From positions 1 through 53,331 of the forward strand of contig JAFRUN010000062.1 in assembly GCA_017438865.1 (NCBI GenBank): DNA of 53,331 nucleotides. Reading direction: 5' to 3'. The notes under the pieces were generated by a model. The model saw nothing but the letters and a program-made list of their open reading frames with translations, did not search any database and was not told where the DNA came from. The position numbers and the translations under genes are program-made. The DNA is from Clostridia bacterium (GTDB taxonomy: Bacteria > Bacillota > Clostridia > Christensenellales > CAG-138). Shown piece by piece: positions 1 to 53,331 of this stretch (positions within the stretch are counted from its first letter, which is position 1; each line of letters opens with the position of its first letter).

Positions 1-363
1 AAAGTCCGCGAGATCATTCGCGTCTCGCAGGAGCCCGTTTCTCTGGAAACACCGATCGGTGAGGAAGAGGACAGCCATCTGGGCGATTTCATCCCCGACG
101 ACGACGCGCCCGCGCCCGCGGACGCCGTTGCGGTGGCGCTTCTCAAGGAGCAGCTTGTGGAGGTGCTGAACACGCTGACGCCGCGCGAAGCAAAGGTCCT
201 GCGCCTCAGATACGGTCTCGACGACGGCAAGGCAAGAACGCTCGAGGAGGTCGGCAAGGAGTTCAACGTCACGCGTGAGCGCATCCGTCAGATCGAGGCG
301 AAAGCGCTTCGCAAGCTCCGCCATCCGTCCAGAAGCAAGAAACTCAAGGACTTTTTGGAATAA
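1..363 (+). CDS. rpoD: RNA polymerase sigma factor RpoD, C-terminal part (5' end outside window)
   Basis: The reading frame is open from base 1 and ends at TAA 361-363, giving the last 120 residues of a primary sigma factor. It starts inside region 3 ([18 protein letters not shown]), continues through the acidic segment GDFIPDDD, and ends with region 4: [15 protein letters not shown] and the helix-turn-helix [20 protein letters not shown], which recognises the -35 element. The final [19 protein letters not shown] is the usual RpoD tail. It directs core polymerase to housekeeping promoters; the many TTGACA-17-TATAAT-like sites in this window fit that. The downstream gene trpS starts 38 nt later and may be cotranscribed. 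Only the N-terminal portion is missing, because of the window edge. Confidence 0.97.
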
Positions 364-401
364 TTCCCGAAGGAAACGCCCCAAAGGGCGCGGAGGAACA
401 T

Positions 402-1511
402 ATGGATAAAGAAAAGAACATCATTCTCACCGGCGACCGTCCGACCGGCCGACTGCACCTCGGACACTACGTCGGCTCGCTGAAGCGCCGCGTGGAGCTG
501 CAGAATTCCGGCAAGTTCGACGCGATCAACATTCTGATCGCGGACGATCAGGCGCTCACCGACAATGCGGACAATCCCGCGAAGATCCGCGACAACATCA
601 TTCAGGTCGCGCTGGACTATCTTTCGGTCGGCATCGATCCGGACAAGTCCACGATCTGCATCCAGTCCGCGCTGCCCGCGCTGCATGCGCTGACGTTCTA
701 CTACATGAACCTCGTCACCACGGCGCGGCTTTCCAGAAATCCCACCGTCAAGGCGGAGATCCAGATGCGCGGCTTTGCCGACGAGGGGCTTCCCGCGGGC
801 TTTTTCAGCTATCCGGTGTCGCAGGCGGCGGACATCACGGCGTTTGACGCAACCGTCGTTCCGGTCGGAGAGGATCAGCTTCCGATGATCGAGCAGACGC
901 GCGAGATCGTCGAAAAGTTCAACCGCATCTACGGCGAAACGCTCGTTTACCCGAAGGCGATGATCCCCGAAAACGAGACGCAGCGGCGTCTGCCCGGCGT
1001 CGACGGGAAGGCGAAGATGTCGAAATCCCTCGGCAACTGCATCTATCTGTCCGACGACGCGAAGACCGTCAAAAAGCAGATCAACGGCAAGATGTTCACC
1101 GATCCGATGCATCTTCGCATCGAGGATCCCGGTCACATCGAGGGCAACGTCGTGTTCACCTATCTCGACGCGTTCTCTACCGACGCGCACTTCGCGGAGT
1201 TTCTGCCGGAGTACGCGAACCTCGACGAGATGAAGGCGCACTATATGCGCGGCGGTCTCGGCGACGGAACGTGCAAGAAGTTTTTGATCAACGTACTCGA
1301 AGAGGAGCTTGCGCCGATCCGTGCGGAGCGCGCAAAGTGGGAATCGGACATCGGAGCCGTCTACGACGTTCTTAATGAGGGCACGAAGAGGGCGGTGGAG
1401 ATCACCAACGAAACGCTCGCCCGCGTCCGCGCGGCGATGCGGATCAATTACTTCGACGATCGTGCGATCGTGAAGGAATGGGAAGCGCTTTTAAGAGCGG
1501 CGAAGCAATAA
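402..1511 (+). CDS. trpS: Tryptophanyl-tRNA synthetase
   Basis: This 369-residue class I aminoacyl-tRNA synthetase charges tRNA-Trp with tryptophan in the cytoplasm. The N-terminus [17 protein letters not shown] contains the HIGH-type motif (HLGH), and AKMSKSLGN near residue 205 is the KMSKS loop; both bind ATP. The TrpS-typical LIADDQAL and [19 protein letters not shown] segments are present. The length is slightly above the usual 330-340 residues. GGAGGAACAT precedes the ATG. There is no T-box leader in the 38-nt gap to rpoD, so tryptophan-responsive control, if any, is not local. The stop codon overlaps the start of the next gene by one base (TAATG), indicating translational coupling. Confidence 0.97.
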
Positions 1512-2323
1512 TGAGAACGATTCTTCTGATCGGCGCGGGCGGCGGCATGGGACGCGCCTGCGCCGCGCTTTTTCGGCAAAACGGCGATGCGGTGATCGGG
1601 CTCGACCGTCCCGGCGCACAGATGCCGGAGGGCGTCATCCCGCTTTTCGCGGACGTGACCGATCCGGACGCGGTGAGCGCGGCGTCTTCCTCCGTAAAGG
1701 AGCAGATCCGCTCGATCGATGCGATCGTTTATGCCGCAGGGATCTACGACGCCGATTCGCTTGTCGAGATCGACGAGGAGCGGATGCGCCGCATCTTCGC
1801 GGTCAACGTGTTCGGCGCATACCGCACGGTCAAAGCGTTCCTGCCGCTGATGCAGCAGGGCGCCCGCATCGTGCTCGTTACAAGCGAGCTCGCGGATCTC
1901 GATCCGCTGCCGTTTACGGGGCTGTACGGGATCACAAAGGGCACGCTCGACCGGTACGCCTTCTCGCTTGCAATGGAGCTGCAGCTTCTCGGGATCCGCG
2001 TGTCCGTGCTGCGCCCCGGCGCGGTAGAGACGCCGCTTCTTTACGGCTCGGTTCAAAGCATCGGGTCGTTTACGGCGCGCACGGCGCATTATCCGGACGT
2101 CGCTGAGGCGTTTTTGCGCGTCACGAACGCGGTGGAGGCAAAGGCGGTCCCGCCGGAGCGCGTTGCGCAGAAGATTCAAAGGATCCTTTCCGCGCGCAAT
2201 CCGCGGTTTGCGTATTCGCTGAACCGCAATCCGCTTTTGCGGCTCTACGGCGTCCTGCCGAAGCGCCTGAAGCTCTTTGCGATCCGTATGATTCTCAATC
2301 GCCGTTCGCAGAAAAGTGTTTAA
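1511..2323 (+). CDS. Short-chain dehydrogenase/reductase family oxidoreductase
   Basis: This is a 270-residue classical SDR fold. The Rossmann glycine motif GAGGGMGRA lies at the N-terminus, an acidic residue after beta-2 (LDRPGA) suggests an NAD(H)-type pocket, and the catalytic YGITK (YxxxK) follows the active-site strand VLVTSE. The substrate cannot be told from sequence. The chosen ATG shares one base with the trpS stop; an in-frame upstream ATG at 1478 lies inside trpS and would add eleven residues before the Rossmann strand, so I reject it. No terminator is visible after the stop; the promoter of the RiPP island begins only 23 nt downstream. Last gene of the rpoD-trpS group. Confidence 0.9.
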   Translation: MRTILLIGAGGGMGRACAALFRQNGDAVIGLDRPGAQMPEGVIPLFADVTDPDAVSAASSSVKEQIRSIDAIVYAAGIYDADSLVEIDEERMRRIFAVNVFGAYRTVKAFLPLMQQGARIVLVTSELADLDPLPFTGLYGITKGTLDRYAFSLAMELQLLGIRVSVLRPGAVETPLLYGSVQSIGSFTARTAHYPDVAEAFLRVTNAVEAKAVPPERVAQKIQRILSARNPRFAYSLNRNPLLRLYGVLPKRLKLFAIRMILNRRSQKSV

Positions 2324-2346
2324 TTTGTGTATTTTTACCGTGTTTC

Positions 2347-2375
2347 TTGACAACATACCCCGGGCATGATATATT
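2347..2375 (+). promoter_or_regulatory. Sigma-A promoter of the RiPP island
   Basis: A perfect TTGACA (2347-2352), a 17-nt spacer and TATATT (2370-2375) predict a transcript starting near 2382. The precursor gene then has AGGAGGA at 2394-2400 ten bases before its ATG. This is one of the strongest-looking promoters in the window, consistent with high expression of a small precursor peptide. Confidence 0.85.
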
Positions 2376-2410
2376 TATACAAAAGAATAATATAGGAGGA
2401 GAATATTAAC

Positions 2411-2536
2411 ATGGAGAAGAAGAATTTCAAAGGCTTTGAGCTGGAAGTGATCGAACTCGAGACGAAGGATGTTCTTGTGACGTCCGGCTGTGGCGAAGAT
2501 GAAGTTTACTCGTGTGACAAAGATTGTATAAAGTAA
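2411..2536 (+). CDS. Putative RiPP precursor peptide, 41 aa, three Cys
   Basis: A short ORF directly behind a near-consensus promoter and a perfect AGGAGGA site. The 41-residue product has an acidic, Lys/Glu-rich leader (MEKKNFKGFELEVIELETKD), a hinge DVLVTSG at residues 20-26, and a short C-terminal core SGCGEDEVYSCDKDC followed by IK. Cysteines are at 27, 35 and 39. From general knowledge of Clostridia, many small peptides of the form leader-DVITTSG-core sit beside radical SAM and PqqD genes; that resemblance is from memory and not searched. The downstream neighbours are two SPASM radical SAM enzymes and a PqqD-like protein, which makes a substrate role likely. Cys-to-Asp/Glu thioether links (ranthipeptide or sactipeptide style) would be a reasonable guess, but nothing in the sequence proves the chemistry. 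Confidence 0.75.
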   Translation: MEKKNFKGFELEVIELETKDVLVTSGCGEDEVYSCDKDCIK

Positions 2537-2544
2537 GAAGGTTA

Positions 2545-2625
2545 ATGCATGCCGGATTTTTGGATTGTGAAAAAGAAGAGGCATCATTTCACAAACAATC
2601 CATGATACTATTTAGTTTTTTATGA
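2545..2625 (+). CDS. Possible 26-aa coupling ORF before the first maturase
   Basis: An ATG at 2545 is preceded by AAGAAGGTT (from 2536) and opens a 26-codon frame (begins MHAGFLDCEKEEASF) whose TGA at 2623-2625 overlaps the maturase ATG at 2622 as ATGA. The maturase itself has no Shine-Dalgarno sequence and an in-frame TAG eight bases upstream, so reading through this ORF and re-initiating would explain its translation. The peptide resembles nothing I know and may have no function of its own. It could also be chance. Confidence 0.35.
   Translation: MHAGFLDCEKEEASFHKQSMILFSFL
2561..2602 (+). promoter_or_regulatory. Inverted repeat between precursor and first maturase
   Basis: TGGATTGT (2561-2568) is the exact reverse complement of ACAATCCA (2595-2602), with 26 nt between the arms. 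A run of T (2616-2621) follows after about a dozen bases. The long loop and delayed T run make it a weak terminator at best. It could act as an attenuator or RNA processing stem that keeps precursor mRNA in excess over maturase mRNA, a common arrangement in RiPP operons. That role is inferred. Confidence 0.4.
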
Positions 2626-3959
2626 AAGAGCTCTCATCCGGCGACAGTCGTGTCGTACATATCGTACAAAAAAGAAATCTTTATCCGGAGACGCGGTACA
2701 GGCGCTCCGGCTTTCTTGTTGATTACAAAGCAGGAGATGCAATCCTTCTTAAAAATACGCTGACAAATCAGGTCTTTGCCCTTTCAGAAGAGGAGTGGGC
2801 TGCAGTTCAAAATGCAGATATGTCTTGTTCCCATGTGCGGGAGCTTGCGCAATACCGTTTTTTGGTTGAGCCAGATTACAATGAGCTTGCACAGTATGCA
2901 TTTGCCCGAAATGTAGTTCGTGCGATGGAAAAAAACGATCCCGGAATCCGGTGGTATACCATTCTCATGACAACGGCATGCAATGCGCGATGCGTTTACT
3001 GTTATGAGGAAGGATGGCGTCCTTTCAGCATGAAAAAAGAAACTGCTGACGCCATTGTCGATTTTATTTGCCGCACAAAGCAAAAGGGAAAGATCCGTTT
3101 GATGTGGTTTGGGGGAGAGCCGCTTCTTGTACCGAAAAAGATCTCCTACATATGCAGGGCGCTGCAAAGCAAGGGCGTGGAATATGATAGCTCCACAATT
3201 ACCAACTGTACGCTTCTGACGCCGGAAATGGTTAAAGAAGCTGTTGCGCTTTGGCATCTGAAACGTGCACAGGTTTCAATGGACGGTGCAAAGGGAGATT
3301 ATGAGGCGCGCAAGCAGTATGTGCATCCGGAACGGGACAACTATGAAAAGGCGATGGAATCGATCGCAATGCTGTCAGATGCCGGCGTGGAGATAGTGAT
3401 TCGCTGTAATTATGATGCGGAGAACATTTCGAGGGTGCGGGAATTTCTTGACGACTGCAAAGTCCGATTCGGTGATCGTGAAAACGTTTCTTTGCATTTG
3501 GCGCAACTGTATCCGCCCAAAGGAAAAGACAACATGGCAGGCGCACTTGATGTGTACGAGAAAACTTTGGACTATTATGATGCGCTCGGCTTTGTTGAAA
3601 AGGCGAGGAATGCAAGCCGGATGAGAACGCACTTCTGTATGGCTGACTGGAATTGGATGAACATCGTAATTGATCCGAAGGGCGGGCTTCATTTCTGCGA
3701 ACTTGTTGCCGATGAAACTGCTGTCGGAACCGTTTTCGACCAAGATCCGCCGCACTTCCCGCCGATACACGATGAAGTAGCGGAGGAATGCAGAAACTGT
3801 TCATATCTTCCGCAATGTACGCCGTTTCGGAAAAGCAGTTGTCCGGTAGAAAATGCATATTGCCGAAGAGAAATGAAGATGAGCACCGTTCGAGAGATGC
3901 TTTCGCTGTACCGAAACGGACCGGTGGAGGAAGCTGCAGAAACTGAGGATTGCCCGTAA
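2622..3959 (+). CDS. Radical SAM/SPASM peptide maturase, copy 1
   Basis: A 445-residue enzyme. Residues 1-110 form an N-terminal domain with the LLKNTLTNQVFALSEEEW stretch typical of peptide-maturing radical SAM proteins. The radical SAM barrel has the 4Fe-4S motif C120-x3-C124-x2-C127 (ACNARCVYCYE) and WFGGEPLL, which contacts SAM. The C-terminal SPASM/twitch region has Cys at 339, 359, 390, 393, 399, 407 and 414, enough for auxiliary clusters. Such enzymes install thioether or other links on precursor peptides. It starts without a ribosome binding site, overlapping a short ORF by ATGA. Its paralogue follows 82 nt downstream. Unlike the paralogue it carries Cys196 where the TNG motif normally has Gly. 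Base composition is visibly more A+T-rich than the surrounding housekeeping genes. Confidence 0.88.
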   Translation: MKELSSGDSRVVHIVQKRNLYPETRYRRSGFLVDYKAGDAILLKNTLTNQVFALSEEEWAAVQNADMSCSHVRELAQYRFLVEPDYNELAQYAFARNVVRAMEKNDPGIRWYTILMTTACNARCVYCYEEGWRPFSMKKETADAIVDFICRTKQKGKIRLMWFGGEPLLVPKKISYICRALQSKGVEYDSSTITNCTLLTPEMVKEAVALWHLKRAQVSMDGAKGDYEARKQYVHPERDNYEKAMESIAMLSDAGVEIVIRCNYDAENISRVREFLDDCKVRFGDRENVSLHLAQLYPPKGKDNMAGALDVYEKTLDYYDALGFVEKARNASRMRTHFCMADWNWMNIVIDPKGGLHFCELVADETAVGTVFDQDPPHFPPIHDEVAEECRNCSYLPQCTPFRKSSCPVENAYCRREMKMSTVREMLSLYRNGPVEEAAETEDCP

Positions 3960-4041
3960 AAAGAAGAAGAAACAAATGAATTCCGGCGTGTCTGTCAGGC
4001 ACAGGGTAGGACAATAACAATCCCAGAAAACACATTATTCT

Positions 4042-5385
4042 ATGAGAGAGCTCTTATCCGGCAACAATCGTGTTGCGCAGATCGTACAAAAGAAAAGTCT
4101 TAATCCCGAGACGCGGTACAGGCGCTCCAACTTTGTTGTTGACTGCATGGTGGGGGGCGTTATTCTTTTGAAGAATACGCTGACGAATCAGGTCTATGAG
4201 CTTTCCGAAAAGGAATGGGATTCGTTTTGCAAAGCGGATTTGTCTTATGCTCATGTGCGGGAGCTTGCACAAAACCGGTTTCTGGTGGAGTCCGATTACG
4301 ATGAACTTGCACAATATGAGCTGGTACGCAATGCGCTTCGTACATTGGAAAAAACCAAACCGGGGATTCGGCGATATACCATTCTTCCAACGACTGCCTG
4401 CAATGCGCGCTGTGTTTATTGTTATGAGGAAAGCTGGCGTTCCGTCAGCATGACAAAGGAAACAGCCGATGCTGTGATCGATTTTATCTGCCGCACAAAA
4501 CAGGACGGGCGGATCCGTTTGACATGGTTCGGCGGAGAGCCGCTTCTTGCGCCGAAAACGATCTCCTATATTTGTAGCGTATTGCAAAGCAGGGACATAG
4601 ATTACGACAGCTCCACCGTCACAAACGGTACGCTGCTGACGCCCGAAATGGCAAAGGAAGCCGTGGAGCTGTGGCGCTTGAAACGCGTGCAGGTTTCCAT
4701 GGATGGCGCAAGGGAAGATTATGAGGCGCGCAAGCGGTATGTGCATCCGGAACGGGACAATTATGAAAAGGCGATGGAATCAATTGCCATGCTCTCGGAC
4801 ACGGGGGTAGAGATCTCAATCCGCTGCAATTATGACGCTGAGAACATTTCGAGGGTACGGGAATTTCTTGACGACTGCAAGGATCGTTTCGGTGAGCGTA
4901 AGAATGTATCCATTTACTTGGCGCAACTGTATCCATCCGGTGAAGAAGATAATATGGCGGGCGCCCTCGACGAACAGGAGAAAACGTTGGAACACTTTAA
5001 CGAGCTCGGATTTGTTGAGAGGTCAAGGAGCGCAAACCGGTTGAGAACGCATTATTGTATGTCTGATTCAAAAGGGAAAACGGTCGTGATCGATCCGAAA
5101 GGCGGGCTTCATTTCTGCGAGCATGTAGCAGAGGGAACGGCGTTCGGGACTGTTTTCGACCAAAATCCGCCGCGTTTTCCGGCGATTTCCGATGAAATCG
5201 CAGAGGAATGCAGAAGCTGTCCGTATCTTCCGCAATGTACGCCGTTTCGGAAAAGCAACTGTCCTGTGAAGAATGCATTCTGCCGGAGAGAAATGAACTT
5301 GAGCACCGTTCGCGAAATGCTTGCGCTGCATCGCAAACAAACATGGACGGAAGAAGCGGAAGAAAACGAACCGATCAATTGCTAA
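4042..5385 (+). CDS. Radical SAM/SPASM peptide maturase, copy 2
   Basis: A 447-residue paralogue of the preceding gene, alignable almost without gaps over its whole length; by eye roughly two thirds or more of residues match (not computed). Cluster motif ACNARCVYCYE places Cys at 120, 124 and 127; WFGGEPLL and the SPASM cysteines (for example HFCEHVAEG, EECRSCPYLPQC, NCPVKNAFC) are all kept. It has the usual Gly at 196 (TVTNGTLL). Differences concentrate in the first 110 residues and between the first SPASM cysteines (DSKGKTVVID versus DWNWMNIVID), the regions likely to meet substrate. Similarity at DNA level begins at the start codon. Like copy 1 there is no clear Shine-Dalgarno sequence. 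A tandem duplication followed by divergence is the simplest reading. Confidence 0.88.
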   Translation: MRELLSGNNRVAQIVQKKSLNPETRYRRSNFVVDCMVGGVILLKNTLTNQVYELSEKEWDSFCKADLSYAHVRELAQNRFLVESDYDELAQYELVRNALRTLEKTKPGIRRYTILPTTACNARCVYCYEESWRSVSMTKETADAVIDFICRTKQDGRIRLTWFGGEPLLAPKTISYICSVLQSRDIDYDSSTVTNGTLLTPEMAKEAVELWRLKRVQVSMDGAREDYEARKRYVHPERDNYEKAMESIAMLSDTGVEISIRCNYDAENISRVREFLDDCKDRFGERKNVSIYLAQLYPSGEEDNMAGALDEQEKTLEHFNELGFVERSRSANRLRTHYCMSDSKGKTVVIDPKGGLHFCEHVAEGTAFGTVFDQNPPRFPAISDEIAEECRSCPYLPQCTPFRKSNCPVKNAFCRREMNLSTVREMLALHRKQTWTEEAEENEPINC

Positions 5386-5406
5386 AAACGGAAAGGAACT
5401 GGAAAA

Positions 5407-5667
5407 ATGAAACTCAGCAATCAGTTTATCGCCTATCAGGCGCAGGATCAGACCGTTCTGGTCGCGGTAGGCGGCGCGGCGTTTTCGGGGCTGATCCGCG
5501 GAAACGAAGCGCTCGGGGAACTGCTTTCCCTGCTCAAAGAGGAAACTGCGGAGGCGGATCTGATCGCCGCCATGCGCGAGCGGTACGATGCGCCGGATGG
5601 CGCGATCGAAAAAGCCGTGCGCGACGCGCTGGAACAGCTTCGCGCGGTCGGTGCTTTGGAGGAATAA
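5407..5667 (+). CDS. PqqD-like RiPP recognition protein
   Basis: An 86-residue stand-alone protein of the PqqD fold (RRE, RiPP recognition element). The opening beta-hairpin FIAYQAQDQTVLVAVGGAAF, the segment LIRGNEALGELLSLLKEE and the helix FxxxxDAPDGAIEKAVRDALEQL with a final beta-wing RAVGALEE match the winged-helix layout of PqqD. In characterised systems such proteins bind the leader peptide and deliver it to a radical SAM enzyme. AAAGGAAC precedes the ATG and the gap to the second maturase is 21 nt, so it is the last gene of the operon. Codon use is more G+C-rich than in the two maturases. No exporter or leader peptidase gene is next to the cluster. Confidence 0.8.
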   Translation: MKLSNQFIAYQAQDQTVLVAVGGAAFSGLIRGNEALGELLSLLKEETAEADLIAAMRERYDAPDGAIEKAVRDALEQLRAVGALEE

Positions 5668-5676
5668 AAGAAAAGC

Positions 5677-5734
5677 GCGGGTGAAGCCACCCGCACAATA
5701 TATTTGCGGGATGCCGGTTTCGGCATCCCGCTTT
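5677..5734. terminator. Bidirectional terminator between PqqD-like gene and M18 peptidase
   Basis: Two stems are present. The small one is GCGGGT (5677-5682) with ACCCGC (5689-5694). The main one is GCGGGATGCCG (5706-5716), a GTTT loop and CGGCATCCCGC (5721-5731), an 11-bp perfect stem. TTT follows on the plus strand and AAATATATT, read from the other side, on the minus strand. It separates two convergent operons. Confidence 0.85.
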
Positions 5735-5738
5735 GACG

Positions 5739-7049
5739 TTATTCCAGCACGATCGCGCCGTCGTCCGTGATCTTCAGCGCGCTCTCATAGAATGCCTTGC
5801 AGGCGCGGACCATATAGTCCGTGTCCTTGACGCCGCCGGTTTCGACCGCGGAGTGCATGGCGAGCTGCGCAAGCCCGATATCGACGGTCTTCATCGAAAC
5901 GCGCGTGTTGCTGATGCTGCCGAGCGTGCCGCCGCCCGCAATGTCGCTGCGGTTTGCAAAGTTCTGCACCGGCACGTCCGCGCGCGCGCAGATCTCGGCA
6001 AAAAGCGCTTCGGAAAGCGCGTCGGTCGCGTAGCGCTGGTTTGCGTTGTGCTTGATGACCACGCCGCCGTTCAGATGCGGCGCATTTTTGGCGTCGGAAA
6101 GCTCCGGATGATTCGGATGCAGGGCGTGTCCGTTGTCGCACGAAAGCATCAGCGAGGCGGGGAGCATCTCGGACAGCGTGCGCCCGTAATGCGCTGCGAT
6201 GCGCGTCACAACGTCAAAGAGGAACGTGCTTGCCGCGCCCTGCTTCGTTTCGCTGCCGACCTCTTCGTTGTCGAACAGCGCGTAGACGGGGATCGCCTTC
6301 GGAGCGTTCATCTCCAGAAGCGCCGCAAGCGTCGTATAGGCGCATTGCAGATCGTCGATGCGCGGCGCACAGAAGAATGCGTCGTCCGCGCCGAAAACCG
6401 AGCCGCGTGTGCGGTTGATCACAAAGAGATCGAGCGAAACGATCGCGTCCGGATCCGTGCTGAGCCGTTCCGCGACCAGCTTTTTTACCGCGCCCTTTTC
6501 GGGAGAATTGCACAAAAGCGGCAGCGTATCGACCGCTTTGTTGTATTTGTAACCGTTGTTGACCTCGCGGTTGAAGTGGATGCAGACGTTCGGGATCAGG
6601 CAGAGATCGCGGTCGAACGTCACCACGCGCGTTTCAAACGCCGCGCCGTTCTTGACAATCGCGCGTCCGGCAAGGGACAGAGGACGGTCGAACCAGCTCG
6701 AGATGATCATACCGCCGTAGCCCTCGGTGTTCAGCTTCAGATAGCGGTCGAACATCGCGACCTCGCTGTCCGTTTTGAGCTTCCAGCACGGCGAATCGCT
6801 GTGGCTCGCGGCGATCATAAAGCCCATAACGGGGGTTTCGGGAACGGTGAACGCAATGAGCGACGAGCCGTTGCGCGTCACATAGTAGCGTCCGCCGGGC
6901 GTCAGAGCCCATTCGTTTTGAAAGGACAGGCGGACAAAGCCCGCCGCGTTCAGCATGGACTGCGCTTCGTTGACGGCGGCGAAGCTGACGGGGGAGCGCT
7001 CGATAAAGTCGAGCAGCGCGTCGGTGCGGTCAAGATCGGAACGATTCAT
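5739..7049 (-). CDS. M18 family (aspartyl-type) aminopeptidase
   Basis: This 436-residue cytoplasmic zinc aminopeptidase of family M18 removes N-terminal residues, typically acidic ones, from peptides. Family hallmarks are visible: AASHSDSPCWKLK with the first metal ligand His, IDDLQCAYTTL with the bridging Asp, YALFDNEEVGS with the catalytic Glu pair, LSCDNGHALHPNHPEL, and the C-terminal METGG-like SAVETGGVKDTDYM. The start at 7049 follows AGGAGGTAAGT; a longer frame exists upstream but overlaps the preceding gene and lacks a ribosome site. Its start lies 2 nt past the stop of the small membrane protein gene, so translation is probably coupled. Last gene of a four-gene minus-strand operon. 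Confidence 0.93.
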   Translation of the reverse strand: MNRSDLDRTDALLDFIERSPVSFAAVNEAQSMLNAAGFVRLSFQNEWALTPGGRYYVTRNGSSLIAFTVPETPVMGFMIAASHSDSPCWKLKTDSEVAMFDRYLKLNTEGYGGMIISSWFDRPLSLAGRAIVKNGAAFETRVVTFDRDLCLIPNVCIHFNREVNNGYKYNKAVDTLPLLCNSPEKGAVKKLVAERLSTDPDAIVSLDLFVINRTRGSVFGADDAFFCAPRIDDLQCAYTTLAALLEMNAPKAIPVYALFDNEEVGSETKQGAASTFLFDVVTRIAAHYGRTLSEMLPASLMLSCDNGHALHPNHPELSDAKNAPHLNGGVVIKHNANQRYATDALSEALFAEICARADVPVQNFANRSDIAGGGTLGSISNTRVSMKTVDIGLAQLAMHSAVETGGVKDTDYMVRACKAFYESALKITDDGAIVLE

Positions 7050-7051
7050 AC

Positions 7052-7405
7052 TTACCTCCTGTTTTTTGTGGGATGAGACGGCGCCTGCGTTTTTTTGCGG
7101 CGCGGTCGGACCGCGGCGAACTGCAGCAGGATGCCGGATGCAAGACAAAGGACGGGAACGATCAGATCGAGCGCGATAAACAGATTTTCGCGTGCGGGAT
7201 CGTTAGCGTCGGAAAGCGCTTTTCCGACGGTATAGACGGAGAAATCGTGCTCGTGCATCGCTTCTTTGAGATACATCGCCTCCGAAGACGGATCCGCAGA
7301 CGCGGCGCGGACGGAGCAGACGAGAAAGAAACCGAGATATACAAGCGCGAGCAAAAGCCCGATGTGCGAAAGAATGACTGCGGTTTTACGGATCGTCGGG
7401 TTCAT
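7052..7405 (-). CDS. Small two-helix membrane protein, unknown function
   Basis: A 117-residue protein with two predicted membrane segments, AVILSHIGLLLALVYLGFFL near residues 9-28 and LFIALDLIVPVLCLASGILL near 76-95, joined by a polar loop of about 45 residues and followed by a basic tail RPRRKKTQ. Two ATG codons are adjacent; the second (7405) sits 5 nt after AGGAGG and is preferred over the first, which is only 2 nt away. I recognise no family. It lies between a glycosidase-like membrane protein and the M18 peptidase, 11 nt from the former, and is part of that operon. Confidence 0.7.
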   Translation of the reverse strand: MNPTIRKTAVILSHIGLLLALVYLGFFLVCSVRAASADPSSEAMYLKEAMHEHDFSVYTVGKALSDANDPARENLFIALDLIVPVLCLASGILLQFAAVRPRRKKTQAPSHPTKNRR

Positions 7406-7416
7406 CATGTCCTCCT

Positions 7417-8802
7417 TTACGGATCCACAACGGCAAGGATGTCGCTGTGCGTGCGGTCGTTGTGCCCGAACACGGTTTTGTTCCAGACCATGCTCGAGGA
7501 ACCGCCGCCGTCGAGATTGTACGCCGAGACGAATTTCAGGTCTTCGCAAAGCTGAGAAAGCTCAATGAGCGTCATGCCGGGCGATTTGCCGTAGCCGCGG
7601 CTTCGTCCGCGGTAGTCGATGATCTCGCGCGTGCCGAGCACCACCACGATCCCGTAGTGCCCCGGTTCATAGTAGCCGAGCACGGTGCGCGGGTTGATCT
7701 TTCCGAGATTGGAATTGAACTTTGTTTTTGCCGTTCCGTCGTCGTTAAGGAGCTTCGGACCGAAATTGAACACATGCAGCGGGTAGTTTCCGATGATCTC
7801 GTCGTAGTCGATCCTGTCCAATACGCAGTCGTACACGCGCATCGTGCCGTCGCTGTAGATCACGCAGAGATCGCGCGAGAATTTCGTCTGCTTCTTGCCG
7901 TCCTTCGGGAACAGCTGGATGCCGTTGCGGATCACGACGCCGTCCTCGATCTTGCCGGAATTGAAGTTGTCTCCGTTCGCCGCAACGATCGCGCCGATAT
8001 CCGCGGCGTAGGACTGCGTCTTGACGTTTCTGCGGTACGAAATGCTGTAGTTTGTCTTGATGCAGTCCATGCTGCGCACAAAGATGTCCGCAAGCTGATA
8101 TTCGAGCTTGCCCTTCTGATAATGATAGATATCGACCGCCGCGTTCGTGCCGCTGTAGGAATAGATCAGCGCCTTCTTCGTTCCGTCGGGCAGCGTTTCG
8201 ACGACGTTGTCGACGGCGAACACCTGCGCGTGCGGCGTTGCGGAGAACTTCTCCGGGAACTTCTCGGAAAGCGGCACGGGCGCCTCCGTCGGCGCGGGCG
8301 TTACGGACGGCAGGGTGGGAAGCGCCTCCGCCGTATTCTCGGCTATGACGATATCGCCGTCGTCCGGCGCGGGGGATGGCGTTTCCGGCGCCGGCGGCGC
8401 GGTGACGACGGGGGTGGGGAGCTGATATTCCGCGATCGTGTTCGGCTCGACGAGCGGATTCGTGCAGGTCTTGAGATACAGCGTAAGAGAAAGCGCGGCG
8501 AACAGAATTAGATCGCAGAGGACGATCAGCCACATCCGTCCCCTGTGAAAATGACGCTTTTTGAAGGCGCCGGCGATCCGCAGAAAATCAAACAGCAGCA
8601 CCGAGATCACGAACAGGATCGGGATCGCGATCGGCAGCCACGGCATGTTCGCGTAGATAAAGGAATGCGGGTTATAGTATTCGAGCAGATGGAACAGGAT
8701 ATAGACCGCGGAAAGCACGATCCCGAGGTTCAGCAAAACAACGGCGATCGGACGGATGATCGCCAATGCTTTTTTTGAAATTGCGGGACGATTTTCGGAC
8801 AT
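7417..8802 (-). CDS. Membrane-anchored phosphodiester glycosidase (NAGPA-like) protein
   Basis: A 461-residue protein. The first 112 residues hold about three membrane helices (for example AIIRPIAVVLLNLGIVLSAV and IAIPILFVISVLLFDFL). A Pro/Ala/Thr-rich linker (about 125-180) follows. The C-terminal domain is of the NAGPA/phosphodiester glycosidase type, recognisable by AANGDNFNSG and the signature YNLDGGGSSSM near the end. Family members cleave or remodel sugar phosphodiesters and are often encoded with exopolysaccharide genes; here the neighbour is a polyisoprenyl-type glycosyltransferase. The catalytic domain should face outside the cell. GGAG lies 7 nt before the ATG. The exact substrate is unknown. 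Confidence 0.85.
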   Translation of the reverse strand: MSENRPAISKKALAIIRPIAVVLLNLGIVLSAVYILFHLLEYYNPHSFIYANMPWLPIAIPILFVISVLLFDFLRIAGAFKKRHFHRGRMWLIVLCDLILFAALSLTLYLKTCTNPLVEPNTIAEYQLPTPVVTAPPAPETPSPAPDDGDIVIAENTAEALPTLPSVTPAPTEAPVPLSEKFPEKFSATPHAQVFAVDNVVETLPDGTKKALIYSYSGTNAAVDIYHYQKGKLEYQLADIFVRSMDCIKTNYSISYRRNVKTQSYAADIGAIVAANGDNFNSGKIEDGVVIRNGIQLFPKDGKKQTKFSRDLCVIYSDGTMRVYDCVLDRIDYDEIIGNYPLHVFNFGPKLLNDDGTAKTKFNSNLGKINPRTVLGYYEPGHYGIVVVLGTREIIDYRGRSRGYGKSPGMTLIELSQLCEDLKFVSAYNLDGGGSSSMVWNKTVFGHNDRTHSDILAVVDP

Positions 8803-8814
8803 GGTCGGCTCCGG

Positions 8815-9990
8815 TCAGCGTTTTGCCGGTTCCTTCGTGCGGAAGACGATCGTGCGCTGCAGTCCGAAGGAAACCGGATAGCAGATCAGCTGCGAGAGAA
8901 TGTTCGCAAGCCACGCGGGGACGCCGAGAAGCGTAAACAGTTCGAGGAACAGCCAGTTCAAAAGCAGCACCGTGACCGCGCAGATCGCGTATTTCAGCAG
9001 ATTCCGTTCCTTCTTCGAGGTTTCGAATACAAAGCGCCGGTTCAGAAGATAATTGCAGAAGCCGGAGATCACGCGCGCAAGAGCGAGCGAGACCATACGG
9101 AGCACGGAACCGCCGCCGACGAATACGACCGGATTCAGCGCAAGCAGCGTTTCCGCCCATTTCTCGGAAACCTCGCGGCGGAAGGAGAACATCTCCTTTG
9201 CGACGGCAAAGCCGCCGAACGCGGCGATCACGCCGTAAAAGATCAGACAGAAACTCAAAAAGTCGATCAGAAAGCTCAGAAACGAGGTCGACATGAACTT
9301 GAAGAACGTCGGACCGAGAAAGCGGAAGATGACCTTGTAGATCTTTGCGGAATCGCGCAGCGCATTGAAATGTGACGAGCTGTTGTCGTCGATGTAGACC
9401 GTTTCGATCGGGACCTCGAAAACGCCGGTGCTGTTCGTGCAGCAGTGCAGCAGCTGATGGATCTCGTATTCGTAGCGGTCGCCCTGAAGCGCGAGCATCT
9501 CGGGGATGCGGCTTACGGCGAACGCGCGGAGACCGGTCTGCGTATCGTAAACGCGTTTGCCGGTCGTGAGGCGGAAGACGCCGCGCGTGATGCTGTTGCC
9601 GATCCGGCTTCTGAGCGGCACCTTGCCCTTGAAACGGCGCGATCCCGTAACCAGAAGGTCGGGATGCTCCGCAAAGGCGGCGCAAACGTTCATGCAGTCG
9701 GGCATCAGATGCTGCCCGTCCGCGTCGACGGTCAGAACGCCTTTCGCTTCGGGGAAGTGTTCGGCGATATATGCAAAAGCGGTCTTCAAAGCCGCGCCCT
9801 TGCCGCGATTCTTTTCATGCGCAAGCAGCGTGACGCGCGGATATGCCTGCACCGCGTCAAACACCGGGCGGCAGGCGTCATTGCTGCCGTCGTTGACGAC
9901 GACGATCGAAAAATCCGTCTGTCCGGTAAACGCATCGAGTACGCCGAGCAGTTTTTCGTCCGGCTGATATGCGGGAATAACAACGACCAT
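8815..9990 (-). CDS. GT2 glycosyltransferase fused to GtrA-like membrane domain
   Basis: A 391-residue protein in two parts. Residues 1 to about 230 are a family 2 glycosyltransferase: VVVIPAYQPDEKL, VVNDGSND and the metal-binding TVDADGQH, with the dolichol-phosphate-mannose-synthase-like KGAALKTAF. The rest is a GtrA-like domain with about four membrane helices ending RRFVFETSKKERN and a Lys/Arg-rich terminus. Such proteins make or flip polyprenyl-phosphate sugars used for cell-surface glycosylation. The start at 9990 is preceded by GGAGGATC; an upstream in-frame ATG adding 13 residues has no ribosome site. First gene of the minus-strand operon; the next gene follows after 12 nt. Confidence 0.9.
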   Translation of the reverse strand: MVVVIPAYQPDEKLLGVLDAFTGQTDFSIVVVNDGSNDACRPVFDAVQAYPRVTLLAHEKNRGKGAALKTAFAYIAEHFPEAKGVLTVDADGQHLMPDCMNVCAAFAEHPDLLVTGSRRFKGKVPLRSRIGNSITRGVFRLTTGKRVYDTQTGLRAFAVSRIPEMLALQGDRYEYEIHQLLHCCTNSTGVFEVPIETVYIDDNSSSHFNALRDSAKIYKVIFRFLGPTFFKFMSTSFLSFLIDFLSFCLIFYGVIAAFGGFAVAKEMFSFRREVSEKWAETLLALNPVVFVGGGSVLRMVSLALARVISGFCNYLLNRRFVFETSKKERNLLKYAICAVTVLLLNWLFLELFTLLGVPAWLANILSQLICYPVSFGLQRTIVFRTKEPAKR

Positions 9991-10216
9991 GTATGATCCT
10001 CCATAATACTTCACATTACAGTATACCACAAAACGGCAGAAAAGGAAGACTTATTTTCATCTTTTGCATCTTTCCTCCGCTTTGACGCCTTTTACGCGCC
10101 GGGCGGAATATCAAATGCGTTGTTTTTGTAAAATGTTCGTAACGAATCCCTGTTTCCGTAGCTTTTTTATAAAGAAAAGAGTATGATGATTACAAAGCTC
10201 CGAAAGGATCAGAAAT
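9991..10216. promoter_or_regulatory. Divergent intergenic region (GT2/GtrA and LCP genes)
   Basis: This 226-nt spacer holds the two divergent starts. For the minus strand an extended -10 (TGTGGTATACT, -10 at 10020-10025) lies about 30 nt before the GT2 start, with only a weak -35. For the plus strand, TATGAT about 35 nt before the LCP gene is a possible -10, again with a poor -35. The LCP ribosome site is AAAGGATC. No strong hairpin or coding potential is seen between them. Confidence 0.45.
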
Positions 10217-12094
10217 ATGAGCAACAAGAAAAGGATCATTCTGTTCTGCACGATCGCCGTGTGCGCCATCGCCCTCGGCGTCGCTGCGGCTTTGATTTTC
10301 AGTTCTCTCGGATCGGGAGGCAGCTTCCGCAGCGGCGGATCCTGCGCGGGGAAGAACGGTCCCTCCGTCAAGGCGGAGACGCCGTCTCCCACGTCGAAGA
10401 TCGTTCTCGTAACGCCCGAGCCCTCCGATTCGGCGCAGAACGGCGCGTCTCCGGAGCCGACTGAGGAACCGACGCCGGAGCCGACGGAGGTCCCCGTCGA
10501 TCCCTATGAGGAGCTGCTGGAAAAAGCCGACACGTCCATGATGAAGGACATCGTCAATATTCTTCTGGTCGGCGTCGATTATTCCACCGAGCGCGAAACG
10601 TGGAACGGGAAAAAGGAATGGCATTCCGACGTCATGATGGTCCTTGCGGTCAATTTCGAGGAGAACCGCGCCGACCTGATTTCGCTCCCGCGCGACACCT
10701 ATGCGGAGATCCCGAACATCAAGGGCATCTATAAGCTGAACGCGTCGCTGAACTGCGGCGGCGGACTTTACAACAGCGACGGCTCGTTCAATCCGAAGGG
10801 GCTCGAGAAGGTCTGCGACGCCGCGGAATGGATGCTCGGCGGCATTCCGGTCGACTATTACTACGCGGTCACCATGACGTCTTTGAAAGAGCTTGTCGAT
10901 CTGTGCGGCGGGCTTGAGTACGACATGGACGTCAGCTTCAAGATCCAGGGCCGCTCCTATCAGAAGGGCATGCAGCACATCAACGGGCAGGCGTTTCTGG
11001 ACTACTGCCGCGTCCGCAAACCCGGCAGCGGCCTTGCTTCCAACGAGCAGGGCGACGCAAACCGCGTCAACCGTCAGAAGCGGATGCTGGTCGCCATGTT
11101 CAAACAGCTGAAGGCGGAACGTCTGATCACGAAGATCCCCGACCTGCTGCAGACGTTCAACGGCGACCTGTTCACGAACTGCACGTTCGCGCAGACGGCG
11201 GCGCTCGCCGCGTTTGCATACAATCTGGATCCGGAGAACATCGGCATGTATTCGATGGGCGGTACGATGGCGTCTCTGTTCCAGTGGAATTTCTGCTTTA
11301 CGAATCAGTCGAACCGCGTCGATATCGTGCAGAAGGTCTATCATAAAAAGGTCAAGCAGTACACAAAGTATACCTACAACTACGCGCGGTATCACTGGTG
11401 CGATCTGCTGTACGATCACTACATGGATCTTCTGAACCCGCTGACCAAGTATGTGCAGAAGCTGATCGACGAGGACGACAAGCTGCCGGAGTTCACTTCG
11501 TCGCCGACGCCGACGGAGGAACCGACGGACGAACCGACGGATGAACCGACGCCCGGTCCGACGACGCCTCCGCCGACCGACACGCCGAAACCGACCGACA
11601 CGCCGGAGCCGACCGATCCGCCGACGCCGAAGCCGACAGAGCCGCCGACGGACGCGCCCGAGGATACGCCGGAAGCATCCGCAGATACGGATTCGACAGG
11701 CGGCGCCGTCCTGCTTTCCGCAAGAAACGGCTTCTATCATGCGCCGACCGCGGAACCGACGCGCAAATATACAAAGGAACAGCGCGAGTTGTTCGAGCAG
11801 TACAAGACCGCCGTAAAGGATCTCGAGGACCTGCATAAGGAAGCGGATAAGCAGGCGAAGAAGGCGCGCAACGGCAGCAGCAATTCACTTGGAACCGTCG
11901 GACAGACGTACCTCAAGCAGCTCGCCGACACGCAGGCGCTTGCTATCCAGGTCGCAAAGACCTTCGGATACACCAAGGTCAAGGATTTCACCGTCGCTTT
12001 TGCGCCGACCGGCTCCGGATGGAGCAAGTCGCCCTGGGCGTTCAACTACGGCAGAGACAAGAAATTCAACGAGATCATCGTCGATTTCAACTAA
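10217..12094 (+). CDS. LytR-CpsA-Psr (LCP) family cell-wall glycopolymer ligase
   Basis: A 625-residue membrane-anchored protein. A signal-anchor helix (RIILFCTIAVCAIALGVAAA) is followed by a Pro/Glu/Thr linker, then an LCP core from about residue 115 to 330: NILLVGVDYSTE, SDVMMVLAVNF, DLISLPRDTY, an INGQAFLDYCRVR segment and DANRVNRQKRML. LCP enzymes move teichoic acid or other glycopolymers from lipid carriers to peptidoglycan. A second, highly repetitive PT-rich linker (about 430-495, repeats such as PTDEPTDEPTPGP) leads to a C-terminal Lys-rich alpha-helical domain (KEQRELFEQYKTAVKDLE) that I do not recognise. It is longer than typical LCP proteins (about 300-450). Tandem PT repeats in DNA may make its length variable. 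Confidence 0.9.
   Translation: MSNKKRIILFCTIAVCAIALGVAAALIFSSLGSGGSFRSGGSCAGKNGPSVKAETPSPTSKIVLVTPEPSDSAQNGASPEPTEEPTPEPTEVPVDPYEELLEKADTSMMKDIVNILLVGVDYSTERETWNGKKEWHSDVMMVLAVNFEENRADLISLPRDTYAEIPNIKGIYKLNASLNCGGGLYNSDGSFNPKGLEKVCDAAEWMLGGIPVDYYYAVTMTSLKELVDLCGGLEYDMDVSFKIQGRSYQKGMQHINGQAFLDYCRVRKPGSGLASNEQGDANRVNRQKRMLVAMFKQLKAERLITKIPDLLQTFNGDLFTNCTFAQTAALAAFAYNLDPENIGMYSMGGTMASLFQWNFCFTNQSNRVDIVQKVYHKKVKQYTKYTYNYARYHWCDLLYDHYMDLLNPLTKYVQKLIDEDDKLPEFTSSPTPTEEPTDEPTDEPTPGPTTPPPTDTPKPTDTPEPTDPPTPKPTEPPTDAPEDTPEASADTDSTGGAVLLSARNGFYHAPTAEPTRKYTKEQRELFEQYKTAVKDLEDLHKEADKQAKKARNGSSNSLGTVGQTYLKQLADTQALAIQVAKTFGYTKVKDFTVAFAPTGSGWSKSPWAFNYGRDKKFNEIIVDFN
11497..11660 (+). repeat. Low-complexity Pro-Thr-Glu/Asp codon repeat inside the LCP gene
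   Basis: Imperfect tandem units of about 12 bases (CCGACGGAxGAA and CCGACCGACACG types) encode PTEEP, PTDEP, PTDTP and PTPKP repeats. The translated segment is a wall-spanning type linker. Repeats like this can change copy number by slippage. Confidence 0.75.
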
Positions 12095-12101
12095 ATTCAT
12101 A

Positions 12102-12130
12102 TTGACAAATATCGAAACAGATGCTAAAAT
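12102..12130 (+). promoter_or_regulatory. Sigma-A promoter of the ArsR-DUF2087 operon
   Basis: Perfect TTGACA (12102-12107), 17-nt spacer, TAAAAT (12125-12130); predicted start near 12137. One ATCGAAA half site (12111-12117) lies inside the spacer. It begins 7 nt after the LCP stop codon, so the operon is independent of that gene. Confidence 0.85.
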
Positions 12131-12132
12131 AT

Positions 12133-12150
12133 TTTCGATGAACATCGAAA
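12133..12150. promoter_or_regulatory. Palindromic operator at the transcription start
   Basis: TTTCGAT (12133-12139), GAAC, ATCGAAA (12144-12150) is a perfect 7-bp-arm palindrome centred just after the predicted start site. A third copy of the half site lies at 12111-12117 between -35 and -10. Placement and symmetry fit a repressor site, most simply for the ArsR-type protein encoded in the same operon (autoregulation, inferred). Confidence 0.7.
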
Positions 12151-12167
12151 TGAAGGAGGCATCTGTT

Positions 12168-12506
12168 TTGAATATTCTGGAACGGTACAATCAAACGCTG
12201 AAAACCGAGGCGGAGCGGCAGAGGTCGCTTGCCGCGTCGGCTTCGGAAAAGGGCGATGCGCGGATGCAGTCGATTCATCTGATGAAAGCAAGTATGCTCG
12301 GCGATATGCTTTCGGTCCTCGGACGCGTCGAGCACGAGGGAAAGCGTCCGAACGCGCTGGAAACGCTGATCGAGTCGTTTTCCGACGAGGCGGACCGCCT
12401 TTACAAAAGCGGCGATTTTGACGGCGCGGACCGTGCGGAGCAAAAATCGATCACGGTGCAGTTTGCATTGGATGCGCTGAAAGAGGCGGAACAACATGGA
12501 GCATGA
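12168..12506 (+). CDS. Small helical protein of unknown function (TTG start)
   Basis: A 112-residue product. I chose TTG at 12168 because AAGGAGG (12153-12159) lies 8 nt before it; an in-frame ATG at 12138 sits on the predicted transcription start and has no ribosome site. The protein is predicted almost fully helical, with LERYNQTLKTEAERQRSLAA, SASEKGDARMQSIHLMKASM, then FSDEADRLYKSGDFDGADRA and a final helix. It has no Cys, no signal peptide and no membrane segment. I recognise no family. Its last 11 bases overlap the regulator gene, so the two products are probably made together, perhaps as partners. Confidence 0.7.
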   Translation: MNILERYNQTLKTEAERQRSLAASASEKGDARMQSIHLMKASMLGDMLSVLGRVEHEGKRPNALETLIESFSDEADRLYKSGDFDGADRAEQKSITVQFALDALKEAEQHGA

Positions 12507-13080
12507 AACCCTGCATCTTTTAAAGACGGTCGCGGATGAAACGCGGCTGAAGATCCTTCGCGCACTCGATGAGAAGGACTGCTATACGGAGCTTCTGGCG
12601 GAACGGCTGAACCTGTCGCCGGCGACGGTCTCGTTTCATATGAAGAAGCTCGTGCAGGCGGGGCTGGTCGACGCGCGGCGCGAGCAGTATTACACGGTCT
12701 ATTCCCTGCGGCGCAGCGTGTTTTCGCATACGCTCGGCGAACTGATCCTGAGCACGGACGGCGGCGAAACGGCGGAAACGCTCCGGGAGGAGCAGTACAG
12801 AAGAAAGGTGCTGAAAGCGTTTATGCCGGACGGCTTCTGCGCGCAGCTTCCCGCGCAGCTCAAAAAGCGCGTCATCGTGTACCGCGAGATCTTCTCGCGC
12901 TTCGAGCCGGGGCGGACCTATACGGAAAAAGAGGTCAACGCGATCATTTCCGGGGTACACGAGGATTACTGCACGATACGGCGCGGCTTTGTGGGAATGG
13001 GCTGGATGCAGCGGAGCAACGGCGTCTATACGGTCAATCCGGATCCGGACTTTGACAATTTCACGGACATCAATGCATAG
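12496..13080 (+). CDS. ArsR-family regulator with C-terminal DUF2087 domain
   Basis: A 194-residue transcription factor. Residues 1-75 are an ArsR-type winged helix (LLKTVADETRLKILRAL, then CYTELLAERLNLSPATVSFHMKKLVQAGLV and the wing REQYYTVYSL). Residues 110-190 match the DUF2087 pattern: VIVYREIFSRFEPGRTYTEKEV, NAIISGVHEDYCTIRRGFV and a closing GVYTVNPD strand. There is no obvious metal-binding Cys pair in the first domain, so the signal sensed may not be a metal. The likely operator is the ATCGAAA palindrome 350 nt upstream. It lies in an operon with an unknown helical protein (11-nt overlap) and a C39-like protein 12 nt downstream. Confidence 0.88.
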   Translation: MEHETLHLLKTVADETRLKILRALDEKDCYTELLAERLNLSPATVSFHMKKLVQAGLVDARREQYYTVYSLRRSVFSHTLGELILSTDGGETAETLREEQYRRKVLKAFMPDGFCAQLPAQLKKRVIVYREIFSRFEPGRTYTEKEVNAIISGVHEDYCTIRRGFVGMGWMQRSNGVYTVNPDPDFDNFTDINA

Positions 13081-13092
13081 GAGGGACACGAT

Positions 13093-13602
13093 ATGCAGGA
13101 TTCGATCGATTACGGGATGCTGAACACGCAGACCGACGAGCGGTTCGGAAACCGTCCGTACGGGCGGTTCGGCACGATCGCAAAGAACGGCTGCGGCATG
13201 ATCGCACTGTATAACATTGAACGCGCTGCGGACGGAAAGACCATGTTTGAGCCGTTCTATGAGGCGCGCAAACGGATCAGGACCAATTTCTTCGGGCTCC
13301 TGGGAACGCGTCCGTCCTCGATCGGAAAGAATCTGAAAAGCAGGGGATTCGGCACCGTCCGGATCCGGCTGAAAAAGGCGGGGGAGGCGGCGCCGTTCGA
13401 CGGCGTGATCGTGCTCTACTGGCACTTTTTCGGCGCGCACTATGTCGCGGGGATCGGCAACGCGGACGGAACGTATACGTTCTACAATCAGTTTCAAACC
13501 CCGTATGCAATGAAGCTCGACGACTTTCTGCAATACCTGAGAAAGAACAAGCTGCATCCGGTTCGCGCCTGGGGGATCCGGTTCCCCCGAAAACCGGAAT
13601 AA
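13093..13602 (+). CDS. C39-peptidase-like cysteine protein, cytoplasmic
   Basis: A 169-residue protein with a papain-like layout: KNGCGMIALYN places Cys34 at the start of a helix, FFGAHYVAGI places His116 in a strand, and FYNQF gives Asn132 or Gln133 as a possible third residue. This order resembles C39-type (bacteriocin-processing) and related transglutaminase-fold cysteine peptidases. There is no signal peptide, membrane segment or ABC domain, so it would act inside the cell. A GGAGGGACACGAT ribosome site precedes the ATG. It is the last gene of the ArsR operon and is followed by a terminator. Whether it is an active peptidase is open; it could equally be an amidase-like or inactive relative. 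Confidence 0.6.
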   Translation: MQDSIDYGMLNTQTDERFGNRPYGRFGTIAKNGCGMIALYNIERAADGKTMFEPFYEARKRIRTNFFGLLGTRPSSIGKNLKSRGFGTVRIRLKKAGEAAPFDGVIVLYWHFFGAHYVAGIGNADGTYTFYNQFQTPYAMKLDDFLQYLRKNKLHPVRAWGIRFPRKPE

Positions 13603-13607
13603 ACAAA

Positions 13608-13638
13608 AAGCGACTGCATCACAGTCGCTTGTTTTTTT
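13608..13638. terminator. Bidirectional terminator between C39-like gene and rpe
   Basis: AAGCGACTG (13608-13616), a 5-nt loop and CAGTCGCTT (13622-13630), followed by G and seven T on the plus strand; AAACAAAAAG on the left provides a T-rich tail for the minus strand. Serves the two convergent operons. Confidence 0.9.
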
Positions 13639-13641
13639 GAT

Positions 13642-14289
13642 TCAGCCCCGCAGCGCTTTGATCATTCCGGCGGGATCCGGCGCTTTGAAGACCGCGCTTC
13701 CGGCGACGAGCACGTCCGCGCCCGCGTCGATGCACAGCTTTGCTGTGTCGGGGTTTACGCCGCCGTCGATCTCGATCAGCGTTTTCAGCCCGCGGCAATC
13801 GATCTCCCTGCGGAGCGCGCGGATCTTGTTCAGCGTTTCATAAATGAACGACTGTCCGCCGAAGCCGGGGTTGACGCTCATCAGAAGAACGAGGTCGCAT
13901 TCCGGCAGCAGATGGACGCAGCTTTCGATCGGCGTGGCGGGATTCAGCACGACGCCCGCCTTCATGCCCGCGGCATGGATCGACTGCAGCGCGCGGTGCA
14001 GATGACGCTCCGAGGATTCCACATGAACGGTCAGAATGTCCGCACCCGCCTTTTTAAACGGCTCGATCCAGTCGCTTGGGTGCTCCACCATCAGATGCAC
14101 GTCGATCGGCAGGTCCGTCAGCGGGCGAATCGCCCGGCACATATCGGGCCCGAAGGTGATGTTCGGCACGAAATTGCCGTCCATGACGTCGAAGTGTACC
14201 CAGTCTGCGCCCTGCGCTTTCAGTTTTGCGACTGCTTCGCCCATGGCGGCAAAGTTTGCGGACAGGATCGAAGGCGCGATTTTAATCAT
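13642..14289 (-). CDS. rpe: Ribulose-phosphate 3-epimerase
   Basis: A 215-residue TIM-barrel enzyme that interconverts ribulose 5-phosphate and xylulose 5-phosphate in the pentose phosphate pathway. Characteristic segments are IAPSILSANF, WVHFDVMDGNFVPNITFG (metal ligands His and Asp), DVHLMVEHP, VLLMSVNPGFGGQSF and the second catalytic Asp in EIDGGVNPDT, then the phosphate-binding VAGSAVF. AGGAGG precedes the ATG. It overlaps the rsgA 3' end by 8 nt; the prkC-rsgA-rpe order is conserved in Bacillota. Last gene of the operon. Confidence 0.96.
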   Translation of the reverse strand: MIKIAPSILSANFAAMGEAVAKLKAQGADWVHFDVMDGNFVPNITFGPDMCRAIRPLTDLPIDVHLMVEHPSDWIEPFKKAGADILTVHVESSERHLHRALQSIHAAGMKAGVVLNPATPIESCVHLLPECDLVLLMSVNPGFGGQSFIYETLNKIRALRREIDCRGLKTLIEIDGGVNPDTAKLCIDAGADVLVAGSAVFKAPDPAGMIKALRG

Positions 14290-15157
14290 AGCGGTGTTTC
14301 CTCCTCGTTTGATACTCCAATGCGATTTCGCGATAGCGTTCATATCGTCCCTGCGTCAACTCGCCGGTTTTCAGCAGCGGCTTCACGCCGCAGTCCGGCT
14401 CGCTCAGATGCATGCAGCCGGGGAAGCGGCAGGGGAACGCGTTTTGAAACTCCGGGTAGCATGCGTCCAGCTCATTCTGCTCGAGGCACTCGGTCTCATA
14501 CATCGAGAACCCCGGCGTGTCGAGCACCGCGCCGTTGTCATACGGCCACAGCTCCGCGTGCCGCGTGGTGTGGCGGCCGCGGTCCGTCTTTCTCGAAAGT
14601 CCGCCGGTCTCAAGGTGCAGATCGGGGATCAGCGCGTTCAGGATCGACGATTTTCCGACGGCGGACTGTCCGGCAAAGCAGCTTACGCGTCCGCGCAAAC
14701 GCTCCTTGAGCGTTTCGATCCCTTCGCCGGTCTCGGCGCTGACCTGGATCGTCGGAAAAGCGTGGTACTCTTTGAGAAAGCCCTGCACGACCGCGTCGTT
14801 CGCCGTGTCGATCTTGTTCAGAACGGGGACGGGCTCCACGCCCATGCGCTTTGCGGAAATGATCAGCCGGTCGACCAGCAGCCAGTCCGGCTCCGGCGCG
14901 GACGCGGAAACAACGATCAGAAGCTGATCCACGTTTGCAACCGGCGGACGCACCAGCAGGTTCCTGCGCGGCAGGATCTCTTGAAGCTGTGCGTAGCCCT
15001 GCTCCTTGCACTCGATCACCACGCGGTCGCCGACGGTCGGCGTAATGCCTTCCCGCCGGAACGTGCCGCGCGCTTTCGACGTGACGAGTTCGCCGGATTC
15101 CGTCAGTACTTCATAAAAGCTTCCGACGCCTTTTAGCAGCAAACCGCGTTCCGTCAT
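14282..15157 (-). CDS. rsgA: Ribosome small-subunit maturation GTPase RsgA
   Basis: A 291-residue circularly permuted GTPase that releases assembly factors from the 30S subunit late in maturation. The N-terminal OB-fold (about 1-70) is followed by the GTPase motifs in permuted order: G4 VLNKIDTA, G1 GQSAVGKSSILNAL, switch region GRHTTRHAELW and G3 DTPGFSM. A C-terminal zinc-binding region has Cys and His in FPCRFPGCMHLSEPDCGV. Its ATG overlaps the prkC stop as ATGA and no separate Shine-Dalgarno site is evident, so translation is coupled. Confidence 0.95.
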   Translation of the reverse strand: MTERGLLLKGVGSFYEVLTESGELVTSKARGTFRREGITPTVGDRVVIECKEQGYAQLQEILPRRNLLVRPPVANVDQLLIVVSASAPEPDWLLVDRLIISAKRMGVEPVPVLNKIDTANDAVVQGFLKEYHAFPTIQVSAETGEGIETLKERLRGRVSCFAGQSAVGKSSILNALIPDLHLETGGLSRKTDRGRHTTRHAELWPYDNGAVLDTPGFSMYETECLEQNELDACYPEFQNAFPCRFPGCMHLSEPDCGVKPLLKTGELTQGRYERYREIALEYQTRRKHRYD

Positions 15158-16959
15158 TTTGCAAACGTCACCGATTGCGGTGAGGACTGGACCGATCCGT
15201 TCACATAGAGGTACATGGTCCTCGTGACGGGCTCGTGCCAGTACAGTGTGGCGGTTTCAAGAATGTCCGGTTTCTTTTCATTCTGTCTCAGACGCGAATG
15301 CAGGATCACGCGGTAGGGGATCTCCTCATACGTCGCCGTCTCAAAGCCGATCTCAACGAGCTTCACGGAAACGTCGTCTTCATTGGTCAGCGGGAACGAG
15401 ATATCCGCCTTGTAGGAACCGTGTGACTTGCGGTACACGATCAGACGGATCGGCGTATTGCTCGGATACATCCGTTCGCTCTGATCGGGCGCGTGCGAGG
15501 GCTCCGGCGTCGGCGTCACGGAAATGTCGGAAACGGGGTATTGGGGCGGCGCTTCCGTCGCGACCGGGACAAGTTCCTCCGACGGGATCTCCGTCGCCTG
15601 CGTCTCGACCGTTTCGGTGTCCCCGCTCTCCGGCGTCGGTTCGGGCTCCGGCGAATCCGTAACAAACGCCTGCTCCGGAAACAGCGGAAGCTGAACGGAC
15701 GGCACACGGAACAGAATCTGCTGTTCCGTGCCGGGGATCAGGATCGCCGTCACGCAGTTCGGACGGATGTCCGGGGATGCGGCGTCGGTAAACTCGACCG
15801 AAAGATCGGTAAATCCGTAGTCCGTATAAAGCACGTTCAGCGCGTCGTCAAGCGTGTAGCCGATCAGATTCGGAACGTATCGGTTGACGATCACCGGACT
15901 GCTGTCCGTTCCGGCAGACGCACGCGCTTCCGGCGGGATCGTGACGGGAACGCGCACGGTCGCCTCGGGATCCGTTTCGGGCGGCAGTACGGTCCGGCAC
16001 GAGGTCGCATAGACCAGCACAAAGATGCCGATAAGCAGGATCGGCAGAAAAACGCACATCGCGATCAGCACATAGACCGAAGGCCGGCGGTTCGTCTTCT
16101 GGCCCCTGTCGTTCGGATCGTTGACAAACGTTCCGTTCGGATCGGAAAGAGAACGAACGAGATCGCTCCGCATACTGCGCGCCGTCTGATACCGGTTCGC
16201 CGGATCCTTTTCAAGCGCTTTCAGGACAATGTCGTTCAGCGAGCGCGGCAGATCGGGCACGATGTCGATCGGCTGAGCGGGCTTTTCCTGCAGATGCATC
16301 AGCGCGATGGTGACGGCGGAATCCGCATCGAACGGCACGGTGCCGGTCAGCATTTCATAGAGACATACGCCGACGGAATACAGGTCGCTCTGCTCCGTCG
16401 TGATCGTGCCCTTCGCCTGCTCCGGCGAAATATAATGCACGGATCCGAGGACCTTGCTGCCGGAGAACGTCACGGTCGACGCTTTCACCTCGCGCGCGAT
16501 GCCGAAGTCGGCGAGCTTGACGCGTCCTTTGTCGGTGACGATCACGTTCTGCGGCTTCACGTCGCGGTGGATGATGCCGTGCGCATGCGCGGCGGTCAGC
16601 GCGTCGAGGATCTGACAGGTGATACCGATCGCCGTGCGCACGGGCAGCGCGCCGTTTTTGCCGATCAGGTCCTTCAGCGTATGCCCCTCGACGTACTCCA
16701 TGACGAGATAGGGCAGACCGTTGTATGTGCCTGCATCGAACGCGCGCACGATGTTCTCGTGCGAAAGCGTCAGGATCGCGTTTGCCTCGCGCGAAAAGCG
16801 GCGCAAAAACTCCGCGTCGTCCTTATATTCATCCTTGAGCATCTTGACGGCGACGGTTTTACGGTTACTCATATTCACCGCCTTATAGACCTGCGCCATG
16901 CCGCCGCTGCCGATCAGCTCAATGATGCGGTATTTTCGGTCGAGGATGGTCCCGATCAT
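15154..16959 (-). CDS. prkC: Membrane Ser/Thr protein kinase, PASTA type
   Basis: A 601-residue Hanks-type kinase. The cytoplasmic kinase domain (about 1-275) has the glycine loop IGSGGMAQVYKA, the ATP-binding Lys in VAVKML, catalytic HRDVKPQNV, DFGIA and a GSVHYISPEQ activation segment. A membrane helix (VLIAMCVFLPILLIGIFVLV) lies near residue 335. The outer part carries only one recognisable PASTA-like repeat (YVPNLIGYTLDDALNVLYTD), against three or more in many relatives, then a Pro/Glu/Thr-rich linker and a C-terminal beta-rich domain. It senses cell-wall fragments or lipid II in studied species and controls division and wall growth. It overlaps prpC by 4 nt. The start at 16959 removes an unsupported upstream extension. 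Confidence 0.95.
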   Translation of the reverse strand: MIGTILDRKYRIIELIGSGGMAQVYKAVNMSNRKTVAVKMLKDEYKDDAEFLRRFSREANAILTLSHENIVRAFDAGTYNGLPYLVMEYVEGHTLKDLIGKNGALPVRTAIGITCQILDALTAAHAHGIIHRDVKPQNVIVTDKGRVKLADFGIAREVKASTVTFSGSKVLGSVHYISPEQAKGTITTEQSDLYSVGVCLYEMLTGTVPFDADSAVTIALMHLQEKPAQPIDIVPDLPRSLNDIVLKALEKDPANRYQTARSMRSDLVRSLSDPNGTFVNDPNDRGQKTNRRPSVYVLIAMCVFLPILLIGIFVLVYATSCRTVLPPETDPEATVRVPVTIPPEARASAGTDSSPVIVNRYVPNLIGYTLDDALNVLYTDYGFTDLSVEFTDAASPDIRPNCVTAILIPGTEQQILFRVPSVQLPLFPEQAFVTDSPEPEPTPESGDTETVETQATEIPSEELVPVATEAPPQYPVSDISVTPTPEPSHAPDQSERMYPSNTPIRLIVYRKSHGSYKADISFPLTNEDDVSVKLVEIGFETATYEEIPYRVILHSRLRQNEKKPDILETATLYWHEPVTRTMYLYVNGSVQSSPQSVTFAK

Positions 16960-17678
16960 GCTTCGCCTCCGTCGTTTTTCGCAAGGACGACCGTGATATT
17001 GTCGCGGCTTCCGGCGGCAAGCGCGCGCCGGATCAGGAGCGAGCACGCTTCGTCAAGATCGTCGGAGTTCCGTAAAAAAGCGGCAAGCTCGGCATCGTCC
17101 AGCACGCCGCACAGTCCGTCGGAACAGAGCAGAAGCATATCGCCTTTCTCCCAGTCGCAGCGGAAGATGTCGGCGGATACGCGCGTCTCCGTACCCACTG
17201 CGCGCGTGATCAGGTTGCGGCGCGGATGCGTTTTCGCTTCCTCGGGGGTTATGGCTTTGCGGCGGACCAGCTCCGCCACAAAGGAATGGTCGTGCGTGAT
17301 CTGGCGGATGTTCGTTCCGTCAAAGCAATAGAGCCGGGAATCGCCGATGTTCGCCGCGGTAAAGTGTTCCGGTTCAAGGATCGCGGCGACGAGCGTACAG
17401 CCCATGCCGTACATCTCGTCGTTCATCGACGCGCGCTTGTGAACGACGCTGTTCGCCTCGATGAACGCGGAGGAGAGCGCGGACTCCGGATCGGCGTGAT
17501 TCGACAAAAGCATCCGTTCCAGCGTTTCCACGGCAAGCCGGCTTGCGATCTCGCCCGCCTGATGTCCGCCCATGCCGTCGGAAACCGCAACGGCGTCCAG
17601 CGTATCCGTGTGCAGAAGCAGATAACGGTCTTCGTTCTGCGGTCTCAGACCGGTTTCCGTTTTACCCGCGAATTTCAT
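16956..17678 (-). CDS. prpC: PP2C-type protein phosphatase
   Basis: A 240-residue PPM phosphatase that reverses phosphorylation by the kinase encoded next to it. Metal-binding motifs are clear: QNEDRY, AVSDGMGGHQAGE, then LLCSDGLCGVL and the closing GSRDNITVVL. The start at 17678 follows AAGGAGGGTTCTCA and lies inside the last 17 nt of rlmN. No membrane segment is seen, so it is cytoplasmic. Kinase and phosphatase overlap by ATGA, the usual arrangement in Bacillota. Confidence 0.95.
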   Translation of the reverse strand: MKFAGKTETGLRPQNEDRYLLLHTDTLDAVAVSDGMGGHQAGEIASRLAVETLERMLLSNHADPESALSSAFIEANSVVHKRASMNDEMYGMGCTLVAAILEPEHFTAANIGDSRLYCFDGTNIRQITHDHSFVAELVRRKAITPEEAKTHPRRNLITRAVGTETRVSADIFRCDWEKGDMLLLCSDGLCGVLDDAELAAFLRNSDDLDEACSLLIRRALAAGSRDNITVVLAKNDGGEA

Positions 17679-18705
17679 TGAGAACCCTCCTTCGTAATTG
17701 TCCGCAGGCGCCCTCGATATCGGCGCCCATTTCTCTCCGTACCGTTGCCGAGATATGTCTCGATTCAAGCCATTCGCGGAACCGGTGCGCATACGCCCTC
17801 GTCACGCCGTCCAGTCCGCGCTCCTTCACGGGGTTCAGCGGGATCAGGTTGACGTGGCAGAGAAGCCCTTTGAGCCGCGCGGCAAGCGCGTCGGCGTCCG
17901 CTTCGGAATCGTTCTTTCCGCCGATCAGCGCATACTCGAACACCACGCGGCGTCCCGTTTTGTCGGCATACGCCTTCGCCGCTTCCAGAACCTGTTCGAT
18001 CGGGTACGCTTTGTTGATCGGCATCAGCTCGGAACGGACTTCGTTCGAATGCGCGTGCAGCGAGATCGAGAGCGTAACGTGCGGCGCATCTTCGATCAGC
18101 CGGTAGATCTTCGGCACGATCCCGCAGGTCGAAAGCGAGATATTGCGCGCACTGATGTTCGGTCCCTGCTCGCTCGTTACGCGGCGCAGAAACGTCACGA
18201 CGTTGTCGTAATTGTCCAGCGGTTCGCCGCTGCCCATCAGCACGATGTTCGTCACCGTGCGCGGCTTGCCCTCGGCTGGCGGTTCGTCGCGTTCGATCTC
18301 GGCAAGGAACGAAAGCATTTCGCCCGGCCGAAGCGAGCGCACGCAGCCCTCCAGCGTGCTCGCGCAGAACCGGCAGCCCATATTGCAGCCGACCTGCGTG
18401 GACAGGCAGACCGTGTTTCCGTAGGAATAGCGCATCAGAACGCCTTCCACAAGGTTCCCATCCTCCAGTTCAAACAGGTATTTGACCGTTCCGTCCTTCG
18501 GCGAAACACGCTTATCATAAATCTTCGCGCCGCCGAACGGGATCGTTTCGAGCTTAGCCCGGAGATCCTTCGGCAGATTCGTCATGTCACACGGGCGGAC
18601 GCCCTTGCGGAGCCATTCGACGACCTGCGTGATCCGGAATTTCGGCACGCCGAACGCGCCGACGGCGTCGGCGATCTCCCGTTCGGTCATGTCCATCCAG
18701 GTCAT
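17662..18705 (-). CDS. rlmN: Dual-specificity RNA methyltransferase RlmN
   Basis: A 347-residue radical SAM methylase that methylates C2 of A2503 in 23S rRNA and A37 in some tRNAs, improving translational accuracy. The cluster motif is CNMGCRFCASTLEGC (Cys-x3-Cys-x2-Cys). The methyl-carrying cysteine lies near the C-terminus in EMGADIEGACGQL and the second catalytic Cys in ISLSTCGIVP. The sequence MGSGEPLDNYDNV is the GGEP-equivalent. AAGGAG precedes the ATG. It is 4 nt downstream of rsmB. Confidence 0.96.
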   Translation of the reverse strand: MTWMDMTEREIADAVGAFGVPKFRITQVVEWLRKGVRPCDMTNLPKDLRAKLETIPFGGAKIYDKRVSPKDGTVKYLFELEDGNLVEGVLMRYSYGNTVCLSTQVGCNMGCRFCASTLEGCVRSLRPGEMLSFLAEIERDEPPAEGKPRTVTNIVLMGSGEPLDNYDNVVTFLRRVTSEQGPNISARNISLSTCGIVPKIYRLIEDAPHVTLSISLHAHSNEVRSELMPINKAYPIEQVLEAAKAYADKTGRRVVFEYALIGGKNDSEADADALAARLKGLLCHVNLIPLNPVKERGLDGVTRAYAHRFREWLESRHISATVRREMGADIEGACGQLRRRVLNEIRG

Positions 18706-18709
18706 CGGT

Positions 18710-19954
18710 TCAGCTCCTTCTCATTCTTGCATAGTAAAATCCGTCCGTGCCGTCCCTCGTCGGCAAAAGCTGCCGTTCCTCCTCAAGCGCAAACGTCGGA
18801 TGCGACAGCAAAAAGTTTTTCACGCGCTCGCCGTTCTCGCGCTTTACGATCGTGCAGGTCGCATAGACCAGCACGCCGCCGGTGCGCACATAGCGCGCGC
18901 ACGCGTTCAGGATCGCGTCCTGCGCCTCAGTAAGCGCGTTTACGGCGTTTTCGTCCTTGTGCAGACGAACGTCCGGCTTTTCGGAAAGCAGTCCGAAACC
19001 GCTGCACGGAACGTCCAGAAGCACGGCGTCGAACCGATTTTCAAACGCCGGATCGAACGCCGCGGCGTCGCGGCAGGCCGTTTCGATCTCCGCATGCAGG
19101 CGTGAAAACGTCCTGTCCATCAGCGATCTGCGGTGCGGATGCAGCTCCCACGCGGTGATCTGCGCCGTGTTTTCGGACAGCGAAGCAAGGTATGCGCTCT
19201 TTCCGCCGGGCGCGGCGCACGCGTCGAGGATCCTTTTCCCGTGCACGTCGCCCAGAGCGCGGCAGATCAGCATCGCGCCTTCGCCCTGCACCGTCATCCT
19301 GCCCTCCGTAAAGAGCGGACTGTGCGAAAGGTCGAACCCCTCCGAAAGAAGCAGACCGTTTGAGTCGAGCCGGCAGGGGACCGACGCGACCGGCAGCGCG
19401 GCTTTGAGCGCTTCCGTCGTAAACGGATGCTGCGCACGGACGACGGTTCCGATCGGCTTGAATGAGAGCAGCGCCTCGGTTTCCGCTTCGCCGTAGGAAT
19501 CCAGCCATTCGGAAACGAGAAACGCCGGAACGCCGTACCGGATCGAAAGCCGTTTTCCGGGATCGTCCGGCAGCGGGGGAAGCGCGCCGCGTTCGCGGTC
19601 GAGCCGTCGTAAAACGGCGTTGACCAGCCCGCAGCTTTCCTTTTTGCCGACCGCGCGGCAGAGCTTGACCGCCTCGTCGATCGCCGCATGCGCGGGCGTG
19701 TCGAGAAACAGCAGTTCGGTCCCGCACATGCGCAGCAGATTCCGGACGATCCGCTTCTGCCGCTTCACATAATGCGAGAGTACGAAATCGAGATACGACG
19801 CCTGCGCGATCGTTTCGTTGACCAGCGCGTGGAGGAACGGAACGTCCTTCGGCGCGACCGAAGCGTCGGCGTCCTTCAGCGCGAGGTTCGCATATGCGCC
19901 GTCTTCAAAAATACAGACGAGCGTTTCCAGCGCGGCGCGGCGTGCGTTCAGCAT
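18710..19954 (-). CDS. rsmB: 16S rRNA (cytosine 967-C5)-methyltransferase RsmB
   Basis: A 414-residue enzyme with an N-terminal NusB-like helical domain (about 1-140) and a C-terminal SAM-dependent RNA m5C methylase domain. Key motifs are LDACAAPGGKSAYL for SAM, VLLDVPCSGFGLL with one catalytic Cys and LVYATCTIVKREN with the other. The C-terminus GTDGFYYARM is typical. It overlaps the fmt 3' end by 7 nt. The length fits the family. Confidence 0.95.
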   Translation of the reverse strand: MLNARRAALETLVCIFEDGAYANLALKDADASVAPKDVPFLHALVNETIAQASYLDFVLSHYVKRQKRIVRNLLRMCGTELLFLDTPAHAAIDEAVKLCRAVGKKESCGLVNAVLRRLDRERGALPPLPDDPGKRLSIRYGVPAFLVSEWLDSYGEAETEALLSFKPIGTVVRAQHPFTTEALKAALPVASVPCRLDSNGLLLSEGFDLSHSPLFTEGRMTVQGEGAMLICRALGDVHGKRILDACAAPGGKSAYLASLSENTAQITAWELHPHRRSLMDRTFSRLHAEIETACRDAAAFDPAFENRFDAVLLDVPCSGFGLLSEKPDVRLHKDENAVNALTEAQDAILNACARYVRTGGVLVYATCTIVKRENGERVKNFLLSHPTFALEEERQLLPTRDGTDGFYYARMRRS

Positions 19955-20868
19955 AGCGTCTTCCCGTCAAGCGCGCATCCGCGCAGGAAGGTTTGCGCGT
20001 CCATGCGCTTTTTGCCGCCTGCCTGTAAAGATACGATCTCCAGCGCGCCGTCCGCACAGCAGAGGTACAGCCGTCCGCCGCGCGCACGAAGCGTTCCGGA
20101 CGCGTCGGAAAAGGATTCCTCCGTGCGTCTCGTTTCAAAGATTTTCAGCGGCTGACCGTCGAGGAGCGCAAACGCGCACGGCCACGGATTTGTGCCGCGG
20201 ACAAGGTCGTGCACCGCCTTTGCGGACTTCGTGCAGTCGATGTGCCCGTCCTCCTTCGTCAGCATATGACAGACGGTCGCTTCGGCGGGATCCTGCGGGA
20301 TGCGCACGAGCGTGCCGCTTTCCAGCGCGTTGAGCGTTTTCAGAAGCAGGCCGGCGCCGAGCACGGCAAGCCGATCGGAAAGCTGTTCATACGTCTCGTC
20401 GGGACCGATCGGCGTGGATTCCTTCAGCAGCATATCGCCGGTGTCCATGCCGATATCGGTCATCATCGTGGTGACGCCGGTCTCTGTCTCGCCCGCGATG
20501 ATCGCGCTCTGGATCGGCGACGCCCCGCGGTATTTCGGCAGAAGCGAGCCGTGCACGTTGATCGTGCCGAGGCGGGGGATCGCAAGATTCCTTGCGGACA
20601 AAAGCTGCCCGAACGCCGCCGTGACAACAAGGTCCGGCGCAAAGGTCCCGAGCGCCTCGCGTCCCTCGGCGGAGCGGATCTTTTCAAACTGATAAACGGG
20701 GATCCCGTTCTGCTCCGCAAGAACTTTCACCGGCGGCGGCGTCAGGATCGCCTTGCGGCCGACGGGACGGTCCGGCTGCGTGAACACGGCGAGCGTGTCG
20801 CCGCGATCGATCAGCGCCTGCAAGCTCGGCAGAGCGAATTCGGGGGTTCCCAGAAAAGCGATGCGCAT
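19948..20868 (-). CDS. fmt: Methionyl-tRNA formyltransferase
   Basis: A 306-residue enzyme that formylates initiator Met-tRNA using 10-formyltetrahydrofolate. The N-terminal Rossmann domain starts RIAFLGTPEFALPSL; the catalytic segment is INVHGSLLPKYRGASPIQSAI with Asn, His and the later Asp in TDIGMDTGDML. The C-terminal OB-like domain begins near residue 210 (GTNPWPCAFALLDGQPLKI). The stop of def lies 3 nt upstream. Product of a standard def-fmt pair. Confidence 0.96.
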   Translation of the reverse strand: MRIAFLGTPEFALPSLQALIDRGDTLAVFTQPDRPVGRKAILTPPPVKVLAEQNGIPVYQFEKIRSAEGREALGTFAPDLVVTAAFGQLLSARNLAIPRLGTINVHGSLLPKYRGASPIQSAIIAGETETGVTTMMTDIGMDTGDMLLKESTPIGPDETYEQLSDRLAVLGAGLLLKTLNALESGTLVRIPQDPAEATVCHMLTKEDGHIDCTKSAKAVHDLVRGTNPWPCAFALLDGQPLKIFETRRTEESFSDASGTLRARGGRLYLCCADGALEIVSLQAGGKKRMDAQTFLRGCALDGKTLC

Positions 20869-20871
20869 GCG

Positions 20872-21333
20872 TTACTCCTCAAAGCCGGCGGGCGGTTCGG
20901 TGATCAGCCGTTTATAGACCTTGCCGTCCAGATGATCGGTTTCGTGGAAGACGGCGCGGGCAAACAGCCCTTCGCCCTCGTATTCGTAGAGATCGCCGTG
21001 CCGGTCGTACGCTTCGACCTTCACCCGGTTCGGGCGAACGACGTAGCCGCTTTCGCCGGGGAAGGAGAGACAGCCCTCCATACCGCCCTGCTCGCCGGAG
21101 GATTCGAGGATCACGGGGTTCACCATTTCCACGGGACCTTCGCCGACGTCGATGACGCAGACGCGGCGCAGAACGCCGATCTGCGGCGCGGCAAGACCGA
21201 CGCCGTCCGCGTCGTTCATCGTTTCGACCATATCGTCGATCAGCTCGGAAAGACGCGCGTCGAACTTTTTGACCTCCTTGCAGGTCTTATAGAGCGCGGG
21301 ATCTTGATTTTTGCGAATGATACGTATTGCCAT
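20872..21333 (-). CDS. def: Peptide deformylase
   Basis: A 153-residue metalloenzyme that removes the formyl group from new proteins. All three motifs are present: GVGLAAPQIG, EGCLSFPG (metal ligand Cys) and HETDHLDG (two His ligands and catalytic Glu). The segment SFPGESGY suits the clostridial type. GGAGGATGCTT precedes the ATG. It opens a long minus-strand operon (def-fmt-rsmB-rlmN-prpC-prkC-rsgA-rpe). Confidence 0.96.
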   Translation of the reverse strand: MAIRIIRKNQDPALYKTCKEVKKFDARLSELIDDMVETMNDADGVGLAAPQIGVLRRVCVIDVGEGPVEMVNPVILESSGEQGGMEGCLSFPGESGYVVRPNRVKVEAYDRHGDLYEYEGEGLFARAVFHETDHLDGKVYKRLITEPPAGFEE

Positions 21334-21357
21334 AAGCATCCTCCATTTCAAATATTT

Positions 21358-21386
21358 ATTATACATTTTTTATTGACCTTTGTAAA
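21358..21386 (-). promoter_or_regulatory. Promoter of the def operon
   Basis: On the minus strand TTTACA (21386-21381), a 17-nt spacer and TATAAT (21363-21358) lie 25 nt before the def ATG. The -35 element sits 2 bp from the -35 of the divergent plus-strand promoter, and each spacer overlaps the other promoter's -35. Confidence 0.8.
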
Positions 21387-21401
21387 CAAATTCGCTAAAA
21401 T
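21373..21401 (+). promoter_or_regulatory. Promoter of the XRE/LiaF-like gene
   Basis: TTGACC (21373-21378), 17-nt spacer, TAAAAT (21396-21401); predicted start near 21408. The resulting 5' leader of about 180 nt contains the 32-nt-period repeats. Confidence 0.8.
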
Positions 21402-21420
21402 AACATCGGAAAACGACAAT

Positions 21421-21548
21421 TCAACCGGCGGTATAGAGCAAACTCGACCGACTCAACCGCGCGTGGAGAGCGCAAAACGGTTTCTCAACCGACAGGGTAG
21501 AGCGAAAACCGCAAATTCAACCGACGGTCGATGGTTTCGGAAAACCGG
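21421..21548 (+). repeat. Four tandem degenerate repeats, exact 32-nt period
   Basis: TCAACCG occurs at 21421, 21453, 21485 and 21517, exactly 32 nt apart. In the first three units AGAGC follows at a fixed offset of 14 (21435, 21467, 21499), and A-rich then CCG sequence closes each unit; the fourth unit diverges after the CCGACGG stretch. The array fills the leader between the promoter and the ribosome site of the XRE/LiaF-like gene. Three helical turns per unit would put all copies on one face of the DNA, which fits a multi-site operator. A structured RNA is the alternative. Confidence 0.8.
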
Positions 21549-21589
21549 ATCTGCTATGCTTTAGCCATCGAAAGAAGGAGGAAACTTTC

Positions 21590-22648
21590 ATGGAAAACAA
21601 AGAAACGCTCGGCAAGCGCATTGCCGCACTCAGAAAAGAAAAAGGTCTCACGCAGGAACAGCTTGCCGAAAAGGTCGGCGTCTCCGCGCAGGCGGTATCT
21701 AAGTGGGAGAACGACGTGAGCTGCCCGGACATCACTCTTCTGCCGCTGCTCGCGGATCTTTTCGGCGTATCGGTTGACGAACTTCTGGGCGTCAAGCCGG
21801 TCGAACCGCACGTCATTATATTGGATAAGGATGAGATCCCGAACGAAGAGAAGAAGGGTAAGGGGAGCTTCAACTTTGAATGGAACAAATCGAGCAACCG
21901 GTGGACGACCGTCGCGTTCTGCATCGGCGCGATCCTGATCTGCCTGTTCTTCCTGCTCCACAGTCTGCCCGGCGTGCAGATGTTCCCGTATATTGAAACC
22001 GAGGAGCTCACGCTGAAGGGCTGGAACTACGTTTGGCCGCTGATGCTCTTCACCTTCGGACTGATGAACGTCCGCTCGAACATCGCGCTGAGCGTCACGA
22101 TGATGGCGTTCGGCGGTTACGAATTCGTCCGCCGTGTTCTGCTCGGCTACGGCGTCGCGTCGCTTCCGACGATCCCGTGGTATGTGATCCTTCTGGTCTT
22201 TGCGATCGTCATGCTTCTGCTGGTCATCCTCGGCAAGACGCACATCCTTCGCAAAAAGGAGCGGATCGTTCACAGGAACGGCGATCGCAGTCCGCGGATG
22301 GATTACCGTGACGACAACAACTATATGAGAGCCGATATGAGCTTCGGCAACGGAACGATCCACTACGACCGCGACGTGCTTGCAGGCGGCAGCATCGATT
22401 CGAACTTCGGCGACTACACGATCGACCTTCGCGACGTCACCACGTTTGCGCAGGATTGCCTTCTGAAGATCGATCAGAGCTTCGGCAACATCACGCTGCT
22501 TCTCCCGAAGCACGTTCGCCTGGTGAAGTCCTCGGACACCTCGTTTGCGGCGTTCACCTCGACCGGCGATCCCGATCCGGACGCGACGCAGACGATCATC
22601 ATCCGCGCGGACGTCAGCTTCGGTTCCCTGCAGGTCAAATATCTGTAA
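21590..22648 (+). CDS. XRE-type HTH membrane protein with LiaF-like C-terminal domain
   Basis: A 352-residue protein in three parts. Residues 1-70 are a Cro/C1-type helix-turn-helix (LGKRIAALRKEKGLTQEQLA, VSAQAVSKWENDVSCPDI). The middle (about 105-225) has three to four membrane helices (TVAFCIGAILICLFFLL, IALSVTMMAFGGYEF, WYVILLVFAIVMLLLVIL). The C-terminal 110 residues are beta-rich repeats (MSFGNGTIHYD, SNFGDYTIDLRDV, QSFGNITLLLPKHV) of the kind found in LiaF/DUF2154, which in Bacillus tunes a cell-envelope stress system. A DNA-binding head on a membrane sensor suggests direct coupling of envelope state to transcription. AGGAGG lies 8 nt before the ATG. The 32-nt repeats upstream are candidate binding sites. 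Confidence 0.85.
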   Translation: MENKETLGKRIAALRKEKGLTQEQLAEKVGVSAQAVSKWENDVSCPDITLLPLLADLFGVSVDELLGVKPVEPHVIILDKDEIPNEEKKGKGSFNFEWNKSSNRWTTVAFCIGAILICLFFLLHSLPGVQMFPYIETEELTLKGWNYVWPLMLFTFGLMNVRSNIALSVTMMAFGGYEFVRRVLLGYGVASLPTIPWYVILLVFAIVMLLLVILGKTHILRKKERIVHRNGDRSPRMDYRDDNNYMRADMSFGNGTIHYDRDVLAGGSIDSNFGDYTIDLRDVTTFAQDCLLKIDQSFGNITLLLPKHVRLVKSSDTSFAAFTSTGDPDPDATQTIIIRADVSFGSLQVKYL

Positions 22649-22660
22649 TCGGATCCATCA

Positions 22661-22698
22661 AAAAAACCGGTCGGTTCATTCCGGCCGGTTTTTCTTTT
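22661..22698. terminator. Bidirectional terminator after XRE/LiaF-like gene and ABC operon
   Basis: A-tract plus CCGGTCGG (22661-22674), 6-nt loop, CCGGCCGG plus T-tract (22681-22693), with a further T-rich tail. The A and T tracts extend the stem and serve both strands of the convergent gene pair. Confidence 0.88.
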
Positions 22699-22702
22699 CG
22701 GC

Positions 22703-24565
22703 TTATTTCAGCGCTTCCTGCATCGCGTCCTCGCGGTACTGATGCATATAGAGATCGCGGTAGTAGCCGCCCTTTCCGAGCAGCGTCTCGTGATCGCCCT
22801 CCTCGACGATCGCGCCGTTCCGGATCACAAGAATGCGGTCGGCGTTCCGGATGGTGGAAAGGCGGTGCGCCACCACGATGCTCGTGCGTCCTCTGAGAAC
22901 CTCGGTGATCGCGCTCTGGATCAGCTGCTCGGTCTCCGTGTCGATCGAGCTCGTCGCTTCGTCGAGCACGAAAATCTGCGGATCGGCAAGGATGACGCGC
23001 GCAAACGAGATCAGCTGCTTCTGTCCGGTGGACAGCCGCACGCCGCCTTCGCCGACCTCGGTGTCGTAGCCCTTCGGCTGGCGCTCGATGAACTCGTCCG
23101 CATGGACCATCGCCGCCGCGCGGCGCACGCTTTCCTCGTCCGCGTCCGGTCTGCCGAAGCAGATGTTCTCGCGGATCGTGCCGGAGAACAGGTGCGGGCT
23201 TTGCAGAACATAGCCCAGCGACGACTGGAGCCAAAGCTGCGAGCGTTCGCGGTAATCCTTTCCGTCGATCAGGATACGTCCTTTTTTCGGCTCGTAGAAG
23301 CGGCAGATGAGGTTGACGATCGTGGACTTGCCCGCGCCGGTCTCGCCGACGAGCGCGACGGTCTCGCCCGCGCGGATGTGCAGGTTGAAGTCCTTGAGCA
23401 GCGGTTCGCTTTCCTTGTAGAAGAAGTCCACATGGTCGAACGTGATATCGCCCGCGATCGGCTCCCAGTTCCCGCGCTTCGGATCCATGGAGGTTCCGTA
23501 TTTCGCTTCGGCTTCCGGCGTGTCTTTGACCTCGGATTCCGTGTCGATCAAGCTCAATACGCGCTCCGCGCTCGCCTGCGCGCTCTGCATATCGGCAAAG
23601 ATGCCCGCAAGCATCTGGATCGGATCGAACAGACTCGACGCGTAATTGATGAACGAGACGAGCGTGCCCGCGGTGATCACGCCGAGAAACGTTTCCGAAC
23701 CGCCGATGGTCGCCTGCACGCCCGCGCCGCCGAAGATCAGCGCAAGGGACGTTCCGACCGCGCCGAGCGAAACGACGAGGGGGAAGAAGGTCGCGGACAG
23801 AACGGACGCTTTCACGCTTGCCTTGCGCATATCGGACGTGATCGTTTCAAACTCCGCGGCGTTCTGTTCTTCGCGCACGAGCGTCTTGGTCGTCATGGCG
23901 CCCATGATGCCCTCGTTGAACGCGCTCGTGATGCGCGAATTGTGTTTTCTCGCGACGCGCTGGTAACGGAGGATCCTGCGCTGCAGATACAGCGAAACGA
24001 CCGCAAGCGGGGGACTGATGATCATCACGATGAGCGCGAGCTTCCAGTTGAACCAGAACATCGCGCCGAAGCAGAACAGCATATAAAAGCCCGCCCACAT
24101 GAAGTCGGTGATGCTCCATGCGATCATGTCGGAAAGCCGTGCGACGTCGCTGACCATGCGCGCCATCAGATAACCCGCGGAGGTCTTGTCATAGAACGAG
24201 AACGACAGCGTCTGCAGCTTCCGGTACGCCTCCTGACGGATCGCATAGGAGATCGCCATCTCCATTTCGCCGGACCGCCCGATGAACCGCATGGTGCAGA
24301 AGCCCTGCAGCACGACGAGCGCGACGTAGATCGCAAAGAACAGCCAGATCCCGTCGGCGGTCGGCTCGGCGTTCGGACGCACGAAATGGTCGATCGCAAA
24401 GCGCGTCAGGATCGGATACAGCGTGTCGATGATCGCGACGGCAAGCATGCTGATAAGGATGCGGACGAACAGCGCGCGGTTTCGCATCGCGTACCCGAAC
24501 AGCCGTTTCCAGAGCCGGGAATCCATCTTTTCCTCCCGATCGAATACTTCCTCTTCATAACTCAT
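22703..24565 (-). CDS. ABC exporter half-transporter, catalytic-site subunit
   Basis: A 620-residue type IV ABC exporter subunit with six membrane helices (about 30-320) and an ATPase domain. Walker A is GETGAGKST, Walker B FVLDEATSSID with the catalytic Glu, and the switch VAHRLST. The signature, however, is LSTGQ instead of LSGGQ. With its partner, which has a good signature but an altered Walker B, it should form one working and one degenerate ATP site, as in heterodimeric TM287/288, LmrCD and BmrCD. The substrate is unknown (drug, lipid or peptide). Its ATG overlaps the partner stop by ATGA. Confidence 0.92.
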   Translation of the reverse strand: MSYEEEVFDREEKMDSRLWKRLFGYAMRNRALFVRILISMLAVAIIDTLYPILTRFAIDHFVRPNAEPTADGIWLFFAIYVALVVLQGFCTMRFIGRSGEMEMAISYAIRQEAYRKLQTLSFSFYDKTSAGYLMARMVSDVARLSDMIAWSITDFMWAGFYMLFCFGAMFWFNWKLALIVMIISPPLAVVSLYLQRRILRYQRVARKHNSRITSAFNEGIMGAMTTKTLVREEQNAAEFETITSDMRKASVKASVLSATFFPLVVSLGAVGTSLALIFGGAGVQATIGGSETFLGVITAGTLVSFINYASSLFDPIQMLAGIFADMQSAQASAERVLSLIDTESEVKDTPEAEAKYGTSMDPKRGNWEPIAGDITFDHVDFFYKESEPLLKDFNLHIRAGETVALVGETGAGKSTIVNLICRFYEPKKGRILIDGKDYRERSQLWLQSSLGYVLQSPHLFSGTIRENICFGRPDADEESVRRAAAMVHADEFIERQPKGYDTEVGEGGVRLSTGQKQLISFARVILADPQIFVLDEATSSIDTETEQLIQSAITEVLRGRTSIVVAHRLSTIRNADRILVIRNGAIVEEGDHETLLGKGGYYRDLYMHQYREDAMQEALK

Positions 24566-26382
24566 GCCTGCTCACCTCCCTCCGCGTGAAAATCCTGGAT
24601 CTCGGCGATCCGCCTGTAAAGCCCGTCCTCCCGGATCAGCTCGGCGTGCGTGCCCTGCTGCACGAGCTTGCCGCGGTCGAGCACGAGGATCGTGTCCGCC
24701 TCTTTGAGCGTGGTGATCCGGTGCGAGATGATGAACAGGATCCCGCTGCCGTGATGACGGCGCAGCGCGTCGCGTATCTTCGCGTCGGTCTCGGTGTCGA
24801 CCGCGCTCATGGAATCGTCGAAAATCATGATCGGCGCCTTCTGCATCAGCGCGCGCGCAATGGCGACACGCTGCTGCTGTCCGCCCGAAAGCGTCACGCC
24901 GCGTTCGCCGACGACGGTATCGTAGCCGTCGGCAAACTTTTCGATCACGTCGTGCACCGCCGCTTCCCGCGCGGCGTTATACAGCTCTTCCTCGGTCGCC
25001 TCCGGCGCGGTCAGCAGAATGTTCTCACGGATCGAACGCGAGTACAGGAACGGCTCCTGCAGAACGATCGCGATGTTTTTGCGCAGCAGCGCGTGATCGA
25101 TGTCGTTGATCGGCGTGCCGTTGATCGTGATCTCGCCGCCCGTGACGGTATAGAGCCGCTGCAGAAGCTGCACCAGCGAGCTCTTGCCGCTGCCGGTGCT
25201 GCCGAGAATGCCGACGGTCTGCCCGGCTTTCGCGGTGAAGCTGATGTCGTCGAGGACGTCGTTCGGCGTATCGTAGCCGAAGGTCACATGACGGAACGTA
25301 ATGTCGCCGGAAAGGTCGCAGTCGGACAGATCCCTGCCCGGTTCGGTCTCGTCCCCGGCGTTCATGATCTCGTTGAGACGGTCGAGCGACACCGTCGCCT
25401 TGCCCATGTCCGCAAGCACGCGTCCGAGCTGACGCACCGGCCAGGTCAGACGGCTCGTCAGCGACAGAAACAGATAGATATCGCCGAGCGAGAACGGGTT
25501 CGCCGTCTCGCGCGTTCTGACGTAGAACAGGATGCCGAACACCAGCGAGAACGCGATCTGGATATAGCCGATCGCATCGGAGCTGCCCCAGTAGAAGCCG
25601 AGAAGGTTCACGAGCCGGATGTTCTTTTTGCAGAAGTCGCCGTTGAGCCGCGTGAACTTGTCGAACTCGGCGCGCTGCTGTCCGAACGCGCGCACCACGC
25701 GCACGCCGGTCAGATTCTCCTGCACGGCGGTCGAAAGCGCGCCCTCCGCTTCGTCGACCTCTGTGAAATACTTGCGCACATAGCGGAAGTACAGGAAGCT
25801 CGACGCGGTGAGGATCGGCATGGACGCCATCGAAATCAGCGCCATTTCCCAGCGGATCGCGAACATCAGCGCGGCGGCGACGCAGAACATCACCGCAATG
25901 CGCACGATCTCCATCAGCTGGTTCGTGACGAACTGACGGACTGTATCGACGTCCGACGTGCACCGCTGCACGAGGTCGCCGGTCGAAATGTGCTTGTGAT
26001 AGTCGTAGGGGACGGCGTTCAGCTTGCGGTAGAGCTTATCGCGCATGACCTTCGCCATGTGCTCCGCACCCTTTGCAATGTTCTTGCGGCGCAAAAAGAT
26101 AAACACGCCTTCAAGCACCGTGAACAGGAAGAAGAACGCGCCGCACACCCAGTAATTCCGGCTGACGGGGCCGAGCGATTTCAGCCATTGAAACAGCGGT
26201 TCGGGGATCGACGGCTCCTTGCCGAGCAGCACCCAGTCGAGCGTATAGCTCGTCACGATCGAGGCGCAGTACAGCGACACGATCCCGAGAACGACCTCGA
26301 ACGCGCTGACGATAAAGTATCTCCGCGCTCCGTGCAGAGCGGGCAGGAACAGCGGTTGATAGCGATTGCTTGTTTTCTTCAT
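24562..26382 (-). CDS. ABC exporter half-transporter, degenerate-site subunit
   Basis: A 606-residue partner of the following gene. Six membrane helices precede an ATPase with Walker A GSTGSGKSS, canonical signature LSGGQQQRVAIARAL, and Walker B IMIFDDSMSAVD in which Asp replaces the catalytic Glu. This pairing pattern (Asp here, LSTGQ in the partner) is diagnostic of asymmetric heterodimeric exporters. The start codon directly abuts the priA stop (TAAATG) and AGGAGATG lies inside the priA end, so the exporter is translated as part of the priA transcript. Nothing links it to the RiPP island, which is 19 kb away. Confidence 0.92.
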   Translation of the reverse strand: MKKTSNRYQPLFLPALHGARRYFIVSAFEVVLGIVSLYCASIVTSYTLDWVLLGKEPSIPEPLFQWLKSLGPVSRNYWVCGAFFFLFTVLEGVFIFLRRKNIAKGAEHMAKVMRDKLYRKLNAVPYDYHKHISTGDLVQRCTSDVDTVRQFVTNQLMEIVRIAVMFCVAAALMFAIRWEMALISMASMPILTASSFLYFRYVRKYFTEVDEAEGALSTAVQENLTGVRVVRAFGQQRAEFDKFTRLNGDFCKKNIRLVNLLGFYWGSSDAIGYIQIAFSLVFGILFYVRTRETANPFSLGDIYLFLSLTSRLTWPVRQLGRVLADMGKATVSLDRLNEIMNAGDETEPGRDLSDCDLSGDITFRHVTFGYDTPNDVLDDISFTAKAGQTVGILGSTGSGKSSLVQLLQRLYTVTGGEITINGTPINDIDHALLRKNIAIVLQEPFLYSRSIRENILLTAPEATEEELYNAAREAAVHDVIEKFADGYDTVVGERGVTLSGGQQQRVAIARALMQKAPIMIFDDSMSAVDTETDAKIRDALRRHHGSGILFIISHRITTLKEADTILVLDRGKLVQQGTHAELIREDGLYRRIAEIQDFHAEGGEQA

Positions 26383-28620
26383 TTAAAACATCTCCTGCGG
26401 ATTGATCTCCAGCTGCGTTTCGGCGCAGACGTCGCGATGCGCGTCGTGGAACGCCGTCACGGTGCGTACCGCGTCCTTCAGCCGCTTCGTGCGCAGCAAC
26501 TTGATCAGAATCTGATACCGGGTATAGCCCGAGATCCGGGATATCGGCGCCTCCGCCGCAACAAGCAGCAGAAGGTCCAGCTTACCGTCCTCTCCGAGCG
26601 CGGCGCGCAGCTCCGTTTCGAGCGCTTTTGCGTAATCGAGACAGGCGCGTTCCGCGTTCCGCTCGTCCCTGTCGGCAAAGACGATGCGAAGGAAGAGCGA
26701 GAACGGGGGATAGAGCATCTTTTTTCGTTCGGCGATCTCATAGTGATAGAAGCTCACATAATCCTGCGCCTTCGCAAAGCGGATGATCGGATGGTTCGGT
26801 TCATAGGTCTGCAGAACGACGCGTCCCGGCAGATTGTCGCGTCCCGCGCGTCCCGCGACCTGCGTCAGAAGCTGGAACGTGCGTTCCGGCGCGCGGTAGT
26901 CCGGCAGGTTCAGCGTCGTATCCGCCGCGACCACGCCGACGAGCGTGACGTTCGGGAAATCATGTCCCTTCGCGATCATCTGCGTGCCGATCAGCACCTG
27001 CGCCTCGCCGCGGTGGAATGCGGAGAGCAGCTTTTCGTAACTGCCCTTTTCGCGCATCGTGTCCGTGTCCATGCGGAGCGTCCTTGCGGCGGGAAACAGC
27101 TTGTGCACCGCTTCCTCGACCTGTTCCGTGCCGATCCCGAACTGCTTGATAAACGGTTTTTTGCAGTTCGGACACTCCTTCGGCAGCGGCTTCACCGCGC
27201 CGCAGTAGTGACAGCGCGTGCGCGATTCCGACTTGTGATACGTCATCGAGATGTCGCAGTTGTCGCACTTCAGCACATACCCGCAGTTGCGGCAGCTTAC
27301 GAACGTCGCGTAGCCGCGGCGGTTGATGAACAGCATCGCCTGCTGATTCGCGGCAAGACATTCGCTCAGACGCTCCGTCAGCCGGTCGGAAAAGATGCTG
27401 TTGTTGCCCATCAGCAGCTCGTCGCGCATATTGACGACCTCGACGGTCGGCAGCGGACGCCCCGCCACGCGGTCGGGAAGCTCTAAAAGCCGGTATTTTC
27501 CGGAAAGCGCGCGGGTATAGCTCATCATGGACGGTGTGGCGCTGCCGAGCACCAGCGCGCCCTGCGCGGTTTTGACGCGCCGCGCGGCGACCTCGCCGGC
27601 AAGATAGCGCGGCTGCGTTTCGCTCTGGTAGCTCGATTCGTGCTCCTCGTCGATGATGATCAGCCCGAGCCGTTCAAGCGGCGCGAAGACCGCGCTGCGC
27701 GCGCCGATGACGATGTCGGCAAGACCGAGACGGATGCGCCGCCATTCGTCGAACCGTTCTCCGGCGGAAAGACGGCTGTGCAGCACCGCGATCCGTTCGC
27801 CGAACCGGTCGGTAAACCGCCCGACGGTCTGCGGCGTCAGAGAGATCTCCGGCACCAGCACGATCGCCTGCCGGTTGAGCGCAAGACAATCCTCGATCGC
27901 CCGGAGATAGACCTCGGTCTTCCCGCTGCCGGTCACGCCGTGCAGCAGAAACACGTCGCCCGCGCCGCGCATCACGCCTTTTCGGATCGCGTCCGCGGCG
28001 CGGTTCTGCGCTTCGGTCAGTTCGTATTCGGGCGTGTGCAGCCGGATCTTTCCGGGACGGCGAAACACCGTTTCGTTTTTTTCGATCAGAAAGCCCTTGC
28101 GGACGAGCGCGCTGACCGCGGCGGCCGCGCCGGGGCAGAAGGCGTTGAGATCGGGGACCGACGCTTCCGCGCCGATCTTTGCGACAAGCTCGTACACGCG
28201 CTTCTGTGCGGGCGCGTTCTCCAGCGTGTCGAGCACGGACTGCACGTCGGCGCCTTCGGGGACCATCACGGTGCGGACCTTCTTTTCTTTGATCCGCATG
28301 CCGCGCATCTGCGCCGGGATCATCAGCCGGAGCGCGTCGACGAACAGGCAGTGATAGGATTCCTTCATCCATTCCGCGAGCGCGATCTGTTCCGGCAGAA
28401 CGACGGGATACCGTTCGACGATCTTTGCGATATCCTTGATTTCCGGATAGTCCGCCGAATTTCTGAGCGCGACGACAAAGCCCTCCTTCGTGCGGTCGCC
28501 CTGCCCGAACGGCACCAGCACATGGTGCCCGACGGAAACGGGGAGCCCCTCGGGAATGCGATAGGTGAACCGGCGGTCCACTGCGGTATGCGCGATGTCG
28601 ACGATCACTTCGGCAAACAT
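26383..28620 (-). CDS. priA: Primosomal protein N' (replication restart helicase PriA)
   Basis: A 745-residue 3'-to-5' DNA helicase that rebuilds replication forks. The N-terminal 3'-DNA-binding domain (about 1-100) begins EVIVDIAHTAVDRRFTYRIP. Helicase motifs include HGVTGSGKTEVYL, LVPEISLTPQ, IIDEEHESSYQ (DEEH box) and GSATPS. The zinc domain is dense in cysteine pairs (CRNCGYVLKCDNC, CHYCG, CPNCKK). The C-terminal half has GTQMIAKGHDFPNVTLVG and QVAGRAGR. Usual length. A terminator-like hairpin separates it from rpoZ, so it may be expressed below the level of the upstream genes or from readthrough. Confidence 0.96.
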   Translation of the reverse strand: MFAEVIVDIAHTAVDRRFTYRIPEGLPVSVGHHVLVPFGQGDRTKEGFVVALRNSADYPEIKDIAKIVERYPVVLPEQIALAEWMKESYHCLFVDALRLMIPAQMRGMRIKEKKVRTVMVPEGADVQSVLDTLENAPAQKRVYELVAKIGAEASVPDLNAFCPGAAAAVSALVRKGFLIEKNETVFRRPGKIRLHTPEYELTEAQNRAADAIRKGVMRGAGDVFLLHGVTGSGKTEVYLRAIEDCLALNRQAIVLVPEISLTPQTVGRFTDRFGERIAVLHSRLSAGERFDEWRRIRLGLADIVIGARSAVFAPLERLGLIIIDEEHESSYQSETQPRYLAGEVAARRVKTAQGALVLGSATPSMMSYTRALSGKYRLLELPDRVAGRPLPTVEVVNMRDELLMGNNSIFSDRLTERLSECLAANQQAMLFINRRGYATFVSCRNCGYVLKCDNCDISMTYHKSESRTRCHYCGAVKPLPKECPNCKKPFIKQFGIGTEQVEEAVHKLFPAARTLRMDTDTMREKGSYEKLLSAFHRGEAQVLIGTQMIAKGHDFPNVTLVGVVAADTTLNLPDYRAPERTFQLLTQVAGRAGRDNLPGRVVLQTYEPNHPIIRFAKAQDYVSFYHYEIAERKKMLYPPFSLFLRIVFADRDERNAERACLDYAKALETELRAALGEDGKLDLLLLVAAEAPISRISGYTRYQILIKLLRTKRLKDAVRTVTAFHDAHRDVCAETQLEINPQEMF

Positions 28621-28633
28621 GTTTCGTTCCTAT

Positions 28634-28662
28634 AAAAAATGCCCGTCGCGAACGCAACGGGC
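28634..28662 (-). terminator. Terminator-like hairpin between rpoZ and priA
   Basis: Read on the minus strand: GCCCGTTGCG, a TTCG loop, CGACGGGC, then A and six T. It lies in the 55-nt gap after rpoZ. No clear new promoter is seen before priA, so partial readthrough is likely. Confidence 0.75.
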
Positions 28663-28675
28663 GGAAAGACGGGCG

Positions 28676-28870
28676 TCAACCCTCTTTCGGTGCGTTCAGA
28701 ATCAGCTTATCGTGGTACAGTTCGTCCACGGCCATCGAAACGGGCTTGCTGGTGCCGAGCTTCTCCGGATGATCCTGGAGCTGACGCGCGCGCTGCGCAA
28801 CGGCAGTCACGAGCATATAGCGGCAGCCCGCTTTTTCCACCAGCTCGTTCAGAGAAGGATAATTCATCAT
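28676..28870 (-). CDS. rpoZ: RNA polymerase omega subunit
   Basis: A 64-residue protein that helps assemble RNA polymerase by holding the beta-prime subunit. It opens MMNYPSLNELVEKAGCRYML and has the family segment LVTAVAQRARQL followed by VSMAVDELYHDKL. It is at the short end for the family but complete. AGGAGG lies 9 nt before the first ATG, which overlaps the gmk stop (ATGATGA). Its place between gmk and priA is conserved. Confidence 0.92.
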   Translation of the reverse strand: MMNYPSLNELVEKAGCRYMLVTAVAQRARQLQDHPEKLGTSKPVSMAVDELYHDKLILNAPKEG

Positions 28871-29493
28871 ATCGTTTCGCCTCCTGTCAGTTTAGAGATC
28901 TGTTCCGTATTTCTTCCGGTGCGGCAGAGTTCCGCGGTCAGGATGGATTCCATCTCGGCGACCGCCTCGTCCACAACGTCGTTTACCACCATGTAGTCGT
29001 AGTTCGGCAGCATTTTGAGCTCGTCGAGCGCCGTCTTCGTGCGGACGTCGATCGACTCCTGCGTTTCTGTCCCGCGGCCGACGAGACGTTCCTTGAGGAT
29101 CCTGAGGGACGGGGGAGCGATAAACACCAGCACGGCGTCGGGGCAGGCGGCTTTGACCTTCATCGCGCCCTGCACGTCGATCTCGAGGATGACGTGGTTG
29201 CCCTTTTCGCGCTCCGCCTCCACAAACGCTTTCGGCGTGCCGTAGTAGTTCATGCCGAACACGTGCATATACTCGAGGAAGGCGTTTTCTTCGATCATGC
29301 GGTCGAACTCGTCCTTCGTCCTGAAGAAGTAGTGCACGCCGTCGATCTCGCCGGGGCGCGGCGCGCGCGTCGTTGCGGAGACCGACATCCGGATCTCGGG
29401 GTGCTTCGCCATCAGCGCCGCGTTGACGGTCCCTTTGCCGACGCCTGCCGGACCGGACACGACGAGCAGAAGCCCTTTCTTCTTTCTTGCCAT
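28867..29493 (-). CDS. gmk: Guanylate kinase
   Basis: A 208-residue enzyme converting GMP and ATP to GDP and ADP. P-loop GPAGVGKGT, GMP-binding SVSATTRAPRPGEIDGVHYFF, and the segment GNHVILEIDVQGAMKVK are all typical. The C-terminal helices end with a short acidic tail. It lies 10 nt downstream of remA. Confidence 0.96.
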   Translation of the reverse strand: MARKKKGLLLVVSGPAGVGKGTVNAALMAKHPEIRMSVSATTRAPRPGEIDGVHYFFRTKDEFDRMIEENAFLEYMHVFGMNYYGTPKAFVEAEREKGNHVILEIDVQGAMKVKAACPDAVLVFIAPPSLRILKERLVGRGTETQESIDVRTKTALDELKMLPNYDYMVVNDVVDEAVAEMESILTAELCRTGRNTEQISKLTGGETI

Positions 29494-29503
29494 AAAACGC
29501 TCC

Positions 29504-29767
29504 TTATCCTTCCGCGCTCCATTCGGCGTTCAGCCGCCGCGCGATGGTTTCCGATTGCAGTGCCGACAGAACGACGTGCCCGCTGTCCATGACGAGCACG
29601 GCGCGCGTCTTGCGTCCGCAGCTCGCGTCGATGAGCAGCCGGCGGTCGCGCGCATCCTGAATGAGACGCTTGACCGGTGCGGAGTCCGGCGTGATCACGG
29701 CGACGATGCGCGAACCGGAAACGATGTTTCCGAATCCGACCGATACGAGTGCAGAATTGTCCGTCAT
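29504..29767 (-). CDS. remA: RemA/DUF370 family DNA-binding regulator
   Basis: An 87-residue protein matching RemA (YlzA), which in Bacillus subtilis activates extracellular matrix genes by wrapping promoter DNA. The conserved core is nearly complete: [53 protein letters not shown] and [13 protein letters not shown]. The start at 29767 follows GGAGTGA. The gene sits between yicC and gmk, its standard place. Its targets in this organism are unknown. Confidence 0.92.
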
Positions 29768-29772
29768 GCCGC

Positions 29773-30648
29773 TCACTCCACGTTCTGGATCTGCTCGCGC
29801 AGCTTCTCGATCTCCGCCTTGCACGCGAGAACGGATTTCGTCAGCGCGGCGTCGTTCGCCTTGCTGCCGATCGTATTGCACTCGCGGTTCATCTCCTGCA
29901 CGATAAAGTCCATGTTGCGCCCGACCGGCTCGCTCGCCTCGAGATACGCGTGAAACTGCGCGATATGGCTTTTCAGCCGGACGAGCTCTTCGTCGATGCA
30001 GCAGCGGTCCGCGAACAGCGCGACTTCCGTTGCGAGCCGCGCACGGTCGATCTCCGTATCGGACAGAACCGCTTCGATGCGCTCATTGAGCTTTTGGCGG
30101 TACTCCTCGGCGACGAACGGCGCGCGGGCAAGGATCTGTTCGCGGTATGCGTCCATCGCATTGATGCCGGAAAGCAGCGCGGCTTTCAACCGTGCGCCTT
30201 CCGCAACGCGCATTTCGACGAGTCCGTCCAGCGCGAGCTCCGTCGCTTCCTTCGCAAGCGCGATAAGCGCGTCCGCATCCTCGTCGGAGGGGACGATCTC
30301 GGTCACGTCCGGCAGACGCAGAACGGTCGAAAGCGTCAGATCGTCGCGAAGATCCATCGTTTCATTTGCCGCTCTTGCGGCGGCGACGTATGCGGAAAGC
30401 AGCGTTTCGTCCACGCGAACGGTCTTCGCGTCGCTGCGCGTGTTGCGGTAGTTTACGAATACGTCGACGTGTCCGCGGGAAAGCCGCGAGGCGATCGTCG
30501 CGCGCAGCGTATCCTCGATGCAGGAGAGCACGCGCGGAAGACGCATCGAAACGTCCAGGAATCGATGGTTCACGCTCTTCAGTTCCACGGTCAGTTCGCG
30601 CCCCTCGCGAGCGGCGACGCCCTTGCCGTATCCGGTCATGCTTTTCAT
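29773..30648 (-). CDS. yicC: YicC/YloC-family endoribonuclease
   Basis: A 291-residue protein of the YicC family, shown in Escherichia coli and Bacillus to be an endoribonuclease. It begins [19 protein letters not shown] and contains [18 protein letters not shown]-like [18 protein letters not shown] and the C-terminal [21 protein letters not shown], both diagnostic. The start at 30648 follows GGAGGAAATGT; a 17-residue upstream extension would run into the promoter. First gene of the yicC-remA-gmk-rpoZ-priA operon. Confidence 0.94.
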
Positions 30649-30669
30649 ACATTTCCTCCGCAAATCCAA

Positions 30670-30699
30670 AGTATACCATATTCCGGTCCGAAAACACAA
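30670..30699 (-). promoter_or_regulatory. Promoter of the yicC operon
   Basis: An extended -10 TATGGTATACT (-10 hexamer at 30675-30670) lies about 22 nt before the yicC ATG, with a weak -35 TTGTGT at 18-nt spacing. It falls in the 83-nt gap after the AIR-synthase-like gene, in which I see no strong terminator. Confidence 0.6.
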
Positions 30700-30731
30700 G
30701 AGCAGAACCGGATAATTTTCGATATTTCGGC

Positions 30732-33646
<2,915 letters not shown>

Positions 33647-35872
33647 TCACTCCAGTATTTCGAGCGGCGCGAATCCCGCCGCAAGTTTTTTCACCGCTCC
33701 GTTGTCGAAGCGGATCTCAACGATCATCGACGCGCCGCTGCCGGAAAGTCCGGTCACGACGCCTTCGCCGAACACCTTGTGCCGCACGCGGTCGCCGGGC
33801 TTGCCGGTGAAGCTGATCGCCTTCTTCGGCGACTCCGGCTTCGTTCCGACGTCGGCCTTTGCGGGCGCGGCCGGCCTGAACGTCACGGGCGCGGATGCGG
33901 ACGGGAACGTGTTGAAGCCGCTGCTCCACCGACGTTCCGGCGCGCTGCGCTTCGGCATCCGCATGCCGGGCAGTTCGATCGTATCGCCCATTTCGGTCAG
34001 AAACCGCGAGGGCAGCGCGGGTTCGGTGCGTCCGTAGAGCGTGCGTTCCTTTGCGTAGGACAGATACAGCCGCTTTTTCGCGCGCGTCACGCCGACGTAG
34101 CAGAGCCGCCGCTCCTCCTCGAGCTTATCCTCGTCGCAGACCGACTGTCCGGAGGGGAAGAGCCCTTCCTCCATGCCGCACAGAAACACGTTCGGAAACT
34201 CCAGTCCCTTCGCGGCGTGCAGCGTCATCAGGTTCACGCAGCCGTTCGTCTCGTCCACGTTGTCCGCGGTCGAGAACAGGGCGACGTTGGTCAAAAACGC
34301 CTGCAGAACGTTTCCGTCGTTTGCCGTATAGCCGTTTTCGAACTCCTCGATATAGCCCAGAAGCTCTTCGACGACCTCCGCCCGCGCTTCGTAGTTTTCC
34401 TTCTTGTCGTCTTTGAGGTATGCGTCGTAGCCGATCCGTTCCAGAAGCTCGCGCGTAAAGTCCGCAAGCGGCATCGTGTCCAAGAGCTCGTACAGCTTTT
34501 GAAATACTTCAAGGAACGGCCTGAACTTCGCGGCGGCGCGCGCGGGCACGTCGTCCGGGACGATCGCGGCGGACATCAGCGGGATCCCGCGCCGGTGCGC
34601 GCTGTCCGAAAGCGCCGCGAGCGTCTGCGCGCCGATGCCGCGCGGGGGCAGGTTGACCGCCCGCAAAAACGCTTCGTCGTCGGCGGGGTTCAGCACGAGC
34701 CGCAGATAGGCGAGGATGTCCTTGACCTCCGCTCGCGAGAAGAACGACACGCCGCCGTACACGCGGTAGGGGATCAGAAAGCTCTTCAGCATCATTTCCA
34801 GCACGCGGCTCTGCGCATGCGTGCGGTAGAGGATCGCGTAATCGTCGTATCGCGCGCCGTATCGTGCGCCGTTTGCGATCTTCGAGCAGATATAATACGC
34901 CTCGTCGCGCTCGTCGGGCGCCTCGTGCACGTCGACCGGCTCGCCGCCCTTTGCGGCGGTCCACAGCTTCTTTTCCTTGCGATCTTTGTTGTTGCGGATC
35001 ACGGCGTTCGCCGCGTCGAGGATCTTCTCGGTCGAACGGTAGTTCTGTTCGAGCCGGATGACCTTGCACCCCTCGAAATCCTTTTCAAACTCCAGGATGT
35101 TGCGGATGTCCGCGCCGCGCCACGCGTAGATGCTCTGGTCGTCGTCGCCGACCACGCAGAGATTGCGGTGCGTTTTCGCAAGCATGCTCACGATGTGGTA
35201 CTGCGCAAGGTTCGTGTCCTGATACTCGTCGACGAGAATGTAGCGGAACCGCTCGCGGTATTTTTCGAGCACGTCGGGGTTTTCATCGAACAGACGGATC
35301 GTGCAGAGCAGCAGATCGTCGAAATCGAGCGCGTTCGCATCCTTCAGCCGCTTTTCATACAGCTTGAACGCCTCCAGGATCTGCACCGGCTGTCCCGTCT
35401 CCTTCAGAAAGGCGAGGGGAGAGAGGGAGTGGTTTTTCGCATTCGAGAAGATCCCGGCAAGCATCCGTTTGGTAAAGACCTTGTCGTTCAGGTTCATGTC
35501 CCTGATGATGTGCCCGATCAGGGACTGCTGATCCTGCTCGTCATAGATGATGAACGCCTTGCCGTAGCCGAGCCGTTCGATCTCCACGGAAAGGAGCCGC
35601 GCGCAGAAGCCGTGGAACGTCGCCACCCAGACGGAGCGCGCGTCGGTCTGCACAAGCGAATCGACGCGCTCGCGCATCTCCTTCGCCGCCTTGTTCGTAA
35701 AGGTCAGCGCAAGGATGCGATAGGGCGCGACGCCCTTTTCTTCTATTAAATATGCGATGCGGTGCGTCAGCACACGCGTTTTTCCGCTGCCCGCGCCGGC
35801 AAGGATCAGAAGCGGACCTTCGGTGGTCGTCACGGCTTCGCGCTGCGGCGGGTTCAGTTTCGATAAATCCAT
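33647..35872 (-). CDS. pcrA: ATP-dependent DNA helicase PcrA (UvrD family)
   Basis: A 741-residue superfamily 1A helicase for repair and clearing of replication forks. Motifs: LNPPQREAV, Walker A LAGAGSGKTRVLTHRI, LTFTNKAAKEM, DEYQDTN (motif II), GDDDQSIYAWRGA, EQNYRST, LMTLHAAKGLEFPNVF and YVGVTRAKKRLYL. The C-terminal region ends with a Tudor-like domain (GDRVRHKVFGEGVV) that contacts RNA polymerase in relatives. The ATG at 35872 is 7 nt after the DUF4364 stop and has no clear Shine-Dalgarno site, so re-initiation is likely. Confidence 0.96.
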   Translation of the reverse strand: MDLSKLNPPQREAVTTTEGPLLILAGAGSGKTRVLTHRIAYLIEEKGVAPYRILALTFTNKAAKEMRERVDSLVQTDARSVWVATFHGFCARLLSVEIERLGYGKAFIIYDEQDQQSLIGHIIRDMNLNDKVFTKRMLAGIFSNAKNHSLSPLAFLKETGQPVQILEAFKLYEKRLKDANALDFDDLLLCTIRLFDENPDVLEKYRERFRYILVDEYQDTNLAQYHIVSMLAKTHRNLCVVGDDDQSIYAWRGADIRNILEFEKDFEGCKVIRLEQNYRSTEKILDAANAVIRNNKDRKEKKLWTAAKGGEPVDVHEAPDERDEAYYICSKIANGARYGARYDDYAILYRTHAQSRVLEMMLKSFLIPYRVYGGVSFFSRAEVKDILAYLRLVLNPADDEAFLRAVNLPPRGIGAQTLAALSDSAHRRGIPLMSAAIVPDDVPARAAAKFRPFLEVFQKLYELLDTMPLADFTRELLERIGYDAYLKDDKKENYEARAEVVEELLGYIEEFENGYTANDGNVLQAFLTNVALFSTADNVDETNGCVNLMTLHAAKGLEFPNVFLCGMEEGLFPSGQSVCDEDKLEEERRLCYVGVTRAKKRLYLSYAKERTLYGRTEPALPSRFLTEMGDTIELPGMRMPKRSAPERRWSSGFNTFPSASAPVTFRPAAPAKADVGTKPESPKKAISFTGKPGDRVRHKVFGEGVVTGLSGSGASMIVEIRFDNGAVKKLAAGFAPLEILE

Positions 35873-35879
35873 AGTCGCT

Positions 35880-36410
35880 TCAACGGTTCTCTTTCGAGAG
35901 AATGTCCCAGATGTAGTTATAGACCGGCTCGCCGGCTTCCTCCCAGCGGCTCCGCATCGCCATCGCCTGTTCCTCGCTTGCGGCGGCAAGCGACACGGCA
36001 AGGATCGTCCGGTCCGCCTCGGTGATCAGAAGATGCAGCGTCACGCCCGAATCGTTCTTTTCGATGCGGCTTGAGATCTGCGTTTCGCGCAGAAAGTCGC
36101 CGCGGTGCTCCGAAAGATACGCATCCAGTCTTCTGCGCTCGTTTTCGGGCACGCTCTTCTCGAACATCGCAAGCGCCTCCCGTCCGAGATCGGTCACGCC
36201 GAGACAGTCGCCGAACGCTTTCGGCACCTCGGCGACGAGTCCGTCCTCGATCAGCTCGCCGAGCGCTTCCTCAAAAGCAAAGTACTCCATATCGGAATTG
36301 AGGACCGCCGTGCGATAAAGCTGCGCGCGCGTGGGGATCGCGTCCGCGCGGTCGGCAATGTAGAGCAGGATCAGCTTGTTCTTGGTCTCACCGTGTGTAA
36401 AGTAAGGCAT
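35880..36410 (-). CDS. DUF4364 family protein
   Basis: A 176-residue protein of the DUF4364 type, common in Clostridia next to pcrA. The N-terminal half looks like a winged helix (KNKLILLYIADRA, TRAQLYRTAVLNSDMEYFAF, LGELIEDGLVAEV, LGVTDLGREAL), the C-terminal half an alpha-beta domain (SGVTLHLLITEADRTILAVS). Two ATG codons follow GGAGGT; the second (36410) has the better spacing and is chosen over 36416. A regulatory role is plausible from the fold, but not known. First gene of the pcrA-ligA operon. Confidence 0.82.
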   Translation of the reverse strand: MPYFTHGETKNKLILLYIADRADAIPTRAQLYRTAVLNSDMEYFAFEEALGELIEDGLVAEVPKAFGDCLGVTDLGREALAMFEKSVPENERRRLDAYLSEHRGDFLRETQISSRIEKNDSGVTLHLLITEADRTILAVSLAAASEEQAMAMRSRWEEAGEPVYNYIWDILSKENR

Positions 36411-36433
36411 GGGCATACCTCCATAGATACTTT

Positions 36434-36462
36434 ATTTTACCATATCTCTCTCATTTTCACAA
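36434..36462 (-). promoter_or_regulatory. Promoter of the DUF4364-pcrA-ligA operon
   Basis: Minus strand TTGTGA (36462-36457), 17-nt spacer, TAAAAT (36439-36434), about 25 nt before the DUF4364 start. Confidence 0.7.
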
Positions 36463-36518
36463 GGGTAAAAACCGAATTGCCGGAACCGAAAAAATACAAA
36501 ATATATCACGGAACCCCC

Positions 36519-36547
36519 TTTACAAAAACAATATGCTGTGGTATGAT
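36519..36547 (+). promoter_or_regulatory. Promoter of pyrR-uraA
   Basis: TTTACA (36519-36524), 17-nt spacer, TATGAT (36542-36547) with an upstream TGTGG extended element. The transcript should start near 36554 and read into the PyrR attenuator. Confidence 0.82.
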
Positions 36548-36560
36548 GTCAAAAAAGTAA

Positions 36561-36652
36561 GAATCCTTTAATTCGGTACGAGATGCCGGCAAGGTCCATA
36601 AGCACACAAATCGGTGTATTCTGTCTTGCCGCACGTCCGGCAAGATTTTTTT
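36561..36652 (+). promoter_or_regulatory. PyrR-binding attenuator leader
   Basis: TCCTTTAA (36564-36571) through GCCGGCAAGG (36585-36594) matches the PyrR binding-loop pattern, in which CCTT pairs with AAGG around a GTnC...GAG-type loop. GCCGGCAAG (36585-36593) can alternatively pair with CTTGCCG (36625-36631) to form an antiterminator. CTTGCCG also pairs with CGGCAAG (36638-36644), followed by seven T (36646-36652), as a terminator. UMP-bound PyrR would stabilise the binding loop and so favour termination (family knowledge). Confidence 0.85.
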
Positions 36653-36665
36653 ATGGAGGGACGCC

Positions 36666-37214
36666 ATGAGCGAGCATATCCTGGTCGACGCGCAAACGAT
36701 GGATCGCATGCTGATGCGTCTTTCGCATGAGATCATCGAAAAGAACGGGGGCGTTCATGAACTGTATCTCGTCGGGATCCGCCGCCGCGGGGTGCCGCTG
36801 GCAAAGCGGATCAAGGCGAACATCGAGCGCTTCTCGGATATTCGCGTGGAGCTCGGCGCGCTGGACATCACGCTGTACCGCGACGATCTCAAGGAGCTGT
36901 TTCAGACGCCGCAGGTGCACGGAACGGACATTCCGTTCGACGTCAACGGCAAGGTGATCGTCCTCGTCGACGACGTGATCTACACCGGCAGGACGGCGCG
37001 CGCCGCGATGGACGCGCTGATCGAGCGGGGCAGACCCGCCGCGATCCGGCTGTGCGTGATGGTTGACCGCGGACACCGCGAGCTTCCGATCGCCGCAAAC
37101 TTCGTCGGCAAGAACGTCCCGACCGCGCGCGACGAGTTTATCAGCGTGCGGCTTGAGGAGATCGACGGCGTAAACGAGATCGCGCTGAAACGGCGTGAGG
37201 ACAGGGGAGAATGA
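36666..37214 (+). CDS. pyrR: Bifunctional pyr operon regulator / uracil phosphoribosyltransferase PyrR
   Basis: A 182-residue protein that binds pyr leader RNA when UMP or UTP is abundant and also has uracil phosphoribosyltransferase activity. The phosphoribosyl-binding motif VILVDDVIYTGRTARAAMDAL is exact; the N-terminus (RMLMRLSHEIIEKN) and LVGIRRRGVPLA are family-typical. GGAGGG lies 5 nt before the ATG. It is preceded by its own attenuator and followed by the uracil permease gene, so it regulates uracil uptake along with itself. Confidence 0.96.
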   Translation: MSEHILVDAQTMDRMLMRLSHEIIEKNGGVHELYLVGIRRRGVPLAKRIKANIERFSDIRVELGALDITLYRDDLKELFQTPQVHGTDIPFDVNGKVIVLVDDVIYTGRTARAAMDALIERGRPAAIRLCVMVDRGHRELPIAANFVGKNVPTARDEFISVRLEEIDGVNEIALKRREDRGE

Positions 37215-37273
37215 TCGCAAAGCGATCTTTCCATAGAGACAAATCATAATAAAAGGACACAGGGAGGTACATT

Positions 37274-38785
37274 ATGAATCTGGTCTACAACATTAAGGAC
37301 AAACCGAAGTTCGGTCAGGTGCTGCTCTTCGCACTGCAGCAGCTCTTGGCGATCATGGCGGCGACCATCGCGGTTCCTGCGATCATCGGTCACGGTATGA
37401 GCTCCACCGCGGCGCTGTTCGGCGCAGGCGTCGGCACGCTCGTCTATCTGCTCTTCACGAAATTCAGAAGCCCGGTCTTCCTCGGAAGCTCGTTCGCATT
37501 CCTCGGCTCCATGGCGGCGGCGTTTGCCGGCGGCGTTTCGATGCAGCTCGGTTATCTCGGCCTGATTGTCGGCGCACTGTTTGCCGGTCTCGTCTACGTC
37601 GTCATCGCGATCGTCGTGAAGTTCGCGGGCGTCAAGTGGATCAACAAGCTGATGCCGGCGATCGTCATCGGACCGATCGTTGCGATCATCGGTCTTTCGC
37701 TCGCGGGCAACGCGATCGGCGACCTCACCAAGGGCAATGTCAGTCTTCCCGTCGAGTCCGTCGAAGTGACGGTTGAAGAAGTCGTCACCGAAGAGGATCG
37801 CGCGCAGTTTGTGAACTTCGTCGACGAAGAAAACGGCGTCCGGAAAAACATCATCGCCGATGTGGACGAAACCCATGCGGTCGTTGAAACCGTCACCACC
37901 GGCAGCGTACAGGCGGCAAACAAGTATCTCTGCCTCGTCGTCGGTCTCATCACGCTGGCGGTCACGATGCTCTGCTCGGTCTACGGCAAGAAGATGCTGA
38001 AGATGATCCCGTTCATCATGGGTATCCTGGCGGGCTACGCAGTCGCTGCGGTCTTCACGCTGATCGGTAACGCGACCGGCAACACCGCGCTGCAGATCAT
38101 CAATTTCTCCGGCTTCAAAACCATGCAGTGGTATCCGGACTTCACGTTCCTCACCGCGGTCAAGGGCTTCGGCGAAATGAACGGCGCGTACTTCCTGACG
38201 ATCCTCGTCGCATATGTGCCTGTCGCGTTCGTTGTGTTCGCGGAGCATATTGCGGACCATAAGAACCTGTCCTCGATCGTCGGCGTCGACCTCACCGAGG
38301 ATCCCGGCCTGCACCGCACGCTGCTCGGCGACGGCATCGGCTCCTTCGCGGGCGCGATCTTCGGCGGCTGCCCGAACACCACCTACGGCGAGTCCATCGG
38401 CTGCGTCGCGATCTCCGGCAACGCGTCCGTCGTCACGATCCTTTATACCGCGATCCTTGCGATCCTGATCAGCTTCGTCGGTCCGTTCGCGGCGTTCCTC
38501 GCGTCGATCCCGAGCTGCGTCATGGGCGGCGTCTGCATGGCGCTGTACGGCTTCATCGCGGTCAGCGGTCTCAAGATGATCCAGAAGAGCGACCTGAACG
38601 ACAACCGCAACCTGTTCGTGGTCTCCGTCATCCTGATCGCGGGCGTCGGCGGTCTGACCGTCAGTTTCGGCAAGGTCAACCTCACCACGGTCGCCTGCGC
38701 GTTGATCCTCGGCGTCCTCACGAACCTCATCCTCGGCGGCATGAAGAAGAAAAAGGAACAGAGCGCGCCGAAAGAAGAGAAATAA
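37274..38785 (+). CDS. uraA: Uracil permease (NCS2 / UraA type)
   Basis: A 503-residue membrane protein importing uracil with protons, with about 14 membrane segments. It starts with QVLLFALQQLLAIMAATIAVP and contains the NCS2 signature region FAEHIADHKNLSSIVG (Glu and His in the substrate site) and GGCPNTTYGESIG. A polar insertion of about 60 residues (roughly 155-215, rich in Val, Glu and Asp) lies between two membrane helices and makes it longer than the roughly 430 residues usual for UraA. GGGAGGTACATT precedes the ATG. It shares the PyrR-controlled transcript with pyrR and ends at a terminator. Confidence 0.93.
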   Translation: MNLVYNIKDKPKFGQVLLFALQQLLAIMAATIAVPAIIGHGMSSTAALFGAGVGTLVYLLFTKFRSPVFLGSSFAFLGSMAAAFAGGVSMQLGYLGLIVGALFAGLVYVVIAIVVKFAGVKWINKLMPAIVIGPIVAIIGLSLAGNAIGDLTKGNVSLPVESVEVTVEEVVTEEDRAQFVNFVDEENGVRKNIIADVDETHAVVETVTTGSVQAANKYLCLVVGLITLAVTMLCSVYGKKMLKMIPFIMGILAGYAVAAVFTLIGNATGNTALQIINFSGFKTMQWYPDFTFLTAVKGFGEMNGAYFLTILVAYVPVAFVVFAEHIADHKNLSSIVGVDLTEDPGLHRTLLGDGIGSFAGAIFGGCPNTTYGESIGCVAISGNASVVTILYTAILAILISFVGPFAAFLASIPSCVMGGVCMALYGFIAVSGLKMIQKSDLNDNRNLFVVSVILIAGVGGLTVSFGKVNLTTVACALILGVLTNLILGGMKKKKEQSAPKEEK

Positions 38786-38803
38786 GCAAACCGGTTCCTA
38801 CAG

Positions 38804-38831
38804 GCCCGCTCCGCCGTGAGCGGGCTTTTTT
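38804..38831 (+). terminator. Terminator after uraA
   Basis: GCCCGCTC (38804-38811), 6-nt loop, GAGCGGGC (38818-38825), then six T. Confidence 0.92.
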
Positions 38832-38874
38832 CGTCCCTTCATGCATAGAATGGCTAAAAACGGAGGGACAAAGG

Positions 38875-40056
38875 ATGCAAACGCTGCGTTTCGGGGACAA
38901 GGGGTTATTCGTTCAATACCTGCAGACCGCGCTTTTGCGCGCGGGGGAAGAGCCGGGAGAGATTGACGGGATCTTCGGGCGAAGGACGGAAAATGCGCTC
39001 ATGCGGTTTCAGGATGCGCGCGGGATCCGTGCGGACGGGATCGCCGACCGGCTCACCTGGGCGTCGCTCTATCCGTATTTCGTCGGATCGGTGTTTCGTA
39101 CAAACGGCGCGGGAGAAACGGTCGCCGTGCCGCTCGATTCCGACGTCGTGTTCACCGATCTTCCGTACTCGTCGTTTCTGACCGCCTGCGTGCTGGAAGG
39201 ATTGACGCTTCGCTATCCGTTTCTGGCAAAGTTCCCGATCGGCAGAAGCGTTTCGGGACGCCGGATCGAGGCGATCCGCATCGGCGCGGGCGCGCTGCGC
39301 GTCGGGATCAACGCGGCGCATCACGCCAATGAATGGATCACAACGCCGCTGACGCTGCTGTTTTTCGAGCGCTACGCAAAGGCGCTTTCCGAAAACGGCG
39401 CGATCGGCGGCGTACCTGCGCGCACGCTGTACGAGCGCTCCACGCTGACGCTTGTTCCTCTGGTCAATCCGGACGGCGTCGATCTGGTGACCGGCGCGCT
39501 TTCGGAGGGCGACAGCTTTTATGAGAGCGCACGCGCGCTGTCCGCGTTCTATCCCGGGATCCCGTTTCCAAAAGGGTGGAAGGCGAACATCTCCGGCGTC
39601 GATCTGAACCTCGGCTATCCGGCGGGGTGGGAGAACGCAAGGGCGATCAAGTTCGCACAGGGGTTCACGCGCCCCGGACCGCGCGATTACGTCGGCACGC
39701 GTCCTCTGGAAGCGCCGGAGGACCGCGCCGTGTTCGATCTTACGAATCGCGAACGGTTCGACCGCGCGCTCGCGTATCACACGCAGGGCGGGGAGATCTA
39801 TTGGGAATACCGCGGTTACGCGCCGCAGGGTTCCTATGCGCTTGCGCAGCGGTTTGCCGCCGCCTCCGGCTACGCCGTCGCGAACGTGCCGTATGACAGC
39901 GGCTTCGCGGGCTATAAGGACTGGGTGATCGACGCGCTGCGGGCGAACGCGTTTACGATCGAGGCGGGCAGGGGAACAAACCCGCTGCCGCTTTCCGGTC
40001 TCGAATCGCTGTATGCAGAGAACGAAGGGATCTTCACCGCCGCACTGACCACTTGA
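38875..40056 (+). CDS. M14 peptidase with N-terminal peptidoglycan-binding domain
   Basis: A 393-residue protein. Residues 1-65 are a peptidoglycan-binding_1 domain (LRFGDKGLFVQYLQTALL, GIFGRRTENALMRFQ). Residues about 100-390 are an M14 carboxypeptidase-like domain with zinc ligands His150 and Glu153 (HHANEW) and His302 (AYHTQG), and catalytic Glu363 (TIEAGRG). This resembles gamma-D-glutamyl-diaminopimelate endopeptidase I (YqgT-like), which cuts peptidoglycan stem peptides, often in sporulation. No signal peptide is visible, so it may act in spore compartments or recycle fragments inside the cell. GGAGGGACAAAGG precedes the ATG. Confidence 0.88.
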   Translation: MQTLRFGDKGLFVQYLQTALLRAGEEPGEIDGIFGRRTENALMRFQDARGIRADGIADRLTWASLYPYFVGSVFRTNGAGETVAVPLDSDVVFTDLPYSSFLTACVLEGLTLRYPFLAKFPIGRSVSGRRIEAIRIGAGALRVGINAAHHANEWITTPLTLLFFERYAKALSENGAIGGVPARTLYERSTLTLVPLVNPDGVDLVTGALSEGDSFYESARALSAFYPGIPFPKGWKANISGVDLNLGYPAGWENARAIKFAQGFTRPGPRDYVGTRPLEAPEDRAVFDLTNRERFDRALAYHTQGGEIYWEYRGYAPQGSYALAQRFAAASGYAVANVPYDSGFAGYKDWVIDALRANAFTIEAGRGTNPLPLSGLESLYAENEGIFTAALTT

Positions 40057-40081
40057 AAAACGCCGCCGGTTCTGTTATACT
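40053..40081 (+). promoter_or_regulatory. Promoter for a leaderless transcript of the flippase gene
   Basis: TTGAAA (40053-40058, overlapping the stop codon of the M14 gene), 17-nt spacer, TATACT (40076-40081). The ATG of the next gene starts only 6 nt after the -10, so transcription should begin at or within a base of that A. There is no Shine-Dalgarno sequence. Confidence 0.75.
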
Positions 40082-40087
40082 GTGCGC

Positions 40088-41716
40088 ATGGAAGTCAATA
40101 AGAAAACATCATTTGTTAAGGGCGCGGCGATCCTTGCGATCGCCGGGCTGATCTGCAAGCTCATCGGCGTGTTCTTCCGCGTCTTTGCCGTGCGCATCGT
40201 CGGGGAAAAGGGCATGTTCTTCTATGAGCTTGTCTATCCGATGTATTCCTGGCTTCTCATCATTTCGAGCTCCGGCATTCCGACGGCGATCTCGCGCATG
40301 GTCGCGGAGCGCGCCGCGGTCGGCAATCACGACGGTGCAAGGCGCGTGTTCCGGCGTTCGCTTCTTCTGCTCTTTCTGATCGGCGCGGTGACGTCCGCAC
40401 TGATGTTCTTCGGCGCGGAATGGCTCGGCGAAACCGTTCTGAACGGCGGACCGGGCGCGAAGTATTCCATGATGGCGCTGGCGCCCGCGCTGCTGTTCGT
40501 CTCCATGATCTGCGCCTACCGCGGGTATCTGCAGGGGCTGCAGCGCATGACGGGCACGAGCATTTCGCAGTTTGCCGAGCAGGTATTCAAGCTGCTTTCC
40601 GGACTGCTTCTTGCGGCGTATCTCACCAAACGGTACGCCGGGACGGACCTTCAGTACGCCGCGGGCGCCGCAGGTCTGCTGCTCGGCGTCACGGTTTCCG
40701 AGATCCTTGCGCTTCTCGTGATGATCGTCTTCTATCTTCGCACGAAGGGGCAGTACCCGGCGCTTCTTGCCGATCCGGATCCGAACGGGCGCGTGCTCGG
40801 TCCGATGCTGGTCATCGCCGTCCCGATCACGCTCGGCGCGTCGATCCTGCCGATCGCGAACTTCCTCGATTCCGTCATGATCAAGCGTCTTCTGGAGGGG
40901 ATCGGATTTTCGTCCGAGTACGCGGAGCTGAACTATACCGCGCTCTGCACATACGTCCGTTCCATCATCAACCTGCCCGCGACGCTCACCGTCGGCATCT
41001 CCATGTCGATCGTTCCGGCGATCTCCGCCGCGCGCGCAAGAGGCGACCGGCAGGGTGTGCAGAACCTTTCGCTTCTGAGTCTGAAGATCTCCATGGCGAT
41101 CGGACTTCCGTGCGCGGTCGGGCTTTCCGTGCTCGCCGGACCGATCATCAAGCTGCTGTATTCCCGCGTGACGCCGGAGGCGCTTGCGATCGCGGAGCCG
41201 CTGATGCACGTCGCCGCGTTTACCGTCATCTTTATTTCTCTGGTGCAGACCGCGACCGGCGCGCTGCAGGGAGCGCGCAGGCACTGGTTGCCGATGCTGT
41301 TCCTGCTGATCGGCGGCGTCACCAAGATCGCGGTCAATCTGATCTTCATTCCGATGAAGGACGTCAACATCCTCGGCGCGGTGCTGTCGAACCTCGCCTG
41401 TTACGGCGTCGCCGGCATTCTCGATACGATCGCGCTTCTGCGCGTGACAAAGGCGAAGCTCAGCGTCGTCAACACGTTTTTGAAGCCCGCGTTTGCCGCC
41501 GCGGTCATGGGCGGCGCCGCGTGGGGCGTGCAGCATCTGCTGTCCCGCGTCGCTTTTTTGCAGACCGGCTGGATGTCGCGCTTTGCAACGCTGTTTGCGA
41601 TCCTCGTCGCGGTCGCTGTGTACGCCGTGCTGACGATCCTGCTCGGTATGTTCACGAAGGAAGAACTCGCCTATATTCCGGGCGGAAGGAAGCTCGCCCG
41701 CTTTGCAAGGAGATAA
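40088..41716 (+). CDS. Oligosaccharide/lipid flippase, SpoVB/YabM-like (MOP superfamily)
   Basis: A 542-residue MATE/MOP-type membrane protein with about 14 helices. The N-terminus KGAAILAIAGLICKLIGVFF is the usual first helix, followed by EKGMFFYELVYPMYSWLL and IPTAISRMVAE. The pairing with a TP-methylase/MazG gene matches yabM-yabN of Bacillus, so it is probably a peptidoglycan-precursor or related lipid flippase of the SpoVB/MurJ kind. The ATG at 40088 fits the family N-terminus; a GTG two codons upstream lies between promoter and ATG. It has no ribosome site and seems to be read from a leaderless mRNA. The next gene starts 2 nt after the stop. Confidence 0.9.
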   Translation: MEVNKKTSFVKGAAILAIAGLICKLIGVFFRVFAVRIVGEKGMFFYELVYPMYSWLLIISSSGIPTAISRMVAERAAVGNHDGARRVFRRSLLLLFLIGAVTSALMFFGAEWLGETVLNGGPGAKYSMMALAPALLFVSMICAYRGYLQGLQRMTGTSISQFAEQVFKLLSGLLLAAYLTKRYAGTDLQYAAGAAGLLLGVTVSEILALLVMIVFYLRTKGQYPALLADPDPNGRVLGPMLVIAVPITLGASILPIANFLDSVMIKRLLEGIGFSSEYAELNYTALCTYVRSIINLPATLTVGISMSIVPAISAARARGDRQGVQNLSLLSLKISMAIGLPCAVGLSVLAGPIIKLLYSRVTPEALAIAEPLMHVAAFTVIFISLVQTATGALQGARRHWLPMLFLLIGGVTKIAVNLIFIPMKDVNILGAVLSNLACYGVAGILDTIALLRVTKAKLSVVNTFLKPAFAAAVMGGAAWGVQHLLSRVAFLQTGWMSRFATLFAILVAVAVYAVLTILLGMFTKEELAYIPGGRKLARFARR

Positions 41717-41717
41717 T

Positions 41718-43139
41718 ATGAAAACGATCACGATCGCTCCGCTTTCCACGCCGAAAACGCTGACGCGCGACGCGTGGGACGTCGTTTCGCATACGGCAAA
41801 CCTGTATCTGCAGACCGCGGAACATCCCTCGGCGCGACCGGTCCTGGAAGCCGGTCTTTCGTTTGTTTCGATGGACGATCTTTACGAATCCGCGGACGAT
41901 TTCGACGCGCTGAACGAAGCGATCGCGGCACGGCTCACGTCCGGCGGGGACTGCGTCTACGCGGTCATGGGCGACGGCTGCTTTGCGCAGCTTCCTGCGA
42001 TCGAAAAAGCCGCGAAAAAGCGCGGCTTCCGCGTCGACGTTCTTCCGGGCGTGTCCTATGCGAAGGCGGCGTTTCCGGCAGTGCAGGACGCCGCGGTGTT
42101 CACGGCGCGCACGCTGCCGAAGCGCGTCGATCCGGACGTGCCGCTGCTTGTGCAGGAGCTTGACAGCCCGATCATTGCGGGCGAAGTGAAGCTCGCGCTG
42201 TCTGCGATCTATCCGGAAGACCGGCCGGTGACGCTCGCCACGCTGCAGCCGGACGGACATTATGCGTACCGTTCGTTTCCGCTTACGGAGCTCGACCGGC
42301 GCCGGACGCTGTCTGCCGGTTCGGTTCTGTATGTAAAACCCGCGCCGTTCGACGAGCGCACGCGCTACGGCTATTACGATCTCGTCGCCGTTATGCGGCG
42401 GCTTCGCGCGCCGGGCGGCTGTCCGTGGGACCGCGAGCAGACGCATGAGAGCTTAAAGGGCGATCTCATCGAGGAATGCTACGAGCTGAACGACGCGATC
42501 GACGAGCAGGACGACGCGCACATCGTCGAGGAGCTCGGCGACGTGCTGATGGACGTCGTGTTCCATGCGACGATCGCGGACGAGCAGGGACGCTTCAACG
42601 AAAACGACGTGGCGGACGGCATCGTAAAGAAGCTCGTTTACCGTCATCCGCATGTATTCGGCACGTCAAAGGCGCAGACGTCCGAAGAAGTGCTTATTCA
42701 ATGGGACGCGCTGAAGCAGAAGGAAAAGAATCAGAAAACACAGAAAGAGGTCCTCTGCGCCGTTCCGAAACGGTTTCCCGCGCTGATGCGTTCCGCAAAA
42801 GTCCAGAAGCGCGCGAGAAAGGTCGGCTTCGACTGGAACGGCGTTTCGGAAGCGATGCCGAAGGTCTATGAGGAGCTCGACGAGCTGAAGGCGGCGATGG
42901 ACGGGAACGGCTCCGTCTCCGAGGAGGCGGGCGATCTGCTCTTTGCGATCGTGAACGTGATCCGGCTTTTGGGACTCGACGGCGAACAGCTTCTGCATGA
43001 CGCGACGGACAAGTTCATCACGCGTTTCGGAAGGATGGAAGAGCTCGCCGCAGCGGACGGGAAGGATTTGGCGAAGCTCCCGCTGTCCGAACAGGACAAA
43101 TACTGGGAGCAGGCCAAAAAATCCCTGTTTTCCGAGTGA
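41718..43139 (+). CDS. mazG: TP-methylase/MazG fusion nucleotide pyrophosphohydrolase (YabN-like)
   Basis: A 473-residue two-part protein. The N-terminal 220 residues are a tetrapyrrole-methylase-like domain (ITIAPLSTPKTLTRDAWDVV, VYAVMGDGCFAQ) that in YabN is not known to act on tetrapyrroles. From about residue 225 follow two MazG domains: RAPGGCPWDREQTHESLKGDLIEECYEL with the EEx2E metal site and HIVEELGDVLMDVVFHA, then a second, weaker copy (VYEELDELKAAM, EEAGDLLFAIVNV). MazG hydrolyses non-canonical or stress NTPs. AAGGAGATAAT precedes the ATG. It lies between the flippase and HU genes. Confidence 0.93.
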   Translation: MKTITIAPLSTPKTLTRDAWDVVSHTANLYLQTAEHPSARPVLEAGLSFVSMDDLYESADDFDALNEAIAARLTSGGDCVYAVMGDGCFAQLPAIEKAAKKRGFRVDVLPGVSYAKAAFPAVQDAAVFTARTLPKRVDPDVPLLVQELDSPIIAGEVKLALSAIYPEDRPVTLATLQPDGHYAYRSFPLTELDRRRTLSAGSVLYVKPAPFDERTRYGYYDLVAVMRRLRAPGGCPWDREQTHESLKGDLIEECYELNDAIDEQDDAHIVEELGDVLMDVVFHATIADEQGRFNENDVADGIVKKLVYRHPHVFGTSKAQTSEEVLIQWDALKQKEKNQKTQKEVLCAVPKRFPALMRSAKVQKRARKVGFDWNGVSEAMPKVYEELDELKAAMDGNGSVSEEAGDLLFAIVNVIRLLGLDGEQLLHDATDKFITRFGRMEELAAADGKDLAKLPLSEQDKYWEQAKKSLFSE

Positions 43140-43156
43140 TTTTGGAAAAATGGTAC

Positions 43157-43185
43157 TTGACGAAAGCGGTTTTGTTTGATAAAAT
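43157..43185 (+). promoter_or_regulatory. Promoter of the HU gene
   Basis: TTGACG (43157-43162), 17-nt spacer, TAAAAT (43180-43185), about 57 nt before the ATG. This gives the abundant HU protein its own promoter within the mazG region. Confidence 0.82.
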
Positions 43186-43242
43186 ACGCTCTGCTCGTCA
43201 AGAGTATTATCACTTTTGAAAACTATTTACGGAGGAATAATC

Positions 43243-43515
43243 ATGAACAAGACTGAACTCATTGCAGCAGTTGCAGAGAAGAGCGATCTGTCCAAAAAGG
43301 ACGCAGAGAAGGCCGTCAACGCGGTTGTCAACACCATCATCGACGCGCTGAAGGCGGACGAGAAGGTTTCCGTCGTCGGTTTCGGTTCCTTTGAAGCGAA
43401 GACGCGTCCGGCACGCAAGGGCCACAACCCGGCAACCGGCAAGGAGATCGAGATTGCGGCAACGAAGTCCGCTGCGTTCAAGGCAGGCAAAGCCCTGAAG
43501 GAAGCGCTCAACTAA
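43243..43515 (+). CDS. hup: HU family DNA-binding protein
   Basis: A 90-residue nucleoid protein that bends and compacts DNA. It has the standard [20 protein letters not shown] start, the [19 protein letters not shown] arm region with GNPATG-like NPATGKEI, and the end [29 protein letters not shown] gives a strong ribosome site. Its position after mazG is usual in Bacillota. Own promoter and terminator. Confidence 0.97.
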
Positions 43516-43534
43516 TCTCTTTCATACACGGAAA

Positions 43535-43558
43535 AGAACCGCGACGCGGTTCTTTTTT
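43535..43558 (+). terminator. Terminator after hup
   Basis: AGAACCGC (43535-43542), GAC loop, GCGGTTCT (43546-43553), and a six-T run. Confidence 0.9.
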
Positions 43559-43566
43559 GTTTCCGA

Positions 43567-43595
43567 TTGCCGATTCCGCCGTTTCGTGCTATAAT
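43567..43595 (+). promoter_or_regulatory. Promoter of the secreted Ig-like/Cys-module protein
   Basis: TTGCCG (43567-43572), 17-nt spacer, perfect TATAAT (43590-43595) with an upstream TG, about 31 nt before the ATG. Confidence 0.8.
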
Positions 43596-43626
43596 AACCC
43601 CATCGAAGAAAAAGCGAGGTTGCCCG

Positions 43627-45234
43627 ATGAAAAAAACAATTGCGTTTGTGCTGATGCTGCTTTTGCTCGGAATGACGTTTCCGGTCCCGGAAGCGGTCGA
43701 TCCCGCGGTCGGCGTCGCCTCGCGTGAAGACCTTATTCGGATCGCCGAAAACCCGGGCGGCAGCGATGTGCTGACGGCGGACGTCGATCTCGGCGGCGAA
43801 GCGTGGACGCCGATCCCGTTCTCCGGCACGTTCGACGGCGCGGGACACACGATCGGCAACCTGACCGTCACGGCGCCCGGCGCGGACCTTGCCGTCACCT
43901 ACGACGGCAACCGCAAGCAGTATGAGACCGTCTGCGCGGGGCTGTTCTCCGCTGCGACCGGCGCGGCGATCCGGGACCTGAACCTTCTGAACGTGAAGAT
44001 CGACGTCGATACCGACCGGCACTGCTTCATCGGCGCGGTCGCGGGCTATGCGAAGGAGACGACCGTCTCGAACTGCACGGTCACGGCGCGCGAAACGCTG
44101 AAGCTGACCTCCGTGAACGCGGGCGTCGGCGGCGTCATCGGGTTTTCGGAGGACTGCACCGTCGAAAATTGCAGCGTCGAAGCCGAGCTGCAGTTCATCG
44201 ATACCAACCGGGACGTGCTCTGCGAGGAGTTTCTCGGCGGCGTCTTCGCCTGCGGCTACGGCACCGTGTCCGAATGCAGCGTGTATCTGCGCGGCTACGC
44301 CGATATCTATGGCTACGCGCACAACGGCGGCGTGATCGGTATGTTCAAGATCCCGCGCGACGTCAAAAAGAAGAACTTTTCCGTCCATGATTCGACCGTC
44401 GACGTCGAGATCCGGTTCTTCGAGGTCACGCCGTCCAAACGCGCCTACTGCAAGGCGATCATCGGTGAGGACAACAAAAAGGCATGCAACCTTGTCCGAA
44501 ACAAGGAGCTGCATTTTAAGCACGAGTATTCCCGCACGCCCGATCCGAAGCGTCCCGAGGCGTGCGCCGATCCCGATTACGCCGCGGTCGTCACGGAGCC
44601 GACCTGCTCGTCGTGGGGCTATACGACCTACACCTGCACGCATTGCGGCTATTCCTACCGCGACGATTACACGCTGCCCGCGCACGCCTACACGGCGCAG
44701 ACGTTCCCTGCGACATGCCTTGCCGAGGGGCGGACGGTGTATACCTGCCGCTACTGCGGCGACACCTATGAGGAGACGCTCCCGATCGCCGACCACACGC
44801 CGGGAAGCTGGACGGTCGCAAAACCCGCCGCGCCCGGCGAAGACGGGGAGGAGGAGCTGCGCTGCGCCGTCTGCGGCGCGCTTCTCGAAACGCGGGCGAT
44901 CCCTGCGCCGGAGCCGGTCCCCGTCGGGCGTATCCTGATCGACGATACCGTTCTGGAACTGCACATCGGCGAGACCTTCGCGCTCGACATTACGGTCGAA
45001 CCGTTCAACGCCGCGAACAACGAGGTCCTGTTTGAAAGCGACGATCCGAACGTCGCCTCGGTCGACGGCGCGGGCTATATCAGCGCGATCGGCGTCGGCA
45101 CGGCGAAGATCACGGTCACAAGCGCCGACGGCAATGCGAGCGCGTCGCGCATCGTGATCGTCACGGCGGCGGATGAACCGCAGCAGGAAGAGAAGGAACC
45201 GTTTTTCCTGTTCTCGTGGCTTCGCTGCGGATGA
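43627..45234 (+). CDS. Secreted protein with GLUG-like, CxxC and Big2 domains
   Basis: A 535-residue exported protein. A signal peptide (KKTIAFVLMLLLLGMTFPVP) is followed by a beta-helix-like region with GLUG-type repeats (PFSGTFDGAGHTIGNLTV, FIGAVAGYAKETTVSNCTV, GVGGVIGFSEDCTVENCSV). Residues about 315-420 hold repeats with CxxC pairs and spaced His (YTCTHCGYSYRDDYTLPAHA, YTCRYCGDTYEETLP). A C-terminal Big2 domain (ELHIGETFALDITVEP ... ISAIGVGTAKITVTSADG) ends in a short Glu-rich tail, LFSWLRCG. There is no LPXTG motif. An upstream in-frame ATG overlaps the promoter and is rejected. It may be a surface or matrix protein; function unknown. Confidence 0.85.
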   Translation: MKKTIAFVLMLLLLGMTFPVPEAVDPAVGVASREDLIRIAENPGGSDVLTADVDLGGEAWTPIPFSGTFDGAGHTIGNLTVTAPGADLAVTYDGNRKQYETVCAGLFSAATGAAIRDLNLLNVKIDVDTDRHCFIGAVAGYAKETTVSNCTVTARETLKLTSVNAGVGGVIGFSEDCTVENCSVEAELQFIDTNRDVLCEEFLGGVFACGYGTVSECSVYLRGYADIYGYAHNGGVIGMFKIPRDVKKKNFSVHDSTVDVEIRFFEVTPSKRAYCKAIIGEDNKKACNLVRNKELHFKHEYSRTPDPKRPEACADPDYAAVVTEPTCSSWGYTTYTCTHCGYSYRDDYTLPAHAYTAQTFPATCLAEGRTVYTCRYCGDTYEETLPIADHTPGSWTVAKPAAPGEDGEEELRCAVCGALLETRAIPAPEPVPVGRILIDDTVLELHIGETFALDITVEPFNAANNEVLFESDDPNVASVDGAGYISAIGVGTAKITVTSADGNASASRIVIVTAADEPQQEEKEPFFLFSWLRCG

Positions 45235-45249
45235 TCGGCGGATAGAAAA

Positions 45250-45281
45250 AAACAGGCACGAAACCGTGCCTGTTTCTTTTT
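45250..45281. terminator. Bidirectional terminator between secreted protein and MFS genes
   Basis: AAACAGGCACG (45250-45260), 4-nt loop, CGTGCCTGTTT (45265-45275), followed by CTTTTTT; the A-rich left side gives a T tail to the minus strand. Confidence 0.92.
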
Positions 45282-45286
45282 TGAAA

Positions 45287-46594
45287 TCATTCGTTTTCGG
45301 GCGTCTTCGCCTTTTTCGGACGGAGCAGTTCGCAGACGATCACGGCGGCGATGGGCAGCAGCACGATGCCCGCCCAGAGAAAGATTTTTTCGTTCGGAAT
45401 GAACGAGAACGTACCGTCGTCGTTCGCTACCGTTTCCGCGCCTTTGAGCACGAGCTTGGCGATCTCCGGACCGACGACGCCGGGGATCAGCACCTGTCCG
45501 ATGATGCGCAGGCCCTGGAAGCGTCCCGCCATGCCGGCGGGGGTGCAGTCACGGACGCGCGCGCCGAACACCGCCATGCCGCCGAGATATCCGCACATCA
45601 TGAGAAGCGAGCCCAGGAATACGAGCGCCGTATTCTTAAACAGATACAGCACGGCGTAGCCGAGCATCAGTACGAGCAGCGCGGGCACGAGCGTTTTCCG
45701 GTAGCCGATCCTGTCGTAGACGCGCCCGTACAGCGCCGTCGCGACCGCCGCGAGCACGATGGCGGGCGCCATGATCAGAACGTAGTTGTCGAGGTGCAGC
45801 GCTTCAGTGTAGTAGAGGATCAGGTACGGCATGAAGACCTGAATGGAGATCCCGAAGATCGTAAACGACAGCAGCGCGAGATAGAGATCGGCGTTTTCGC
45901 GGATCACGCGCGGACGGAAGCCGTAGAACAGCGTGGAAAAGTACCCGTCCGTCTGCCGTTCGATGTTCGGTTCGTCGATCAGAAAGAATCCGAGCACGCC
46001 CGAAACGAGCACGACGCCGCCGATGATCAGAAACAGGATCGTCCAGTGCGCCGCGTTGTTTTTCTGCGTCCACATCGTTCCGCCGAACACGACGAGGATC
46101 GCGACGAGCGGCATCATGGCGTTGACGCCCTCCGCCTTGCCGCGGTTCGTTTCATTGGTGCTGTCGGTCAGCCACGCGTTGAAGCAGGCGTCGTTTGCCG
46201 ACGAGCCGAAGAACGTCATGACGCAGTCGAATATGATGACGAGCGCGACGCCGATCGACATGGCCTTTGCCGTACTCTCCGCGGCGGCGGGGAAGAGCTT
46301 TGCGATCCAGTCTACGCGCAGCGCCGCGAAGACGAGGATCGAGACGCCCCAGAGGATATAACCGCCCGTGATGAACGCCTTGCGTTTTCCGAGCCGGTCG
46401 GAGAGCGCGCCGATGAGCAGCGTCGTGACCGTCGCGGCGATCGCGCTTGCCTGTACCATCAGCGCGATATCGTTCTGCGACGCGTTGAACATATGATAGA
46501 TGAAGACGTTGAAATACATATTTTCAACCACCCAGGCGACCTGCCCGAGCAGACTGAAAACAAACAGCGCGATCCAGAAACGTTTGCGGTTCAT
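45287..46594 (-). CDS. MFS transporter, probably sugar
   Basis: A 435-residue major facilitator protein with about 12 helices. The loop 2-3 motif LIGALSDRLGKRKAFITGG and a matching second-half LYGRVYDRIGYRKTLV are present. The segment SNETNRGKAEG resembles transporters of the GPH/SLC45-like sugar group. It lies 3 nt downstream of galK in the galM-galK-MFS operon, so uptake of galactose or a related sugar is likely. GGAGGATTGATTT precedes the ATG. Confidence 0.88.
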   Translation of the reverse strand: MNRKRFWIALFVFSLLGQVAWVVENMYFNVFIYHMFNASQNDIALMVQASAIAATVTTLLIGALSDRLGKRKAFITGGYILWGVSILVFAALRVDWIAKLFPAAAESTAKAMSIGVALVIIFDCVMTFFGSSANDACFNAWLTDSTNETNRGKAEGVNAMMPLVAILVVFGGTMWTQKNNAAHWTILFLIIGGVVLVSGVLGFFLIDEPNIERQTDGYFSTLFYGFRPRVIRENADLYLALLSFTIFGISIQVFMPYLILYYTEALHLDNYVLIMAPAIVLAAVATALYGRVYDRIGYRKTLVPALLVLMLGYAVLYLFKNTALVFLGSLLMMCGYLGGMAVFGARVRDCTPAGMAGRFQGLRIIGQVLIPGVVGPEIAKLVLKGAETVANDDGTFSFIPNEKIFLWAGIVLLPIAAVIVCELLRPKKAKTPENE

Positions 46595-46597
46595 AAA

Positions 46598-47788
46598 TCA
46601 ATCCTCCGAATGCAGTTCACAGACGCCGCGGCTGCGCACCGAAAGCGGACGGCACGCGCCGGGAGCAAGCACGCGGTCCATGCCGGCGCAGAACTCGTCG
46701 AGCGCGTCGTTCGGAACCACTGCAAGCACGGTCCCGGCAAAGCCGCCGCCGTGCACGCGCACCGCGCCCCTGCCGTTCAGCAGTTTTTTCGCGTAGGAGA
46801 TCGTGAACGCGACCGCCTGCGCGTTTTCATGTCCTTCGGCGATCACGTTCTGCAGCAGCATATAGGACGAATCGCCGGACGCGTTGAGCTCCTTCAGGAA
46901 CGCGTCGAAATCGTTCTCGAGAAGCGCGTTCCTCGCTCTCAGAACGCGTTTGTTCTCGTCAAAGACGTGCATGGCGCGCAGCACCGCGCGGTCGCCGAAC
47001 AGACGGCGCAGCACCGGCAGCGCGGCGTAGAAATCGTCCTCGGACACGTCCCGCAGGGCGGTTTCGCCGAAGAACGCGTCGATCGCGGCGAGTTCGCGCG
47101 GGATCGCGGCGTAGCAGTCGGTCAGATTCGCGTGATCCGCGCCGGTGTCGATGATGACGAGCGTGTGTCCGCTCGAAGCGAAATCGAACTCCACGCGTTC
47201 CGCAACGGGACACGCGGGATCGGAAAAATCGAAGAACTGGATGCCGCCCAGCGCGCACGCCATCTGATCGAGCAGCCCCGACGGCTTGCCGAAGTATACG
47301 TTTTCCGCCTTCTGCCCGATCGCGGCAATCGCGGTCTCGTCAAGATCGCCGTCCAGGAAATACCCGTTCATCACGCCGCCGAGCAGCACCTCGATCGCGG
47401 CGGACGAGCTTAATCCGCTGCCCGAAAGAACGTGCGAAACCACATAGATATCGAGTCCGAACGGATTGGCGCCGCGATCGGCGATCCCCTTCAGAACGCC
47501 GCGCAAAAGCGCCGTCGTCGTGCCGTATTCGCCGGGATCGGGATCGAGCCGGTCGAGCGGCACGGCGCATTCGGAAAAGCCCTTTGAAACGAGACGGATC
47601 TCGTTTCTGTCGTTGGGCGCGGCAAGCGCCAGAGCGGTCAGATTCACACCGCAGGCAAGCACCAGACCGTGCTGATGATCGGTGTGGTTGCCGATCAGCT
47701 CCGACCGTCCGCAGGCGGAAAACACGCGCTTCGCAGGACGCCCGAACAGGGATTCATATTCTTTTCGCAGATCGTCGATGGATTCCAT
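46598..47788 (-). CDS. galK: Galactokinase family protein
   Basis: A 396-residue GHMP kinase. The ATP motif is VLSGSGLSSSAAIEVLL; a third motif VHGGGFAGTVLAV lies near the end; the catalytic Asp is in SGLLDQMACALGG. In the signature GRSELIGNHTDHQHG, Asn34 replaces the Glu of the canonical GEHTDY; in Escherichia coli GalK that Glu (34) contacts the sugar. His35 and Asp37 are kept. So it is clearly a galactokinase relative, in an operon with an aldose epimerase and an MFS carrier, but the true sugar could differ from galactose. ATAGGAGGCAGT precedes the ATG. Confidence 0.88.
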   Translation of the reverse strand: MESIDDLRKEYESLFGRPAKRVFSACGRSELIGNHTDHQHGLVLACGVNLTALALAAPNDRNEIRLVSKGFSECAVPLDRLDPDPGEYGTTTALLRGVLKGIADRGANPFGLDIYVVSHVLSGSGLSSSAAIEVLLGGVMNGYFLDGDLDETAIAAIGQKAENVYFGKPSGLLDQMACALGGIQFFDFSDPACPVAERVEFDFASSGHTLVIIDTGADHANLTDCYAAIPRELAAIDAFFGETALRDVSEDDFYAALPVLRRLFGDRAVLRAMHVFDENKRVLRARNALLENDFDAFLKELNASGDSSYMLLQNVIAEGHENAQAVAFTISYAKKLLNGRGAVRVHGGGFAGTVLAVVPNDALDEFCAGMDRVLAPGACRPLSVRSRGVCELHSED

Positions 47789-47796
47789 ACTGCCTC

Positions 47797-48771
47797 CTAT
47801 TCAAACAAAAACCGTATCCTCGTCGTATGCGTTTTCGGTTCGTTCGCATACAGGATGCTTTCCTCGCAAACGGACGCGTTCCGCTGTATCTGCCGCCCCT
47901 CGGTTTCGAGGCAGATCGCGCCGAACGGTCCGTACTGCGCGCCGTCCTTGCCGTTCCGCTTGCCCAGAAACTTCGTGCTGTAGAACTGCACGGCTTTGCA
48001 GTCGGTTTCGATCTCCATGCCGACGCCGCCGTTTCCCCGAAGGCGGACCGGGCTTCCGGAAAGGACGAAGCTGTTGTCGTATGCATCGCCGATCTCGCGC
48101 AGCGTGCGAAAATCAAAACGAGTGCCGGCAACGTCCGCTTCGCCTTCCGAAGCGATCATATCGGGACCGACCGGCACATAGCGATCCGCGGGGATCTCCA
48201 AAAGGTGCTTCCGCGCGTCGCCGGCGTCGTGTCCGTTCAGGTTCCAGTAGGCGTGGTTCGTCGGGTTCCATGCGGTCGTGCGGTCGCTTTCGCCGCGGTA
48301 AACAAGCGTCAGCGCGTCGTCGTTCAGCGTGTACGACGCGGCGCAGCGGAGATTGCCCGGATAGCCCTCTTCGCCGTCGGGGGAGAAGAGGGAGAACGTC
48401 ACGGAATCGCCGCCCGCTTCGGCGTGCCAGACACGCTTGTCAAACCCGGCGATCCCGCCGTGCAGCTGGTTTTTGCCTTCGTTGGGCGTCACGGAAAACG
48501 CCTGATCCCCGATCCGCAGGATCGAATCCGGGATCCGTCCCGCGAACCGTCCGACCGACGCGCCGAGATAGCCGTCGTTCTGCTCATATGCTTCGATCGT
48601 ATCGTATCCGAGAACGACGTCGACACGCTCGCCTTTGTGCGGCAGCACGACCGACTGCAGCGTCGCGCCGTAATCCAGCACGGTCACGGCGATCCCGCGG
48701 CCGTTTGCGATCGTATAGGCATAGACTTCGAGTCCGTCTTTTGCAACACCGAACAGCTTTTTTGTGACCAT
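47797..48771 (-). CDS. galM: Aldose 1-epimerase (galactose mutarotase)
   Basis: A 324-residue enzyme converting beta- to alpha-sugars before phosphorylation. Family motifs include LDYGATLQSVVLPHKG, GASVGRFAGRI, NQLHGG, the catalytic His in NPTNHAYWNL, and near the end the general base Glu in ICLETEGRQ (usually CLETQ). The start at 48771 has AGAGG 7 nt upstream; a second ATG two codons before is too close. First gene of the galM-galK-MFS operon. Confidence 0.93.
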   Translation of the reverse strand: MVTKKLFGVAKDGLEVYAYTIANGRGIAVTVLDYGATLQSVVLPHKGERVDVVLGYDTIEAYEQNDGYLGASVGRFAGRIPDSILRIGDQAFSVTPNEGKNQLHGGIAGFDKRVWHAEAGGDSVTFSLFSPDGEEGYPGNLRCAASYTLNDDALTLVYRGESDRTTAWNPTNHAYWNLNGHDAGDARKHLLEIPADRYVPVGPDMIASEGEADVAGTRFDFRTLREIGDAYDNSFVLSGSPVRLRGNGGVGMEIETDCKAVQFYSTKFLGKRNGKDGAQYGPFGAICLETEGRQIQRNASVCEESILYANEPKTHTTRIRFLFE

Positions 48772-48800
48772 ACGCATTCCTCTTGGAGTTTAACAGATTT

Positions 48801-48829
48801 ATTATACAAAAACCGTGGACAAAACGCAA
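48801..48829 (-). promoter_or_regulatory. Promoter of the galM-galK-MFS operon
   Basis: Minus strand TTGCGT (48829-48824), 17-nt spacer, perfect TATAAT (48806-48801), 30 nt before the galM start. Confidence 0.78.
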
Positions 48830-48849
48830 CGCCTGCGGCGGAAAAGCGG

Positions 48850-48877
48850 GATAAAATAGAGAACGCGTCAGGCGTTC
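48850..48877 (-). terminator. Probable terminator after plsC-like gene
   Basis: Minus strand GAACGC (48877-48872), 5-nt loop containing the stop codon, GCGTTC (48866-48861), then TCTATTTTAT. The stem overlaps the last codons of the acyltransferase gene. The tail is imperfect. Confidence 0.55.
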
Positions 48878-49680
48878 CCGTTTTCGTCGTCTTCGACTTT
48901 GATGTAGTCGTAATATTTGTAATCGGAACAGGCCGCGAGCTTTTCCTTCAGGAACGTCTCGACCTCATTCTGCAGCTTGTGCTGCGCTTCCTTCGGGGAA
49001 AGCGTTTTGTCGGGGAAGAACGGATCGGAGATGAACACCGTGCGCTTCGGCTGCTTGATGAAGCGCAGCTTCCGCCTTTGATACGTCACGGCGACGGCGA
49101 CGCTCGGCACGTCGAGGTGGATCGGGTAGCGGAACGAACCGCTCTTTAAGGGGCGGAGGAACGTGCAGTAGTTCCAGATGTGCGCTTCCGGGAAGACGCT
49201 GATGCAGCAGTTTTCCTCGGTGCGCAGGCGGATCGCGTCAAGGAACGACGCCATGCCGCGGAGTCCCTGGGGGATCGGGATCGCGCCGACCATCTGCACG
49301 AAGTTCCGGAGTCCTTTGATGGAGACCGTGTCGGGACCGACGATCACATAAGCGCGCTTCGGAAACGCCACGATCGGCGCAAGGAACGCGTCGGTGAAGT
49401 GCGAATGGTTCGCGTAGAGGAAGAAGCCGGTTTTGCGGATCTTGCGGATCGCCTTGCGGTTCTTCACGCGGAAGCCGCAGATCACATAACAGTAGAAGAA
49501 CACAAGCGGGATCGCGATCACATAGTACGCGATGAACGCAAAGAACTTCCAGATCACGCCGATCGGCGCAAACGGGAAATCCGCACCGACCGCCTTGGTG
49601 TCGATATTGGTGCCCGCGTAGTCCTCGTTTTCGGCGTCACGGTAATAGATGACGCGCTTCGGTTCGGTTGCTTTAGCCAT
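48868..49680 (-). CDS. 1-acylglycerol-3-phosphate acyltransferase-like protein (PlsC family)
   Basis: A 270-residue membrane-associated acyltransferase. A hydrophobic segment (WKFFAFIAYYVIAIPLVFFY) near residues 45-65 anchors it. The catalytic motif is ANHSHFTDAF (NHxxxxD) and the second motif is VFPEAHIW (the FPEG position). It probably adds a fatty acyl chain to lysophosphatidate or another lipid. The start at 49680 has AGGAG 7 nt upstream; the ATG two codons earlier is too near. It overlaps the GT4 gene by 8 nt, suggesting a joint role in membrane lipid or glycolipid synthesis. Confidence 0.88.
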   Translation of the reverse strand: MAKATEPKRVIYYRDAENEDYAGTNIDTKAVGADFPFAPIGVIWKFFAFIAYYVIAIPLVFFYCYVICGFRVKNRKAIRKIRKTGFFLYANHSHFTDAFLAPIVAFPKRAYVIVGPDTVSIKGLRNFVQMVGAIPIPQGLRGMASFLDAIRLRTEENCCISVFPEAHIWNYCTFLRPLKSGSFRYPIHLDVPSVAVAVTYQRRKLRFIKQPKRTVFISDPFFPDKTLSPKEAQHKLQNEVETFLKEKLAACSDYKYYDYIKVEDDENGNA

Positions 49681-50815
49681 GTGCATGCTCCTTTGCCGCG
49701 TCGAGCATCATCTGCTCCATGCGGTCCATACAATGTTCGTATTCGTGCTGTTCCACAAACCCCTTATAGCGCTCGGCAAGCGCTTTGCGCTCTTCGGGAT
49801 GCTCGATCCAGTAGTCGATGCGCTTTGCAAGGTCCTTCGCGTCCTTGTTGTGGAACAGGTTGCGCTCGTCGATCGCAAAGTAGCGCGTTGCGCTGCGCGG
49901 GGAGTTCGCGATCACGGGGACCAGTCCGCAGGCGATCGCTTCGAGACAGGAGATCGCTTCGATCTCGATCTCGGCGGGGTGGACGTACAGATCCGCCATG
50001 TTGAGCTGCTTCACGAGGTCCTCGCGGGAGAAGAAATGGAATTCCGGCGGATTCGGAAGCTTCTGTCCGCGTTTTTCGAGCTTGTCGTGCAGCGGACCGA
50101 TGCCGGCGAAAACGAGCTGGATCTGTTCGCGGTATTTCGACAGATCGACCGCGTCGATCAGGACCTTGTGCGTCTTTTCCTTGCTGAGCCGTCCGGTGAA
50201 CTGGATCAGATACTTCCCGTCATACTTCGGATCGCGTTCGACCGCGACCGGATGAAACGCCTTGTTGACGCCGTTGCTGATCACATAGCCCGGCGTATCC
50301 TTCCGGATCGTGTGCTCAAACGTATCGCGGATGAACTGCGTGGGGTAGTGGATGCAGGCGCAGTTGTGATACGCAATGCCCCAGACGGTGTGATAGAACA
50401 AGCGGTTGATGATCTTCGAGTCCTTCAGAAAGAGATGCGACGTAAAGTTTTCCGCCTGGCAGTGGAACCCCGCGGTCAAGGGAATGCCCTTTTTCTTTGC
50501 AAGCTTGATCGCCTTGCGCGAAAGAGAAAACGGCGTCATGAAATGTACGACGTCTGCGCCCTCGATCGCCTCCGATACGATCTTCGGATCGGGACGGGAG
50601 AGTGCCACGCCGTTTTTTTTCAGATAACCGTTGAACGGTCCCAGATTTAAGGTCGGAACGATGTAAAAGCCCTCTTCGGCTTTTCGATTCTGATCGGAAC
50701 AGACGACGCGGACGTTGTGCCCGCGTTCTTTCATTGCCCGGATCAGGTTCAGCGCTGCGATCGTCGTGCCGTTATTTGCTTCCCCAAGCACGTCGCACAC
50801 AACGGTAATGTTCAT
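49673..50815 (-). CDS. Family 4 glycosyltransferase
   Basis: A 380-residue GT-B enzyme. The N-terminal domain begins NITVVCDVLGEANNGTTIAA; the donor-binding half has LIQFTGRLSKEKTHKVLIDA and the Glu-x7-Glu region in PAEIEIEAISCLEAIACG. The N-terminal fold and the neighbouring PlsC-like gene resemble diacylglycerol glucosyltransferases that make membrane glycolipids, but mannosyl or other roles are possible. GAGGGGTAG lies before the ATG. First of a two-gene minus-strand operon. Confidence 0.88.
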   Translation of the reverse strand: MNITVVCDVLGEANNGTTIAALNLIRAMKERGHNVRVVCSDQNRKAEEGFYIVPTLNLGPFNGYLKKNGVALSRPDPKIVSEAIEGADVVHFMTPFSLSRKAIKLAKKKGIPLTAGFHCQAENFTSHLFLKDSKIINRLFYHTVWGIAYHNCACIHYPTQFIRDTFEHTIRKDTPGYVISNGVNKAFHPVAVERDPKYDGKYLIQFTGRLSKEKTHKVLIDAVDLSKYREQIQLVFAGIGPLHDKLEKRGQKLPNPPEFHFFSREDLVKQLNMADLYVHPAEIEIEAISCLEAIACGLVPVIANSPRSATRYFAIDERNLFHNKDAKDLAKRIDYWIEHPEERKALAERYKGFVEQHEYEHCMDRMEQMMLDAAKEHAHG

Positions 50816-50849
50816 ACAAATCTACCCCTCATAGCCACACAATGGCACC

Positions 50850-50877
50850 ATTATAACATGAAAAAAAGAAAAAACAA
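50850..50877 (-). promoter_or_regulatory. Promoter of the GT4-plsC pair
   Basis: Minus strand TTGTTT (50877-50872), 16-nt spacer, perfect TATAAT (50855-50850), about 34 nt before the GT4 start. It lies within the 121-nt gap to the DNA glycosylase gene; no strong terminator is seen in that gap. Confidence 0.65.
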
Positions 50878-50936
50878 CTCGGAAACGGGTTTTGGCGCCG
50901 AAACGGCAGGAAATATATTTTTTTCGAAATGAACGG

Positions 50937-51428
50937 TCAGACGCTGCGGATCGCGCGCCATGCGTCGACAAGACGGTCGAAGGACCACGCCGCGTTCGCC
51001 GGGCTGGTGGAGGGGAGGACGGCCGCCTCGCGTAAAAGAACGGGCAGAATGTAACGGCGATAGCACTCGAACGACTGCTTTCCGTTGCAGAAGATCGCGG
51101 CGATACCGGCGGCGTTCAGGATCACGGAAAGGTCGTTCGGCACGACGTCGCGGATCGTGCTGTCGGCGCTTCCTTCAATGGTGCAGCGCCCGATGCTGTC
51201 CCAGAGCGCGATTTTGTTCCGTTCGAGGAACGCGCGTTTTTCGGGGATCGTCACGGGCGTTTCTTCGCCGAACACGGCGGCGACGACGCGCCAGAAGCGG
51301 TTTTGCGGGTGCCCGTAAAAGAACATCTGTTCCCGCGATTTCACCGAGGGAAAGCTGCCGAGGATGAGGATATGCGAATCCGGCCGGTAAAACGGCGGGA
51401 TGGGGTGGACGATCTCCGTTCGCTGCAT
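50937..51428 (-). CDS. DNA-deoxyinosine / mismatch-type DNA glycosylase
   Basis: A 163-residue glycosylase of the uracil-DNA glycosylase superfamily, most like the hypoxanthine (deoxyinosine) type. Evidence: HILILGSFPSVKSREQMFFYG, GHPQNRFWRVVAAVFGE, and IALWDSIGRCTIEGSADSTI followed by VVPNDLSVIL; a conserved NGK loop and LPSTSPANA complete the fold. It removes deaminated bases at the start of base-excision repair. A much longer frame upstream is antisense to the next gene and is rejected. The ATG at 51428 lies 6 nt after a -10 element with no ribosome site, so the mRNA looks leaderless. Confidence 0.85.
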   Translation of the reverse strand: MQRTEIVHPIPPFYRPDSHILILGSFPSVKSREQMFFYGHPQNRFWRVVAAVFGEETPVTIPEKRAFLERNKIALWDSIGRCTIEGSADSTIRDVVPNDLSVILNAAGIAAIFCNGKQSFECYRRYILPVLLREAAVLPSTSPANAAWSFDRLVDAWRAIRSV

Positions 51429-51434
51429 ACCGGA

Positions 51435-51463
51435 ATGATACCATAAAACACGACCGACGGCAA
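51435..51463 (-). promoter_or_regulatory. Promoter for a leaderless transcript of the DNA glycosylase gene
   Basis: Minus strand TTGCCG (51463-51458), 17-nt spacer, TATCAT with upstream TGG (51440-51435). The ATG begins exactly 6 nt after the -10, the same geometry as the flippase gene promoter at 40053. Confidence 0.72.
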
Positions 51464-51576
51464 CAGATTTCCGCAAACGGACCGGCGGACGCCCCGCGGG
51501 ACGCGCCGGCTCCGGGCAGGAAGCGTTTCCGGCGCGGGAAATCGGTCGAAACAGCCGGTAAAAATGCGGTTCGATA

Positions 51577-51605
51577 TGGACAGCGGAAAAAGGATGTGGT
51601 AAAAT
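51577..51605 (+). promoter_or_regulatory. Promoter of the secreted metalloprotease gene
   Basis: TGGACA (51577-51582), 17-nt spacer, TAAAAT (51600-51605) with TGTGG before it. The leader of about 60 nt contains an inverted repeat TCAGAA (51635-51640), 5-nt loop, TTCTGA (51646-51651), and an AAAGGAGC ribosome site. Confidence 0.75.
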
Positions 51606-51671
51606 CAATTCGATGCGGTTCAATACCTGCAAAATCAGAACATGATTCTGAAAACGGGAAAGGAGCTTCCA

Positions 51672-53331
51672 ATGAAGGTATTCAGATCCATGCTGTCCGT
51701 GCTGCTCGCGCTTTGCCTCGTCCTGATGCTTGCGCCTGCGTCCGTCGCGGAAACCTCGCCGCAGCCGTCGAATCAGCGCGGCGTCAACAACACCGTTATC
51801 ATCGACACCGATCCGGCCGGCGGCTACGAGGGCGACTACGTCGTGATCTACAATCCGTCGACGTCCGCTTCGGCGTCCTATTCCACCGGCAATATGTCCG
51901 GGCTGATCGAAACGTCCGTAACGCCGGTCGTCCGTCCGTCCGCGGGGATTCTGGGGGCGGATCCGGACAAGCCGTTCTTTAAGATCGACGTCGACAGCAT
52001 GCTCAGCGAATCGGCCGACCCGAACGCGGTCAATCCCGTGCCCGTCACCAGTCTGTCTTTCAACGTCGGCGACACGCATACCTTCAACATCAACTCGTCC
52101 TATTCTCCGACAGGCAACCAGAGCGTAGAGTTCAAATGCCTCTATGTCGGTCAGCATTGCTATATCTGGACGCCGACCTCCACCGCGTCTAACGTCTACC
52201 CGCTGGATCAGATCGATTCGAGCTTTGCGCAGATTGCCGCGCAGGAGTTCGACAGCAAGTTTGCGCTCATGCAGTCTTCCTTCGGCAACCACACCAACGG
52301 TTCGAACGGCGACGGCAAGATCCACATGCTGTATTACAACATCGATGAAGGATGGAACGGTACCGGCGGCTATATTGCCGGCTTCTTCTGGGGGACGGAC
52401 CTTTCCAGGAACGGTCTGCCCCTGCTGAATATCGACACCTATCCCGGCGTCTATTATCAGAATCCGAACAGCGGCTATGAATACAAGCGGATGGACGATA
52501 CCTACAACACCATGGTGCACGAGTATCAGCATCTGATCAACTACTCCAACACCTCCGGCATGAACAGCTGGCTCAACGAGTGCTTCTCCGCGGCGGCGGA
52601 GGAGATCTGCTATCCCGGCAGCTCCGTCGTCAGCCGCATCCAGTCCTGGGAGGACTATTACTATTCCTCCGGCAACGACTGGCTGAATCCGCCGAAGGAA
52701 TTCGCATACAATCCCGATTTCGACCTCCATAAGGGATATTCCATGTATAAATGGGACAATAACCTCAGCGACATCCTTGCGCTGTACGCGCAGGTATCGC
52801 TCTTTGCGCAGTATCTGTTCACCCGGTTCGGCAATCCGATCTATAAAGAAATCTCAAGCAAATGGTCCTACGGCAACGAGGCCTCGGCGATCACAAGGGG
52901 TACCGGCGTGAACTGCGAGGATCTCGTCCGGGATTTCCGTGTGGCGGTCACAGCCAACGCGACGCAGGACCAGTATGGCGGCGTCTACGGCTTCAAGGCC
53001 CAGAACGGCTACAATCCTGCGCAATACCACAACGTGCAGAACCCCTACGATCTGCTCTCGCCGGTCATCTTCACCGGCACGACCTGTTCGATCAAGGGCG
53101 GCGGCGCCATCACCGTCAAACCGGTCAACGGCGTTTACAATCCGCCGTCCGGCGCCAATTCCGGTCTGAAATACATCGGCATCAAGCTCTCCTCGCACGA
53201 GCACAGCTACGGCGCGTGGACGACGAACAACAACGGTACGCACAGCCGCACCTGTTCCTCCTGCAGCGACGTTCAGACCGAGAACTGCACCTATACCGAC
53301 GTCGTCACGCCGCCGACCGTGACCGAGCAGG
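51672..53331 (+). CDS. Secreted HExxH metalloprotease (3' end outside window)
   Basis: The frame is open to the window end, 553 codons so far. A signal peptide (MLSVLLALCLVLMLAPASVA) ends near residue 27. The catalytic motif is HEYQHLIN with His283, Glu284 and His287, followed about 15-20 residues later by SWLNECFSAAAEEICY, which supplies a third ligand Glu as in gluzincin-type M30-like peptidases (usually WLNEGLAE). Near the visible end a HEHSYGAWTTNNNGTHSRTC module with CSSC starts, the same His/CxxC repeat type seen in the secreted protein at 43627. The preceding ribosome site AAAGGAGC is good. It is likely a surface or secreted protease; the substrate is unknown. Confidence 0.85.
   Translation, partial: MKVFRSMLSVLLALCLVLMLAPASVAETSPQPSNQRGVNNTVIIDTDPAGGYEGDYVVIYNPSTSASASYSTGNMSGLIETSVTPVVRPSAGILGADPDKPFFKIDVDSMLSESADPNAVNPVPVTSLSFNVGDTHTFNINSSYSPTGNQSVEFKCLYVGQHCYIWTPTSTASNVYPLDQIDSSFAQIAAQEFDSKFALMQSSFGNHTNGSNGDGKIHMLYYNIDEGWNGTGGYIAGFFWGTDLSRNGLPLLNIDTYPGVYYQNPNSGYEYKRMDDTYNTMVHEYQHLINYSNTSGMNSWLNECFSAAAEEICYPGSSVVSRIQSWEDYYYSSGNDWLNPPKEFAYNPDFDLHKGYSMYKWDNNLSDILALYAQVSLFAQYLFTRFGNPIYKEISSKWSYGNEASAITRGTGVNCEDLVRDFRVAVTANATQDQYGGVYGFKAQNGYNPAQYHNVQNPYDLLSPVIFTGTTCSIKGGGAITVKPVNGVYNPPSGANSGLKYIGIKLSSHEHSYGAWTTNNNGTHSRTCSSCSDVQTENCTYTDVVTPPTVTEQ

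Follow-up and report, generated by a model that had tools for sequence, protein, structure and literature searches.

Does the 41-codon open reading frame that stands ahead of two radical SAM/SPASM genes in the genome of a rumen-type Clostridia bacterium encode the precursor of a RiPP, and if so, which bond might those enzymes install? The window analyzed here is the whole 53,331-nucleotide stretch of contig JAFRUN010000062.1, where the 41-codon ORF is grouped with two intact maturase genes and a PqqD-like gene in a single operon-like block. The following features are referred to throughout:

2347..2375, + strand: promoter-like site, TTGACA-17-TATATT with TG before the -10 (11/12 consensus matches)
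2411..2536, + strand: precursor peptide ORF, 41 aa (ORF call; leader profile; Cys+3 Asp/Glu enrichment)
2622..3959, + strand: radical SAM/SPASM maturase 1 (rSAM1), 445 aa, C-terminus ...EDCP (Pfam, NCBIfam, alignment)
4042..5385, + strand: radical SAM/SPASM maturase 2 (rSAM2), 447 aa, C-terminus ...EPINC (Pfam, NCBIfam, alignment)
5407..5667, + strand: stand-alone PqqD-like (RRE-type) protein, 86 aa (PF05402)
5677..5694, + strand: first hairpin after pqqD (stable-hairpin prediction; a T-run follows on the - strand)
5706..5731, + strand: second, stronger hairpin (stable-hairpin prediction; comparison with empty-site relatives)

Comparison with relatives identifies the island as an insertion between an SDR gene and an M18 aminopeptidase gene, which are separated by merely 28–57 bp in 7 of 11 relatives, the empty site. 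The GC content is 47.6% over positions 2324–5406 versus 60.6% and 58.0% in the flanks; however, pqqD is host-like (61%, versus 48% for the remainder of the island), suggesting that the parts of the island may be of mixed origin. The near-consensus promoter noted in the first-pass annotation is the sole site scoring above 9/12 within positions 1500–7100, an interval with 10 sites of at least 9/12 versus 3.4 ± 1.9 in shuffles. The same annotation placed a strong terminator at the 3' end; two stable hairpins are indeed present downstream of pqqD (z -5.6), but the terminator was overstated, as just TTT lies 3' of the second on the + strand. Given that the seven short empty-site relatives already have hairpin-like sequence between SDR and M18 (by eye), the hairpin at 5706–5731 is probably an older shared SDR/M18 terminator and not part of the island, and the T-run on the - strand means that the hairpin at 5677–5694 can serve the M18 gene. 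We found no sign of the unit itself being carried by a phage or plasmid: six plasmid records match at 26–31% identity, three phage records at up to 29%, and 30 viral-contig loci at 22–36%, none of the latter with a precursor. A related lone maturase (L127) adjoins phage-type genes.

The peptide itself, MEKKNFKGFELEVIELETKDVLVTSGCGEDEVYSCDKDCIK, has the length of 41 residues and the three cysteines (Cys27, Cys35, and Cys39) first ascribed to it, and consists of a leader to about Ser25 followed by the core GCGEDEVYSCDKDCIK. It matches no Pfam family at E 1 or better. A leader profile matches it with an in-sample E of 5e-11, and the same profile, trained on the loci that it was used to search, was run on 94 related loci. 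In 69 of them it finds a similar precursor encoded on the same strand as the maturase, in 58 of the 69 at most 700 nt upstream of a maturase; in three loci its sole match is on the other strand, and the remaining 22 give no match. Homologous loci thus do not consistently lack the small ORF, a pattern that would have spoken against the first reading of this locus as a compact RiPP island, and the existence of a precursor family on the maturase's strand rules out a chance ORF. The combination of a short precursor, a conserved leader, and a variable core beside genes for modifying enzymes is, judged by sequence, that of RiPP systems in general. Among 391 genomes of the class, two have a match at E 1e-90, the window's own genome aside, and the precursor is present in both loci fetched later (2/2); two further groups (16 genomes searched at 1e-60 and 16 at 1e-55) have no match beyond the center genome. 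In the titles and abstract openings of the open-licence papers listed, we recognized no description of these precursors or maturases. The window peptide appears to belong to a wider family of gut-bacterial peptides for which we found no named family.

The cores of this family obey a spacing rule. In a set of 71 cores that are at most 40% identical, Asp or Glu follows Cys at +3 in 51 instances versus 23.1 ± 4.0 expected, a count reached in 0 of 2000 shuffles and the strongest signal of 336 residue-offset tests, although the shuffle statistics leave some shared ancestry in it. With a boundary-free definition of the core the count is 60 versus 26.7 ± 4.4, and there is no enrichment of Asp/Glu at Cys offsets -3, +2, or +4 (at +4, 25 versus 25.4). 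The whole set has no +3 Asp/Glu signal behind Ser/Thr or Gly. The rule is found separately in clade B (21 versus 11.1; 2/1000 shuffles) and in the cores outside clades A and B (27 versus 9.9; 0/1000), as well as in clade A, the window's clade (12 versus 5.7; 4/1000), for which 14 cores are too small a sample. In clade A, Asp/Glu is also enriched at Gly+3 (12 versus 5.4; 1/1000), so the +3 spacing there is not specific to Cys; this Gly+3 enrichment is absent in clade B, in the remaining cores, and overall. By eye, three of five core cysteines in the later loci have Asp/Glu at +3. Other enrichments relative to Cys are Cys at +8, Ile and Val at +7, Pro or Thr at +1, Ala at +2, and Ser at -1. Just 51 of the 126 family cysteines that have a +3 residue obey the rule, so many cysteines do something else. 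In the window peptide, two of the three cysteines have an acidic +3 residue, and its core also contains Cys27 with Glu31 at +4.

The enzymes were described at first as two paralogous, full-length radical SAM/SPASM proteins with a PqqD-like protein, and the ORFs and their Pfam matches bear this out. The maturases (72% identical) match Radical_SAM with 58.7 and 65.2 bits (cut-off 29.5) and contain the CX3CX2C motif and the SPASM cysteines of radical SAM/SPASM enzymes, and the dN of 0.15 against a dS of 1.0 between them points to purifying selection. All 61 maturases compared, both window enzymes among them, share ten invariant cluster cysteines; the window enzymes also contain further, non-invariant cysteines. 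The ten follow one another as do the ten ligands in PapB, and assignment by this order leaves auxiliary cluster I (AuxI) with three invariant cysteines, C339, C359, and C407. A published account connects a three-Cys AuxI with substrate binding by ranthipeptide maturases and with C–S bond formation (PMC10452713). Two positions past the second AuxI Cys, 45 of 61 sequences have His and one has Arg; at this residue, 361, maturase 2 has His and maturase 1 has Leu. The PqqD-like protein belongs to the PqqD family (PF05402, 36.7 bits; gathering cut-off 23.4), and a PqqD-like gene lies directly behind a maturase in 13 of 17 same-genus loci. Comparison of the maturase N-terminus with PqqD by hhalign (probability of 1.9%) did not make an RRE detectable.

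Based on these observations, we propose, with a probability of about 0.6, that the island is a minimal, horizontally acquired RiPP operon that forms i to i+3 Cys–Asp/Glu thioether rings, with the direction of transfer being presumed. Expression from the promoter at 2347–2375 would yield the 41-mer, whose leader (about residues 1–25) would dock on the PqqD-like protein for delivery to the two SPASM maturases, between which the labor may be split. Each maturase would cleave SAM at its CX3CX2C cluster and abstract a side-chain hydrogen from the Asp/Glu at position +3 of a Cys; the carbon concerned would then bond to the sulfur of that Cys, kept in place by the open AuxI site. The predicted product is a short acidic peptide of presumptive function with Cys27–Asp30 and Cys35–Asp38 rings (a loss of 4.03 Da) and Cys39 free; leader removal and export would be supplied from elsewhere or be absent. 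We infer a thioether as the product of the island peptide, and the Cys+3 Asp/Glu signal together with the three cysteines left for AuxI lifts this above guesswork.

The same island could perform other chemistry, with a link from Cys to an alpha-carbon (sactipeptide type) or to another acceptor, with carbon–carbon bonds, or with epimerization, and with the +3 Asp/Glu serving recognition or metal binding. The essential Arg of PapB is not conserved, four of the 71 cores contain no Cys, Gly+3 is enriched alongside Cys+3 in the window's own clade, and the best 25 NCBIfam matches of each maturase span several chemistries; all fall below cut-off, and on these matches we rejected membership in a named maturase family. 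However, the +3 signal of the whole set is sharp, directional, and absent behind Ser/Thr or Gly, and it is C–S bond formation with which a three-Cys AuxI has been associated, such that we regard other chemistry as possible but the less probable choice. The genes around the island raise a different question, namely the destination of the product. The earlier statement that the island has neither an exporter nor a protease as a neighbor is correct: genes of the HPrK-like and S26-like types were not found anywhere in the window, nor was an ABC gene in the vicinity of the island. Relatives with fuller clusters also encode these components, namely an HPrK-like protein, an S26-like protein resembling signal peptidases, and an ABC transporter. 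At another place in this genome, a second cluster comes with a signal-peptidase-like gene of its own; in open-licence literature we found no paper joining FlmE/OhkG with radical SAM.

The missing genes would be explained if the mature peptide were not secreted and instead acted as an intracellular redox or metal-binding peptide, like small modified cofactor peptides. In agreement with this idea, the core is acidic, Cys39 has no +3 partner, and the minimal precursor–maturase–PqqD unit recurs without an exporter in locus L126, between genes for a 1336-aa DNA polymerase III alpha-like protein and an RNase Y-like protein (names by eye). Nonetheless, a close relative, L128, has peptidase-like and ABC genes within the same cluster, and variable cores are more in keeping with secreted, diversifying peptides than with a cofactor; we therefore think an intracellular role unlikely. 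The same absences could mark a decaying or orphaned island that lost its export half and whose remainder is on its way out, a history to which an orphan HPrK-like gene standing alone elsewhere in the genome (C41) and the differing GC of pqqD would be suited, but every ORF is intact, the promoter match is good, and both maturases keep all ten cluster cysteines with a low dN/dS between them, which makes decay the least probable of these readings.

Returning to the thioether-forming operon, we speculate about how its enzymes might be held before substrate arrives. Of 99 maturases, 40 have Cys as their very last residue, on an acidic tail, and the tail Cys is the second-last residue in three more and at -3 to -5 in none. 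This tail may be a removable cap that mimics the acidic Cys core and occupies the open AuxI site until a substrate Cys displaces it, in a ranthipeptide-like class with i to i+3 Cys–Asp/Glu rings and one precursor common to two enzymes, each perhaps making one ring; we offer this extended model as doubtful. A link between a C-terminal Cys and PqqD genes receives no support (nine independent pairs; same way 2.3, other way 0.8 on average; median p 0.63). If the thioether reading is right, a set of peptides from gut and rumen that lack a named family obeys a Cys-X2-Asp/Glu rule, their ring positions could be read from DNA, and their maturases would have a natural ring size other than that of PapB. 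The exact C-terminal Cys would offer a direct handle on the role of the open AuxI site before substrate.

Several known systems resemble this island in part. The best NCBIfam match of maturase 2 (residues 37–402) is TIGR04463, radical SAM/SPASM RiPP maturases with Cys-rich peptides, which matches 61 of 61 members of maturase set A2 at 1e-10 or better but scores 153 bits for maturase 2 and 113.4 bits for maturase 1 against a cut-off of 525; the best match of maturase 1 is TIGR04280 (121.8 bits; cut-off 400). The SynChlorMet (Scm) cassette combines two SPASM enzymes, a PqqD-like protein, and a small peptide, as does the island. However, ScmE matches maturase 2 with 47.1 bits (cut-off 400) and ScmC matches the HPrK-like protein of L128 weakly (1.1e-4, 21.6 bits; cut-off 125), and we found no mention of SynChlorMet among the literature matches listed. 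SCIFF precursors have six cysteines, unlike the three of the window precursor, and the SCIFF maturase model TIGR03974 matches 34 of 61 members of set A2 at 1e-10 or better and is outside the best 25 matches for maturase 2. The closest solved structure to the maturase profile is 5wgg (1.6e-20), which is CteB of the SCIFF (thermocellin) ranthipeptides (PMC10470005) and has a three-Cys AuxI (PMC10452713), as predicted here.

PapB is a SPASM enzyme with established Cys–Asp/Glu thioethers that in vitro tolerates Cys-Xn-Asp for n of 0 to 6 and in which Arg372 is essential (PMC9413430). The PapA/PapB (freyrasin) system shares with the island a SPASM maturase whose ten cluster cysteines are identically ordered and a Cys–Asp/Glu-rich core behind a leader, with Cys ahead of its acidic partner (PMC9413430, PMC10470005). 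In contrast to that system, the island has a separate PqqD-like gene and two maturases; these score 92.0 and 96.7 bits against the PapB family (NF047865, cut-off 340) and have His or Leu at the position of Arg372, equivalence being set by offset from Cys. The natural spacing also differs: the Cys-X3-Asp/Glu of PapA is not enriched in this family, in which Cys-X2-Asp/Glu is, and the latter is the spacing predicted for the rings of the island peptide.

The locus between the SDR and M18 aminopeptidase genes (about 2347–5735), which encodes a 41-residue precursor, two radical SAM/SPASM maturases (maturase 1, 445 residues; maturase 2, 447 residues) and a PqqD-like protein, is very likely a RiPP island of the radical SAM/SPASM type, and Cys-X2-Asp/Glu thioether rings are the best-supported prediction of its chemistry. 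On re-reading of the sequence, the open reading frames, cysteines, promoter and PqqD-like gene reported in the first-pass annotation were all as described. The maturases are 72% identical (dN 0.15, dS 1.0), based on which they look like old duplicates that have both been kept under selection; the duplication is visible in the DNA as a direct repeat of 300 nt with 76% identity that starts just 5' of each start codon. The assembly, of which the window is contig C57, comprises 1.92 Mb and is 79.5% complete.

Matches to maturase 2 at E 1e-40 or better occur in 16 of 101 genomes, its own included. A scan of the genome collection returned at least 585 stretches, at least 531 of which encode maturase relatives, and the best 80 of these were used as 79 loci. 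Judged by record title, the named relatives of the window maturases are mostly from rumen and gut Clostridia assemblies. In a quick tree with SH-aLRT support only, the window maturases group (support of 100) with those of three fetched loci, L126, L128 and L031. L126 is the same minimal unit of precursor, maturase and PqqD at another chromosomal place, and L128 is a fuller cluster composed of a precursor, a maturase, PqqD, an ABC transporter, and HPrK-like and signal-peptidase-like proteins, the last two labeled from matches under curated cut-offs. The window's own genome carries a second cluster, on contig C3, of precursor, maturase, PqqD and peptidase. Within 5 kb of the maturase in 94 loci, many of them cut by contig ends, we found PqqD in 43, the HPrK-like protein in 35, the signal-peptidase-like protein in 33, and ABC transporters, whose matches are unspecific, in 19; 32 loci had none of the four. 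A precursor profile (consensus MKKYEKPEMEVIELDSEDVITTSSCPTETPDICV) started from 16 seed precursors and iterated on the same 94 loci, so that its counts are in-sample, gives 91 matches in 72 loci. Of these matches, 88 (69 loci) lie on the maturase's strand; three loci have a match solely on the opposite strand and 22 have none by the profile. A precursor is located no more than 700 nt upstream of the maturase in 58 of the 94 loci, and both of two later-fetched loci have one.

Several loci depart from these arrangements. A single contig (L035) encodes four maturases in tandem with four interspersed precursors, three of which have a TPEPTPC-type spacer; one maturase directly follows another and lacks its own precursor. 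A solitary maturase that shares 53% identity with maturase 2 (L127, 5001–8290, same record as L031) adjoins phage-type genes, one encoding an endolysin-like domain protein, and neither a precursor nor PqqD was found beside it. Five clusters from the same genus (L112, L113, L114, L115 and L117) encode an HPrK-like protein, PqqD and an ABC transporter, four of them also a signal-peptidase-like protein, and a maturase of this type is absent from the fetched stretches. The L112 and L113 precursors are Cys-free and end in LPELP, which resembles how the second precursors of several maturase clusters end. In the window's own genome, contig C41 (L245, 42751–43494) encodes an orphan HPrK-like protein 65% identical to that of L112, beside which no PqqD, precursor or exporter was recognized.

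The island is an insertion between the SDR and M18 genes. Matches to the SDR gene were found in 22 of 61 genomes, including its own; 12 of the other 21, all of the same genus, were fetched. The order rpoD, trpS, SDR, M18 aminopeptidase is kept wherever the fetched stretch reaches, and 11 of the 12 stretches include SDR as well as M18 (in L100, the SDR gene runs to the contig end). The gap between the two matches is only 28–57 bp in seven of these 11 relatives, 595 bp in one, and 1.55–1.66 kb in three (L101, L103 and L105), which hold a different gene there (DUF6034 in the two scanned, L101 and L103). Given that three relatives carry another gene at this junction, it may be a favored insertion point. 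The GC content is 47.6% for 2324–5406 and 61.3% for pqqD, with flanks of 60.6% and 58.0%; third-position GC is likewise lower in the maturases (0.49 and 0.56) than in pqqD (0.71), SDR (0.78) and trpS (0.81). Because both measures are higher for pqqD than for the rest of the island, this gene may have a separate history.

The predicted ring spacing comes from the precursor cores. Among 71 cores kept from 86 precursors at no more than 40% identity (66 with Cys; 135 Cys in total), Asp or Glu is found three residues after Cys 51 times, a count that omits early core Cys where the profile sets the core start late, compared with 23.1 ± 4.0 expected from shuffling; none of 2000 shuffles reached the observed count. 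This is the strongest signal among 336 residue-offset tests. A first pass gave 58 versus 28.4 expected, and when cores were defined independently of the profile's boundary (74 of 86 retained, of which 68 contain Cys), the count was 60 versus 26.7 ± 4.4. Over this whole boundary-free set, Asp/Glu is not enriched at Cys +2, +4 or −3, nor three residues after Ser/Thr or Gly. The rule is present in each of three tree groups. In the 71-core set, it is obeyed by only 51 of the 126 Cys that possess a +3 residue. In clade A, the tree group containing the window, Asp/Glu three residues after Gly is also enriched (12 vs. 5.4; 1 of 1000) among just 14 cores, so the spacing cannot be called Cys-specific there. 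Further enrichments around core Cys are Cys at +8, Ile/Val at +7, Pro/Thr at +1, Ala at +2 and Ser at −1. In the window precursor, Cys27 and Cys35, spaced eight apart, fit the rule with Asp30 and Asp38, respectively; Cys39, two residues from the end, can have no +3 partner.

Ten cysteines are invariant in all 61 maturases compared, and both window maturases carry additional, non-invariant Cys. Ordered against the published PapB ligands (PMC10470005), C120, C124 and C127 would hold the SAM cluster, C339, C359 and C407 auxiliary cluster AuxI, and C390, C393, C399 and C414 AuxII. In ranthipeptide maturases, according to another report (PMC10452713), a three-Cys AuxI leaves an open site able to bind substrate. 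Among 99 untruncated maturases (>380 residues), Cys is the last residue in 40, second-last in three, and at −3 to −5 in none; maturase 2 ends in EPINC and maturase 1 in EDCP. Acidic residues make up 32% of the last 15 positions in enzymes with Cys among the last four and 23% in the others, compared with 14% over whole proteins. The trait comes and goes, given that 11 changes are needed on a tree of 94 of the enzymes built without the tails, and that nine of these are required by branches with good support. We recognized no description of it among the literature matches listed, and a role of the tail in capping the open site or mimicking the substrate would be speculative.

PapB, a ranthipeptide SPASM maturase that makes Cys-Asp/Glu thioethers, is among the closest known systems. 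Its cysteine spacing and that of the maturases described here diverge after the third AuxII cysteine. In nature PapB favors Cys-X3-Asp/Glu, but in vitro it accepts 0–6 intervening residues (PMC9413430); for this reason, spacing alone does not separate these maturases from PapB. Arg372 of PapB is essential (PMC9413430), and the residue at the corresponding offset is His in 45 of the 61 maturases, Arg in one, and Leu in maturase 1, a substitution pattern that counts against a simple PapB reading.
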